A stretch of DNA of 64,000 bases from Tetmemena sp. SeJ-2015 (taxonomy: Eukaryota > Ciliophora > Spirotrichea > Sporadotrichida > Oxytrichidae): contig JAJKFJ010021942.1 in assembly GCA_027382625.1 (NCBI GenBank), positions 1-64,000 on the forward strand, given 5' to 3'. Below, piece after piece: positions 1 through 64,000 of this stretch. The notes beneath the pieces were generated by a model. It saw only the letters and a list, made by a program, of their open reading frames with translations. It ran no database searches and had not been told where the DNA came from. The translations under genes and the position numbers were made by a program. Position 1 is the stretch's first letter, and every line of letters starts with the position of its first letter.

Positions 1-440
1 CCCCTTTTCCCTTTTTTAGGGTACCTCGGGGGGAAAATAAAAATTCCCAAAACCCCCAAAAAACAAAAATAGTCAAAATTTTTGGCAAAAAATCCCCCGA
101 CTCATTTTGGGCCCATAACTCGGGGAACGCCCCCCCTAAAATGGGGACCCCAAATAGGGGCAACCCCGCTCGATTAAGCCCCCCTTGGAATGACCGGGGT
201 AGATGTTGTGGGGAAGTGTTATTTTCACGCTTTTAGGGTACAAAAACCCCTCTACCCTTTAAAGGTACCCCCGGGGGAGCCCTAAATTTCCAAATAAAAA
301 AAAAATTTGTCTAAATTTGGCTAAAAAATCCCCCTATTCATTTTTCTATCCTCCCCGGAACGATTTAAATGGACGCCAATAGGGGCCCAGCTCCGCCTAT
401 TCAGCGCCCCCCTTAAAATGCCCCGGGGTAGATGTTTGTC
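1..440. repeat. Diverged tandem repeat, GC-rich, two units of about 220 bp
   Basis: Two imperfect units, about 1-215 and 225-440, share the same order of blocks: a GGGTAC start, a C-rich block, an A-rich block, a CCCCC(G/T)A..TCATTTT block, an AATAGGGGC block and a closing CCGGGGTAGATGTT. Base composition is far richer in G and C than the rest of the window. No reading frame is supported. It may be a germline-limited satellite or an assembly edge. C-runs next to A-runs occur, but there is no regular C4A4 array, so I do not call it a telomere. Confidence 0.6.
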
Positions 441-1160
441 AGGAGCCCATAATAAAGAAAAAATATTTTATTTACTTTAAGAATATCTTCTGCTTCTCTT
501 AATTTTTAAAGAACAAAAATATAAATTATACTATCTGCTGATCTATATTTATTCTTTTAATATTCTTTTTATCCTCCTCTTATAATATTATGTTTTTTGT
601 CTTCAAAATTTTATTTTTTTTTTAAAAATCCAAATTTTTTAATATTTTTTTTTTAAATTTCCAAATTTTTTCTTTTTAAATTTTTTTAATTTTTAAAAAT
701 TTTCTTTTTTCTTTTGTTCTATCATTTTTTTGTTTTTTAACTAAATTTTTTTTAAAAATTGTTTTTTTAAATATTTTTTTCGATTTTTTAATTTATTTTT
801 TTCAATCTTTTTCCTTTAAAAAAATACCCCTTTTTAAAATTTTTTTTTATTTAATTATATTTTCTCATATTTATTTTTTATTTTCAATAACTTATTTAAA
901 TTTTATAATCTTAATTTAATCTTCATTACTTTCTTTAATTCAACTTAAGATCATTTATAAGGTAAGGATTTATTTTTTTTATGTTCCAAATTAGTAATAA
1001 ATCATTTTAATCTAAATTTATTTTAATTGAAAATTCATTTAATTATCATAATTATATTGTACTCAATTGCATTACTAAATATCAATAATCATCAGAGTCA
1101 TCTTTACATTTTTATATAGCTGAGATTTAAAAAAAAAAGTATTAATTTAGATATTAAATT
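441..1160. other. AT-rich non-coding stretch
   Basis: Long T and A runs with almost no G or C; no frame in the ciliate code looks protein-like. This matches germline-limited spacer or IES composition elsewhere in the window. Nothing else is seen. Confidence 0.6.
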
Positions 1161-1164
1161 AAAA

Positions 1165-1460
1165 TGGAATAATTCAGTGACATTTGGGGTGTCTCAGATT
1201 TAAATAATAATTAGACCATTCGATTTAGCACGAAATTCTAAGACCTTTTCATCCTTGCTACTTTTATGTGGGACCGCTCAGTCAAGAGTTTTAAGCGAAG
1301 CAAGTTCAGACTAAGATTATGATGAAGATGACGAGGAATGCGTGACTACTTATCTCACTGCTGAGAGGTGTTGTGAAGATTATTAAATAAGAAACTAATA
1401 TTAATTATTGATAAGCTATCGAACCAGCTGCAGATGAAGAGGTGAATCTGCGATTTCAAC
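1165..1460 (+). CDS. Orphan coding patch, possibly a secreted acidic protein
   Basis: One frame reads a hydrophobic run (SSLLLLCGTAQS) that resembles a signal peptide, then an acidic stretch (DQDYDEDDEEC) and a Cys-containing part (AERCCEDYQ). No ATG opens this frame, so the 5' end would have to come from another MDS. A second short patch near 1418-1470 reads AIEPAADEEVN in another frame, and a similar one near 1757 reads VIEPVVEQ. I do not recognise a family. It could be one or two MDSs of a broken or scrambled gene. Confidence 0.25.
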
Positions 1461-1845
1461 TCACACGAAGTTGCAACTCTTCATTTATTATTTTAATTAA
1501 TCACAGATTTTAATTAGAATTCCTTCTATATTATTTATTTATTCTATTTAATGTTATAAATTTTATCTTTATATTATTCTTTTATTAATTTTTTTAAGTT
1601 TATTTAATATATTTAGTGAATCTTGATGATAGCTTTCTTCTTAAAATCTTTTATTTGGTTTAGGTGCTTGACTATTTAAATAAATAATTTTTGGATGGAA
1701 TAACCTGCTGAGGTTTTTACGATGTAGTTTTTAAATTTGTGATTGGTTATTGAACCTGTTGTTGAGCAATCTGCGTCCTGCTTAAAATAAAAGATAGTAA
1801 AACAATCTTCTAGTTTAATCTTCAAAATTATGATTGTATTCTTCC

Positions 1846-3570
1846 TCACATAAAAATACAATTTGATAATTCTTGAATTATATCCTCTTCATCATCATAA
1901 TCTTCATTTTGATCCTCCTTTACTTCTTCTGCTTGATTCCTTTCCATTTCTTCTTCTTCATCATCACCAGATAAAATTAAATTTAATTCTCAAATCCTCT
2001 ATTAGGACTGCTTAAAGGATTTACGTTATGATTTTAATACATTATGATAAAATATACTAATTTATATTTCATATCATTATTAAAATAATAGTTGCAATTA
2101 ATAATCAAGAATACCAAAGGATTTAATTTAATTTTTGCTTTATGTATTCTCACAGAATTTAAATAAATTCGATAAAATTAAATAACATATTTTTAAATGG
2201 AGATATGAATAAATCTTATAATTATGCCTTTAATTTATAGTTGATCTTATACAAAAATAATATCGCTATTTAATTACAATTAAATTCTAAAAATGAATTT
2301 ATCTCTATGATTAGAGCTTCTGCGAGGATTATAAGATTAGTTTTGCTTGTGGATAGGAGGATTAGCTGCCATTGTATAATAGCTCTTTGTTAATTTCTTC
2401 ATTGAAGTCTAAGCATTATCTTCGTCTTCATAATTCTACTGCTCACCAAATCTTCTTGCGTCAGGAGACATTATTTGTTGCTTGCCTGTGTTCTAATAAC
2501 CAGGTATTCCCATTGATTTTTGTTTTCCAGTTTTACTGTTTTGCTTTCCATTTTATTTTTAACCATCATAAAGGCCAGAGTATACTTATCATTAAACAAA
2601 ATTTTAAAATGGACAAAGTGTTCTTATATAAAATAGAAAATTATTTCTGAATATTAAAATAAAATTAAAAGATGAAATATTCTTCTTCGTGTGAAATGGG
2701 TTATCCAACAGAAGGAAGAAACTTCTTGAACTACTAATTGTTGGTGGTGGTGACTTTTCTTTGATATCCCATCTTCTTTCCTTGGAATCCAAAATCCTCC
2801 TTGCTCTCCTCATCATCATTATTTTGATAATCGTTTCCATACTTTTCGCTTTCTATGTAAAATAAATCTTACTCTTGGAGAAGAATAGCTAGCTGTTTAT
2901 CTGATTGGTACTGCTCTATATCTTTGATAGGAATGGGTGGGTTTCTTTCCTTTGATTTCCCAAACAGATTGATTTGCTTCATGCTCTTTTGCTTCTCCCA
3001 CCTGTCCCTCATTATCTGCAGATAATCATCAGAGTAGAGTTACTAAATCTGTTTTGATTGAGCATTATTTTCAATGTCTGATAGCTTCTACTCAGTCTTC
3101 TGTCCAATATCATGGTTCACAGCTTCTTGGTGGGGTCCATTTTAATAATCAGACCCCTGTTTATGGATATTGAACTCTATCCATCTTCCCAAGAAAAATA
3201 ATAAAATATAAACCTGGCCTTATCTCTATGTTTCTTTTAAGATAGAATCTGTTGTTCTCAGCTCTGCAGAAAAGAGCTAGCATAAAGTGAGCTTAGCGAA
3301 GGTATTTAATAAAATAAATTTATAATTTGTTGGATCTTCTCTTTGTTAGTTTGAGAGAGATAAAGGCGAATAAAAAGTAAATTCCTATAAAAATCAAAGA
3401 GAACGCCCAAAATATAGTTATTCCAATTGACATAGAAAGAGCAATTGTCAGAGCTAGCCCTGCTAAGATATTAATAAGATTGATTCTGTCTAGTCTAGTC
3501 ACAGCTCCTCTATACGGCTTAAGATATACTGACGCATTAAAATACTTAAATTCAGAATGGTGTTTTAGAT
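1846..3570 (-). CDS. Putative membrane protein with acidic tail (several MDSs)
   Basis: Reading leftwards on the minus strand, the upstream part carries KYFNASVYLKPYRG followed by two hydrophobic helices (about 3450-3330) and a basic stop-transfer (KLTKRRSNK). A charged cytosolic stretch follows (about 3200-2670), then a polar Q/N-rich part (about 2580-2300). An acidic end (about 1990-1846) closes with TGA at 1846-1848. Removing 25 bp between two GG pointers near 3190-3215 joins NIEIRPG to RWIEFNIH in frame. The 2000-2290 and 2590-2660 parts are AT-rich and are probably IESs. The 5' end overlaps the frame end of the next gene, so this may be the C-terminal half of that gene. The KPY-plus-two-helix layout recalls large ciliate channel-like membrane proteins, but I cannot assign a family. 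Confidence 0.4.
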
Positions 3571-6505
3571 GTCCTCTATTGCAATTCCATGCTCATTTAG
3601 TTTACATTTCTTGTACTTTTCTTTCAAGTTTCTAGACACATACAATGGCTTGCAATCAGCATACTTAACGACGAGCTTCTTAGGATAAATGCTAGTAGGG
3701 ATCACATAAATTTAGTCTGCTTCAAGCTACCTTGGATTATAAGATTTAGGCTTATCTCCAAGGTCAATAAATGGCATGGAGTCTTCGTTGAGAATATTGC
3801 TACCATTCGATTCCAAAAACTAATTTAAACTAGCTTAAGTGGGGCTCAATGCCTTGAACCTCTAGTACGTCCACATAGTCCTTCATATTCCATTTTATTG
3901 ATATGTCACTAAACCAGTCATCGTAGGTTGCCAAAATTAATGAAGACATTTAGTCTTTGAATGGCTAGTCTGAATTATAAAAATTCTCATCTTCAATTTA
4001 TAAGCCATCTTATCAAATCAAAAGTCTTTAATAAGATAAATTCATCGTTAGCATCATTGGGAGATTTCCCCAGTTAGTCTGATCCATGCAAAATTTATTC
4101 CTAATTTTGAATAAGAGAACCTAAACCATTTTAATCTATAGACTTTTTAGATTTATTTGAGGGCTTCTTTGAGTGTGATATAATTGAGATTCCCCCACTT
4201 TTTTCTAATGGTTTGGTAAGATTGATTTCTTCAAAGTCTCCATTTCTCAGGAGCATATTACTAGCTCTGGGATCCTCAAGCATTTGCCTCATGGCCTAGT
4301 CTTCATGAGAGTCTAGGATTCTCTAATTGTCATTTGTAAATACGTAAGAATAGTTTACTTGGTGATTATCAACGTTCTAGTCGACAGCTTCCTCTTAGCT
4401 GGAGTTCTAACTATTTTATTCTTCATCAATCTCTTAGTCTCAAATATAAAGCAAAATTAAGGCTTCTCTTTCCTCGGGTTAAAATTGTTTGGTCTTCGCA
4501 TTCGTATAGGAACGATTAATTAAAGAGTAAAAAATTGAATTCATTTGGCTGTTATCGTAATCTTCAAAGCCATTATCCTCTGGTTAGATATCATTTTAAG
4601 TAATTGCTAGATCCTCACCATACTAGATTTCTCCAACTCTGAACTATCCAGCATCAAGTGTTGTTGTCTTTCCTAATTAATTTAAAAAAAGGATGAATTT
4701 TCTTTGACTTTTATCATCTCTGTAGCTTACAGCTTGATCTAAATGTGTCCTGTTTGATCGATTAGTCCTAGATGTTTTTCTTGTAGTCTCTTCTACTTCC
4801 GCAACTTTGACTTGCTGCAGTCCATACTTTTGATCTACAATACCTGTTTAAGTTGCATTGAATCTATTCGTTGTCTTTCCTTTAGAAGTTTTCTGTCGCA
4901 AGAACTCTTTCGTGTAATCATCTGGCTCCTCACCATTCTCATTTTCTAATTAAATATTGCTTGTTGTCTTTAATTGCTCCAAATATTATATAATTACAAA
5001 ATACATTTAAATTATATATACGATAAGAAATTATTAAGTAAACACAATTAAACCCATTTATATAGTTCATTAAAAAGACAAAATCTTACTTAGCAAAGTG
5101 AAAGCGAAATTTATAAAAGTTCTTTTTAGTTTTAAAATTTTTTTCTTTTTCTCACATTTCTTTTATAGGGAATGAGATAGACAATGGAAAGTTAAAATCC
5201 TTGAAACATAACTTAAAAACTTCATAATTATGATATCTTCATATTTTTAATTTTAAATAGCTGATATTGAGGATTAATTTTCCATTTTTCGTCTAAAAGC
5301 ATATTAAATTTATAATACTCTGAGTTTTTGTTATTGCTCTTGAGTATTTTATTTCTGTTGATCTTTTTATTTTATAGTCCGTTTGCGATATAATAAATAA
5401 GATAGATTCATGCTCTTTAAGCTTGAATAGTTTTTCTTCGTTCTATTCTTCCTGTTCTAAATTTGAGGACTATTAATTATCTTCGTTTATATCCTAGGGT
5501 TTCTTCTGGTCGTCATTAGTTTCGTATCCTACTTTGGGTGATCGATTGTAGAATTCAATTCCTCCCATAAGATTAGGATTTTGTTCGTTACCATCAGTGC
5601 CTTCTCTATTTAAAACCAATAAATAAGATTTTCAGGAGATGAATTTTGATCTTCATTTTCGCTGACATCTTCAATAACAAAATGATGTTACTGTCTGCCT
5701 TTCTTTTAATTTCCTTTTTTGTGAGCTTGAATAGTGTCTTCTAACTCTCTCTAGTTATGAGGATGTTAAGGCTAATTAAGTGAAGTAGGAATTTGTTTTT
5801 TAAGTTTCTTAGGCTTCTGCTTTTGCACATTAATTGTTTAGTTTAAAATATTTGCAAATTAAAGTTCTAAACTAGCACACTTTTACCTGAAGGTTTAACG
5901 CCATAAACACCATCATTCTCATCATTATTAGAGAGTAAATTTCTCACCGCTTACACGTCTTGACTCTCATACATTACATTAATGGGAGTGCTGCTGTCTG
6001 ATTGCTGAATAGTCATGAACCCTTTCTTTTGATTTTGAGTTAAAATAAAAATGATATTGCACGTCAATAGTCATATTCTATTTTACAAACATGTCTCTTA
6101 AATATATAACATCTTGTTTTCTAATTAGATTCAGCCTCTGGGTCATCATTATATCGATTGAACTTATGCAAAACTTTCTCCATTCTTTAGTTGAGAGCCT
6201 CATCATTGCTCGCATCCATGAAAAGTTAATCAAATATTTAAGTTACTATTGTCTGGTCCTATTGTTGGCGAGAGGATTAAATTTCCTATTGGGCTTTTCC
6301 TAATTTGAATCATCTTCTTGGTAAACAAAATAATATAAATGTGATCTAGTTCGAAATAATTAACAGCTGCGCCATTCTCTTGACTCTCGTCATTTTGCAC
6401 TTCTTGATTTAGCTGATTAGCTAAGTATTGGGAAAATGCTTAGTTTTGGTTTGTCTGGTCACCAATTTGTGAATCAGACTAATTGCCATTGAATCCTACG
6501 TTCAT
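3499..6505 (-). CDS. Hypothetical protein with several IESs
   Basis: The gene starts at ATG 6505 (MNVGFNGNQSDSQIGDQ) and runs leftwards in N/Q/S/D/E-rich sequence. The 3' part is more globular (for example IYVIPTSIYPKKLVVKY) and ends at TGA 3499-3501. TAA and TAG codons are frequent and sit at Gln positions. At least three pointer-bounded interruptions can be read: AGTTT (3817-3831), GAGA (4438-4468) and GAAA (about 4690-4725). The stretch 4980-5270 is AT-rich and may contain another IES or an intron, so two genes are possible. Near 3570 the reading frame appears to pass into the neighbouring membrane-protein frame, so the true stop may lie further left. No domain is recognised. Confidence 0.5.
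3817..3831. other. 10-bp IES with 5-bp pointer AGTTT
   Basis: On the minus strand AGTTT occurs twice, ten bases apart (3827-3831 and 3817-3821). Deleting one copy plus the five bases between them joins HLSQF to LESNGSN in frame. Without the deletion the frame soon meets TGA. The segment is too short and lacks GT-AG ends, so it is not an intron. Confidence 0.75.
4438..4468. other. 27-bp IES with pointer GAGA
   Basis: GAGA copies on the minus strand at 4465-4468 and 4438-4441 bound 27 bases that contain an in-frame TGA. Removing 27 bases keeps the frame and gives QPEERDQEIDEEQ, matching the acidic composition on both sides. There are no GT-AG ends. Confidence 0.7.
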
Positions 6506-6669
6506 ATCTCTATAATATTTAAATATATTTAATCTATCGAGTATAATAATTATCTTTCTAAACTTATTAAATATTTTTCATACTTTCCTTAAATCATAGA
6601 GATACCGTAATGTAATTTACAAGAATGATAAAACTTATTAGCAAAAGCATATTTGTGTATTGTTTTATT

Positions 6670-7045
6670 TCATTTTTAGTCTGGTCTTGAGCTTTGCATA
6701 GACTGAGTTACTAGGTAGGCAACCATCTTTTTGGCGACCTTAGGCTTTTTATGAAAGAGTCCGCTTTTGCCTGAACTCCTGCTAAGAGAGTCTTCATTAA
6801 TGATAGAGTATTTGATTCCTATGTCGTGAGAGGAGTCACTGTCGATGCTTACTGTGTTCAGACTATCTTTGATATTAACTTTCTTCGCCTTTGATACACT
6901 GCTACTGGGTTACCCTTTCTTATTAGCTTTAGCATGAGAGCCAAGACTGCTACTGCTTTCATGGAGGCTAATGTCTGAGACAGAAGAGTCTCTTAATTCT
7001 TTTCGTCCTCGCTCTTTCTTGCTCTTATAATCATTTATTAACTAT
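6670..7045 (-). CDS. Ser/Lys-rich hypothetical protein, 5' end missing
   Basis: An open frame of about 120 codons runs from near 7045 to TGA at 6670-6672. It is rich in Ser, Lys and Asp (for example SVSDISLHESSSSLGSHAK) and ends in QSSRPDQK. No ATG opens this frame at its 5' end. The 7046-7273 stretch upstream is AT-rich with a GTAAG-type site near 7160, so a first exon or MDS is likely to lie there. No family is recognised. It could also be a 3' MDS of the large gene to its right. Confidence 0.45.
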
Positions 7046-7273
7046 TATGATTTTATATTTAAAATAATAAATTCCAAAAATAAAATCTTTAAGTATCCTA
7101 AGACTAAATAATGAGAATGAATAAATAAATAAATCTCACCAAAATTTGAAATCTTACCTCATTAGTCTTTTATAATACAAGTAAAATGCAAATATATTAG
7201 GAAATTGTAGAATAAATAAAAGATTATTGCATTAAATTTCTTTTTATAAAATTATGGATTATAAAACTATAAA

Positions 7274-10200
7274 TCAATTATAATTTTATTGCAGCTATAT
7301 AATATTGAGAATGATGCTAATATTTATAGCATGCAAAGCTTAGTTGTTGAGCATATCTTTTATAGTAGACTGCTGCTTTGCAATTAATTTTATAAGGTAA
7401 TAAAATACAGAAATGTGGTTGGTCACTCTCTGCTATATCTGTTGTTTAATGATCTGTGATTTCTTCCTTCCAAGTGAAGAGTCTGAGGGATGATACTTAT
7501 GTATAAACTACTTTGAAGATGCCCTAAATGAAGGACTGGTTTTCTTAGTCATTTCTTTTTAAGGAATGACTGGCAGCATTGCTTTTTCTGAGACAGGAGA
7601 TATTAACTCGTTTTTAAATAAATCAGATAGTTTTGAATATGAGGATTCTTTGTATGGAGTTTTTTGTGTGAATGTTGCTTAATCTGTCCTATGGGGAGTC
7701 TTTTGGAACTATGACTTTTTTCTGAGAGTGGGTTAATGATCTGAGTTTGATTCATTCTGTCTTCTGCATGCTGGTTTCCCTGACATAAATAAATATTTCT
7801 TGACCAGTTTAGTCGTTCTAAAATAATTTGGCATAAAGGATATAAGTTAAACTATGATGTGAGTTTACTTCCTTTTGTTAACCTATGCTTTTAGTTTATC
7901 TAACTCTAATAGCTATGTAGTCTTTTGCAAACTTGTATTGAAAGTTAAAAAAGTTATATTTAAATTAAACAAATTAAATGCTTTAAATAACGGAGGCATT
8001 AGCTTTTTCAGTAAGAGGAGTGGTTTCTTGTGAAATAGCCTCACTAAGAGGCATATTTATTTGGAATTTTTTCCTTAGTTAGTTCTACCTCTCATTTATC
8101 TATTCAATGGCTTAGTTGTGATTTTAAAGATTGAAATTAGTGACTTGTCTCTAAGTGCTTTAAACAATAATTAATAGGATATTTGTAGAGACTAGTTCAC
8201 TGACATTTGGCGGCTTGTATTCATACCTTGGCCATTGGTATTCGATTGCAAGAGAGAGTCTTGAAGAAGTCTGGGAGAATTTTGTGTGGACTTAAAAAAT
8301 GGATTAGTAGAAGCATTAGTAGTTTTATCCATCCTACTAAACTTCTTTTTGGGGTTCATGTAGTTTTTCAAATTCATCTATGACATACTCTTTGAGTCAA
8401 TCATATTGGTAAAGAGACTATTCTCTTAGAATGTTGAATAAGTTTGAGGGGATTGGGCTTGCTTAATTATATTTTTTCTTTCCTCTAAAAGCTTCATATA
8501 GTCAGTAAGAATGTCTCTATTTTGCTTTTAAGTGGTAAGCAGCTCTCTCTAGAATCCCTCAATTTGGTTTCTTAAATTTTGCATTTCTCTTTTTTCTTCA
8601 GGTACTTTTCCAAATCCACTCCTTCCGTGGATAATGTTGGTGATATTCTGAGTGAAATGGCTTGTTGGGGTTGTGGGATCTATTCCAGGAGGGACAGCTT
8701 GAGATTAATTGATTTTGGCATCCATTACATAGTTTTTGAGATTTGTGACTTCTCTCCTAAGATCTTCATTTTGAGTAATCAATGCTTCAAGAACTCCATT
8801 GAACTAAACAACATTAGTTTTTTCGTTTTGAAGCTATTAAAGTTGTTGCTAGAACTTTTTAATCCTTATTTCTGTTTTATTTCTCTGTCTAGCTGCTTCA
8901 TTTGAGAGCTCAATATATCTAGAGTGCTTATCTTTGTGAGCTTCTTCTTACTTTTAGTTCATTTGAGTGAATTAGTCAAGTATCTGAGCCTTAATAAATA
9001 TAATTTTTTCAGCGTGATCGATTGGCTTTTGTGCTAGTTTTTCAAAATATTTTTTATGAACTGTGAGCTGGTCAAAGCTTTTCCTCATGTGCTTAACGTT
9101 TTCAAAGCATTGAGAAATTGAGCCCTCGATGTCCTTATAGCATAAAATGTGATAATTAACTCTATTTATAATTGTAACTCTCTAATCAAGCTTTGAATGA
9201 TCTGTGTTGATCTTTTCAAGCTTCTCATCGATTATGCCTGATTTCATTTCTTTAAGCTTATCCTCAAAGTACTTTTTAAGCATCATTGTTTACTTCTTGA
9301 GAAGGGAGTTAAATTTAGGACTTGTTACTGAGTTTTAAGACTTTATCCCATCTTCATTAGACTTTGAAGCTTAACTGCTCTTCTTCAAAAACTAATTGTT
9401 GTCCTGAGTACGTTAAGCATTTACCAAATGCTAATCAATTTATTTTAAAATGATGTTATCATGTATAAATAACTTAATATCGCTTGCTATTAAATAACTT
9501 AATGGGATTTATTGTATTCTTAAGTGTTTTAGTTTTAAAGAACTCCGCCTGCACTCAAATCTTGAACTGCAAAATTGTGATAATTTATATAAATGTATAA
9601 ATCGAAGTTATTTTAAGCTCTATTGAAATTGGGATTAAAGCTAGACATTTTAACTTTGTTCTTGGCTGAGTCATTTCCTTATGGAACATTAGCGGATAGA
9701 TTTCTAGGAGATCCAATTTAGCTGGCAGTATTAAGCTAGGTCAAGTTATTCTTGTCCGTATTATCAGTTAGACTGATATTGTTGAAAGGCTTGATCTACT
9801 GGATTGGAGTGTAAGTTTACCTGGGAAACTGTCCAGGTGAAAAATCAAGGTTTGAGATATCACTTTAAGTGTTATTCGTGTTTTATATATTATTGTTAGT
9901 GCTGTTGGAGTCAGGTTGGGGATCTTACTTAACCTGTTACACACCTGAAGTACCAACCTTAAAACTGGGAGTAATTTACTGTTTAAGCTTAGGAGGAGAA
10001 GTTTGAAGTGAGTTCTGTGCATCTTGTCCTTCTTTAAAGATTTTTCCTGAAATTGGGGGACTTTTGGAACTAGGACTCTTGGCAGGGCTGTGCAGAAAAT
10101 GGGGCTGCGCTCTATCAAAAGGACGATTGTTATTTGCAACTTAAGTGTCAACTTTGATTATTGTCTTCCTCCTCAGAACCTTCTTTTTCTTCTAATCATC

Positions 10201-11922
10201 ATCAACTTCACTTGCACCTTCAAAAGGTGTCACTTCCTGAATTACTGCTATTTAATGAGAAGAAGATTGTACATCATTACTCCCCTCAGCTGCTCTGTTA
10301 CTATCTTCTGCCTTTTCTTAGTACAATTAAGTAAATTTAAATAATAATAGATTTTCTCGATCATTAATTTAAATGTTAGTTCTGTGTCCTTCTTCCTTGC
10401 TTTCTTGTTACTGTCATGAAGGTCCTTGCTATTTCTTTTATAAGAATCTAAAGGGGCTTAAGTTGTAATTGCAGAGACGTTCATTGGGAGGATTTGTGTT
10501 GACTGATGAAATCTTGGCGATATTTGTTAAAGACTCTAACCATTTTCAATGACTATGTTGCCACCATTTGCAAGCAGCTCCACACTTATTTCCTTAGGGT
10601 TACTCACGACAGGATTGTTTTGAATATTTTAATTTGTATTTTCCTCATTTTGACTTACAGAAGGCTACTCTTCATCAGAATACTCTATACTTTGATCAGT
10701 AGACAAACTATCCTCATCTAATCCTGTAGCAACTTCCAGCTTTAGTATTCTATCTAAAGCATCCGAAACAGTTTGTTTTTCTGCCTTGAGAACTATTTAT
10801 TCTTAAAGGGTTTTCACTATTTCTTCTCTTTACGCATATTTCTTATTCAGAACAGAGAAGTATCCCTCATTAAACTACTAAAGCTCAAAATTAGATTGAA
10901 TTATCCTCTCCTCAAGAATGTCAAATCTCCTTTGAGTTTCATGCAAATTTGCTTTTGTTTTTAAGGCTTTATCTACCTTATCCTTTTGAGGCTTTTCATC
11001 TATCCTAACTTTTATTTTTTGAAACTCCATCTCTATCTTGTATAAATATATTTATGTGCTCTACAGCCAGTTAGATTTCTTTGACGGTTGTGGATATGAC
11101 TGCATCAAACTCCTCATAGGAAATGTAATTAATCTACCCTATTTTAGCTTTATGCTCTAACATAAAGTCCTCCATCTTTTGGAATCTCTCTTTGAAAGTT
11201 TCCACTCTTGAGAGAATTAAAAAAGAGCAATAGCTGGATGCTTTCAGTTTACTGAAGAATGAGGGGAAGCTTGAACTGATTTCTGATCAAGAGTCCCTCC
11301 TTAGTTGATTGAGGTTTATCTGTGAGATTAGTTTCTATTCCATGGAGAACATTCAACTTTGAGGCATTAAGATTAGCTTGAAGTTTGATTTCCTCATCTT
11401 GATCATGACTTCCATCGTTGCTGTCTTATTCAAATTTAACGAAATGTTGATTGCTAGCCTTATTGTAGGGTGCCACATTTTTAGGTTGAATGCTTGGTGC
11501 TCTATCTCTGACAAGAGGCTTAACGTCTTCTCTAAAGTACTGTTTCTCTTTACCAGGTTCTGCCATGATATGTTCCACCTTTTGCAAATAGTTGTACTTC
11601 TTATTTAACTCAGCATGAGATTATTAATGAGAGTCTTCACTTAGGAGCTGTGAATCATGCCTGTTTCGTTTTGGACTTGAAGATCTCCTTGAATGAGAAT
11701 ATAATAGAAATTGAAGATATTTATTAGAGGAGGAGACTTGGTGGACTTTCTCTTAGGAGATGATTTCTTTTGAATGGACTTTTGCTTTGATAAACCATCT
11801 TAGGCTTCTTTATGAGGTGCATCCAATTGATTATGAGTAGGGATATTAGTTGTTTTATGTTTCTGTTGCAGGAGCTTTCTTTGAGAAGGGCTTTGGGAAT
11901 TGGAGGTTGGTTATTATTTCAT
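7274..11922 (-). CDS. Large coiled-coil protein, about 1,500 residues
   Basis: ATG at 11920-11922 opens MKQQPTSNSQSPSQRKLLQQ, and the protein runs to TGA 7274-7276. The N-terminal third is Ser/Lys-rich with SR-like parts, then heptad-like K/E/L sequence follows around 11200-10800 and again at 9350-8550. The C-terminal part is basic and Ser-rich. Pointer-bounded IESs can be read: TCTC near 11690-11735 (38 bp, restores KSTKSHSRRSSSP), ATTCT near 11220-11270 (43 bp, joins FKLPLIL to SRVETFKERF), and a 12-bp repeat TTAAGTTATTTA near 9460-9510. The 9300-7274 part is one long open frame. The make-up suggests a cytoskeletal or basal-body protein, but no family is recognised. Confidence 0.55.
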
Positions 11923-12079
11923 AACAAAAATTATAGTTATAATTACTAAACATTTCATAAGAGTAAAGTAAAAGGATTAATTGTTCTTAATTTCTATAAT
12001 TATCTTCTTTATTTTAAGATCTTCAGTGTTAAACAATACTGGAACCTACAATTAGCAGCTTCAAAGAGGAAGCACATTG

Positions 12080-13336
12080 ATGAATTAATACCAAAACTAC
12101 CCCATGGACATAAGATACTAACCTAATGCACCCTCTAAAGATAGAGAAGCACGCGATTTTTATAACATGTACCAGACTAATGGAAGCAACTAAATCCCCA
12201 TGCGAGGCCAAGCTTAATTTGACAATAACTTCAACAATTTCAATGATGACTTCTTTGGTGATGAGCTGGATAATTATCCAAAAAGAGGGGGCTAGAATTA
12301 CAACAACAATTTCGGAAGAGGCTAAGATATGGGCACTCCACTTGGAAGCTTTAGGAATTCTCGCATTTTCAGTGATGAGGGAGACAAGTTCTGATTCACT
12401 ATTTATTTTTTTTTAGATTAACTCTGATAATGATTTTCATTTATTTCTAATTGTAATTTTGAACTTATGACTAGATCGACAGATACTTCGAGGAGATTAT
12501 AAAGAAAGTGAAGCAGAGGTGCCAAGCTCTCAAGTCATAATTTGATCAAATAGAGCTTAAGGAAAAGTAGAGACTTGAAAGCATCAAGTAAAAGATAGAT
12601 AGAGATGTTGATATGATCCTTTTTAATTATACTTGAATATATATTATCCAAAGCTTTTCATCAGAATACTTAAAGTTTTATAATGAGTTCGGTAAGACTT
12701 TGGGTTCTATGCTAATTAAGTATAGATGAGAGGAATGATTTTAACTCCAATAAGGCCACTTACTCCAAGTTTCTGAGAGATCTATATCAAACTTATAATA
12801 GTAATAAGAATTTCAAGTCGGTATATATAGGACATGAAACCTATTTCCTAGCTGGTGGCTATTGATCACAAGAATTCAAAATCTTCCAAAAATAAAACTC
12901 TCTTAGCTAATGAATTCTTCACTATGGTGTATGAGAAAAGTAAGCACCAGGTTTATTGCATAGGAGGATTTAGCATAAACAAAGGGTGCGCTCTTGATAA
13001 TGTAGAGAGATACTATCTTAATAACAAGTTGCAAACTTAAACCATAAAAGAATAAATGCTGGCTCATGTACTATCGGCAACAATCATATCTTCGTATTTG
13101 GAGGGAGAAATGAAACTGATACCTTTTATGATTCAGTGGAGAGATTAAACATAGAGCTAAATCTCTGGAACCTTCTCAAGATTAAACTTCCAAAAAAACT
13201 TTGCAACGTATTTTCATTCACATTCTAGACGGATTACATAATCATAATGGGTGGGTTAAAGAAATATTAAAGTCACGTCCTTATGCCAAATGAAAAGCAG
13301 CCAGCGAAAAAGAAAAAGTAAGATAAAGCAAATGCT
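12080..13336 (+). CDS. Kelch-repeat protein, probably scrambled
   Basis: The N-terminal part is N/Q/Y-rich (about 12030-12400). It is followed by an IES, a coiled coil (IDRYFEEIIKKVKQRC, about 12476-12620) and at least two kelch-type blades: VYCIGGFSINKGCALDN (about 12950) and HIFVFGGRNETDTFYDSV (about 13088). A third blade begins at YIIIMGGLKK (about 13235). A Lys-rich stretch then leads to the pointer-like word GCAAATGCT at 13328-13336, directly before TGA. The same word is inverted at 13417-13425, and joining the two keeps the frame (see the findings). The first in-frame ATG in the N-terminal part is 12080; coding appears to extend a little upstream, so the true start is unsure. Kelch propellers usually bind partner proteins. 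Confidence 0.6.
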
Positions 13337-13425
13337 TGAATATATAATTCTTCTTTAGATTAACAATAGAGATATACTCCAGTATCTACTTCGTATTCAG
13401 GTATAGGAGCTGATTCAGCATTTGC
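13328..13425. repeat. 9-bp inverted pointer candidate GCAAATGCT
   Basis: GCAAATGCT stands on the plus strand at 13328-13336 and on the minus strand at 13417-13425. The minus-strand sequence running leftwards from 13425 is open in the frame that continues the kelch protein (ESAPIPEYEVDTGVYLYC). This is the geometry expected for an inverted MDS lying next to its partner. Confidence 0.5.
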
Positions 13426-13487
13426 AAATTAATCGTAGATATTTGAACTTGCTCCCACTCCTTCTTTTCAAAGCTGTATCTCTCTAT
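13340..13487 (-). CDS. Inverted kelch-like coding segments
   Basis: The minus strand holds two short protein-like patches: ERYSFEKKEWEQVQIST (about 13480-13430), typical of the last strands of a kelch blade, and ESAPIPEYEVDTGVYLYC (about 13417-13360). Neither has a start codon. They lie tail-to-tail against the plus-strand kelch gene and in front of the stop of the 13.5-14.8 kb gene. I infer they are MDSs of the kelch gene. They could instead be a 3' extension of the neighbour. A 9-bp direct repeat, ATGCTGAAT, flanks the first patch and could be a pointer pair as well. Confidence 0.4.
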
Positions 13488-14804
13488 TCAGCATAACATA
13501 TTAAAGAATTGCCTCGCCTTATACATCTCCATGACTTCTTGCATTATTCCCTTCTAAATCATAAATGCTCTTTTGGAAGAAGATATTTAAAAATTCTTAG
13601 GCATTTTTTCTGACAAGTTTTCTTCATCGATGATTTAGAGTTGCTTGAAAGACTTGACCTTGTCTCTGTACTCAAAAAGTCCGAATTACTAAGTATTGAA
13701 TACCACAAGAGGAGTACTGACACTCGAGTTGTCCATTATTTTTCCAATTTTTTCTATCATGTTAATATCGGTATCAATTTGTTGGAATTGAGAGGGCTCG
13801 TGCTTTGGAAACTTAAAATAGTAAGGCTTTCTTTGTAAACTTGTATAAATAAACTTTAAAATATTTTGATAGATAAGATAGTTTATAGAATCTTTAATTT
13901 TTTCTAGATCTCTCAGAATTGAGACTTTAAATATGGTTATCTAGTCATAAGTGTTGATTGTGTGACGATCATGGAGATCAATCTTGTTCTGTATCTTCTA
14001 TACTTTGCCTTCAATTATAGCCTCAAACTGCACTCTCTTCTCATTCATTAGTCTCATGTTCCCAAGAATGTCTCCATCTAAAAGAAGAGTAAACCTTAAT
14101 TCTGACATTACTCTTCCTGTAGTTGAGATACTGCTGACCACCGTTCATTTTAATACTTTATTTAATTAATCTATCTTACTCAATTGAACTAAGACTGTTG
14201 AATGAAGATCTATGAGATTGCATTCCGTTATTACTACTGTTGACTTAAGGATATTACTATCCGTAGTAATAATTACCTCCCTAGTTTTAGCTCTGGCTTC
14301 TATCCCATTGATGTTACTATTGATATGAATAGTTGTGCACAGACTATTTGTCATTAACTTAAAAATAACTGTTGACTGTCTGGCTATAGAATTTCTCGAA
14401 ACCTAGTTATAATAAGCTTGTATTATTTTAAAGGTTAACATTATTATAGCAAGTAATTGCGGAGGTAGATCTTTGATAAAACTGCTTTCGTTGACTTTGT
14501 TGAAGTGGTCATCTAGTCTTAAGATATCAAGTGATAGATCGTTATCGTAGCCTTGAAGTGGTCTCTCCCTGCTGCGTGGGTTTCTGTTGATAGGGCCTAA
14601 ATTCATAGCGAGTATGTCTTAGTCTTCCTTTTAATCCTCCACTCTGAAATTGAGTTCTTTAAGCTCAAATACTTAAGGCTCCTTTCTCTGCTATTAAGAC
14701 TGTCCAAGTAGACTGAATGTGAGTGGGTCTTGGTCTTTGTCACTGCTAAGCATAATTGATTTCTTTAGCTCGGCTGTGATAGCTGTGGCTTTGCCAGTTG
14801 TCAT
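13488..14804 (-). CDS. Hypothetical protein, Q/S-rich middle and helical C-terminus
   Basis: ATG at 14802-14804 (MTTGKATAITAELKKS) is preceded in frame by a TGA, which supports the start. The acidic N-terminal part reaches KDLPPQL near 14460. A frame change around 14400-14460 (AT-rich, probable IES) leads to a Q/N/S-rich stretch (SVHNYSYQQQHQWDRSQSQN). A second change near 14110 leads to a long amphipathic helical part (FEAIIEGKVQKIQNKIDLHD). The nominal stop is TGA 13488-13490. I recognise no family. Confidence 0.45.
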
Positions 14805-14857
14805 CCTGGTTTCTATCTCCTTCTATTTTCATAATTATAAGTAAGTTATGTATTTAT

Positions 14858-15301
14858 TCAAATAGTAAAAATATCAATAGTAAAGATCATCTGCTGATTA
14901 GTCTCTATTAGGTCTTTGGTTGTTTATGAATAAACCCTATAAATATTTTATGAAAAATGATAAATTGAAGAGAGGTTTATGTCTCCATTGAGATGAGTCT
15001 TCTTTGCCTCAAGAGACTTCTTCATGAAATCATAGTTCCAAAATCTGTCTAGCTTCGGACAAATAAATCTCAGATCATAAATCAGACTCACAGGCAAATC
15101 AGATTTCTGATTCTAATCTAGAAGAAACAAATAGAATTTTCCATTCTCGTTGTGAATAGCATTGCAAATCTTGTGCTTAGAGGGAAGAGACTTCAACTAA
15201 AACCATTCTTCTTTAGATCAATTAATAAATTCATTTACGATAAACTAAAACAGGTGGTAGCAGATTGAAGCAAAAAGTTAGTGGCTAAAATTATATACCA
15301 T
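14858..15301 (-). CDS. Small hypothetical protein with one in-frame TGA
   Basis: ATG at 15299-15301 opens a frame of 147 codons to TGA 14858-14860. It is interrupted once by TGA at 15218-15220. Both sides look coding: FIVNEFIN before it, SKEEWFQLKSLPSKHKI after it, then FYLFLLDQNQKSDLPVS. The TGA may be a mutated or miscalled TGG (Trp would fit), part of an unrecognised IES, a recoded codon, or the sign of a pseudogene. The gene lies 137 bp beyond the selenophosphate synthetase SECIS candidate and on the same strand. No family is recognised. Confidence 0.4.
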
Positions 15302-15437
15302 GGTTAAGAATGTTAATCATATACACTAAAAAAACTCCTAGTTAAATTACTTTAATCACGTTTTCAATGGGAAAGATTTAACCAAAGTATTAGAAAATTA
15401 ATTTCTGTTAATCTTAGCCTATTTTTAGTTATTGACT

Positions 15438-15500
15438 AGCAATATCAGCCTTCCTTATTCTAAAGATTTGTAAGGAAAGCATCAAAGGGTTTTAGTTGCT
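15438..15500 (-). promoter_or_regulatory. Candidate eukaryotic SECIS element
   Basis: It lies about 45 nt after the stop of the selenophosphate synthetase 3' MDS, on that strand. The transcript would fold as a lower helix AGCAA/UUGCU with an internal loop, then UGAU facing UGAU (a SECIS-type non-Watson-Crick quartet). Above that is a nine-pair helix GCUUUCCUU/AAGGAAGGC and a 15-nt apical loop starting ACAAA. The UGA-to-AAA spacing of 12 nt fits the eukaryotic consensus. The base before the 5' UGA is U rather than the usual A or G. Confidence 0.65.
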
Positions 15501-15544
15501 TTCACATGAGACCAGATTAGATTTGGTTTAACTGAGAATGTTTT

Positions 15545-15843
15545 TCAACTATGGATAAATGATTCGGTAACATTGATAATATCTACGTCTTCCTTTATTA
15601 TAGCTTTATTGATACCCTTGGCAACATAGCCAACCTCCCAACTTTCTTATCCGTATTCTTCTCTTAGCTCCTTCATGAAGTCTTTGTACTTTGATTTCTC
15701 TAGCATTACAAACAGTCCTCCACTAGTTTCAGCAGAGTAGCCCTAAGTAAGTTTGTAGTCTCTGAGGTGCTTGACTAAGTGATTGATTTTATCCATTTTA
15801 TCAATAATTGGGAGTGAGTGAATGTGCAAGTCTAAGTTCTTGC
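15545..15843 (-). CDS. SEPHS2: Selenophosphate synthetase, inverted 3' MDS
   Basis: This segment encodes the C-terminal domain: IHSLPIIDKM, then GYSAETSGGLFVMLEKSK, then WEVGYVAKG, ending at TGA 15545-15547. The ETSGGL block is diagnostic for SelD/SPS proteins. It lies on the minus strand, upstream of and opposite to the segments encoding the rest of the enzyme. Its 5' edge carries the pointer GCAAGAACTTA (15833-15843), the same word that ends the plus-strand part. Joined there, the protein reads NLATAQRKNLDLHIHSLP, which aligns residue for residue with the animal enzyme. Confidence 0.9.
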
Positions 15844-15908
15844 TCTATCTACTGCTGATGGTAAGATAATGATCGAAATCTAAGGTGAATGAATTACTTG
15901 ATTATAAA

Positions 15909-17092
15909 ATGTCTCTGACTAAAATGATTCAGAGGCGTCAGTTCGGCCACTTGCTTTAGCGAATTAAAAGCTATGACAATGCCCAACTGGGATTGCCTCC
16001 TGAATTTCAACTAATAAGCTACGCTAACATGAAAGGATGAGGATGTAAAGTGCCAGCGGCGACACTGTTTAAATATCTGAAAGATATTGGAGATGGCTCC
16101 ATTGCCAAGGAAACTCCAGACTGCAGTGTTACCAAATACGCTCACGATCCTACCAAGCACATGATCTCCACCAACAGACTTCTTCTACCCCTGGTGGCAG
16201 ATCCATATATGCAAGGAAGGATCGCTTGCTGCAACACTCTCAGTGACATTTACGCTATGGGAATCGAAAGAGTAGACCATATGCTCATGATACTGGGAGT
16301 CTCGCTGCAAATGCAGGAACAACACAGGGAAATAGTCACAAGGGAGATGATTAGAGGATTCAATGACTGCGCAACTGAAGCAAAGACTATGATCACAGGA
16401 GGCTAAAGTATACTTTAAAGACTTTTAAAAAATTTAAAATTTTGGGAAAAAATTTTTTTTTTTTTCAAATTTGGAAATAATTTTTTTTTTAATAATTTAA
16501 CATTTTTAAACTTTAAAAAAGAAAAAGGAATTTTTTAAAGAATAATTTTTTTAATGTTTTAAATTAAAAATTTTTTGAGTTCTTCTGATGAGGATTGATT
16601 TCTTAATTTAAAGACGCTGTAGAACATATTTTAATTCCTTTTTATAAACTTGTCATGATATTAAAATTCTTTGCTCAATATTATGAATCCATGGCCAATT
16701 ATAGGTGGGGTGGCGAATGTAGTTTGTAGAGATGATGAAAAATAAATGGTGCTGTAAATTGACAAATTAATTTTTTTAAATTTACATCCTGCCAAGAAAC
16801 GGAGAAGAAGGAGATATTATAGTTCTAACGAAACCTTTGGGAACTCAAGTTTCAGTGAATGTGATGGAGTGGATGCAGAAGAATAATGACAGATGGGAGC
16901 TATGCAAGACTATAATTAATGAAGAAGAGGCGTTTAAAGCTTACCATCTCTCTATGGAGTCAATGGCTACCCTCAACAATAACGCAGCTAAGTTAATGAT
17001 GAAATACAAGTCTCATGGAGCCACCGATATTAACTGGCTTTGGAATACTAGGCCATGCTCAGAACTTAGCAACTGCTTAACGCAAGAACTTA
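15909..17092 (+). CDS. SEPHS2: Selenophosphate synthetase, MDS1-MDS3 (Sec-containing)
   Basis: The enzyme makes selenophosphate from selenide and ATP, the Se donor for Sec-tRNA. ATG is at 15909. The catalytic motif reads MKGUGCKVP, with U an in-frame TGA at 16038-16040 in the position of selenocysteine. Further family blocks are ADPYMQGRIACCNTLSDIYA, NPWPIIGGVAN, GDIIVLTKPLGTQV and GILGHAQNLA. MDS1 is 15909-16411, MDS2 16682-16754 and MDS3 16792-17092, separated by two IESs. With the inverted MDS4 the coding length is 1165 nt. One surplus A at 17032/17033 breaks the HGATDI-TGFGILGHA motif; without it the length is exactly 388 codons. I infer a functional scrambled gene. Confidence 0.92.
16412..16681. 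other. IES 1 of selenophosphate synthetase (270 bp, pointer TAT)
   Basis: Very AT-rich with long A and T runs. TAT stands at 16409-16411 and 16679-16681. Removing 16412-16681 gives GGQSIMNPWPIIGGVAN, which matches the conserved TGGQ-(T/S)-x-x-NPW block. A GT-AG reading of the same region would delete the NPW motif, so an intron is not favoured. Confidence 0.88.
16755..16791. other. IES 2 of selenophosphate synthetase (37 bp, pointer CTG)
   Basis: CTG at 16752-16754 and 16789-16791. Excision gives MVLPRNGEEGDIIVLTK, which aligns without gaps to the family block ending in GDVLVLTKPLGTQ. The alternative GT-AG intron would remove two residues and the conserved Pro. Confidence 0.82.
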
Positions 17093-17146
17093 CACATGCT
17101 TATTGATAAGATAATTTGAAAACTATTAAATCCATATTTATAAATT

Positions 17147-20110
17147 TCACTCTTGGTTCTCTTTGATCTCGTTTACCATGAGTTTGATTCTGTCTTGAAC
17201 TTAAAAATAAACTATTGAACTAACTTGATTTTTCTTTCATCTTGGACTTATCTTAAGTAGTCTAGGAGTCTTTTATCCTTCTGCACCTGCATTTCCAAGT
17301 AGCCCATATATTTCTCCGGAGTGAGGGTCCCAGTTGAAGGCTTAATGCTCAATAGTCTAAATATGATTAATAGATAAATACTTACAGCTTTTTGCTTAGG
17401 GAAGAGCTAAAAATTTGGTCTTAATTGCTTCAGGGGCTCTCTTTCCTTGCTCAGCCATTTTATGTATGAGAGTTTGCATCTCATTTACTTTAAATTCCAA
17501 AACAGAAATGCTTATTAAGTTTGTTAAAATTTAAGCAAAAATGAAGGGATTACAACTTAATTATATTTGTTTATGTTGTCTGGGTCATCCACATCAGCTT
17601 GGCTTACTCCTTCAGGCAGTACTCCTCCATTCACATCTATTTGTTTCTTTGCCAAGGATTGTCTGTGCACAGGTAATGGCTGCGCTTGAGCAACAGGCTA
17701 CTATTTCACTGGTGCTTACTTCTAAATAGCTTAAGGTATAGTAGAAAATAATAAAACATCTGAGGTTTAGGTTGCTGCTATTATGGTTCCTGAACTCCTC
17801 CAGGTTGTCTGAATGGCTTGGGGAAACCATCGATGACAATTCTTCTTAGGGGGACTTCGGTATACTCCTTCACTCTGGTGGGTTCTCTGAGCTTGAAATT
17901 TATTAGGATAGGGTGGTTTATGCCGTTGAATCTGATCTCCTTCTCCATGTCGCATTTAAATAATTTAGTACCCAAGTTAGTTAACTTTACCTTTTTCTAG
18001 TCCAGAGTGTTTGCACCAATGAAAGCCTTCTTCTTCAACTCAAACTCTACATCTTGCTGCGTAATTATCACTAAATTAATAATACAATACTTATTTATGT
18101 TTGTTTATAGCTTGAGATGGTTAGCATTCTGCAAGTTCCATCTCTCTGTATGATCTTTATCTAGTGGCATCCTGGACTCTAGCTTGAATTTGTCTGTGAT
18201 TGGAAAATCCACTTTAATGTAGTGGGAATTCAATTTGGCAAAGTTCTCATTAGTTTTGAATTGCACCACCAACTCCAACTCGTTAACGTCTTCATTCTTT
18301 TTCTCCACCTTTTTGTAGAGAGTCTCATGATGGTAAATGGGAGGGCCCTGCCAAGGATTCTTCTTAAAGGAATTTATGAGTTTTATCTACTCCTGACATT
18401 TCTTCGCTAGATCTAAGTGCTCCTAGAACAACTTAGTAAGGTGCTCTTTCTACTGAGGAGTAACTTTCAGCTTCACAGCTTCTGCATACTTTTGTGCTTT
18501 GCCCTTGAATTCCTCAAACTGATTGTTCAGCTCCACAGTCACCTCATTAAATTCTACACAACTAATTATAACTATTCAAAATACTTGTAAGTCTAGCAGT
18601 TTCATCCATTCCCAAGATTTAAACCGGAGTTACTGTAATAAATAAAATATACTGCAGGCTCAATTTTAAGCAGATCTATTCTCTTTCCTTGTACCAAGAG
18701 GCTTTTGAGATGAGCCATTTCTTCTGCAATAGTGAGAAACTTGAGAGCCTTTTCTCTGTCACCAGTCTTTAAAGTTAAATGGTTTATAAGATTTCTTACT
18801 GTTTCCTTCATATAAAGGCATGCCTCTCTGTAGTCTTCAATTCTTTAGCTAATGACATCATACGTGTTTTTGTCTACCTTGTTCCAATCAACTTCATCTT
18901 CTTTTATAGTAACTTGTTTCAAGTACTTCCTTTCATCGATGACTGGCTATTTGACCTCCTCCATATCAGCATCCCTTTGCTTGTTGTGTCTTATAGTAGA
19001 CTTTCTGATAATATCTTTAGCTGAAGCATTCAGTTGCTCTTGCTTAGAAAACTGTTGTGCTTCTATGACTTCGTTTTCATTAGGTGGCTCCTCAGATTCC
19101 GCCAGTTCAGCCTCAACAAGCTCGATTCTTTTCTTAAGTCTGATTATGTGATTGCTATTTTTAGGCAATTTTGAGCTGAGTTCATGGAGGTAAGACTTTT
19201 GAATAAGGATGTATTTCTTTACACCTGCCAAATATTTTTAAGGAGTCAAGATCCCTATTTGTACGTTGTTTTCAACATCTCCCTTCTAGTAACCCAAGTT
19301 CTCCAACTTGGTTTGGTAGAAATCCCGCTCAGGACCTTAAGATATCTTTATGAGCTTTTGCATGACCTCAATTTCGTTTTCAATGGCTGACATAGCCTCC
19401 ACATCGTCAAAGCTGTGCACTTTCTCTTCCACTTCGATATCGTCTTCAATGTTAAAGTTCATGTCTACCTTCACAAACTATGGAGCATTTTACTTTTACT
19501 GACTCTAAGCTTATTGTATGTTTTGTTTGGGATAAAACAAAAGTAAAGATTAGCCTAAGCGGGAGGCTGCTGTTGGGGAGGAGGAAGACTTGGTTTAGAA
19601 GCATTGAGAAGAGCAGGGTTTTAAGTCTCCATCTCTAGCTTTTAAGCTTCTAGTTTCTTCTTTTCCCTGAGCTAAGCTATTGCATTTTCATTATCGCCTT
19701 CTCTCTTAAATTTTAGAGCCTTTTGAGTTACTTCAGTGATCTAACTCACAATTTCTTTGTACTTTTGGAGCTCACTTTCTCCTTCATCTTGCTCTATAGG
19801 ATATTTAATAAACTTCTTAATGATGTACCATATTCATCTAGTTCTGCCATGAGTTCGTCTTCTCCGATTTCATCCGGGTTTAAGTTCTTCAATTTATAAT
19901 GTAATAAACAATTTCTCTACACACACACGATAAAACATTCAATCAGTAACACTCACCCTGCTTGGCAAGTAACTGCCCAAACTCTTTCATGTCAGTGTCC
20001 TCTTCTTTGAACTCCTTCATCATCTTTACATAGTCAGGGTCATTCTTTAGCATATTGTTCATTTCCTGCTCATGCTTGGCCATCATCTCCTGGTATTTCT
20101 TTGCGTCCAT
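17147..20110 (-). CDS. CC2D1/Lgd-like protein (DM14 repeats and C2 domain)
   Basis: ATG at 20108-20110 opens MDAKKYQEMMAKHEQE. DM14-type helical repeats follow: KYKEIVSQITEVTQKALKF near 19740, and LKFLTIAEEMAHLKSLL near 18700. Between about 18300 and 17850 lies a C2-like domain with KKKAFIGANTL and INFKLREPTRVKEY. The C-terminal helical region (GTLTPEKYMGYLEMQVQKD) ends KLMVNEIKENQE at TGA 17147-17149. This order matches CC2D1A/CC2D1B and fly Lgd, regulators of ESCRT-III and endosomal sorting. GT-AG introns occur (one from about 19831 to 19798, joining DEY to EQDEGESELQ). An IES with pointer AGTTCAA (17195-17221) restores the last residues. The proximity to SPS is tail-side only and suggests no joint function. 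Confidence 0.75.
17195..17221. other. 20-bp IES with 7-bp pointer AGTTCAA
   Basis: On the minus strand AGTTCAA occurs at 17215-17221 and 17195-17201. Excision converts a drifting frame into KLVQDRIKLMVNEIKE, the expected end of the CC2D1 family. Confidence 0.8.
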
Positions 20111-20216
20111 CTCTCCTATCTGTAATGCAATTATTTATATCTGACTAATATATCTTTCCAAATTTAGATATAATAAAGAGGACTCTCTAAAGCATTACAA
20201 ATAATTAATTATAAAA

Positions 20217-23197
20217 TCAAGTGGGTTTGTATGACTTAGGCACTCCAAACATGCCTTAGTCTATGTCCTTTTGCTGTTTCTCTTCCTTCTTTTTTAGTTT
20301 GTTCCTGATGGACCTGCAATTATTAATTCCATCATGTTTGTTCTTGAACTTACTTAGCTCTTCCAACTGCTTGGTAAGTTAATCACTCTTGCTGAGGTAC
20401 TTGTCGGACTCATTCATGAAACTCTCAATACCTCTTTGATTTTGCTTTTTGAGTATCTTCTATACTCTTTCTTGCTTCTTCTCCTTCTCACTCTTGCCCA
20501 TGATCTTGTCCATATGGAAGCGAGGCACATTGCTCCAGGACTGCATTGATCTACTATTCTCAGCGAGCACATCTTTCTCCTTCAACTTCTTCTTTTTCTT
20601 GTCAGTCCCTACTCCCTTTTACTTGAATAGCTTATCTCTTGCATGCTGCATGTTTTCTTCGTCATGCTTTTACTGAATCTCTGGATCTTCCACTCCCTCG
20701 TCATCTATCTAGTCTGCAGCATCCTTATGCTTTTCAGTTATTATTCCAGTAAACTCTATCTTCATGTCGTCCTATCTATCCTCATCCTCGCCTCCTGCTT
20801 AAGTTTCACCATCGTTTTAAGCCCCTTCAGGTTCAGCTAAGTCCTTCTCAGTCAGTTAAATTTCTGGACACACCTTAACTCCCTTATCCTTCCTCCTGTC
20901 CCTCATGTTTGATAAACGAAGTCCCATAAGTCTAATTGCCTCAATAGGCCAGGCCTAATTGAGCAGAATTATCCCATACTTTTTGAACTAATTCTAGCTG
21001 TAGAGATAGTGAGGGAAAATGTCATAGACTTTATCTTTGTCTCAAACTTGAAACGTCTTAAACTCTAGTACTAGGGTCTTCCCCATTACTTTGTTTTAGG
21101 CCCTGCTCTTACTTCCAATTCTGCTGCAAGTCTAAACATCTTCTCCTTAAATTAGTTGTATCTGTGAATTGGCTTGAAGGTGCAACTCACTCCCATACTT
21201 CTTTGAGCTACCACTCCTTCTTCCTTTTCGTGCATTACTCTCGCTATCCCCTAAAGCACTCTTTACCAAAAGAACTGAAAAGCATGCTCTGTAAAAGTCA
21301 CATAAACTTCAGTAGCTTTCTCAACTAAGTCCTTACAGGAGTAGATATTCAAACCAGAAAAGAATATGCTCGTTCACTTTACCAACTCCAGGAATCTTTC
21401 TCACTGGTAAAGTCCATCATAAACTTAAGTATCTCCACCTCATCGTTATATAAATAGGTCTTATCCGTTCGGCTTATTAAGTTCTGAGCATATCTTAGCC
21501 AGCATCTTGTTACAAGAGATTCCTGCACTAGCTGTCATTCCCATGTCTAAAAAGATCTGTTCCCTAATCTTTTGTGCAACAAATATCTTCCCAAGATCGT
21601 TATCCATGCTATTATCAACTAAGTAATCCGTTAAGTCCAAATTTGCCTCATCCAATCCAACACTTTCTAACTTTGGATCAAAGATTGAGAGGATTCTTTT
21701 GAACTAATCAGAAGCCTGCCTATACTTAGGATAATTGGGCTTGATGAACACTAAATGAGGGCACAATTTTCTCCCTATAAATCCAGGCATTGCACTTTTA
21801 ACTCCGTACTTTCTAGCTATATAATTTGTAGTAGTAATCATAGTATTATCACCAACTGCCACTGGTTTCTTCTTCAAACTTGGGTTATCTCTGATCTTCA
21901 ACGGCTGCATAGAACATATCCATATCAATATGCATCCAAGTCCTTCTCACCTCTCTCTCCCTCATCATTTGCTCTACTAATGTTTTTACTGTTTCCTTTG
22001 TTTTAAGCCATAACTCTTTGTTGGCCTTGAAATTTCTGAGCTTGTAGAGGTATCTTCTTACTTTCTGCTCTACTTGTCTGTGTTTCTGTTCTTGAGTCTT
22101 GAAAAACTCACTCTTACAGGAAGACTCCATAATAACTCTCTTTACTTCTTCTTAGTCTACACTATCCATACCAGCTTTCTTGCCTATATCAGTCGCATAA
22201 TTTCTTTGATTCACCAGTTCTTCTGAAAGATGATGAGATCCTTATAGTTGATTATGATTTACGTTGTGAGTAGCTTTGACCTTATTAATGTTGGCTACTG
22301 ACTGCTAATTAGAATAGTCATTGAAGTCAATTACTTTGCCGTCCCTAATGATCTTAGTATTGTTGAAGTCTAGTGGTATCTAGCCACTAACTGTAGTGAT
22401 CATTTTCATCTGCTGCCCATTAGCTCCAGTGATGATAATTTCATCAGGAGTAGCATCCTCGATTTCCTCCTCTGGTATTTATATCTTTTTTTTCTTAAAC
22501 TTAGGTGCTTTTGGGTCTTTTTCTTTGGTCTTAGTAGATTTTTTATCTGGATCTTGCTACTAATCAGCTTCTGTTTCTTATTCACTTTCACTGCCAGAAT
22601 TAGCTGTGTTATCAGGCTATGGAAGTTCATTAGATCCCTCTCCAGCAGCTAATAGGTTTGCACTTTTCTTAGAAGTAACTTGAAAACTAAATATAGACTT
22701 TTTAGCTTCACGACGAGCTGCAGCATCCATTTTGTCATCTAATCTAAGATCACTCTCGTCTTCAGAAGAACTACTAGAACTAGACTAACTGCTGCTAGAA
22801 AGAGAACTACTGCTACTTTTGCTTCTTTTCGATTTTTGAGAATTGTTTGATTACGATGAGCTTATGGAGTAGAGTGACTTGGTATCTTCTTCCTCTGCTT
22901 AATCTCTATGCTCAGAGTCTTGACTTGTTTTAATCGTACCTTTTAGTTTTTTGAGAAGTTGCTCACTGATTGTAGTGAATTCCTTCAGATTTGAGTCAAC
23001 TTCCCTCACTTATTATATCTAGTCTGCATTTAATTTGTAGAAAAAGCATTATTCATGAACTGATCAGTGGTTATGAGTCCATCAATTGATAACTAGCTCA
23101 TAACCCCCTCATTCTTGGCATAAGAGTGATTATCATCTCCAAAAATACTCAAAATATCTTACTCATTTAATTAATCAAATCCTTCATCCTCTTCCAT
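20217..23197 (-). CDS. POLK: DNA polymerase kappa (Y family)
   Basis: Translesion DNA polymerase. ATG at 23195-23197 opens an acidic, Ser-rich N-terminal extension of about 330 residues. The catalytic core then reads HIDMDMFYAAVE (metal-binding Asp), TTNYIARKYGVKSAMPGFI, GLDEANLDLTDYL (the second catalytic Asp-Glu), SAGISCNKMLAKICSELNKP, then VRKIPGVGKVNEHIL (helix-hairpin-helix). The little-finger domain ends AIRLMGLRLSN. A basic tail continues to FGVPKSYKPT and TGA 20217-20219. Frame changes near 23010 and 21440-21360 mark IESs or introns. No UBZ finger is seen in the tail, unlike the animal protein. The MGLRLSN part could be mistaken for the start of a separate gene, but it is the end of the little finger. 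Confidence 0.88.
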
Positions 23198-23349
23198 CGC
23201 AATTCCAATACTAAATAAATATATTATAAAAGTTAAATTTTAGAAGCTATATATTGCTGATTGTTTATTTAATTGGTGAATAGAGCGAGTTAGAGGAGGA
23301 AGTAACACTCAATTGAAAGAGTTAATAATTAATACAAACACTCAAAGAC

Positions 23350-25855
23350 ATGTCTAAATAAGCTAATACAACTTATATACTCATATTCAATGAATTAATT
23401 GTTGTAAGTAATCAAAGAAGGCTGATGACGAGAGTCATGAACAGGAAATGCAGGCATAGACTTCAATTGCACCAACAAGCAGACTCATTGTGAAGAATGT
23501 GCCCAAGCACTTGGATGAGTAAAGACTACGCCTCCATTTTCAAGGCAAAGGAGGAGTGGTGACTGATGCTAAGATCATGAGGAAGGGCAACAAGTCGCGT
23601 CTGTTTGCATTCGTGGGCTTCAAGAGCGAGGACGACGCAGCCGCAGCAAAGAAGTTCTTCAATAACTCTTTCATTGATACTAGTAGAGTTCAAGTTGACT
23701 ATGCTTTGCCTCAAAATGACCCCCAATTGTCAAGACCTTGGTCTAAGTATTCTAAAGGCAGTTCAGCGTTCACTTTGAAGAATGGAAAGGATGAGAAGAC
23801 TGGCAAGCCTAAGATGACAGAAGAAGAAAAGGAGCAGCAGCAATAGGAAATCGAAAAGAAGAAGGAAAAGTTCAGGGAATTCTTGAAGGTAATGGGCAAA
23901 ACTAAGGAGAATAAACAGTCTTGGAATGATAGTTTTACAGCCTTCATGGCTGATGATGGCTCTGGGTTGTAGCATACCTCAAATGAAGCTAAGAGAAAGC
24001 AGAAGCTGAAGGAGAAAGAACAGAAGTAAAAAACCAAAGATGAGAAAGAGAAATAGCCAGATGAAGAAAAGAAGGGAGAGAATGAGGAGGAAAAGAAGGA
24101 GGAAGATGATAAGGGCATTGACGAGCAGAGACTGTACATAATGAATCTAGCTTTCACTATCACCCATGATGAGTTGAGGGAGAAGTTTGGCAAGTATGGA
24201 GAAATTCAGGATGTGGAAATACCTTGCAGAAAAGGAGGACAAGCCTTTGGGTTTGCTTATTTGAGATTTGAAACTGTGGAGGCAGCAGTCTCTGCTTATG
24301 CTGAGCTTGACAAGACTTACTTTATATTTGATATAGTGAATCTTTTACTAAACCTTATAAGTTTGAAGTGAATAAGTTGTAATATGATTAGAATATATCA
24401 AGGAAGAAAGTTGCATATTCTTCCTGCCTAAAAGAAGCCACCCAAGGAGTAGGTTGATTTAGTTGATACTAATTAGGAGAAGCCTTAAGTTGAAGGAGAG
24501 GAGGATGTTGCGAAATAGTAGATTGAACAACAACCAGAATAAGAAAATACTACAAGAATAAAGGAGAAGAAGTCTACTTTTAAGGAAGAGAGGGAGAAGC
24601 AGATTAAGGAAAACTTCGATAACGAAACCAACTGGAATTATCTGTTCATGAATCAAGATGCAGTGGCTACTTCAATGGCTCAGAGACTTAATATCAGCAA
24701 AGGCAGCTTACTTGATAGAGATCAAAAGAATCTTGCTGTCAGAATAGCCAAGGCAGAGACCATAATCATCAACTAAACAAAGGACTGGATGAAGGAGAAT
24801 GGCATTGACTTGGACAAACTAGAGAGAACAGAGAGACTTAATTGCAAGAGATCCCACACAGTCATTATCATTAAGAATATTCCCTACAACACCAAGGAAA
24901 GTGAGATTAAGGAAGTGTTTGAGAGATATGGAGTGCTTACTCGCATCCTGATAGGTCCTTTCAATACTCTTGCCATCGTAGAATATGAGAATGAGAAGCA
25001 AGCAAAAGCAGCAATGAAGAATCTTCAGAATCATAAGATAAACTACCTCATGCCTATCTATTTGGAGTATGCCCCTGTTATCATTTCTAAGAGTGAAGCT
25101 CTTCTCAAGGAGATTAAAAAGCAACAGTAAGTTGAGCAAGAAGAATAAAAGAATGAAGAAGGTGAGAAGAAGGGTGAAAATACTCTCTTCGTCAAAAACC
25201 TGAATTTCAACACCTCAGAAGAACAACTTGAGCAGGTATTTAAGGAAGCTAGGGTGGGCAAAGTTCTCTCGTGCAAAATTGTTAAAAACTCTCAGAATTA
25301 ATTGTCCAGAGGATACGGGTTCGTTGAGTTAGAGAACAAAGAAAATGCTGAGAAGGCAATTAAGAAGCTTTAAAACTTTGTACTTGATGAACATGCTCTT
25401 AAACTTAGCATTGCCAATAAAGATGTCACCACTTCTAAGAAATAAGAAGTCCTAGGCAAGAGAAAGGAGAAGTCAGAGCTAGCTAAGGTAGAGATTCAAG
25501 ATGGACTACAGTCCAATAAGCTAACAGTCAAGAATTTAGCATTTGAAGCTACAGATAGTGATATCAGAGAGCTCTTCAAATAATATGGAGCTGTCAAAAA
25601 GGTCAGACTTCCCAAAAAGACTAACTCTAAGAGTCATAGAGGAAAATTAATAACTAATTTTGTTATTAAGGATTTGGATTCGTGGAGTTCGTTTCAAATG
25701 AAGAAGCTAAATAGGCGTTCCAAACCCTCCAACACACTCATCTGTATGGAAGAAAGATAATCATAGAGTGGGCTAAGCCTGATCAAGATATGGGTGGCAA
25801 CTATGATAATGTTTAAGCAGACACCAACAAAAACAAAAGACAGAAAACTAAGTGA
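23350..25855 (+). CDS. MRD1: MRD1/RBM19-like protein, multiple RRMs
   Basis: A nucleolar factor for 35S pre-rRNA processing in the small-subunit processome. RRM1 reads SRLIVKNVPKHLDE with FAFVGF. RRM2 is QRLYIMNLAF with AFGFAYLRF. A later RRM has TVIIIKNIPYNTKE, the next NTLFVKNLNFNTSE with GYGFVEL, and the last KLTVKNLAFEATD with GFGFVEFVS. Acidic K/E linkers lie between. It ends DTNKNKRQKTK at TGA 25853-25855. The order and the long linker after RRM1 match MRD1 and RBM19. An IES with pointer ATAT interrupts RRM2 (about 24322-24405), and one with pointer GGA interrupts the last RRM. The start is uncertain: ATG 23350 needs an IES or intron to join, or an internal ATG (MQAQTSIAPTS) is used. 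Confidence 0.85.
25644..25672. other. 29-bp IES with pointer GGA in the last RRM of MRD1
   Basis: GGA at 25641-25643 and 25670-25672. Excision joins SKSHRG to FGFVEFVSNEEA, rebuilding the RNP1 motif of the RRM. The removed bases are almost all A and T. Confidence 0.82.
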
Positions 25856-26004
25856 AACCTAAGAATAGTTTGCTCTACTCTCGTTATTGAGTGGATTTAA
25901 TTAAAACAATGCACAGTTTACTATTAGATATCTAGTAGATAGCTTTGATAATTTACTCTAGGGATTGCAATAAATTAAAATAAGAATATTTGAAAACAGC
26001 TGCA

Positions 26005-27028
26005 ATGGCAGAAGAACAGTAGCAAGAAAAGAAGACTAAGCCTCTCACTTTCGCAGGTACTCACTTATTCTCAGCAATTAAATTGATCTCATAATGACTT
26101 TAACAGGATTGACTGCTCTGGCAATGGCTCTCGACTCTAAGCAAGCCAGGACTTCTTTTGGAAAGCTTCCCCTTTCTGATGAGAGGTCTATGCCTGTTTT
26201 CGGTTTCCCATAGGCTAAGAGAGACGACTAGGAGAAGATCTTCATGGGCGAACTCACAAAGACTAGCAACGCAGGAAAGTAATCTCCAGGTCCTATCTAT
26301 CAATATCAAGACGAAGTAAAGTACTAAAAGGTAAATTACTTGTAATCTAAATCTAAAAGCCACCTGGATGGGGATTCGGTACTGCAGAGAGACACGGAGT
26401 TGACAAGCCTAAATACGATTTCTATGAAAATGCTGCCTTCTTAGATGACCCACTTACAGCTGACGCTTCTAGAAAACCCAGATGCACCGCTCCTAAAATT
26501 GGAACTGAACCAAGAGTAAGATAAAAGTTTTCATTAAGTTAATACTTAGATGCAACTATAAAACTATGCAAATTATTATGAAATCTATTAATGATAAATG
26601 TTTTGGAGACAACACCAGGTCCTCAGTATCTACCTAAGGATAGGCCTGAGTTTGTGAAAGCCCCCCATTTTACCTTTGGGTTCCGCAGAGGAGGAACTGG
26701 AGCATTGAAGAACTAAACTTCCACTCCAGGTTCAGTTGGGCCCGGAAGGTATGTGCCTGAAGCCTCAGCCAATCCTTCAAATAAGCAAGACTTCCCTCGC
26801 TGGACGCTTCCAAAGGCAGGTCGTCCTGCCAATGAAACAAGAAGAGTGGATAAAAACTAGACTTATGACACCAGGTCAGCATTCGGCAGATAACCTCACT
26901 CTAAGAACAAATCCTCTTCAGTGTGCCATTTTGGAACCAGCGGAAGAGAAAATATGTCCAAGGTTGGAACTTTCAAGGACATGATGCAAGGTTCAGCTTC
27001 AGTAAAGCTCTACCATCCTAAATTCTGA
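26005..27028 (+). CDS. SHIPPO/ODF3-like ciliary protein
   Basis: ATG 26005 opens MAEEQQQEKKTKPLTFAG. The protein carries spaced Pro-Gly-Pro repeats typical of the SHIPPO/ODF3 (CIMAP) family: SPGPIYQYQ, TPGPQYLPKDRP, and GPGRYVPEAS. The last block is HFGTSGRENMSK and it ends KLYHPKF at TGA 27026-27028. Three GT-AG introns are seen, after FAG (26057-26105), after VKYQK (about 26331-26359) and after GTEPR (26516-26604); each removal keeps the frame. No IES is needed, unlike most neighbours. Proteins of this family lie on or inside axonemal microtubules, which suits a ciliate. Confidence 0.85.
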
Positions 27029-27267
27029 TTTTCACTCGCAGCCTGATTAAGAACTTATTAGCTAAAATATTCATTAAATGGCCTTGTATTCATGAAACAA
27101 ACAGTGAAGCTTTAGTGCGAAAGATAACTGTTGAATTTTATAATTGATAGTTTCGAATTATTAAGTTAAATTATCACTAAACTAATAAACATATCTAAAT
27201 ATATTCAAAGTTGATCCTCTATTAAGTTAAGATCAACTATCTAAAGGTCGTATTCCAAATCATAGTT

Positions 27268-29284
27268 TCAAATGGCCATCTTAAACTTGGCGCATCAGTT
27301 AGATGGGCATTCGAAGTGCTGTCTTCTATAGAACAGCATTAAATTTTGGCAGTAGTGAATAAAGCAGGCGATGACCACACAGAAATGGAATAGCTGATGA
27401 CTATGTCCGCAGATATCAAAGGTTCCAGGTTTACATCTCTCTGGTACTCTTGACATATAAATGATGGCTCCGAGAGCATAAATTAGCGCACCAGCCATGT
27501 AAGAATATGCAAAGTCATCCACCATCTATCCATCTTTGAAGAAGAAATGCACATAGAGTAGAGGAGCACTAATTAGAGAACCCAAGGAGCAAGAATACTG
27601 AACCTCTTAGCCACTTGAAGCTTGGAAGGCTGAATATTGGTAGAAGAGTGATCACAAACACAGCTGCACTGACAGTTGTTACTTGAATTATGAAAAATTG
27701 CTTTATTTCTAGAAATGGCGTTACAAATAAATCTGGCAAGCTTACATTGTACTTCACTACACGCATAGACATATTCAATAGCTGGGATTGTGCTTCCAAA
27801 TATCAATATGGTGATTCCAGCATAGTCAAGTTTGGCAAGGAAAGAAGAGGCGTACTCAGAGTAAACAAAGAACAAGTGAAAAATTGCAGAGAAGCCAAGG
27901 CAAAGAGCTGCAGATATCATATGAACAAGTAGAGGCCATTTGGACACGTAATTCAGGTAAGATTAGACATCTTCTATGGGTTTGATAGCTTGAATCATCT
28001 CTAGCCACTCCATCTAATCTATTCTATTGATGGAAGTTTCAAAGAATTCTCCCATTCTCTCTTGAAAGTCTTCCATGACATTATGAAGATAGTTTAACTA
28101 TGAGTTAGTTTAAAATGAGAAAGGTATCTTACTCTTGTAATTGTAAAGTTCTTGAATATCTCTTATTCCTGCTCTAGAGTCTGTCCTGCCATCTAATTTA
28201 GCATGAGTTGCTGGACATCGCTAATTTTCTTCCTTAGCTAGTCAGGATAATGAAGGACGTGGTCTCTCCACTGATAGAAAGACTACTCTGCTTCCATTTC
28301 TTTCTCATGAAGATAGTGTTTGAAATTTTAAAACTCCGTCACATAAGAAAAGGCAAGACCTTCTATTCTGTGAACAGCGTTCTGCATTTTCTCAGGCCAT
28401 TAAAAAAGAAATTAACTCTTGCTAGATGAGGTTTTAAATATTTCATCCAACTTATGGTGATCTAGATTAGCAAGGCACCCCTCAATAGTTTGGTTAGCTT
28501 TATAGTTGTGAATAAATCCAAATTTATAGAGAATAATAAATATCTTATTCAAAAAATATGTGCAACTTTATATCAGAATGAATTTAAATCTATATGGACC
28601 CGGTAAACTAAATTTACCAATGATGCAATACATTTTAAATAAGATTGCAATATTATTTGCGCTTCCAATTGATTCTTTGCTATAATGAAGCTTCCATTCA
28701 AAATATCACTAGATGAAAGGCTGTGAAATAAGCAGATCTCATTTTCAAGATGATTTAATTCTTAGTCAAAGAAATTTGAAATATGAGTTAAATTAAAGTT
28801 TTAAATAGATATGCTGGTTTTCTTATTGTGTCTTGTGGATTCCATCCTTCCAGTGCATCTCTCCAATTTCTTAATAGCTATTAAGAGTGTAGAGTGCATT
28901 GTAGAAAAGGAATGCAAACAAAAACATCCCAAGTAGATGACTCCAAACGTTAACTGATTCATTGTGAAACTAGAAAAGAGATTTGAAGATAGTCCAAAAC
29001 TTATTATGGTAACCGATTCGGTAACCTCTCTGAATGTATTCATTTTCAACCAAATGAGTTGGTGCTTGAGATGAAACACCAACGAATGCGTCTATGATGA
29101 CTTTGCAAGTGTCTTCATACTTTTGCTTGAGGTACTTTTTTCTATTCATGCATTTTTTCTGGCTCTGTCTTTTCTTCTTCTGGCATTTAAAGTGCCTTCT
29201 GTCCTTAGTTTATAGAGGTAAGGCCATTTGCTAGTTATCTTATGTAATAGTTTGAGATGATGACTTCATTTGAGGTGGATCCAT
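27268..29284 (-). CDS. PAQR family seven-transmembrane receptor
   Basis: Start taken at ATG 29282-29284 (MDPPQMKSSS). The N-terminal basic region leads to the PAQR signature YIQRGYRIGYHNKF, then FQFHNESVNVWSHLLG and a first helix. A charged insert (about 28500-28110) with a GT-AG intron follows, then WPLLVHMISAALCLGFS, FHLFFVYSEYASSFLAKLD, YAGITILIFGSTIPAIEY, and near the end CGHSHQLFHFCVVIACF. It stops at TGA 27268-27270. The HNE..N..H, S/D and H..H positions are the conserved metal site of adiponectin/progestin receptor relatives. The 28540-28800 part needs at least one IES or intron. The 5' coding segment is present twice (see the repeat entries). Confidence 0.82.
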
Positions 29285-29286
29285 CG
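28631..29286. repeat. 656-bp direct repeat, copy A (PAQR 5' MDS)
   Basis: Copy A is almost identical to 29464-30119, offset by exactly 833 bp. It carries the PAQR start codon and the signature up to the first transmembrane helix, plus AT-rich downstream sequence. Only about a dozen mismatches are seen, most of them in the non-coding end. Confidence 0.9.
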
Positions 29287-29463
29287 AAAATTTAAAAGAA
29301 GTAGAGATTTTACCTGTGAGTTATCTGAACTTTGGTCCCAAAAACGACTCATCAAGGCGTTAACCATCTGAACATCAGGATTCAAATCAAAGTCTACAGA
29401 TTAATTTATTTCAAATATCTCTTACCTCCGATTCTACATTCGTATTCATCTCATAATATAATC

Positions 29464-30119
29464 CATTTTAAATAAGATTGTAGTATAATTTGCGCTTCCA
29501 ATAGATTCATTGCTATAATGAAGCTTCCATTCAAAATATCACTAGATGAAAGGCTGTGAAATAAGCAGATCTCATTTTCAAGATGATTTAATTCTTAGTC
29601 AAAGAAATTTGAAATATGAGTTAAATTAAAGTTTTAAATAGATATGCTGGTTTTCTTATTGTGTCTTGTGGATTCCATCCTTCCAGTGCATCTCTCCAAT
29701 TTCTTAATAGCTATTAAGAGTGTAGAGTGCATTGTAGAAAAGGAATGCAAACAAAAACATCCCAAGTAGATGACTCCAAACGTTAACTGATTCATTGTGA
29801 AACTAGAAAAGAGATTTGAAGATAGTCCAAAACTTATTATGGTAACCGATTCGGTAACCTCTCTGAATGTATTCATTTTCAACCAAATGAGTTGGTGCTT
29901 GAGATGAAACACCAACGAATGCGTCTATGATGACTTTGCAAGTGTCTTCGTACTTTTGCTTGAGGTACTTTTTTCTATTCATGCATTTTTTCTGGCTCTG
30001 TCTTTTCTTCTTCTGGCATTTAAAGTGCCTTCTGTCCTTAGTTTATAGAGGTAAGGCCATTTGCTAGTTGTCTTATGTAATAGTTTGAGTTGATGACTTC
30101 ATTTGAGGTGGATCCATCG
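29464..30119 (-). pseudogene. Direct repeat copy B: second PAQR 5' segment, rest missing
   Basis: The coding part (about 30117-29690) encodes the same N-terminal region as copy A, including YIQRGYRIGYHNKF. No second copy of the remaining PAQR domain follows. Both copies begin at the same base next to ATGGATCC and have different upstream sequence. The 177 bp between the copies contains another short coding-like patch (DFDLNPDVQMVNALMSRFW). This may be a partial germline duplication, an alternative 5' MDS, or the remnant of a second gene. Confidence 0.6.
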
Positions 30120-30305
30120 TTATATTTAATTTAAAAGTTTCACTTGCCAGTTAGTAGCTATTTATTAATCACTGCTAAATATTATTATTTACAAAACTTA
30201 CCTGCATGATGATATAAGCCATTAATTTTGGCTCCTTAATTTCCTTTATTCTATGAACCTCAAATGTAGTTGATTATATTTTAAGTTATAGTTGAAATCA
30301 AATAA

Positions 30306-33300
30306 ATGAAACAACAAGTACAGCAGAGTCTCATCAATGGAGTGGGAAAGCACTCAAACTAGAAGCCAACAATATAATTGAATGGGTCTTACTCACAAGC
30401 AGCTCCCTTGAATTCTAAGTACCTGAATTCGAGACAGCAGTTGCTGCACACATCTGATAATCAAAACTATTCCTCGTAAAAGCATACTGCCTTAAACTTG
30501 GGCAGCAGTGGGCTCTCTGGCAACTAGAGTGGAGAACTGGTGATAAGTGCCAAGGTCTTCTCTACTGGAGGTCATATACTCAAGTCAGGCAATTTAAACT
30601 CAACTCGCTACAATAATCATGCAAATTTACTTAACAGCTCTCTTCCCTAGACTAATTCAAAAAAGGATCTTGCTTCTTAATCCCTTCATCACTCTTAGAA
30701 ATAACTCTTACCTCAATAAAGACAGATCATCCATTAAATGGAAGAGATGCAAGCCAATTTAAAATAGACTAGAAATTAGAATGGCAGCAATAAGCCATCT
30801 CAATCTAATAGCTCCACCTCTAAAAATCAAGGCAACGCATAATCAAAGCAAGCTAATGCAATATAAAACTCAAATTAAATCTCAAATGCAAGACCATTTG
30901 AGCTCTAAGTCAATGAAATTATGTTCATAATTTATTTAAATGAGGAATATCAACTCAAACGAAATTCAGGGAATCAAATCATTCAGTAAACTCCTAGCAT
31001 TGATAGCTAGATGACAAGCAGTCACATAAATATTTAGCCCCCTTCAACCAGCTCTAGCCAGTGTAATATGACAAGCTCTTTAGTACAAGGTGCAGCCTCA
31101 AGTTTCAACAACACCAATAATCTGCTGCTTCTAACAGTGACTGAGCTTAAATAACAAATTAAAGATATCAAGTCTCAAATGTTATAAGAGGTGGAAGAAC
31201 TAAAATATAAAGTAGTCAATCTCGAATAAAGTAATAAATCACTCAAAGAAATATAAGAACAGATCCTCCAACAGTTAAGCTTGAATCAGATTATTAAAGT
31301 AGATCAAAGAATGAGAAAAGAATCCTCCTAGCCAAAAAGCTTTGAAAATATAGACGATGAATACAAGTCTAAAAAAAGAGAAATCAAACAGTAAGTCTAA
31401 CCATTAATAGCTTAATTGATTTTAGGTTTATGATGAATCCTGACCTGCCTCCAACCCTTTAACTTTCACTCAAAAATTTAGCATAAAGTATTCCAGAGGG
31501 AGTTTAAGTTAAACTAAATTCAGAAAGTAGCTTACAGCAAAGAAGTAGTATTGATAACTAAACACAGTAGACGCAACATAACAATACTTAATATAAAGCT
31601 CACATAGATTTGAAGTAGTTATCAGTCCAGTAGCATTCAAAAAGAGAATCGATCCCAAATCAAAAGCAGAATAACACTTCTAACTCGAATATCAAGCGGC
31701 CAAACACATCACTTAAAGAGCAACCAAAGGTAAATAAAAAGGCTATAATAGTTAACTCTCCTATAAAGAGGTTTTTCGAGGAAACTGAGTTTGAAAGCAC
31801 AATCTAAGCAGGCATGACAAACAAAAGTACCACTCCTATAGAATCTCCTTCCAAAAATCTGCCGACTAAACCAAACTAAAACTCTTACTACATATAGCAG
31901 CAGCACGCTAACTTAATTAAGGCTAATTAGATATTTGGGTACAATGATTAAATTATCCCTGAAAAGTTTTTAAATGGAGGGGGAAATTCTCAAGTTTAGA
32001 GTCATTTATAAAAACATACTGCTCAAAGTTTAAAAGCATCTTAAATAAAGGATCAAATTTTGAAGTCTATCACTCCAACATCCCAAAATAGAAAGAGTAT
32101 GAGTGGAATTGCTGCAGCAGTTGCCAAAAATTTGAATAAAATACCAAAAGCCTTAAATATAAGCTAGTCTATAGAAGACGATGCAAAAAAGGCTAAGCTT
32201 CTTGAACAAGCAGCGCTCGTTGAAAGTCCAAAATTTCTAAACTTTTTAAATACCAATACTGCTAGAAAATAAATGGATGAGGTTATTCAGTCTAGGTAAA
32301 GCATCAGAACTTCTATAGAAGCTCAGAAGAGTTAAAATGTTCCTTCAAGCACTAATGTATTCTTTCAACCAAAAGTTTTATTCGAATAGTCGAAAAGCAT
32401 TTATCTTAAATTTATATTGTAGAAGACTCTCATCCCACAACCGAAAGAGGATTCAAGCCTGAGATAAACGATAAACATATCCTTTCTCACTAGAAATATG
32501 AAAGAGATTCAGTTATCATTGTAGGCAGGTAGCATTAGCCTCATTAAACTCCCCTGCTAAAAAGTTACCTAAACAACAAGCCCATTAGCAATCACGTTTA
32601 AAATGAGTCTAATGATTTTGGAGATGACTCAATAGAAAGTGATGACTGTGATGAAAAAAGGTCTTATACCCCTGAGCCAAGACAGCTTGACAAATTAGCA
32701 AATAAGAGTCTTTAGTCCCAATTTTTATTTAAGAGTGCTTAAAACTTGAATCACAGTATAATTGGAATTAAGGGCAATCTGAGTACTTCAATGAGTGGAA
32801 TGATTTAGGGAATTCAAAACACTTCTTAAAGTGGTGCAGGTGGAATAAACTCAGTTTATAAATCCTCTAAGATGGAACTAAGTCGCTACATTAGCAAAAA
32901 TAAGAGTAACATAGACTATTAAAATAAATATAATGTGATGGAGTTTGGAGGATACAAGGCTTTGATTGAAAATAAAGGAAGCAAATGCCAATGTACTTTA
33001 AAGAATGTTATTGAAATAGACTAGTAAAATTAAGAGACTAAAGTCTGTGGGGACTATTGTAAGCTTTTAGGAGCCAGAGAGCAAAAGAGAATTATATTAG
33101 AGTAGATTCTTAAAGAGCTAGAAAAGGTACCGACCGAGAAGAAAATTAAGAGGTATTTAGTTGATTCAAAATGGGCTAGAAAGTGGTGTGACTTTACAAA
33201 TTTCGACATGACAATATTTAGTAACTAGTTACAATCTCAATTCAAAACTTAACTTGAAGATATCCTGGAAGATATAAACATGAGTTCGTAGTAATTCACA

Positions 33301-33825
33301 GATAGAAATGGAAGGTTTGATAGCTCCTCTTTATACTCTAAGCCCTCAAAAATAGAAAATCTTCCACTAATTGATACTGAGTTTAAAGGAAATATAAAAC
33401 GTTTGAGAGAAAACTTAGTTGAGAATCACGATTTCATCATTGTGTCCCCTCTAATTTGGCTGCATTTTTATTCTTGGTACTCTGCTGATTCTTAAATAGC
33501 CCGAAACATGTAAAGGGATAAGTTCAATCACAAGTAATTCATTCTTGAGTTATATCCTCATTTGAAGCAGGCGTAGTAGAATTTGTCTTATCTAGGGCCT
33601 CAACAGGAAAACTCAAGCGAAAGTGAAGAGGAAACAGAAAGCAGGATATTTGTGGGCAGGAATGGCTTTGAATCGCCTGAGCTCAGATAAAGAGTAGTAA
33701 CTCAAACTGCTCTATAGCAAAGAGATTAAATGACTATTGCCAATAGGTAGGTGCACTAGCAACAATTGAGAAAGCAAGGCAAACTCATAAACAAGAGTTT
33801 GGAATTAGTTAAATTCTAAGACTGA
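30306..33825 (+). CDS. DUSP-domain protein with long low-complexity N-terminus
   Basis: ATG 30306 (MKQQVQQSLINGVG) starts a Q/N/S-rich region of about 700 residues with a coiled coil near 31140-31330. A GT-AG intron lies at about 31391-31424. The C-terminal part carries a small Cys-containing stretch (KCQCTLKNV, VCGDYCK) and then a DUSP-like fold: RYLVDSKWARKWCDFTNF, then LVENHDFIIVSPLIWLHF, YSWYSADSQIARNM and FILELYPHLK. DUSP domains are typical of ubiquitin-specific proteases, but no Cys/His protease boxes are seen here. The frame shifts once near 32410, which suggests an IES. It ends at TGA 33823-33825. Confidence 0.65.
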
Positions 33826-33920
33826 AAATATACGCATAAGAGAAATACAACATTTGATCTTTCAAAAACTTAATATGAATTATTGTAGAATATAGATTCT
33901 GTAAAAAGAAATTAATATTC

Positions 33921-36222
33921 ATGGAGAGAGACATTGATTTGTAATAATTCGAAGTTGTAAAAGTTCTTTGTAAGGTTCTTTTGTCTTCTTAACCCAAGAT
34001 AGATCAGAAAATTGACACTGTCATAGAGCTTATAAAATACTTATATATAAATATTTACAAGGGAAGAAAGTATGTACTTAAATCTTTTCTAAAGGCACAG
34101 CTACTTGACAATGAAAACAAAAGGAACTAGGCCCTCAATGAAAGAGATCTCTTGAAAGAAACTTAATTTAGCAATCTCAATAGATTAGTAACAACGACTA
34201 AGGATGAAGCTAGAGTTTGTTTAGTTTTAGATCTCGCAGAAGGAATTGATCTAGCAAGAATTATTATGATGAGGATCCAAATTAAATATAAAGAATTATA
34301 ATTCAATTTTTTGGAGTGTGACTGAGTTTAAAAACCTTATTTGCTATTTAATCTGCACATAATAAAAGAATACTTTATAATTTTTATTCTATAATAAACT
34401 GTATAATTAAATACATTCATTCGCAATTTGAATGAAAGAGAATAGTGGACTGATAAAATTAATGAATCTTTTGTATAAGAACTGAATAAAAATAATCCCA
34501 AAATATAATGAAAATGTTAACTTTGAGTTTTTAAAAGGCTATTTTATGTTTCTTTGTTTTCCAATTTAATTTTGATGCTAAAGCAAACATAGCACTCACA
34601 GAAGATTTGGTGGCTCTGATTGTGGCGTAGTTATTTTATTATAGTTGGTTCAAACCCTATAATATATGCATAACAACGATATTATTTACAATGACTTAAA
34701 AGCCACTCATGTTTTCATCAACAAAAAATATTATTTTAAAAGATAAAATAATTATTTCAAAATGCCTTCGCTTTCTTTTAATTGGTATTATAGCACCTAG
34801 TAACTAAATTTATCATAATAAACTAATAAGAAGCAAATAATTTATCTTTAAAATATTATATAGAAATAATTTAACACAAATTATAATAGAAATAGCTTTC
34901 TTAATCATTCAAAAAGTATCTTAGTGATTAAAGATTTTAAATTTCTCTTTAACTAATACTATGAGAACATAAATACTAACTGAAGTAAAGAATAAGATAT
35001 TTAAAGTTACCAATTCACAGCTTCTGATGCTCCTGAGCCAAAGCGCATCCACCTTGTGCAGAGCAGAAAGTGCTCCTGATCTCTCAAATAGAACGGCAAG
35101 AAGATTTAAATAATAAACTTAGTCTTCATTAAACTGTAGCCTAATTTTTTATTAGATTAATATGATTTTACGATTTAATTTTTGGTGTAAAATACTCTTA
35201 TTGGATATATCAATTCACTTGATCATTTCATATATCATCTATCTATCTATTCTTTATTTATTTATTTTCTAAAACAAAAATCTGAGAGTGACTTTAATTG
35301 ACCTGGGATTAAGTGAAAGAATAAGCGATGGCAGTACAAGTCAGGCAGGAGGTACCTTGCATGCAATATAAAGCATATAATTAAATAAATTTACATTGTA
35401 TTTATTGGTTATAAATGTCTCCTGAAATGGCAAATTTGTTTTTGAAGTACATGAATGGCCAAGAAGTTAAATATCCCGAAGATTTAGTAACTTTAGAGTC
35501 TGACTTGTTTTCTCTGGGTATTCTTGTATACGAACTATTGGCTCAATCTCCTCCACGAGGATATTTTAAGTAGTAGCCTGATAAAATAACTGAAAAACAA
35601 GAATTCCTCAAATTATTCATCATTTAATTTTAGAAAAGGAAAGCTTTATTCTCTTTTTCAATTTTAAATAAAATAAATTTGATAAATAAATTACCACTAA
35701 GATGCAAGCCAATAAAATCCTAAGTAGATTCTAAAATATAAAATTAAGCAAGTATCGTCACTTTAATAGTTAAAAATGTATTCTATATTTAAATCTTTGT
35801 TGTAATAAAAAAAGGTCTAACTGATGAAGATTTCAATATACTAAGACACAAATATTAATCTTTAGCTAAAACAGAATTATCAAATGAGAGTGTGGATTTT
35901 ATTAAGGCATTAACATAATTCAAACCAACTGACAGACTAGGAGCAAACAAAAATTTCGATCAACTGATGAACCATCCTTTTTTTAATCAAGAAGTTAAGG
36001 ATCTCTCCATGAAACTCATTCAAGGAGAGATTATGTAGTTAGATAAAGACTTGAAGGACAAATATGATGATAAACTTGCCCATTTAAAATAGTTATGATG
36101 TTTTGTGACAAATTTATTTTATAATAGACTTCATAGAACTAACAGGAGAAGAAAATGAAGATAGTGAATTGGAATAAAATTAGTAAAATGATGAGCTTAG
36201 TAAATACTTTGAAAGCTTTTGA
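33921..36222 (+). CDS. AGC-type protein kinase (PKA/PKG-like), several IESs
   Basis: ATG 33921 (MERDIDLQQFEVVKVL). The N-lobe has YVLKSFLKA (VAIK-type Lys), then ALNERDLLKETQFSNLNRLV and LVLDLAEGIDLARII. Helix E and the catalytic loop read MHNNDIIYNDLKATHVFI (34667-34725), with NDLK in place of RDLK. The DFG motif is DLG (TLIDLGLSERIS, about 35294). The APE motif is SPEMAN, followed by SDLFSLGILVYELLA. Subdomain XI is TDRLGANKNF with HPFF. The tail ends ELSKYFESF at TGA 36220-36222, an FxxF hydrophobic motif exactly at the C-terminus as in PKA. AT-rich gaps at 34330-34560, 34740-35280, 35375-35410 and 35600-35820 are IESs. One holds a copy of a KH-gene segment. Confidence 0.75.
34983..35105. 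repeat. Diverged copy of a KH-gene segment inside the kinase locus
   Basis: This stretch matches the minus strand of about 37745-37866 (the multi-KH gene) over roughly 120 bp. The shared words include AATAAGATATTTAAAGTTAC and AAGCGCATCCAC. Its protein reading, PEPKRIH, equals that of the KH gene, but it then meets TGA. Orientation is opposite to the KH gene, and it lies between the catalytic loop and DLG segments of the kinase. Confidence 0.8.
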
Positions 36223-36312
36223 ACCAAATGAATAATGCTTATATTTTTAAATCTAAGTTAAGAAATTAAGTGTACAAGAAGTTAATAAGATCTATCTCTA
36301 ATATATTCTATC

Positions 36313-36760
36313 TCATTTGTTAAACATTCTGTAAAATTCGCCTTGGAGATCCTTCATATGTTGCTGTTTATCGCCGGTGTTTCTAGCACCATATTGCTCA
36401 GATAATTTCTAAAATACATTATGAAAAAGTTTAATTTACAGTTTTTTCTTTTTGGAGTTGCTCGTTCTTGCGACCGAACTCCTTTAGCTCAGCTTCAAAT
36501 TCCTAAACTTTTTACCAATATAAATTTACCTCAACTTTAGAATTGTACTTGGAAGTAGCAGAGGAAAGACCCTTGATTCTTTGTCTCAAATCTGCTAGAT
36601 CATTTTTGAAGGAAACTGACTAATCGTATAAAGTCTTTAGAGCCTCATCATGTCCGCCTCTTACTCTTGCATCTTGATTTTCAAATAGCACTTGCGCCTC
36701 TTCTTCCACTCTCTTCGTTCCCACTTTCGATCTCTATCCAGATCCACTGGTCACATCCAT
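36313..36760 (-). CDS. Small coiled-coil protein, two introns
   Basis: ATG 36758-36760 is preceded in frame by TGA. The protein (about 121 residues) starts MDVTSGSGQRSKVGTK and is mostly helical (DLADLRQRIKGLSSATSKY, then EAELKEFGRKNEQLQKEK). It ends YRMFNK at TGA 36313-36315. Two clean GT-AG introns of 27 and 31 bp keep the frame. No IES is needed. Coiled-coil content is clear but the family is not recognised. A separate short ORF just upstream (ATG 36912, MDHLTENKYKSLINRIK) may be a first exon or a fragment. Confidence 0.6.
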
Positions 36761-36940
36761 TCAATCCAGATATTTTAAGAATTTAGAATTAAAACTCAAA
36801 GATTTCTAAAACTAAATTCAAAAAAGAATATTATAAATGACGATTATTTCTCTGATTTGGTTTTAATTCGATTGATGAGCGACTTGTACTTGTTCTCTGT
36901 TAAGTGATCCATTTATGAATTAACAATTCAATATTTCAAT

Positions 36941-39514
36941 TCAAATTATCCTATGCAGATCGAAAATAAATAAAGCTATGGGTTAAGGTTTTAGAAATTA
37001 TTAATTTTAATTCGTAAACAGTATGCTGCTATTCTTCTAACTACTGATTAGCTTTGGTTAATTTGCGAAAACTTTAGTCTCACTTATTTCCACCTTTCTT
37101 GCGTTCTATTGTTATTAACAAAGATCCCAAACTCTTAAAGCCACTGGATATGTTAAGTAAGAGCCCTGAATTTGAATTGAAGGGCGACTTGTCTAAAAAT
37201 ATTTAATTGAGAAACTCTTACATGAAGATTGTGAACTTGAACTTTACAGTTTGTGCTCTTTTCAAGATCTTCAATCTTGGAATTCAGAATTGGATGATGA
37301 GAAGGAACCAACACTTCAAAATTCACCACTAAATCTCCATCTTCGTTAATATCTGTCATCAAGTCATAGCTGTCATTAGAGCGACTTTGGGAGACTTCTG
37401 TTGTGAAATTAGTGGCAGCTGATTCTTCCTTATCAACATTACTGAACTGGGGTCTTCCATTCTAAGTCTTAGCAGAGGGAACATCATTTCGAGGCTGGCT
37501 GTTATTCTAGTCCAAATAGCTGTTGTCCTCGATGTCCAAGTCGTCAAGTTGCTGCGCCTCTCTGCCCTTTTAAGTACTGTGGGGTTCTATGATATTAGTG
37601 GTTATTGAAGATCCTTATTGATATTGTTAAAAAGATTACGCTTCACGATTTTACTTTCTTAAAGGGATTAATTATTACTTCCTGTGGAGGTGGCCGTGCC
37701 TGCGTCTCCGCTCGTTAGAGTAGTTGCCAGTTGAGTCTTCGTGTTGTTGCGCTCGTTCTATTTGCGATTTCTGGAGCGAGACCTGCTGCGCGAGATGTGG
37801 ATGCGCTTCGGCTCCGGCGCAGCAGAGGCTGGTAATTGGTAACTTTAAATATCTTATTCTTTACTTGAGGGTTACTAGTGTGCGCGGTCATACTCATTGC
37901 GATAGGCCTCCGATTTTTGAAAGGGGATTGAATTTCTTATTTGACCGGCGAGGTTTGAGTTGAGCGCCTGTCCCGAGGAAAGAATCTATGGAGAGGGGTT
38001 AGACTGAATTGATGAAGAGGCTCTACTTGCCTCAGAATTAAGAAGTTTTCTTACAGGGCCTCCGTTTTTGAAGAGCTCGATTTGTTCGATGATCATGCAA
38101 GTAGCCTCATACTTTGATTGGAGTGAGCCTTCAATTGTTACTACGATCTCAGCTAAGTCTCGGTCATTATCCTTGCTTGAGTGAATACGAATGTTTGCTC
38201 CTCGAGATTTCTGTGAGATCTCCTTGATCATACAGCCACCTGCACCAATGATTTTGGTAACCAAGTTGCTTGGGATGAGTATGGCGAGGGGATAGTTTTT
38301 AAAGTTCTTCTTAACAGACTCGTAGTACTCCTCGAGTCTCTTGCAGAACTCATTTATTGCTTCCTAGATATCTTGCAGTGAGCCTGTCATTTTCTTAAAT
38401 AAAGTTAAGAGTAATAGCTTATTAACTTACCACAACGCTCTCGTCAGTGCGTAGAGCGCGATTCTGCTTGTCACGATAGCAGTTCATATGAACGTTGAGC
38501 TCATCAAGTAAGTACTTTGTGAAGCTACCATTCTTGCCAATGATAAAACCGACTGACTCCTCCTTGACTACGTACTTGCAGCAAGACTTGATCTTATCCT
38601 TCTGAATAGGCTCTGCTTTCTTCTCAATATCTTCCACCTGGTATGCATGCTTCTCTAGTGTCTGATATATTTTGGTGCAAGCTGTTGCAATGTGGCGGTT
38701 GGCTCCTCTGATTGACACTGAACGCTAGCTCATCCCATAAACTGGTTGATTAACTACGATATCTGCGCCACTTTCATCCATGAAGTTCTTGATCTGTCTG
38801 CCTTTTCCGCCAATAACAAGGGCTACTAGTCCTTCAGGAATCAGAATCATGAACTCTAAGATAGTTGTTGAACCGAGTAGCGAAGTCTTGATTTTGTTTT
38901 TGAAAAATTCACTCTGGATCTCTAGCAGCTTCTTCAGTACTTGCCCTAAAGCGTCTGACTTATTCTCTAGGCTCTCGCTTTGGAATACAAGCACCGATCC
39001 TGGCATGTCAGGAATTTTAATGGACTCGTCAAAGTAGATGTGTGAGCACTTCGAGAGGTGACAAACCTTCAGTTTATCATGAAATAACCAACTTAAATAC
39101 TTACCTTGTTCAAGTAAACCTAATTCAATTATAATAACAATGATAAATATAAATTACCATTTAGGAGTCTCCTAATTAGCCATCTCTGAGAAAATCTTTA
39201 TTGATAAATACCTTGAAATCAAAGATTTGGCGCTCTCCTCCACCACTGGTCTCATTTCTCTCAGTCTGCTTGCGTGGTCTCTCATCCCCTACTCTCTGCT
39301 TGCTTGAACTTCTCCTTCTCCTGTCATCGACTGACGATCTTCTCCTTCTCTAATTGTACTCCCCACTATAGTAGTTTAATAAGGTGAAACTTTCATACCT
39401 CCTCTATGAAGGTGATCTGTCGCCATAGGGGTCAGGTCGCTTGTGATGGTGAGAAAGGGCGTTTCTCTCGCGAGACAGCTCCTAAGATTCATCTCTTCTT
39501 TATTTATCGTACAT
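36941..39514 (-). CDS. Multi-KH RNA-binding protein with Arg/Ser-rich N-terminus
   Basis: ATG 39512-39514 opens a basic region with RRRRSSVDDRRRRSSS. Three KH domains follow, each with its GxxG loop: LVALVIGGKGRQIKNFMD, VGFIIGKNGSFTKYLLDE and LVTKIIGAGGCMIKEISQK. After an RS-containing linker (ISRSRSRSRNRK) and an acidic part, a fourth KH-like fold (CKVQVHNL, then SIQIQGSYLTYPVALRVW) lies near the end. The stop is TGA 36941-36943. GT-AG introns are seen (for example about 37223-37195, joining HNLH to TSRPSIQIQ). The make-up suggests a splicing or mRNA-binding factor of the PCBP/Nova type. Frame changes near 37640-37870 point to IESs. Confidence 0.78.
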
Positions 39515-39765
39515 ATTTCCTTCAGACAAAGTCCTTAATAGACCGCAAAATAGTTTATAATTATTGAGGGACTTAAATCAAAACTTGAAATCGATGAGTA
39601 TTTTAGAAGAAATAGACCACCCTGAATAATTATAGGCTTATTTGAATTTATCTTATTTAATTGACAAATATTTGAAATTGAATGTCAAATAAAAGGCTTG
39701 TCTTTTAAATTTAATCTATATTAACAACTGCAAAGCTCTAGTTTATTTAAGATACTTAAGCTGTG

Positions 39766-42700
39766 TCACACCTTTGCAGCAGAGAGAATTTAATTAATTT
39801 GCTTGGATTATCCCTAGCTGATATAAGTTTCGTGCTTTGAATTTACTTCTAGGGATATAACTTTTATGACATTTCCATCAGCAACCATCAAGTGCTAGTT
39901 ATTAATTTAAATCATCTTTTTAAGTTCAGTGGCTCTTTCTAACTCACCTCCTTTGTTATTTCTAACATCATTGTCTAGGTTTACAGACACTCTCTGCTAT
40001 TTGCCAGTAGTGATTTGCACAATAAGAAGCTCATTCAAAGATTTAACTAAAACGAACGGGAAAAGCTAGTAGTTGAAATCATTAATCTAGATAGTGTGAA
40101 GAACACTCTTTGAGCAATCTAATTTGATAGTCTTCTTTGGAGGGTTACTTCCTATCTAGTGCTTTATTAATTCATTACAGTGTCTAAATTCCAAATGAAA
40201 ATGAAACCTTGCATAGTGCTCGTCAAGATAAGATCTTCTTTCCCATCTTCATTAACCTAGAAGGCGGCCACAACATTAGAAGTGTGTTTTAAGTCAATAA
40301 TTTTAGTGAATTCCTTGCCCCTTCAGTTGCCATAGAGTTGCATACTTGTCATTAGAAGAGCTTAAGAATCTGAATTATGAAATCATTTGCAGGCTGTTGA
40401 TTTTGCCTCTGTGAGCATCAGTCTTTTTGTGCACCTATTTAAACGTTGTGGAGTCCCATAATTTGATTGAGCCCTCATTGCAGGCACTTAGGAAATACTT
40501 ATTATCCACCGAGTTTATTATTGTCACAAAGTTCTCAATCTGCTGACTGATCATTTAAATTAGATTGAATTCGTTAGATATATCCCAAACACCAATCTAC
40601 TTGTCTCTTGAACCAGTATACAAGTATTTATTGTGCTCAGCAAGGCAAACAATTGGGCCCTCATGAATTGTTATTATTGTCTTTAACTATTCGTAGTCAT
40701 TTTCCACATCAAATAACCTTTAAATAAGTTGATAATTTAAATGATAACAGGATATTTGTTTACATCTAGCAAATGCTTGTTCTCTTGCGGATCAGAATAT
40801 GTGCTTACGACTAAATTATTTGAAAGCAGGAGAATATAAATAAGAGAAGTGTATTTACATTATGCGATAACTAAATTTCAGCCTCTTCTCCAGAGTCAAT
40901 GTCCCAACTCATTTACCTTCTCTCTACTTCATCCTTGATGAACTGTTGCAATTACCCTTAAACTCTTTCTAAGTCCTCTGATTATCTATTTATCCTGTGT
41001 ACCTATTCAATAAGTTTCTTATCCAAACCTTAAGTTTTATCATTGAGGGATTCGAAATCTATTTAAAGTAGTTTCAATTAGTCCCTTACGATTGCATCAT
41101 TTTCCTCGTTCTTTTATATCATTACTTCATGTTTCTATAAAACCTCATCTTAGGATTTGTCAATATTATCTTTGAGTTGCTCAATCATGGAGTTAATATT
41201 TATTTGGAGTTCAGAATTCTTTTCGAACCCGCCTTAAATTTTTATGTTAAGCTCTTTTTCAATCAGCAAAACTCTTGCAAGAATTTGCTCTATCTTTTTA
41301 TTCTACTCATCATCTATCTCTGCTTAAATCTTCTTAATTTCTTTATTCAAACTGCCCTTTACGCCAGTGATTGAAGTTTAAACTCCTGTTAACGAAGATT
41401 TTACTCCAGTCAGCTATTCTCTAAAGGATTCAAACTCAAAAATGAAATCCTTAAGCTGCTTCTCTAATCCTTAAACATCTTTTTAATCTTTCACTCGTTG
41501 ATCCTTGAGCTTCAATAGCTCTTTGACAGTTGCAAGTATTTCATACTAGTCCTTTTGAATCTTAGAAATAGACTACTACTCTGCTACGTTATCATTAGAC
41601 TTATAGAGTTGTCTTTGCTGTTGCTCGAGTTATGGAATAATTTCAGACTCAAGTTTATTCAACCTAGTTGTCGCGTATTAAATTTCTTTCATGCTATGCA
41701 TGTTTTGTTCATTTAGCTCTTATTGAATTAAGCTCTTTAACTGTTTTTCAACGTCAAGCAGATGTTCTTGTTTTTTTAGCTTATTGTTTAGAAACGCTAC
41801 AGACTTGTAACTGTTATAATAGATGTTCAATTAATTCAATAACTCTAAATAATAGATAAGAGTTCAATAATTTCTTGTTTAAAATCACTAATTACCTTGT
41901 CGATTTCTTAACTTCTCAAATCATAACTTATTAGCTTCTTTATGTTGAGACCGGAAATTACTTTTGACACTTAGTTTTCAAATTCATCAATGCCTTATAG
42001 TATCTGCTTATACTATGCGAAAGGGTCATTCAAAATTATTTTAAGGTCAGGATCCATAGTGCTCCATGAAATGTAATCCACGCCTTGCATTATTTTCCTC
42101 ACTGCTAATCTCTAATCTTGGAAAAATTGAGACCAACTTGACCTCTTAAATTCTAAGAATTAATCTAAGTCCTCATGAGTATGATCACTATGGGGTGGCT
42201 GAATTGCACACTCCGAGCAAACTGTCTTTTCGCAATCTCTGCAGTAAAATGATAATTTTTTGTCTGAATGCGTTTGACAGAAGGGATTCTCTCGAGGGAT
42301 GGCATTAAGTCTGACCTTCATCTGAATATTATTTTAATCCACAACCTAGGATTATCTCTCAAGTTGTATAGCAGTTTCATTGGTTCCATCTTCGAATTCT
42401 TTCTCCTGCTTTCGAGGGCTAACATTCATCATAAATTATTGCTAAGGGTGTATAGATTGTCTATTCAGTGAAATATGATGAAACTGATTATCACCTATTG
42501 AATTATTTACCGACGAAGTTGAACCATTTGCAAACACGTCCTATCCTATTGACACAATTGCAAGATCCATCTCTCCTTCATGTCTTTGAGATTGTTCTTA
42601 TAACTCTTACATACTTAGCCGATTTTAGATTGAGCCATTCTTGAGTTCCTCAAATTCTTCTCTTTAAAAATATATTGGTTGGTAGTGGGTTTTGAATAAG

Positions 42701-42978
42701 ATTTTCCCTCTGCCTTTCTAAGATTACTTTGCGCTTTAATTCTTGTCTTCTTTGAGACTTCTAACTGATAGTACGCTGTTGTTGTTATTTCTTGCTGCTT
42801 GAGTACTAAATCTTCCATTTACTTATGCTTTAGCAGGTGACTCTGTGCTTACTACGCTACTAGAGAATTTTAAAGTCTAGGAGCCATTAAGCCCTTTTTG
42901 AGTTTATCTCTAGGCTGGTTTAGTAGTAACCGTATTTGGGGATTTTGTTCTGTCACGAGCTGAACTCTAGGTATTCAT
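39766..42978 (-). CDS. B-box zinc finger, coiled-coil, WD40 protein
   Basis: ATG 42976-42978 opens a polar N-terminal region of about 225 residues. The B-box follows at about 42300-42190: CQTHSDKKLSFYCRDC, VCSEC and HSDHTH supply the Cys/His ligands. A long coiled coil occupies about 42150-40950. The C-terminal WD repeats read YLYTGSRDKQIGVWDIS, FLSACNEGSIKLWDST and LSSSNDKYATLW, then TSTMQGFIFIWN. Stop is TGA 39766-39768. The order is TRIM-like without a visible RING finger. This architecture is frequent in ciliates; function is unknown, possibly ubiquitin-linked scaffolding. Frame changes near 41900, 40700 and 40320 suggest IESs. Confidence 0.75.
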
Positions 42979-43189
42979 TTCACAAAATAATAAAGAGAGT
43001 AAATATGGATATGTGAATTTAATTCACAAGTAGGCTGATATAATTAATTTTTATTCGTTTACCTTTAATTTTAAGATAAAATGGTACTCGAAGAATTTAA
43101 TAAGCGAAAAAAAGCTTTTGAGTTCAAATTTATATTGAAACTATGTATTATTTATTATAAAAATTAATTTAAGAACTTAAATTGATTGA

Positions 43190-43265
43190 AAATGATATGA
43201 GAGACAATATTGGGAAAGGATATTGCGATAATTATGACGAGGATGGAAAATAAACTTATTGGATG
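43190..43265 (+). other. Short orphan coding-like patch
   Basis: One plus-strand frame reads MRDNIGKGYCDNYDEDGK followed by QTYWMIR, which looks like protein rather than AT-rich spacer. It sits alone between two minus-strand genes, close to the stop of the transporter gene. It could be an inverted MDS of an unknown gene or chance. Confidence 0.25.
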
Positions 43266-43282
43266 ATTAGGTAAATGTAAAA

Positions 43283-45372
43283 TCATTTTTTGACTTCTTA
43301 TGACATTAACTTTTAGCCGCCTATGATTACAAGAATGATCCCAGCACTGATGCAGATGCCTCCTAAGTATGTGAGGAATCCAGGGGCTTTATCAATAAAT
43401 AATCAGCAATAAAAAACAATTCTTAGTAGGTAAGAAATTAGCTAACTTAAAAGTGGCTCAAATAGGTAGGCTATTAGCAGCACCACTGGAGGGTAGTACT
43501 TAAGCACAAAAGCTGCACAGTAAATAGAGATAGAGCCACAACATAGTCCAAGGACAAAAAGAGTGTAAAGTATAAACTATCCATTCAAGAAACCAAACAC
43601 TCCTGTCTATTCATTCATGTCTAGTGTAAAACCCTCAAATGAAACCCCGTATATTATTATGACAAATTCGGATATGAGGGTTGAAAATAGAACTAAAAAT
43701 ATATTTAGCACTGATAAGGATGTTGGAATCTTTGTAATAACTTTAGCCACTAGAAGAGAATAAAACGCTGAGCCAATAGAACTCATCACTCCTGCAAAGT
43801 CCCCTAAAAGTATCCTCTAAGTACTTTTGTCAACTTTTTCTGCATTTTTATCAGATATAAACAAAAATGAGCCCATCACTGCTACTAATATTACTAATTT
43901 AGCGTTGATTTTTGAAATTGTTAAAACCTAATTAACTTTGAACGAATTAACGTAATTGGAAGGGAATAATTATATATAGGGCCATTAGGGAACTCAGCCA
44001 TTAGACATATAACTGTAAGAAAAAATCGCAAAAGAGATTAATAGGGCTAAAAATTAAATATAGACAGTCAGTAATTATAATTACATTAACATAAAAATTT
44101 AGAAATGGAGGTTTTTTTCTCCATCAGACCCCCCCTGCGCCACTCATTAAATTTCTTGTTTAATAATTCCAGGCCCACCACCACCAAAACGAGCACGAAA
44201 ACTACAAAGAGTCAAAAGTAAGTATTAAAATTTTCACAAAATTTTTGCTTCGACCCATGATTTTCAGAATAATCCAAAATTTTAATTTTGGAACTCCATT
44301 AGCCAAAATTCCAACAATGTTTTGAAGTATTCCAGAATTCTTTTGAAATTATATTTGAAATAGATTTAAATACAGAAGCATACTTACTTTTGACTCTTTG
44401 TAGTTTTCGTGCTCGTTTTGGGTGGTGGGTGGGCCTGGGAATTATTAAACAAGAAATTTAATGAGTGGGCGCAGGGGGGGTCTGATGGAGAAAAAAACCT
44501 CCATTTCTAAATTTTTTAATGTTAATGTAAGTTATAATTACTGATGTCTATATTTAAATTTTTTAGCCCTATTAATCTCTTTTGCGATTTTTTCTTACAG
44601 TTATATGTCTAATGGCTGAGTTCCCTAATGGCCCTATATATAATTATTCCCTTCCAATTACGTTAATTCGTTCAAAGTTAATTAGGTTTTAACAATTTCA
44701 AAAATCAACGTTAAATTAATAATACTCTCATATATAATTTAATTGCTATAATTTTATCCCAAGTATTCGTATGTGTGGACTTAATCTCTGCGAATAGCTC
44801 TGTAAATGACCAGAAATACAGCTGGTAAATTTGAAAAAATTGATGCATGAGCCATAGTAGTATACTATCCACTCACAAAATAACCCAACTACATGATAGT
44901 AAAAGCAAACGCAATAGCTAAACTCGAAATCTTAATTTTATATTATAAATGATGACTTCTTTATTCTTCATGTAAGCAAATATCTGGGCTCTGTTTCTTG
45001 CAGTTTTGATGTTGTAAATAGTTATCATAATGAGAAATGGAATGAGGTTGCAATTCCTCCAACTCAATTTTAGAAAAACAGTATCTAAGGGGAGTACAAT
45101 AGATAGAGGTAAAATGGCTGCAGTAGTCACCACCACGAGCACTAATATGATAGTTCCAGTGATACTGAATTTATAGCTGGGCTTCTAAATATCATCGCCA
45201 CTGAGCTTGGACGTGCTTTCAAGGTCTAATCCTTTTGAAAGTTGTTTCTCTTATAAATAAATTATTCTCATCATCAATTTCGTATTGCTGAGTAGTGGCC
45301 TGCTTTATCTTTTAGCTCTATTTGCTAATTTAGAAGCGTTTTCTTCTCTTAGAATTGATCAATTTTGTTCAT
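43283..45372 (-). CDS. DMT-superfamily (EamA-like) transporter 2, split by a palindrome
   Basis: ATG 45370-45372 (MNKIDQFQEKKTLLNQ). The N-terminal half (45240-44740) has ITGTIILVLVVVTTAAILPL, FLKLSWRNCNLIPFLIMI, and YFVSGQYTTMAHASIFSNLP. The C-terminal half (43900-43283) has INAKLVILVAVMGSFLFI, LLGDFAGVMSSIGSAFYSLL, LVLFSTLISEFVIIIYGV, FVLKYYPPVVLLIAYLFEP and GFLTYLGGICISAGIILVII. This is the ten-helix, two-EamA-repeat pattern of small-solute exporters. The stop is TGA 43283-43285. The halves are separated by an 834-bp inverted repeat. Smaller IESs lie near 45250, 44940 and 43430. It is a paralogue of the next gene. Confidence 0.65.
43889..44722. repeat. Large palindrome: 336-342 bp arms, 156-bp loop
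   Basis: 43889-44224 and 44381-44722 are inverted copies with only scattered mismatches. The loop is 44225-44380. The arms include TCCATCAGACCCCCC, CCAGGCCCACC and AACGAGCACGAAAACTAC. The outermost 30 bp of the left arm is coding sequence of the transporter (TISKINAKLV), and the right arm has an inverted near-copy of it. No protein is encoded inside. It looks like an IES of foldback or MITE type, or an inverted duplication of the gene junction. Confidence 0.9.
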
Positions 45373-45504
45373 GTCTTTATTAACTTACTGGTACTCAATA
45401 ATAGTCTTATAAATTTAAAAGTAAAAAATTATGTCTAAATAAATTAGAACTATCTTTCATGATGAGAATATGAGTGCATATGTATTTTTAATATTTTAGC
45501 TATT

Positions 45505-46781
45505 TCATTTGGAAGTTTATTTTTGCAGAACATATCCCCCATAGGAAACTACAAATATACCTACTAGAGCTATGGAGCAACCTATGATAGTTGCAGCACC
45601 AGGTGGCTTGTCTATCCCCAATAAACATGCCATTTAAATAAAATGTTACATAAATGTTTTATTGTTTGGCTGATAAGAGGTTGAAAGAGACAGGATGTTG
45701 CAATTATGAGAGGAGAAAATATTTGCTGCTGGATAGCATTTGCACTATATGTCAAGGCTCCGCAAAAGAACCCAAGAGCTATAACACAATAGAGAAAGAA
45801 CTCCTCATTTACTTATTCGAATCTTATATCATTTATATGCTTTTATTTACTAAGAACTAGTACATGCCAGTTTGAGGGTGAGTGTCAAAGGTAAAATTAG
45901 AGAATAATAGTCCATAAACCCCAACATAAATATACGACTGCAAAGCTGCTAGAAATATTCCATAGAAGGCGGGAACAGTTTTGACCAACTCTCTGTTCTT
46001 AGTAAAGAAAACTGCAACCACGAATGCACCTATCAAAGCAAGACAGTCTCCGAACAATATTCTCTAGTTATTAGCATCCACTTTCTTCGCATCTTTGTCT
46101 AAGACTAAATTTAAAAAATAAAATTGATTGGGACTGATATCACACATCCTGTGAACCCAATAGCTACTCCATAAACTTCGTACCTATGAAAAGGTTGCTT
46201 CTTAACTAATCTGAAAATCACGAGAATCGGAACAGCAAGGTTTAAGATTATTGAACTGTGGGTGACGAGAGTATATTATCCGCTAGTTATAAGCAAAGCC
46301 TGATATAAAAACACCAGAACTCCTAGCTACAAAATCAAAAGCAAAGCCTTCCTGCCTTCAGACTTGAATATAATGAATGGATTGAAGTCTCTTCTAAATA
46401 GAAGTAGCTGAGAAAGTGCAAGCAGGAAGAGTTAGGGAAGCATGCAAGAAGTTCTCCAAAAGAGTTTTAACAAGGGGCTCTATATAGGTAATGCAAGTTA
46501 TAGAGGTAAAACTATACAATATTTATTTATGTTAAGGATAGAGGAACGATTGAAGATGCTGTAAAAGTGTGAACTATGACTGCTGATATACCGACCATAA
46601 TTTTTACTCTCTCATTCTTAAATAAACTGTTCTAGCTTTTGTTTTCTTGAGACATTCTATTATCTAAGTCTCTATTTGTTTCTATATTGTCCAAATTTTT
46701 GAGTTCTACCTCTGTAGCAGGTTGTGAAGTAACAATCAAATTTTATTCTTCATCTTTATTTGCTGTTTTTGGGTTTATCAT
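45505..46781 (-). CDS. DMT-superfamily (EamA-like) transporter 1
   Basis: ATG 46779-46781 (MINPKTANKDEEQNL). A polar N-terminus leads to IMVGISAVIVHTFTASSIV, LLKLFWRTSCMLPQLFLL, LLILQLGVLVFLYQALLI, TSGQYTLVTHSSIILNLA, YEVYGVAIGFTGCVISV, FGDCLALIGAFVVAVFF and TVPAFYGIFLAALQSYIY. The C-terminal half ends with SIALVGIFVVSYGGYVLQ, at TGA 45505-45507. An IES with 7-bp pointer CCTCTAT (46500-46544) restores SSIVPLQLALPIQSPLL. Another gap around 45640-45600 precedes GIDKPPGAATIIG. The tandem order and matching motifs (FWR, SGQYT) with the neighbour show a local duplication. The substrate is unknown. Confidence 0.72.
46500..46544. other. IES with 7-bp pointer CCTCTAT in transporter 1
   Basis: On the minus strand CCTCTAT stands at 46538-46544 and 46500-46506. 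Excision joins TASSIVPL to QLALPIQSPLL in frame; the intervening 31 bases are AT-rich. Confidence 0.8.
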
Positions 46782-46895
46782 TGATTATGACTGCGTACTT
46801 AAGCTCTAATGACGCAAATATTTTGTAATTAAGATTGATTTTTATCTTATTTTTTATTTAAAATTTTAGTTTTGGTAAGTCATAAATAAGTAATC

Positions 46896-49800
46896 TCATG
46901 ATTAAATTAATGTAGAAATCTCATTATTCTGGTTAACTAGCTTGGAAAACTGTTGCAACAGGTCTACTCCTTCTTCCATTCTCTACCTATAATTCTTCTC
47001 TTTGTAAATACTAGGTAGCTTAACAGTTTCAATTCTGTCAGCATGATTATGTTCGAGATGAAAAGCAGCTAAAGCAATTTAATTAGGTTGAGTTAGTAAA
47101 TCAAGGGTGCTTTATTTTCAAGATACAGCGAAGTTTTGTTCTCAGAAAATTTAAACTTATCATTTCCCGTCATATCTCTTTCTCTTGGGGAGAGCACATT
47201 CTGAAAATATGTTTAGATTCCTTTTAGGAGAGCTTTACTTTGAAGACGGGGTTTAAAAAGTTTAAAGGTTTAGCGGATTTAGAGAAAATCCTTCCGAAAA
47301 ATCTTCTGCACCTTTTTTCTTTGTCACGTCCTATCTATTGGCAGATGGGGAGTAATTAAATGTAAACATCAAAATGAGTTATTGAGGGTTTTTGATATCT
47401 GAGCCAAACTTATTTTTTGATTGGGCTTGAGTCTGAGAATTTTACTTAGTCTTCTGTGGTCAGGAGAGCCCCCAGCTTATTGATATTTATTATATTTGTA
47501 GATGAAACTATCCATGATATTTCTAACTCCTATCTTCTCTTCTTCCTACTCTAATTGCTTTATGTTTCTGTCTGTATCACTTTGCAAATTCACTCCTAGC
47601 TTATTCTTAATGAATGAACCTAGGGCACCATGAGCTGTCACTTTAGACAGCTAAATTCCCTTTACAAACTGATCTACATTTTTCTTCTTTTCATTTCTCT
47701 CTTTAATTTCTTTTGTTAGTTTGCCAAGAGGGTCTTGCACGAATTCCTTGTAATTTACATTCTTATAAATGTTTGAGCTATCTTTGTCATAAATTGCATT
47801 CATTGCATTCATAATATGTCTTCCTTGTTAGTTTGCTTCTGTGTCACTTTCCAAACCACCCATCATTAACTGTCTTTTATAGATTCCTAACTTCAAAGCT
47901 AACGAGGCATTCTTATCCAAGCCCTTCCATAGTTTCTATCTTTCTTGACAGCTCGAGAAGAGAGTCTTTGAAAAGACATCTGCAAAATATTCTTTTAAAA
48001 AGTCCTCCAGAGCTATTGTCTTCCCCTTCAGGATCTGCTTCCCAAGATACTTTTATAAAATCTTGAGAGAAGAATCTAGATCTTAAGAAATTCCCTTCTT
48101 AACTAGCAATTGAGTGACCTTTTCAATCTTTGCTTCAAACTTCTGATGGGGATCAATCTCCATCCACCAGCTCTCTAGCTCTTCCATAAGTTCGCTAAGA
48201 GAAGGGTTCTCAATTTCGGCTTAGTCTGAATCTTTCTTTCCTTGAGACCCTAAGCTTGGAATTTTTCTCTTAAATTTTGGGCATGAGCTAATTCTAGGTT
48301 TGATTCATAAAATTTGGAACCTCAATTGTAGTTTCTATGCTGTCTCTTTTCCCATTTAAAATTTTAAAAATAATTTATTCTTTGATCGAATAAGCCTATT
48401 GATATGGTTGAGTTTTTAGTAGTAGAGAAATTAATTCTAGTTTAAGTAAAGTTTGATATAGTGTTGGGTGAGATGCCTTAATTCCTATAAGTCTTATTGG
48501 ATGTTGTTATTTTGTGTCTATCTCTTATTTCTTGAAGCTTTCTATCAATGATAGTGCTTTTGATTATCTTAGACATCCTTTCTCCTACTTTGTCAACATT
48601 GAAAATTTTTACGAAGTCCTTCAAAGTAATCTCAATTTCATCCACATCTTACTTTGACCTATTTTAGGATTAGTCTTCTAGCAGAGACTACAGCAACTTA
48701 GCTACAAAAGTCACATTCGTACTTAGGCCCAAAGATACTAGAGGCGTCGCAATTTCATCTATACTTAATTAGCCTGAACCATCCTCATCCCACAACCTAA
48801 AAAGCTCTTTTGCAAATTCTACATGCTTTTCTTTTGAAGTATAATCATTTTAAGTAGCTCTCTTTAATATCCATCTTTCAGTTTTACGAAACTCTAAAAA
48901 TTGCTTGTTATTTAAGCCCAAAAGAGTCTGCATATTTTGTTACGGCTAAGCTGCGTCTATGATAAAGATTTATTCATGTGTAATTAGAGGGTTTGAAATC
49001 ATTTCTACTTCATTTTTAACCTAAATGTTTTCTGGTAGCTCCTTAATTGCATCTAGCGTTGTTACCTTGAATTAAGCAGCCCTCCTCAAACCTAAAAGAT
49101 TCTGTTGCGCCTTCATATTTTCCATATATCTATCAAAGTTCATTTTACTCATTGGTCCCTCAAAGTCCTAATGCTCTCCATCATTAGTCACTACAGCCTT
49201 CTTCTCGAACATAAAATTAAATTCAAAATTTATTTATTCATTATTGGCTCTCTCTATCTCCTTGTCAACTTTGACTTAGATTGAATGAATGTTATTGATT
49301 TGAACTGAATTACCAGCATTTTTATCATAGAGCGTGATTTAAAGCATCTCTTTCTCGTCCTACTTGCTCATTTTAAAATCTATTTTCTACTCCTCTCTTC
49401 TTGTGCTGACTTTAGCACCTATGCTTCTATACTTTCTACTCTTCTTTTCTTATTAAACTGCTTCCGTCACTTATTACTTATTTCCCTAATTAAACTCTCT
49501 ATTTGTCTCTCTTGTAGCAGATTAAGCAGAGATTACTTGAGATTCTGGAGATTATGGGATAATCAATTTTTAATTGTCTGTGAAATTCCTTTGAGCTCTG
49601 TGCTAAAGCAACTTAGGATTTAACTAAACAACTTGCTGGCCGATGCTATTCTAGTTTCTAGCACTTAACGAAGTGTCTCTTACCATCGAAGATTAATCAT
49701 TTTGGCTTATTTTAGGGACAAAGCTGCTGTCTATGAATTTAAAGCCTGGAAGGACTTAATCCATGGGCTACTTTGTAGACTTTTGATAATCCTCATAACT

Positions 49801-50163
49801 TTATCGAGAAGCCATGTAGCTGCTCATCATATCCATACTCATGTTTCTTTATTTTCTATGGTCGGTGGGATTTAAGGTCAACCTTATGTGCTTCTTAACT
49901 GGTTTATAGATGAACAGTTAATTTTGCTCATCCTCTCTTTAAACATTTTGCAGAATAGGTTTACTCTGAAGTTAATTTATGTCCTCACTCATGCTCACTT
50001 ACTAAATGGAGCTCTCATTTAAAGAAGCAGTAGGTCTAATTGTGTTATTGAATACGATTGAATTCTAAGAAACTTGATGCAAACGATTTACAGAGTCTTT
50101 AAATGGATTCAGGTAAATTCCTATCTCAGAACTTCTTTTAGAAGATCTCTAAGAAGCAAGCAT
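46896..50163 (-). CDS. EF-hand-containing protein, about 1,000 residues
   Basis: ATG 50161-50163 (MLASQRSSKRSSEIGIYL). The N-terminal 350 residues are polar with several Met/Ser/Gln runs. The middle is helical. Near 48800-48760 lies a canonical EF-hand, ELFRLWDEDGSGQLSIDEI, with Asp/Asp/Ser/Gln/Glu ligand positions. Downstream helical parts include GLKERKIQTQ and DKNASLALKLGIYKRQ. The C-terminal stretch ends LLQQFSKLVNQNNEI at TGA 46896-46898. An IES with 7-bp pointer GCTCTCC (47189-47233) joins VFKVKLS to PRERDMTGND; without it a false stop appears at 47160. Calcium binding is inferred from the loop only. No named family is recognised. Confidence 0.6.
47189..47233. other. IES with 7-bp pointer GCTCTCC
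   Basis: Copies on the minus strand at 47227-47233 and 47189-47195. Excision keeps the frame running through a stretch that otherwise meets TGA. Confidence 0.7.
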
Positions 50164-50200
50164 AAAAAATGATGGAAAAAAATTAAGCATTTTATTGATT

Positions 50201-50747
50201 TCACTTTATGTGGCTACCAGTTTATTTGGGTTGATGATTATGACTTGCTCTGAGTTGGCAGTTGTCTGATCTTCGTCGAAAATACTGATTACACTTTATT
50301 TCTAAGACAAGATCAGTTACAACAATATTAAATAAGCCAAATAAAGTGAGTAAGTTGCTTACTGCTGATGCCAAAAAGTTTTTAGCTTTTGATTTTGCAT
50401 GAGAATCAGATTGACTCATCTCACTTTAGGCGGCTCTTTTACCTCCTTCAGCTGTTTATTAGATTGATGAAAAGGCTTTTGTATCAGCCTCAGATAATCT
50501 CTCACTCTACTTGGAAATCAAATCTCTAAAACGAGTCAAGTTTTCCTAACTCGCTTTGATGTCTAAAGTAAATTAATATTCTCCTGAGCATTGTGTTACC
50601 TAAAAACATTTCAAGAGAGCCTAAGTTCTATTGGGATGATTTGGTTGAACTTATATGTGAATGAGTTTGATTCAATAGCTTCGGAATTTATCCATATTCA
50701 AACTTCTTAGAGTTATTCAAGCCTGTCTCTTTTCCATTTGCTAATAA
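50201..50747 (-). CDS. Small hypothetical protein, helical
   Basis: One frame runs GKETGLNNSKKFEYGQIPK, through a GT-AG intron of about 37 bp, into FLDIKASQENLTRFRDLISK, then SERLSEADTKAFSSIQQ and SKAKNFLASA. After that either the open frame continues to a hydrophobic end (TGA 50201-50203), or a second GT-AG intron joins ANKVQSVFSTKIRQL. No ATG opens the frame at its 5' end, so a first segment is missing. The family is not recognised. Confidence 0.4.
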
Positions 50748-50807
50748 TTTAATCACTATTCAATTCCAGGGAATTAATTAAATGGTTACAATAATTTTTT
50801 TTCTCCT

Positions 50808-51533
50808 TCAAATTAATAAATAAAGAAAAGCAAAAGCTTGAAGCAAAATAGAGAACATTAAAGAGAAAGCTTTGGAGCTAGCTATTCCAAAATCAATTTT
50901 TTATCTGTAGTAATTGAGGTTGTAAGTTACTCCAGTTTTAAGAACTGTTACTCCAATACTGTAGTGAGTTTTGCCAGGGAGTTATGTCCATTAATTGACT
51001 GTTAGCTTTGTATATTCAGGACTTATATATTGATCGTCTCTAAGGAATTCACTAATTGGAGAGTAATAAGCTAACACTTGACTGGGGTAGTCTGTTGAAA
51101 CATTCATATAAACTGGATAGTCCAAGTTATTTAAAATCACGTAAAAGCAGGTGCCTAACACAGAAGCCTTACTGATACCCACACTTTATTTCTCAGTATT
51201 AAAAGCACTTAGATAGTAACCACTTATTCCTGGCTATGAAGGACATTGATTAGACATTCCACAGAGCTGTAACTTGTTTTATTGACTTGAAATCCATTTG
51301 CTATAAGTGCAAGAGTTGTAAGTGGCTAGACAAGTTTAGTCGTAGTCTGTCATTCCAGAACAGCAATACCCTGTATTTTTATTTACAGTGCCGTTGATAG
51401 CTCCTAATGAACAGAAGTCGTAGCCAGAGCTCACGCATCCCAGACAGTTATTAAGATAGGTTGCAATTTAAGTGCTGGCCGAGAGGATTGCAGGGATATA
51501 GAAGTTTATCAATATAATAAAGTTAGCCTTCAT
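50808..51533 (-). CDS. Cys-rich secreted or GPI-anchored surface-type protein
   Basis: An uninterrupted frame of 241 codons with ATG 51531-51533 and TGA 50808-50810. It starts with a signal peptide (MKANFIILINFYIPAILSAS). The body has many Cys in loose pairs (NNCLGCVSSGYDFC, GYCCSGMTDYDQTC, QLCGMSNQCPSQPG). The C-terminus is a hydrophobic helix (LMFSILLQAFAFLYLLI) with no cytosolic tail, as expected for a GPI anchor signal. Its Cys spacing recalls secreted ciliate proteins rather than a named domain. It needs no IES or intron, which is unusual in this window. Confidence 0.7.
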
Positions 51534-51688
51534 TTGTTTGGTTTATAAGTATTTTTAGAATTTAATATCCATTCCCAATATAAATACAAATGCTGTGCTA
51601 CTACTAAATTTATACTCTAAATAAAACATCAGTTATGTCTTTACGAAAATAAAGACTGGCTGGAATCGGAGTCTTAAGTATAAGTTCT

Positions 51689-52953
51689 TCATTCTATATT
51701 ATTCAAGTACTATGAATCTTTTGTATCTCTCTTCGATTGAAGCCCACTTGTATTGAGACTCCAAAACTAATCAATTTGCTTTTCAGTAGGTCTACTAAAA
51801 CCCTTAAAGGAGCCAAAGTGAGAGAAGGGTTCTCCAGCATTTGGTGGTGCGAAGGCACAATTTCTCGGACTCAGCATAGCTGAGGTTCGAGTTTTTGAAA
51901 ACCAGGAAGAACCTGTCTTAGAGGCAAAGTTAGATGAGAGTCTTCCCGATTTCTTGAAAGTTAATTCAGCTATTGAATTAGGCTTTTCATAGTCACCTGG
52001 ACCTGGATTTTTATTAGGGCTTAAGTAATCTCGAGGTGAATACCCACCTGCATGAGGCTTTGAGTATCTGGTACCCTTAACAAGATTATCCTTAACCTCA
52101 TGATCTGCAGGCCCAGGTCTTCTCTCCTTGGCTTTATAAACCTCAGAAATATGAGGGAATCTACCGCTGAGAGAATAGGCTGAAGTTCTCTTTTTTACTT
52201 GCTTTATCTCAGTTTCATAAGTGAGAGGACTTACTGTGTCAAAGCTCAGTTGTTCAATAATCTGCTTGTTATCAATATCGCATTTTTTGAGTTGTGAGTA
52301 TGAAAGACCAAAGTAGCACTGATCAATCTTCTTTGGAGAGTAAAAAGCTGAGAATTCCTCCTTGTGATAATTCACTGGAGAGGGAACATTTTTCCTGATA
52401 GCGTCTCTCATCACACTTGGACGACTGCTATAACCGAAGCCCCAACCTTTTTTGTATGGATCGCAAAACTTCTTCTTGTAGGGATCAACTGGCTAGTAAA
52501 AAGGCGTGTCCTTAGCACCAGTTTTAATTTATCTGAATCTTTCATCTTTGCCAATAGAAATTGGAGAAACTGAATTCCTGAAGGTATTGACAGATTAATG
52601 CTCACTAGACACAAATCCTCTTAGAGATTAAGTGAACTATGAGAATGAAAGTTTATTAAAGATATATCATATTTAGATTATGCTTACTGTTTTGTTTGCG
52701 TTGGTGATGGAGTCATTGTTTATTCGTCTAGCTAAAAACTTTTTATTTCCAAATTGATCAGTCTCAGCTGCTGATGGCCTAGCTAACTCCATATTTTAGT
52801 ATTTTTCAAAAGTGTTGAAAGCTGCCCCCTCATCCAAATTCTATGTCACTCCACTTCTACAAGTCTGATTAAGGAATCATGTAATTATTACTCATTTGCT
52901 TTAATAGGGATTAAGCCAGTTTCTTGAACTTAAGCAGATCTCTAGATATCCAT
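51689..52953 (-). CDS. Second SHIPPO/ODF3-like ciliary protein
   Basis: ATG 52951-52953 (MDIQRSAQVQETGLIPI). An IES of 20 bp with pointer GAG (52829-52851) joins LIRLVEVE to GAAFNTFEKY in frame. A GT-AG intron (about 52691-52640) follows ITNANKT. The body holds KGWGFGYSSRPSV, then spaced RRPGPADHEV, NPGPGDYEKPNS and PPNAGEPFSHFGSFKG, typical of Pro-Gly-Pro repeats. It ends at TGA 51689-51691. It is related to the 26.0 kb gene (same GWGFG block) but longer. Likely an axonemal microtubule protein. Confidence 0.78.
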
Positions 52954-53160
52954 TACGATGACTTGGTTTTATATTAAATTAAGATTACTAATTATAAATC
53001 GTAGTCATTATCTTAATGTGAAGTTAGTAGATATGGAATTAATTCCCTGACTCACTTTATGAATGCAATAAACAATTAAATGATTAAGGATGTTATATAA
53101 AGCAGTTTGTTATTCATCATACTTTTACATTGACTTAAAGTTAAACAGTTATTTGTATAT

Positions 53161-53769
53161 TCACTGCCCCTTGCTTTCTCTTGCTTGCTTGAGAGTGGGG
53201 TTCTGATTCAGCTTTATCATCTCTTTGATGACTTTATCCTGAGAGCCATCAAGATGACCGTCATCCTCGAATTTCTTAGGCCTGTATCTACATTTCTCAA
53301 CTATCCACTGCTCCTCATTCTGATCCAAGTCGCGCTTGAAACTGCCGTCATACTCATAAATAGATCTCTTGGTGGGATCGTAGTAGCCATCGCCCAAATC
53401 ATAGGTTCCCTCAGGTATATCCTTAGGTCCCTTGATATCATTAGTAATGAGAGTGAGACCATCAGGTCTAAGTCCCTTTAGTTTCTCAGTGTAGAAGCAG
53501 CGGTCCTTAATGGTGCAATAATCCCAGGTATTGTCAGAGTAAGCAAGGTCATCGTAGAAGAAGTAATTTCCCTCTAGGAGCTTGCCTCTGTCCCACTTGG
53601 CTACATACTTTCCACCGTTAGGGTAGATAAGAGTACCATCACCATGGAACTCTCCCTTGTGGAAGTTTCCTTCATACACCACTCCATTTGGATAGTAGAA
53701 TTTGCCAAAGCCCTCATACCATCCGTTCTCCAGAGGACCCTTGTACTGTGAACCAGACCACTAAGACAT
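53161..53769 (-). CDS. MORN5: MORN repeat-containing protein 5
   Basis: One open frame of 202 codons, ATG 53767-53769 to TGA 53161-53163, without IES or intron. MORN repeats read YKGPLENGWYEGFGKFYYP, YEGNFHKGEFHGDGTLIYP and YVAKWDRGKLLEGNYFF. The family-specific part is NTWDYCTIKDRCFYTE, GLRPDGLTLITN, and IPEGTYDLGDGYYDPTKR, then EEQWIVEKCR. The length and order match animal MORN5, a protein linked to cilia and flagella. Two ciliary genes (this one and the SHIPPO gene) stand side by side. Confidence 0.9.
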
Positions 53770-54095
53770 TTTACTAACAATAATTTATTTATTTTCTTAG
53801 CTTGCAATATCAAAGTTGAAATATATTGAAACACTAATTCAATTCAATAAAATATATAATCTACAGAAAGAGATGCTATGATTAACTGATTGTGTTTTTA
53901 GGTGTCTAGTTACAGCATAGTGCCTGGTAAATTCCAACTGGGTGATGCTAAACAAGTGTATTGAGATGGTTTTCTGACAGAGATATAATTTATTAATTTC
54001 TTAAATAGCAATAAAAAGTAATTTTACTTCAAAGTAGTTTTAAAAACAAAAGTTTTCTGCAAGAATAAATATATAAACCTTTTTAACCTATTCCA
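53770..54095. other. Intergenic spacer
   Basis: AT-rich sequence between divergently transcribed MORN5 and the OB-fold gene. It must hold both 5' regions. I see no conserved motif. Confidence 0.5.
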
Positions 54096-55355
54096 ATGAG
54101 CTACAAGAACAACCCAAGTTACTACCGACTTCAGCACAAGCCATTTAAATAAAGAAACTGAACAAGAAAACGATTTAAAAGAGGAGTATTCAAATCATAT
54201 TTAAAAATATCATGAATATTATTCTTTGATATTATTTTATAATGTTATCATGATATGAATAAATAGGTTTAGATTTCTCTCAAAATTCAGTGGTATCAAC
54301 TTCAGCACCGAAGACAGCAAACCAGAGAACTTTATCCTCCTAGACTAATAACCTGCTGAGTAAGTTTGCATTTAACAGCAAACCTGCCTCAACTCTGAAA
54401 GAGACAGATTAGCAGTAATAGGCTTAAGGAATGCAGTTTGGAGCTTTGAGACAAGCAGAACCCATCTCGAATACTTCAGCTGAGCAGCAAGAATAGAGTG
54501 AACAACATCTGCTCAATGACTACATAAATCCCAAAGGACTTCGGAATTCAGAAATCCCATAGGCCAAGGGAGAGATGCCCTTAGGTGGTCATAGAACTCT
54601 CACTGTTAATTAGCTAATCGCTCAAAACAAACTCTAGCCTGCAACTCTCAATCTACAGAACTTACAGCTCCTTGCTCAAGATGAGCCTGAAAGAGAAGAA
54701 GCAACTAATCAGATTCTAGACAGTTTGGCACCTTCACCAAACAAGAGTGACCTCTCAAGGTGTATCACAGTTAATCCAACTCCAAATAAACTTGTAGCTG
54801 GCAAAGAGTAGTAGGTTGTCGTATCTTCGCAAAACTCAACAATTAGCAAACAAGGAGAGAAATAAAACAGCGAGCAGTAACTTATCTCCACTAAAATGAG
54901 TAAGATACAAAAAAGATAAGAGAAGGAGAGGAATGACAAGTGGAGGAAAGCATTGAAGTATCTTGGGATCAATGAGAATCTGTTCCCTAATAATAAGCAG
55001 GAAATTGAGACCTACTATCCCTTTAACCAGTATACTATAGCTGGCATAAACGAAAGAAAGTTTGTTTCAGATAGACTGGAAAGAATCGTCTTTGAAATTC
55101 TTAGTATTGATATGGTCAACTAATGCTATCACGCTAAGTTAAAAGTATTGTTAAAAGTTGGTTAATTAATTTCTTAGGACTTAAAAGGAGAAGAGATATG
55201 GGGAACTTTCCACAGTGAGTGCAAAGACAACATCAGGACTTAGAAGGTCAGGAAAGGATCAGTTGTGTTACTCAAAGATGTAAGTGTCCAAATTTAAATT
55301 CAAAGTAATCTACAAAGAAAGATTTAATAAATTAATAGAGATTGAAGAATGTTGA
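54096..55355 (+). CDS. OB-fold protein, HROB-like (tentative)
   Basis: ATG 54096 (MSYKNNPSYYRLQHKPFK). A gap at 54160-54260 is probably an IES. The long N-terminal part is Q/N/S-rich (AEQQEQSEQHLLNDYINPKG, LNLQNLQLLAQDEPERE). A basic helical part follows (KRQEKERNDKWRKALKYLGI). The C-terminal fold reads HAKLKVLLKVGQ, then GEEIWGTFHSECKDN and KGSVVLLKDVSV. This resembles the OB fold of HROB/MCM8IP (D..GE..GT.H, GSVLLLK.V.VF), a recombination factor that loads MCM8-9. The similarity rests on few residues. The stop is TGA near 55353, with an unclear frame in the last 60 bp. Confidence 0.45.
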
Positions 55356-55584
55356 AAGGATTCATTTATCAAATTAATCATAATTATAATTGCATACCTG
55401 TATCTTAACTTAAAATTAGACAGATAAATTTTCACACAATCAAAGAATATATTTTATATTTAATATAATGACTCACTAGGTTATAATCATATTCACACTT
55501 CCGTCCTAAAAGAGATAACTAAATACATACTCTTTTTTATTTAACTAATCCTCTAAAACACATTTGAATAAACTTAGTAAACCT
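55356..55584. other. Spacer before the Piwi gene
   Basis: AT-rich, no frame. It lies between two plus-strand genes and must contain the Piwi 5' region. No further signal seen. Confidence 0.5.
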
Positions 55585-58541
55585 ATGGAGTTCTAAATAG
55601 CCAAGCGCCCTGAACCAACTAAAAAATCTTAGCTCGCCCTATAGCAACTTAGTGCAAAGAAGATAAACTTAACTTCCAACTACTATCGCTTCAACTTCAC
55701 CAACAAAAATAAGCAACAAATTTTCAAGTATCATGTGAAATTTACTCCTGAGCTACCTGAAAATGCCTTCAAAGTTTAGAGTAAAGTGCTTGGTAAACTG
55801 AGAAAGACTGTTCTCAAAGACTATTTTGGCTTTTTCATATTCATGAGGGGCTACATCTATTCGCTTGAAAATAATCCCTCAGATAGCATTCCCAAAATGA
55901 AGAGTATAATTTGTGTTTTTAAGAGTGACTTTGAGGATCAAGAGTATGAAGTTGAGATAACTTGGGTTCAAAATGTAGGAGAACGTGAGAAGGATATGCT
56001 CACCTTCTACAAGATTTTCTTCAATTCTCTGCTTCGCAAAATCCGATACAAGCAGATTGGAAGGAGCTATTTCAACCCTGCTTAATCCAAAATCTTGAGG
56101 CAGTATAACATTGAAGTGTGGCCTGGTTTCTCTTCCAGTCTTTAACTGCTTGAGAAAGGTATCTTACTGAACATGGACATCTGCCATATTTCATTTGACC
56201 CATTTAACTATTTTATAAAGTGATAAGAACAGACACTTGTCTTGATTTTATAAACGACATAAAGAACAAGTGCAGAGGAGACTTCGCAGAGGAGATTAAG
56301 AAATCCTTGCAGGGGCAGACTATCATGACAAGTTATAACAAGAGGACTTATAAAGTAGATGAAGTTAGCTTCGACATCGCACTTACTGACACATTCCCTC
56401 AGGAGGATGGAACTGAAATATCCTACATGGATTACTTCAGACAAAAGTACGCAAAGCAAATCACAGACCCTAACTAGCCAGTGCTGGTCACACTAAACCA
56501 AAAGACTGGAAATAAAATCATTTTAGTGCCTGAGCTTTGCCAGATGACTGGGCTTACTGAGTCAATGAGGGCTAACTTCTAATTGACTAGAGATCTTTCT
56601 CAGATTACAAATGTTCACGCAGGAAAGTTTATTCTAAATATTTTTTATTCATCATGTTAAAAGAGGATGCAAGAGTGTAAGGAACTGTTGTACTCGTTCA
56701 AAAAGAATGAGAAATGCCTAGAGGAAATGAAAAATTGGTAGATAGAGATTGCAGAGGATCCAGTATAAATTACCGGAACCAAAATATAAGCTGGAAACTT
56801 AATCATGGGTAGAACAAACCAAGGAAATAGAAATCAATTTGACGTGGAATGCTAGGACATTGATAGGAAAATTTAAACAGAAATGTATGAGTAACATTAA
56901 ATATACCTGATATTGAAGGAATAAGGTTTTAATAATTTTATATCCTACTATTTGGCTTCAAGATAAATTTCCTCATTCTTATTTGTTTGTTTGTTTAATC
57001 TTGATGCTAATTATGGATTTAATTAAACTTTTGCTTGCAATAATTTTTAACCAAGCCTTGCAAGATGGGGCATCTACTACTGTGACTTTGACAAAAGAAA
57101 CGCCTAGACTTTCATGGACATGATGTAAAAATGCTGTGAGCAATTCAAATATAAAGCCTCAAGACCAAGAGAGTTTTGTGTAAATGGAACAAGAGCAAGC
57201 GACTGGATTAAAAGTATAGAAGGAAGTTTAAATGATACAGTCTAAGCTGTGGTATTGATCTTGCCTGGCCAAAAAGGAAAAGCCCCACTTTATGATGACT
57301 TGAAAAAACTCTCATGCATTTATATTTTTATCTCTTTATTCTTAACTCCTCATCCATAAAATTCCAGTGCCAAGCTAAGTCGTCATCTCAAGTACAATTT
57401 CAAAGGGAAAGAACGTCAGGTCAATCTGTAAAACTCTTGAACATAAAATTGTCAACTTATTTTATCTGTAATAAGATACTGATACAAATATGTGCAAAGA
57501 TCGGAGGAGAGCCTTGGGCGATAAGTGATCTTCCCTTCTTTGATAGACCTACCATGATTTCAATCCTATTTATTTAATTCTATTTGCGGTATGGATACTT
57601 ACAAAAAGTTAGGAGTGAGTGGCAAGTCAATTGTTGCAGTAACTGCCAGCTTAAACTAAAGAGCCACAAAATATTTCTCATGTGCAAGAGAGTAAGATGA
57701 AACTTAAGATGTAAGAGGCTGTCTGCAGCAGATATTTGTGGATGCGTTTAACGCTTTCTAAAAAAGAAATGGAACTTTCCCACAGAACTTGATAATCTAC
57801 AGAGAAGGAGCGAGCGAATCTCAGAGAGCAGAGGTTATGAACTATGAGCTTCCTCAATTCCAATCAGCTTTGAAAAAATGCGGAGCCACTGATTGCAGAA
57901 TCATGATAGTTATTGTCAATAAAAGAGTTAACCAAAGACTTTTTGCAACTGATAATGACCGAGTTTCAAATCCTTTACCTGGTACAATTTTTAACTAAAA
58001 GTTTAACGAATTAAAAATTGTGGACACAGGAATAGTTGACAAGGACACTTTTGATTTCTTTTTGGTATCTTAGGTTGCCAGAGTTGGCGTAGTTTCGCCG
58101 ACTCACTATACTGTAATCTATGATACGATAAAAGAGGATGCGATAAATATTTAGTCTTTGACTTACAAGCTTTGCTACACCTATTACAACGTCTCTGGAT
58201 CTATAAAGATACCTGCTCCCTTCTAGTATGCTTAGAGACTTGCAACCATGATAGGAGAGAGAAGCAGGAAGAATGATATTCCAATTCCTCATGAGCATTT
58301 AACTCAAAATGTGCATGGACTCTTTTACATTTCATTTTTAAATTTGAGATCAAGTGGTGAGGAAACTCATAGCATCTTTCGACGCAAATTTTTGTACTTG
58401 ATTTCATTACAAGAGAATTTTAAACTCAATTTTATTTTTAAAAACCTCTCATTCCAATATCCTTGCTCTATAAGATATTTACTGGAATCAATATATGAAT
58501 CCCTATTTACTTTAATTCACTTAAAATTAATAAGCATCTGA
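55585..58541 (+). CDS. Piwi-clade Argonaute protein
   Basis: ATG 55585 (MEFQIAKRPEPTKKSQL). The N domain has LTSNYYRFNFTNKNKQQ. PAZ (about 56190-56590) includes LDFINDIKNKCRGDF, TMTSYNKRTYKVDEVS-type sequence, and the linker end ILVPELCQMTGLTESM with LSQITNVHAGK. MID/PIWI follows (AVVLILPGQKGKAPLYDDL, then ICAKIGGEPWAI). Catalytic positions: Asp in ICGMDTYKK, Glu in IIYREGASESQ where most Piwi proteins have Asp, and His in VSPTHYTVIYD. It ends LTQNVHGLFYI near 58340; an open tail continues to TGA 58539-58541. IESs include pointers AA (near 56210) and ATTT (57556-57583). In Oxytricha, Piwi proteins and their small RNAs mark DNA kept in the new macronucleus. Confidence 0.85.
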
Positions 58542-59626
58542 CGCACTGCATCAAAATAAGGGTGCTACATAGCTTCCTTAGGTGTTATTCTTAGATTTTT
58601 ATCGTACTTGAGCATGCCCCTAAGCAAATCAAACCCCTCATCACAACAGAGGTTCTAATTATTCCTGTCAATGAACTTCTTCCAAATATCTCTCTGGATA
58701 GTTTTTAATCTTACTGGCCACTTTTTGGGGCAACTCCAGTTTATATTTTTTGATGTAGGTCATTAAATCATCTGTCCCCAGCACTTAAGCAATCTTTATA
58801 AGCTGATCATAGTCATCATTCCCCTTAAAGAAAGTGTCTATCTTTAGCATCATTCCTGCCATTACACATCCTAGAGACCACATATCCAAACTATAATGAT
58901 AGAGCTTGTCATTTACAAGCAATTCTGGGCCCTTGTAATACCTGGAGACTACCCTCACATTAAATTCAGTTCCAGGCTTGTAGTACTCTGCCAAACCCCA
59001 GTCTATAAGTCTCAGGTCTTTCTTTTCATGATTTATGATTATATTCAGAGGCTTAACATCTCTATGCATTATTCCATGCGAATGCGAGTACTCCAGCGCC
59101 TCGAGAAGCCTGTAAAGATAAAACCTTATCTCCAAATTGTTTAGTCTCGGAAAAAGAATTTTGCTCTCAATAAAGATAATCATTAAAAGAAATCAAAATC
59201 TTCAAAATAATTATGATTTACTTGGGATATATTCATAAACTAAAGCTGGAGTCTTGCTGTCTTCATCTCTTACCACATCAAACAGCTTTACTATATTTGG
59301 GCCTCCAAATAGAGTCTGAAGAATTTTGATCTCTCTGAAAATCTTCTCCGTCCTTACTGGCTTCAGTATTTTAATCACACACTTTTGAGAATTCTTGAGA
59401 TTCACACTTTCGAAAACTTCAGAGTATTTTCCTCTTCCCAGCTTATGAACTACTTCATAATCTTCTAAGTTTCCCCAATTGATGTCCAAGCTTTGATAGA
59501 TTAAAAATAAAATTTATAGGAAGAGTAATCCTAAGGTCGCTCTAAGCAAATACTTTTATAGTAGTGCTCCCATTTCTCTGAAAAATGCACATTGTGTTAA
59601 TGGTTCGTAGAGGATAGAGAGTTCAT
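58517..59626 (-). CDS. CSNK2A: Casein kinase 2 catalytic subunit alpha
   Basis: ATG 59624-59626 ([17 protein letters not shown]). The N-terminal segment ERPQDYSSY is joined by an IES with pointer TAT (near 59508-59535) to [16 protein letters not shown]. The core reads [63 protein letters not shown] (HRD), [10 protein letters not shown] (the CK2-typical DWG), [11 protein letters not shown] and [15 protein letters not shown]. It ends [21 protein letters not shown] 58517-58519. A gap at 59165-59218 joins YEYIPS to KILFPRL. Two more frame changes near 58780 and 58700 are probable IESs. The gene is tail-to-tail with Piwi and the frames overlap by about 25 bp. Confidence 0.9.
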
Positions 59627-59810
59627 TCTCAAATTGGTGTTCTTTAAGAATTGATTTGCAATTATAAAAACTCATTACACCTAAATTATAATATACTCTA
59701 AATTAATTATCGTTTAAAATTATTTCAAAATTTAAATAAACTAAGAACTATTGATAGAAAGAATTGATCTAAATTTCAATACTTTAAGCTTCTTAAATTT
59801 TGAAATATCA

Positions 59811-62800
59811 ATGGCCAATTTAACGAATAAATAGGTCTTTAAGTTTTAAGAAATCAGAGGCGGTGATTCAACTAAATCTTTAGATCATTCTAGAAGCTTT
59901 ATCAATCAAGATCAAAGCAGCAACAGCATCAACCATCACTCTAGAAAGTAAAGTGAGAGACTCATTACGTTTCCCTTGAGGAAACCCCCGTCGCATGCTT
60001 ATGGTGCTCCTTTAAGACAAAATGTTGAAAGCAAGGTGGAAGATTATAATCTTGAGAGCACTATCAAAAGACCTAGTGACAGTAACTTGCAAGTCTACGT
60101 TGGATCAACCTCTCAATTAATTTCTCAAAATACTCTTCAGAAAATCAACATAGACTCATCGATAAATAGGATTTTCAAAAATGGACCTGCTAATACCTCT
60201 TAAGACGCTTTGAGGAGTTCATATCTACATACAAATCCAAATGAAACGGATGATAGAGCTATTTAAAACGATACTCTCGAGAGCATGATATATCATAGTA
60301 AGGATTCTCAAAGTCATGCGAGATTAATGGAGTCTTCCATGAAAAGTATGAAAGATGACCATTTAGACTCTTTAGAGGCTAATTAAGAGTCTTTTCAGAA
60401 TCAAAGATTGAATAGGCATATGTAATCCTACTAGCATCACAATAACTCTAATCTGTAAACTGAGAGCTCATAGGCAGGCATTGAAGAGCATCAATAGAGG
60501 TTTAATCTTAGATTAAAATCCAGCCATAATAGATCTCACAATTAAAATTATTAGGGTTCTATAAACTATCAGCCCATTCAAAACTAATAGAGTCATTTAC
60601 AACTAAAGAGTGATCAGTATAGATCTCCTTCTTTTGCCTCCACTAACGAAATAGTTGCAACCAATAAGCACGTCAATCTATTGAGCAAGATGCAAAAGTA
60701 AAGCCAGCTTCCAATCAAAGGAAACTCTCATAAGAACCATTTGATGCAGCTCATTACTAGCTCATCAGCAAATCAATCCTAATTCTTATAAAATTAAAAC
60801 ACTGATAGCAATTTTAGCCTCTTTCAGAGCAAAAGTGATTTCTAGTAGAAGGAAATCGCTAGAAGAGAAGAGTCTGCTTATCAATAAAAAAATTACATGT
60901 CCAAAAGCTTTGACTAGGTTCAATCTAATGGGAAAGTTCTTTAAGATAAGATCATGAATTTAAAGTCAGCTTTATCAAACATTTAGAGCAACATAAATGG
61001 CTTTAAAGCGAGACAGATTGGCGGCTCCCTCTCAAGAGAAAGAGATCTCTCTGTTGGCTCTAAAGAAAACAGAGATCAAAATTATTAAAAATCGTTCTCT
61101 GGAATAGGCATTTATAAAGGCTAATCATAAAGTTTTATTTATTAGTGACAGCTTAAGTTAGAACAAAGACAACTCTACAATTGAGACTAGAAGGTAATTT
61201 AGCTATATCAAACCCGTGGATAGGCCCTAAGACTTTTCTTAAATTAGCATAGAGGACTAGAGTGATTAAACTCTAAGGCCTAAAAAATATGAAAACAATT
61301 TTAAATTCAAACTTGAATAAATAAAGACAATTGACACTCTATAGAATACTTAGCCTACTCTCAGAGATCACACCGAAGTTATCGAAAGCAAAAAATTGAC
61401 TCCTTTCCCATCTCATCCAGTCTCAAGATCTAAAAATCAAGTTATTTTAGAAAACTAAAGCCCTTCTTATTCACCATCTTACCAAAGTAAAGGGGCTTTA
61501 AAAACAAACTATTCATAGAGTGTTCACGAAGGTAATCCAAACTCATCAAATGATGGTCGAAGAAGTTAAGACAATTTTCAATCTGCTGCATTATAGCAAT
61601 CCAAGATATTTATGCTTTGTTTATTTTCAAGAATCAAGAAATCCATTTCTAAAACGAAAGATAGAAAAGGGAAGAAAAGCTTCAAGCTATAACTTAGGAT
61701 TTGATAAAATCCTATGAAAGAAAAGATATCCTTGAAAACTAAAATAACTAAGTCCTAATATAATAGCAACTTGCAGGAATTTAATCGTTGGAGACTTAAA
61801 ATCTAGTCCTAGAAAACTAAGTAAGGGAAATAACCCTCCGACTTGAAAAAAGCTTACGAAATGAAGGCAGTCTGAGTTCAGAGATTTAATTTGTGAAAAA
61901 ATAAATGCTTGATCTAGAAAGAGATAATACACAATTACAAAACACAATTTAGAGCACATAGAAACTATTAGAGAATTCCTAAAATTCGTTAGATTAGTGT
62001 TAAGCAGAGATGAAATCTTTGTAAGCTAAGATCCATCGCAAAGATGTAATCAACTAAGGATTAGAAAATTAAATCGCGATGCTTAATGAAGAGCTCTAAA
62101 AATTCAAGTATGGAAATTCGTGCTTAGATCCAAGAGGAAGATCACTTGGTAATTTATCATAACTACCACGGAGTCACAGTCGTGATGAAGGGCCTATCAC
62201 TTAAATTTCAAACTAAAATTAGCAAAGAAATCTCTCTACTCTTTAGTATGACAGATCCGCAGATAAAATAGATCAAGTTCGAATGATCCAGAAAATAAAA
62301 GAGGATATGTGGGATATGAAAAAACTAATTAGAGATCAAGAGACCACTATACAGTCACAGTAAACAGAAATCTAGCAACTTAAAAGTGATAAATCTGCTC
62401 TCAGAAAACAAATAAAGGAGCTAGCTGCTTAAAATAACACATCTAATTGTAAAGAGCAAAGAAATAAATCAGCCGATCAAAGACTTGAAAGATAAAATCT
62501 ATCCCCTTTTCCAAATTTCTATCACGGGTCGACTATTGACTATTCATAAAACTTCAATAAGGAGAATTAGCATCCCAACTAAATTTAAGAAGCTGAAATT
62601 CTAAGGTACCTGGGATGCAAAAATTTCCAGGAGCTTAAGTAATTAGAGAAGCAGAAAGTCAAGGATAGAAAGTTTTGTTATAAAATTGCAAAGCTAGTAA
62701 AAGATATAGAGGGGAAGAAGCCTTAACATTTGAAGGAGTGTTGGAAGTGGATTAGAGGATTATTGCAAGACTTCATCACCCTTAAGAAACAAAACTCTGA

Positions 62801-64000
62801 ACTGCTCACCTAAATTGAGTTAAAAAATATGAGAAGCTCCTCAAGTTAAAATCAACATTAAACTATGACAAATTAGCCACCGAGCAGTATCCAAACAATT
62901 TAGAGAGACAGTTACTCACATTTCGATACTAAGGAGAAGGTTAATCGTATTATTGAGGAGTATAGACCTTAGCTTTAGCATTTCGCAGAAGGAGATACGA
63001 ATCAACATTCCTTAAATCCTTCTATTCGCATTTTAATTTATTAAAATGCTAGAGATGATAATAGAAGGAGAAAGCCTAGCAGGATATCTACTTCAGCAAA
63101 TTAAACTCAACTAAACACTATCCAAGTTAACAGTGAGCTTGGCGATCCTCGATTTGGAATAAGAACAGGCAGCATTAGATAAAACAACAGAGGAGGATAT
63201 AGTTCAAGAGAGCTTTCAACTATAGAAAATCAGGTCGATCATAGAATTAGACACTAAAATTATCTCTGAAACTTAAAATTATATTTTCCTAGAATCTTAC
63301 CTCAATTCTCGCATAAATACACACTGAGGATTAAAATTAAAGACATATAAAATAAAGAAATCAACGAGTAAATTCTTCAGGCATCTCATTCATCTATTTG
63401 AGAACACTTTTAGATGAAGCAAGCTTTAGATGAGAGAGTACCTTGATGAATTTAATTTGGCTTGACAGGCCTGGAAAATCTTAATTTTGTTGTAACTAAT
63501 CTGGATTCAGGAAAGCTCCAAAATGAGTTTTATGGTTGGCTTGAAGAATTTATTAAGGCTTAGACTATATGTTTAGCACAACAAAAAATGAGAATTCCAA
63601 TTTTATAACAAAAGAGAGGGGCATTTGTGTAGAGATCAATTCTATGATTGGGAGAAATTCTTTGAATTTAATTTCTGCTTGCAGCAAAGCTTAGCTAGTT
63701 GTCCACGCTTCAAAATTAGAATTCGTTTGACTAGATATAGCTGACAAAGCTCCAAGCTAATTAGTTTGCTTTAGTGAATGACTGGTCAGAGTAGAGCTTT
63801 ATTTAATTTGAGGTGCTATTGAGCCTTGATTAGGTCTCTGGACTTTAGGTCTTGAAACTCCTGGCTAGTAAAACTAAGAACTTACTAACTGCTGACTCAG
63901 GTACTCAAACAGCCCATCCTCAGAAGACAGCAAGTTCAAATAGTGAAAGTCAATTGTCTCAGACTCATGCAAATGAAGTTGTAAAGTCAAGAGTATAAAT
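59811..64000 (+). CDS. Large polar/coiled-coil protein, runs off the right edge
   Basis: ATG 59811 (MANLTNKQVFKFQEIRGG). The first 450 residues are rich in Ser, Asn, Gln and His, with no fold visible. Coiled-coil sequence follows around 62250-62470 (RMIQKIKEDMWDMKKLIRDQ). A more globular helical part lies at 62560-62760 (EILRYLGCKNFQELKQ, HLKECWKWIRGLLQDF). A further polar part contains KVNRIIEEYRPQLQHF. Near 63470-63600 the frame reads NLNFVVTNLDSGKLQNE, and the last 150 bp read VLKLLASKTKNLLTADSG. Frame changes near 61200, 61700, 62230, 63260, 63450 and 63640 suggest several IESs. The stop lies outside the window. The family is not recognised. Confidence 0.55.

Follow-up and report, generated by a model that had tools for sequence, protein, structure and literature searches.

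A selenophosphate synthetase (SPS2/SelD) gene of hypotrich type almost certainly lies in its germline (micronuclear) form in the window, the 64,000-nucleotide stretch of DNA analysed here, with its four segments scrambled in the order -4, 1, 2, 3, as judged by sequence comparison. The window comprises bases 1-64000 of contig C2944 (155,730 bases), part of an assembly of 146 Mb in 5213 contigs, and was translated with a code in which TAA and TAG encode Gln and TGA is a stop. The parts of the locus, by position in the window, are:

15444 to 15484, minus strand: SECIS-like hairpin UGAU-GCUUUCCUUA-CAAAUCUUUAGAA-UAAGGAAGGC-UGAU, with a 10-bp helix and the 13-nt loop CAAAUCUUUAGAA
15444 to 15544, minus strand: 3' UTR part of MDS4, its outer end near 15444 being a guess from haplotype divergence
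15545 to 15843, minus strand: coding part of MDS4, inverted, encoding the C-terminal quarter, with the stop codon TGA at 15545-15547
15833 to 15843, minus strand: 11-bp pointer GCAAGAACTTA at the start of MDS4
15844 to 15908, plus strand: spacer between MDS4 and the ATG of MDS1, with 2 of 65 positions differing between haplotypes
15909 to 16411, plus strand: MDS1, from the ATG, ending in the pointer TAT
16038 to 16040, plus strand: in-frame UGA, codon 44, at the Sec/Cys position (MKG-UGA-GCKVP), present in both haplotypes
16412 to 16681, plus strand: IES1, 270 nt (367 nt in contig C4059), with the second TAT at its end
16682 to 16744, plus strand: MDS2, ending in the pointer TA; should the extra AAA of the window be non-coding, the end would be at about 16736
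16745 to 16784, plus strand: IES2, about 40 nt, with the second TA at its end
16785 to 17092, plus strand: MDS3, ending in the 11-bp pointer
17082 to 17092, plus strand: 11-bp pointer GCAAGAACTTA at the end of MDS3

The reading frames of the coding pieces open at 15909 on the plus strand and extend from 15843 to 15545 on the minus strand. The predicted protein passes the cut-off of the best SelD model, TIGR00476 (227.9 bits against 125, residues 35-306), and matches human SPS1 (3fd5) at full length (residues 21-379, E 5e-88), in agreement with the gene identity proposed by an earlier, sequence-only reading of this DNA. A further model, NF010705, covers residues 33-378 at 234.5 bits, below its own cut-off of 291. 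The active site has the form expected of SPS2, Sec or Cys followed by GCK, here UGA-GCKVP. The genetic code points to a hypotrich-type ciliate germline, as do C4A4 telomere-type repeats at the first base of nine contigs among the matches listed; the control for the C4A4 search was uninformative, since the reversed word is identical to the query word.

The junction between segments 3 and 4 is part of the case for scrambling. The sequence-only reading had proposed four segments with the last one inverted, and this arrangement stands on three lines of evidence: a second haplotype, a concentration of haplotype divergence in the IESs and homologues that run contiguously across the join. The 11-bp word that it had placed at 17082-17092 and, inverted, at 15833-15843 is exact at both sites, and the junction protein that it had predicted (GHAQNLATAQRKNLDLHIHSLPIIDKM) is gap-free against human SPS1, as it is against 10 of the 13 other sequences in alignment A1, the ten being those long enough to reach the join (P0002, P0007 and P0018 stop short). 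Since GCAAGAACTTA occurs 216 times in the 146-Mb assembly, the word is not rare in itself and it is the register that counts. Among random opposite-strand pairs of 61 nt, a same-diagonal run of at least 11 was seen in none of 20,000. With all diagonals allowed, 1 of 2000 pairs of 61 nt and 25 of 2000 pairs of 121 nt had a word of at least 11 in common. The pointers at the 1/2 and 2/3 junctions, TAT and TA, are too short for significance alone. We infer from these sequence comparisons that inversion of DNA would be needed to make the SPS2 gene.

Relatives of the protein bear on the same join. P0002 (95% identity over residues 49-280) and P0123 (84% over residues 303-379, with a 3-residue insertion in common with the query) both come from source lgn, a close relative, with a longest contig of 1403 bases each. 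If they sit on one contig, both halves lie within 1403 bases, the strand of each half being unseen; in the window, with its germline order, this stretch takes up about 1.5 kb. The more distant P0127 and P0122 read in one frame across the 3/4 join.

A DNA search of the assembly, in which the best candidates were scored, returned one other copy of the gene, on contig C4059 (22,207 bases), and no third. C4059 is collinear with window positions 12292-22210 in two local alignments (98.9% and 98.6%) and holds the segments in the same order, -4, 1, 2, 3, and orientation, so the arrangement is not a one-off assembly error. Its segments add up to 503+60+307+288 nt = 1158 nt, that is 385 codons plus stop in a single clean frame, in which the sole internal stop is the UGA at codon 44. 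The two haplotypes differ at 0.6, 1.8, 0.3 and 1.0% of aligned positions in the coding parts of MDS1, 2, 3 and 4, respectively (MDS2 counted as far as 16736), versus 23% in IES1 and 27% in IES2 (97 and 4 gap columns), in line with weaker constraint on the IESs than on the segments. Between the haplotypes there are eight codon changes, seven synonymous and one non-synonymous, in a count that leaves out one gapped codon and the columns with a gap in C4059. On the minus strand, none of 100 aligned positions differs in 15445-15544, versus 11 of 230 in 15215-15444, which suggests that the inverted segment continues past the stop at 15545, where it had earlier been thought to end, into the 3' UTR. 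If no further segment lies elsewhere, the spacer at 15844-15908 would have to hold the 5' UTR and, on the same condition, probably the 5' chromosome end as well.

The comparison with C4059 also bears on the reading frame. With the TA pointer at the 2/3 junction, the total for the segments in the window is 1162 nt (503+63+308+288) and not the 1165 nt first reported, and the surplus A noted along with that figure turned out to be an extra T at about 17030 that C4059 does not have (GATATTAACTGG versus GATATAACTGG). A functional surplus A, either a frameshift or a 1-bp IES at about 17030, was rejected because the base is absent from the other haplotype. Within MDS1, the window copy carries one additional base at about 16171 and is a base short after about 16190; these indels compensate each other and leave TNRLLLP in place of the TTDFFYP of C4059 and of the relative P0002. 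At all three indel sites C4059 agrees with the family (TTDFFYP, DITGFG), so the surplus base would be a consensus error or a private allele and stand outside the mechanism. The MDS2/3 border lies near GATGATGAA, as judged by haplotype divergence. Joining at TA gives DDEYILPRN in C4059, matching DEYILPRN of P0002 and gap-free against the family, and leaves one extra lysine in the window haplotype. CTG was rejected as the pointer at this border on the grounds that it adds residues, that divergence begins just after GATGATGAA and that P0002 reads DEYILPRN. Introns in place of the IESs were likewise rejected, AG borders being absent on inspection.

The AT-rich core of IES1 (window 16423-16576) matches more than 80 sites of the assembly, on either strand, with 67-89% identity; C4059 has longer, unlike sequence in this region. 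The core may belong to a short repeat family or reflect plain AT-rich similarity.

In the alignment column of codon 44, four of the five other covering rows have Cys (P0005, P0010, P0012 and P0049) and P0006 has Trp, possibly from a UGA translated as Trp. The host very likely reads UGA as Sec, to judge from the tRNA and gene sequences found in the assembly. Two matches to the Rfam tRNA-Sec model, on C1731 and C3954, are above the cut-off at 69.7 bits, and the one on C1731 has the anticodon UCA. A third match to this model (C3464, 48.1 bits) is called a tRNA-Ser by ARAGORN, whose own search for tRNA-Sec found none in loci L019 and L020 and gave a tRNA-Ser in L021. Glutathione peroxidase (GPx) genes with UGA in NVASK-UGA occur on C4477 and on C5006/C2734, and an uninterrupted thioredoxin reductase gene on C1778 (22380-23831, locus L055) ends in GGC-UGA-G. 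The search for the Rdx family gave 0 matches.

The other thioredoxin reductase copies (C3274 and C4425) are in pieces. The whole copy at L055 could represent somatic DNA, a gene without interruptions or DNA of another organism. The SECIS scan beside the thioredoxin reductase copies gave imperfect matches only in L055 and L059 and none in L058.

Reading the UGA at codon 44 as Sec would call for a SECIS, and the hairpin at 15444-15484 is quite probably that of the SPS2 gene, judging by its sequence and position. It begins 60 nt past the SPS2 stop codon, in the putative 3' UTR, is identical in both haplotypes and has the features of a type I SECIS, namely a UGAU/UGAU core (UGAN/KGAW), a helix of 10 bp and an A-rich loop (CAAAUC...). 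We scanned for such elements with a custom scanner that requires a UGA, a perfect helix that has 9-13 pairs and includes two or more G-C pairs, an A-rich loop start and a GA on the 3' side. The hairpin was the sole perfect match on both strands of the window (128 kb of strand), while 15 shuffled 64-kb strands gave 0-2 matches each, nine in total, of which one was equally strong. Across other loci (271,546 strand bases) the scanner made 13 matches, 12 of them in loci from the GPx search (seven contigs, many of the matches overlapping or allelic) and one elsewhere. In the GPx loci inspected, the hairpins lie on the GPx strand and downstream of the gene, at 419 nt (L030) and 485 nt (L027) from the stop, distances that do not stand for measured 3' UTRs. 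Of the three GPx groups, two have UGA at the active site.

The two UGA-containing groups, each with downstream hairpins on the same strand, are L030 (C4477; UGA at 1370-1372, hairpin from 2237) and L036/L041 (C5006 and C2734; minus strand), and their hairpin cores are UUGA and AUGA. The Cys-type GPx genes (NVSSKCGLT) of L027, L028 and L029 (C4566, C3356 and C1694) also have a SECIS-like hairpin, at about 2461-2535 and with the core AUGA, which could be a relic.

Alternatively, the gene may be scrambled as described and the hairpin a product of chance, with the UGA decoded by another SECIS element. We consider this unlikely, although several observations lean toward it. The Rfam SECIS models gave no match at E up to 10, as would suit a chance hairpin, but they are just as blank on the GPx loci L030 and L027. 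Folding compared with shuffles is not exceptional (z-scores of -0.30, -0.94 and -1.60), and the base before the core UGA is a U; an A precedes the core UGA in most SECIS. Chance would also have to have placed the only perfect match in 128 kb of strand just past the SPS2 stop and kept it identical across haplotypes, and it offers no account of why the other scanner matches are concentrated in GPx loci, most groups of which have the active-site UGA.

With the hairpin taken as the SECIS of SPS2, we propose the following mechanism. During development of the somatic nucleus, the two IESs would be excised at the short pointers TAT and TA, and segment 4 would be inverted relative to segments 1-3 and joined to them via the 11-bp pointer. 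The product would be a small chromosome with one 385-codon gene, containing the sequence NLATAQRKNLDLHIHSLP. This inversion would restore the C-terminal quarter of the enzyme and, at the same time, move the 3' UTR hairpin in cis into the transcript that carries UGA-44, so that the UGA could be read as selenocysteine. In the germline, the UGA codon and the hairpin are about 550 bases apart on opposite strands, and the Sec codon is thus probably readable only after the developmental inversion. We infer the unscrambling in the source species, the function of the hairpin and the insertion of Sec from the DNA sequence.

It is very improbable that the locus is a decayed or duplicated pseudogene, with a working, unscrambled gene elsewhere in the germline. 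The window copy does have three single-base indels and, read alone, therefore resembles a broken gene, and the assembly may be incomplete; yet the copy on C4059 is fully open, the codon changes between the haplotypes are mostly synonymous and, among the best candidates scored, the assembly DNA search brought up no third copy. Joining at the RNA level, by trans-splicing of opposite-strand transcripts such as joins exons in some organelles, or an inversion made by the assembly is scarcely credible, given joins at short repeats that by inspection lack AG acceptor borders, a code and C4A4 repeats that point to a ciliate germline and two contigs that agree.

The scrambled SPS2 gene fits what has been described for hypotrichs, in which short pointers serve for the removal of IESs and longer ones for joining scrambled segments, guided by a maternal RNA template (PMC2394655, PMC9797194). 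The closest parallel is actin I of Stylonychia lemnae and Oxytricha trifallax (PMC2394655), which likewise has segments on both strands with pointers at each junction (3-19 bp) and combines ordinary IESs with an inversion junction at a longer pointer. SPS2 differs from it in having four segments versus ten in S. lemnae, in keeping segments 1-3 in order with the last segment alone inverted and in that actin I involves no recoding signal. The pointers of SPS2, 11 bp at the scrambled junction versus 3 and 2 bp at the others, also follow the trend in Oxytricha, Tetmemena and Euplotes woodruffi for scrambled pointers to be longer than non-scrambled ones (PMC9797194). According to the same study, translocation and/or inversion is required at 13.6% of Tetmemena gene loci, and its passages on scrambled loci name no selenoprotein gene (PMC9797194).

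Eukaryotic SPS2, as described in PMC4561486, is a SelD enzyme whose active-site residue is Sec or Cys, is often itself a selenoprotein and serves as a marker of Sec use; the present gene is alike in its active site and unlike in its germline copy, which is divided into four segments and has its 3' end on the opposite strand. The hairpin resembles the SECIS of ciliate GPx genes (PMC7409322) in its UGAN/KGAW core, the A-rich start of its loop and its position 50-110 nt from the stop, and its size (10 bp, 13-nt loop) is near that of the Tetrahymena GPx element, with an 11-bp stem II and a 13-nt loop. In that 2020 survey the SECIS was undetectable in eleven Sec-containing ciliate GPx (PMC7409322), unlike here, where hairpins occur close to SPS2 and GPx genes that contain UGA. 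A selenocysteine tRNA has been reported in Oxytricha and Stylonychia (PMC3558436, PMC4122937), in papers whose main text mentions neither SECIS nor selenoprotein. At the level of titles and the starts of abstracts, with subscription journals mostly outside the scope, the papers listed by the literature searches included neither a scrambled selenoprotein gene nor a selenoprotein gene with its SECIS on an inverted segment.

Inverted segments are a familiar feature of scrambled genes, so the arrangement of SPS2 alone would be one more case. What sets it apart is the apparent presence, on the inverted segment, of a signal for translational recoding in addition to coding sequence. If unscrambling failed, the C-terminus should be lost and with it the decoding of the UGA, which makes the locus well suited to a clean test of how DNA rearrangement and recoding are linked. 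Moreover, SPS2 makes the selenium donor for Sec; if the proposed mechanism is true, every new somatic nucleus would depend on one inversion for its selenoprotein synthesis.

Beyond the gene itself, the SPS2 locus illustrates that haplotype divergence can mark IESs without any macronuclear genome: in the 10,021-column alignment of the haplotypes, five blocks pass the divergence filter, two of which are the IES1 core and IES2. The remaining short blocks of high divergence, at window positions 12609-12645, 17531-17567 and 21051-21102, could be IESs in neighbouring genes.
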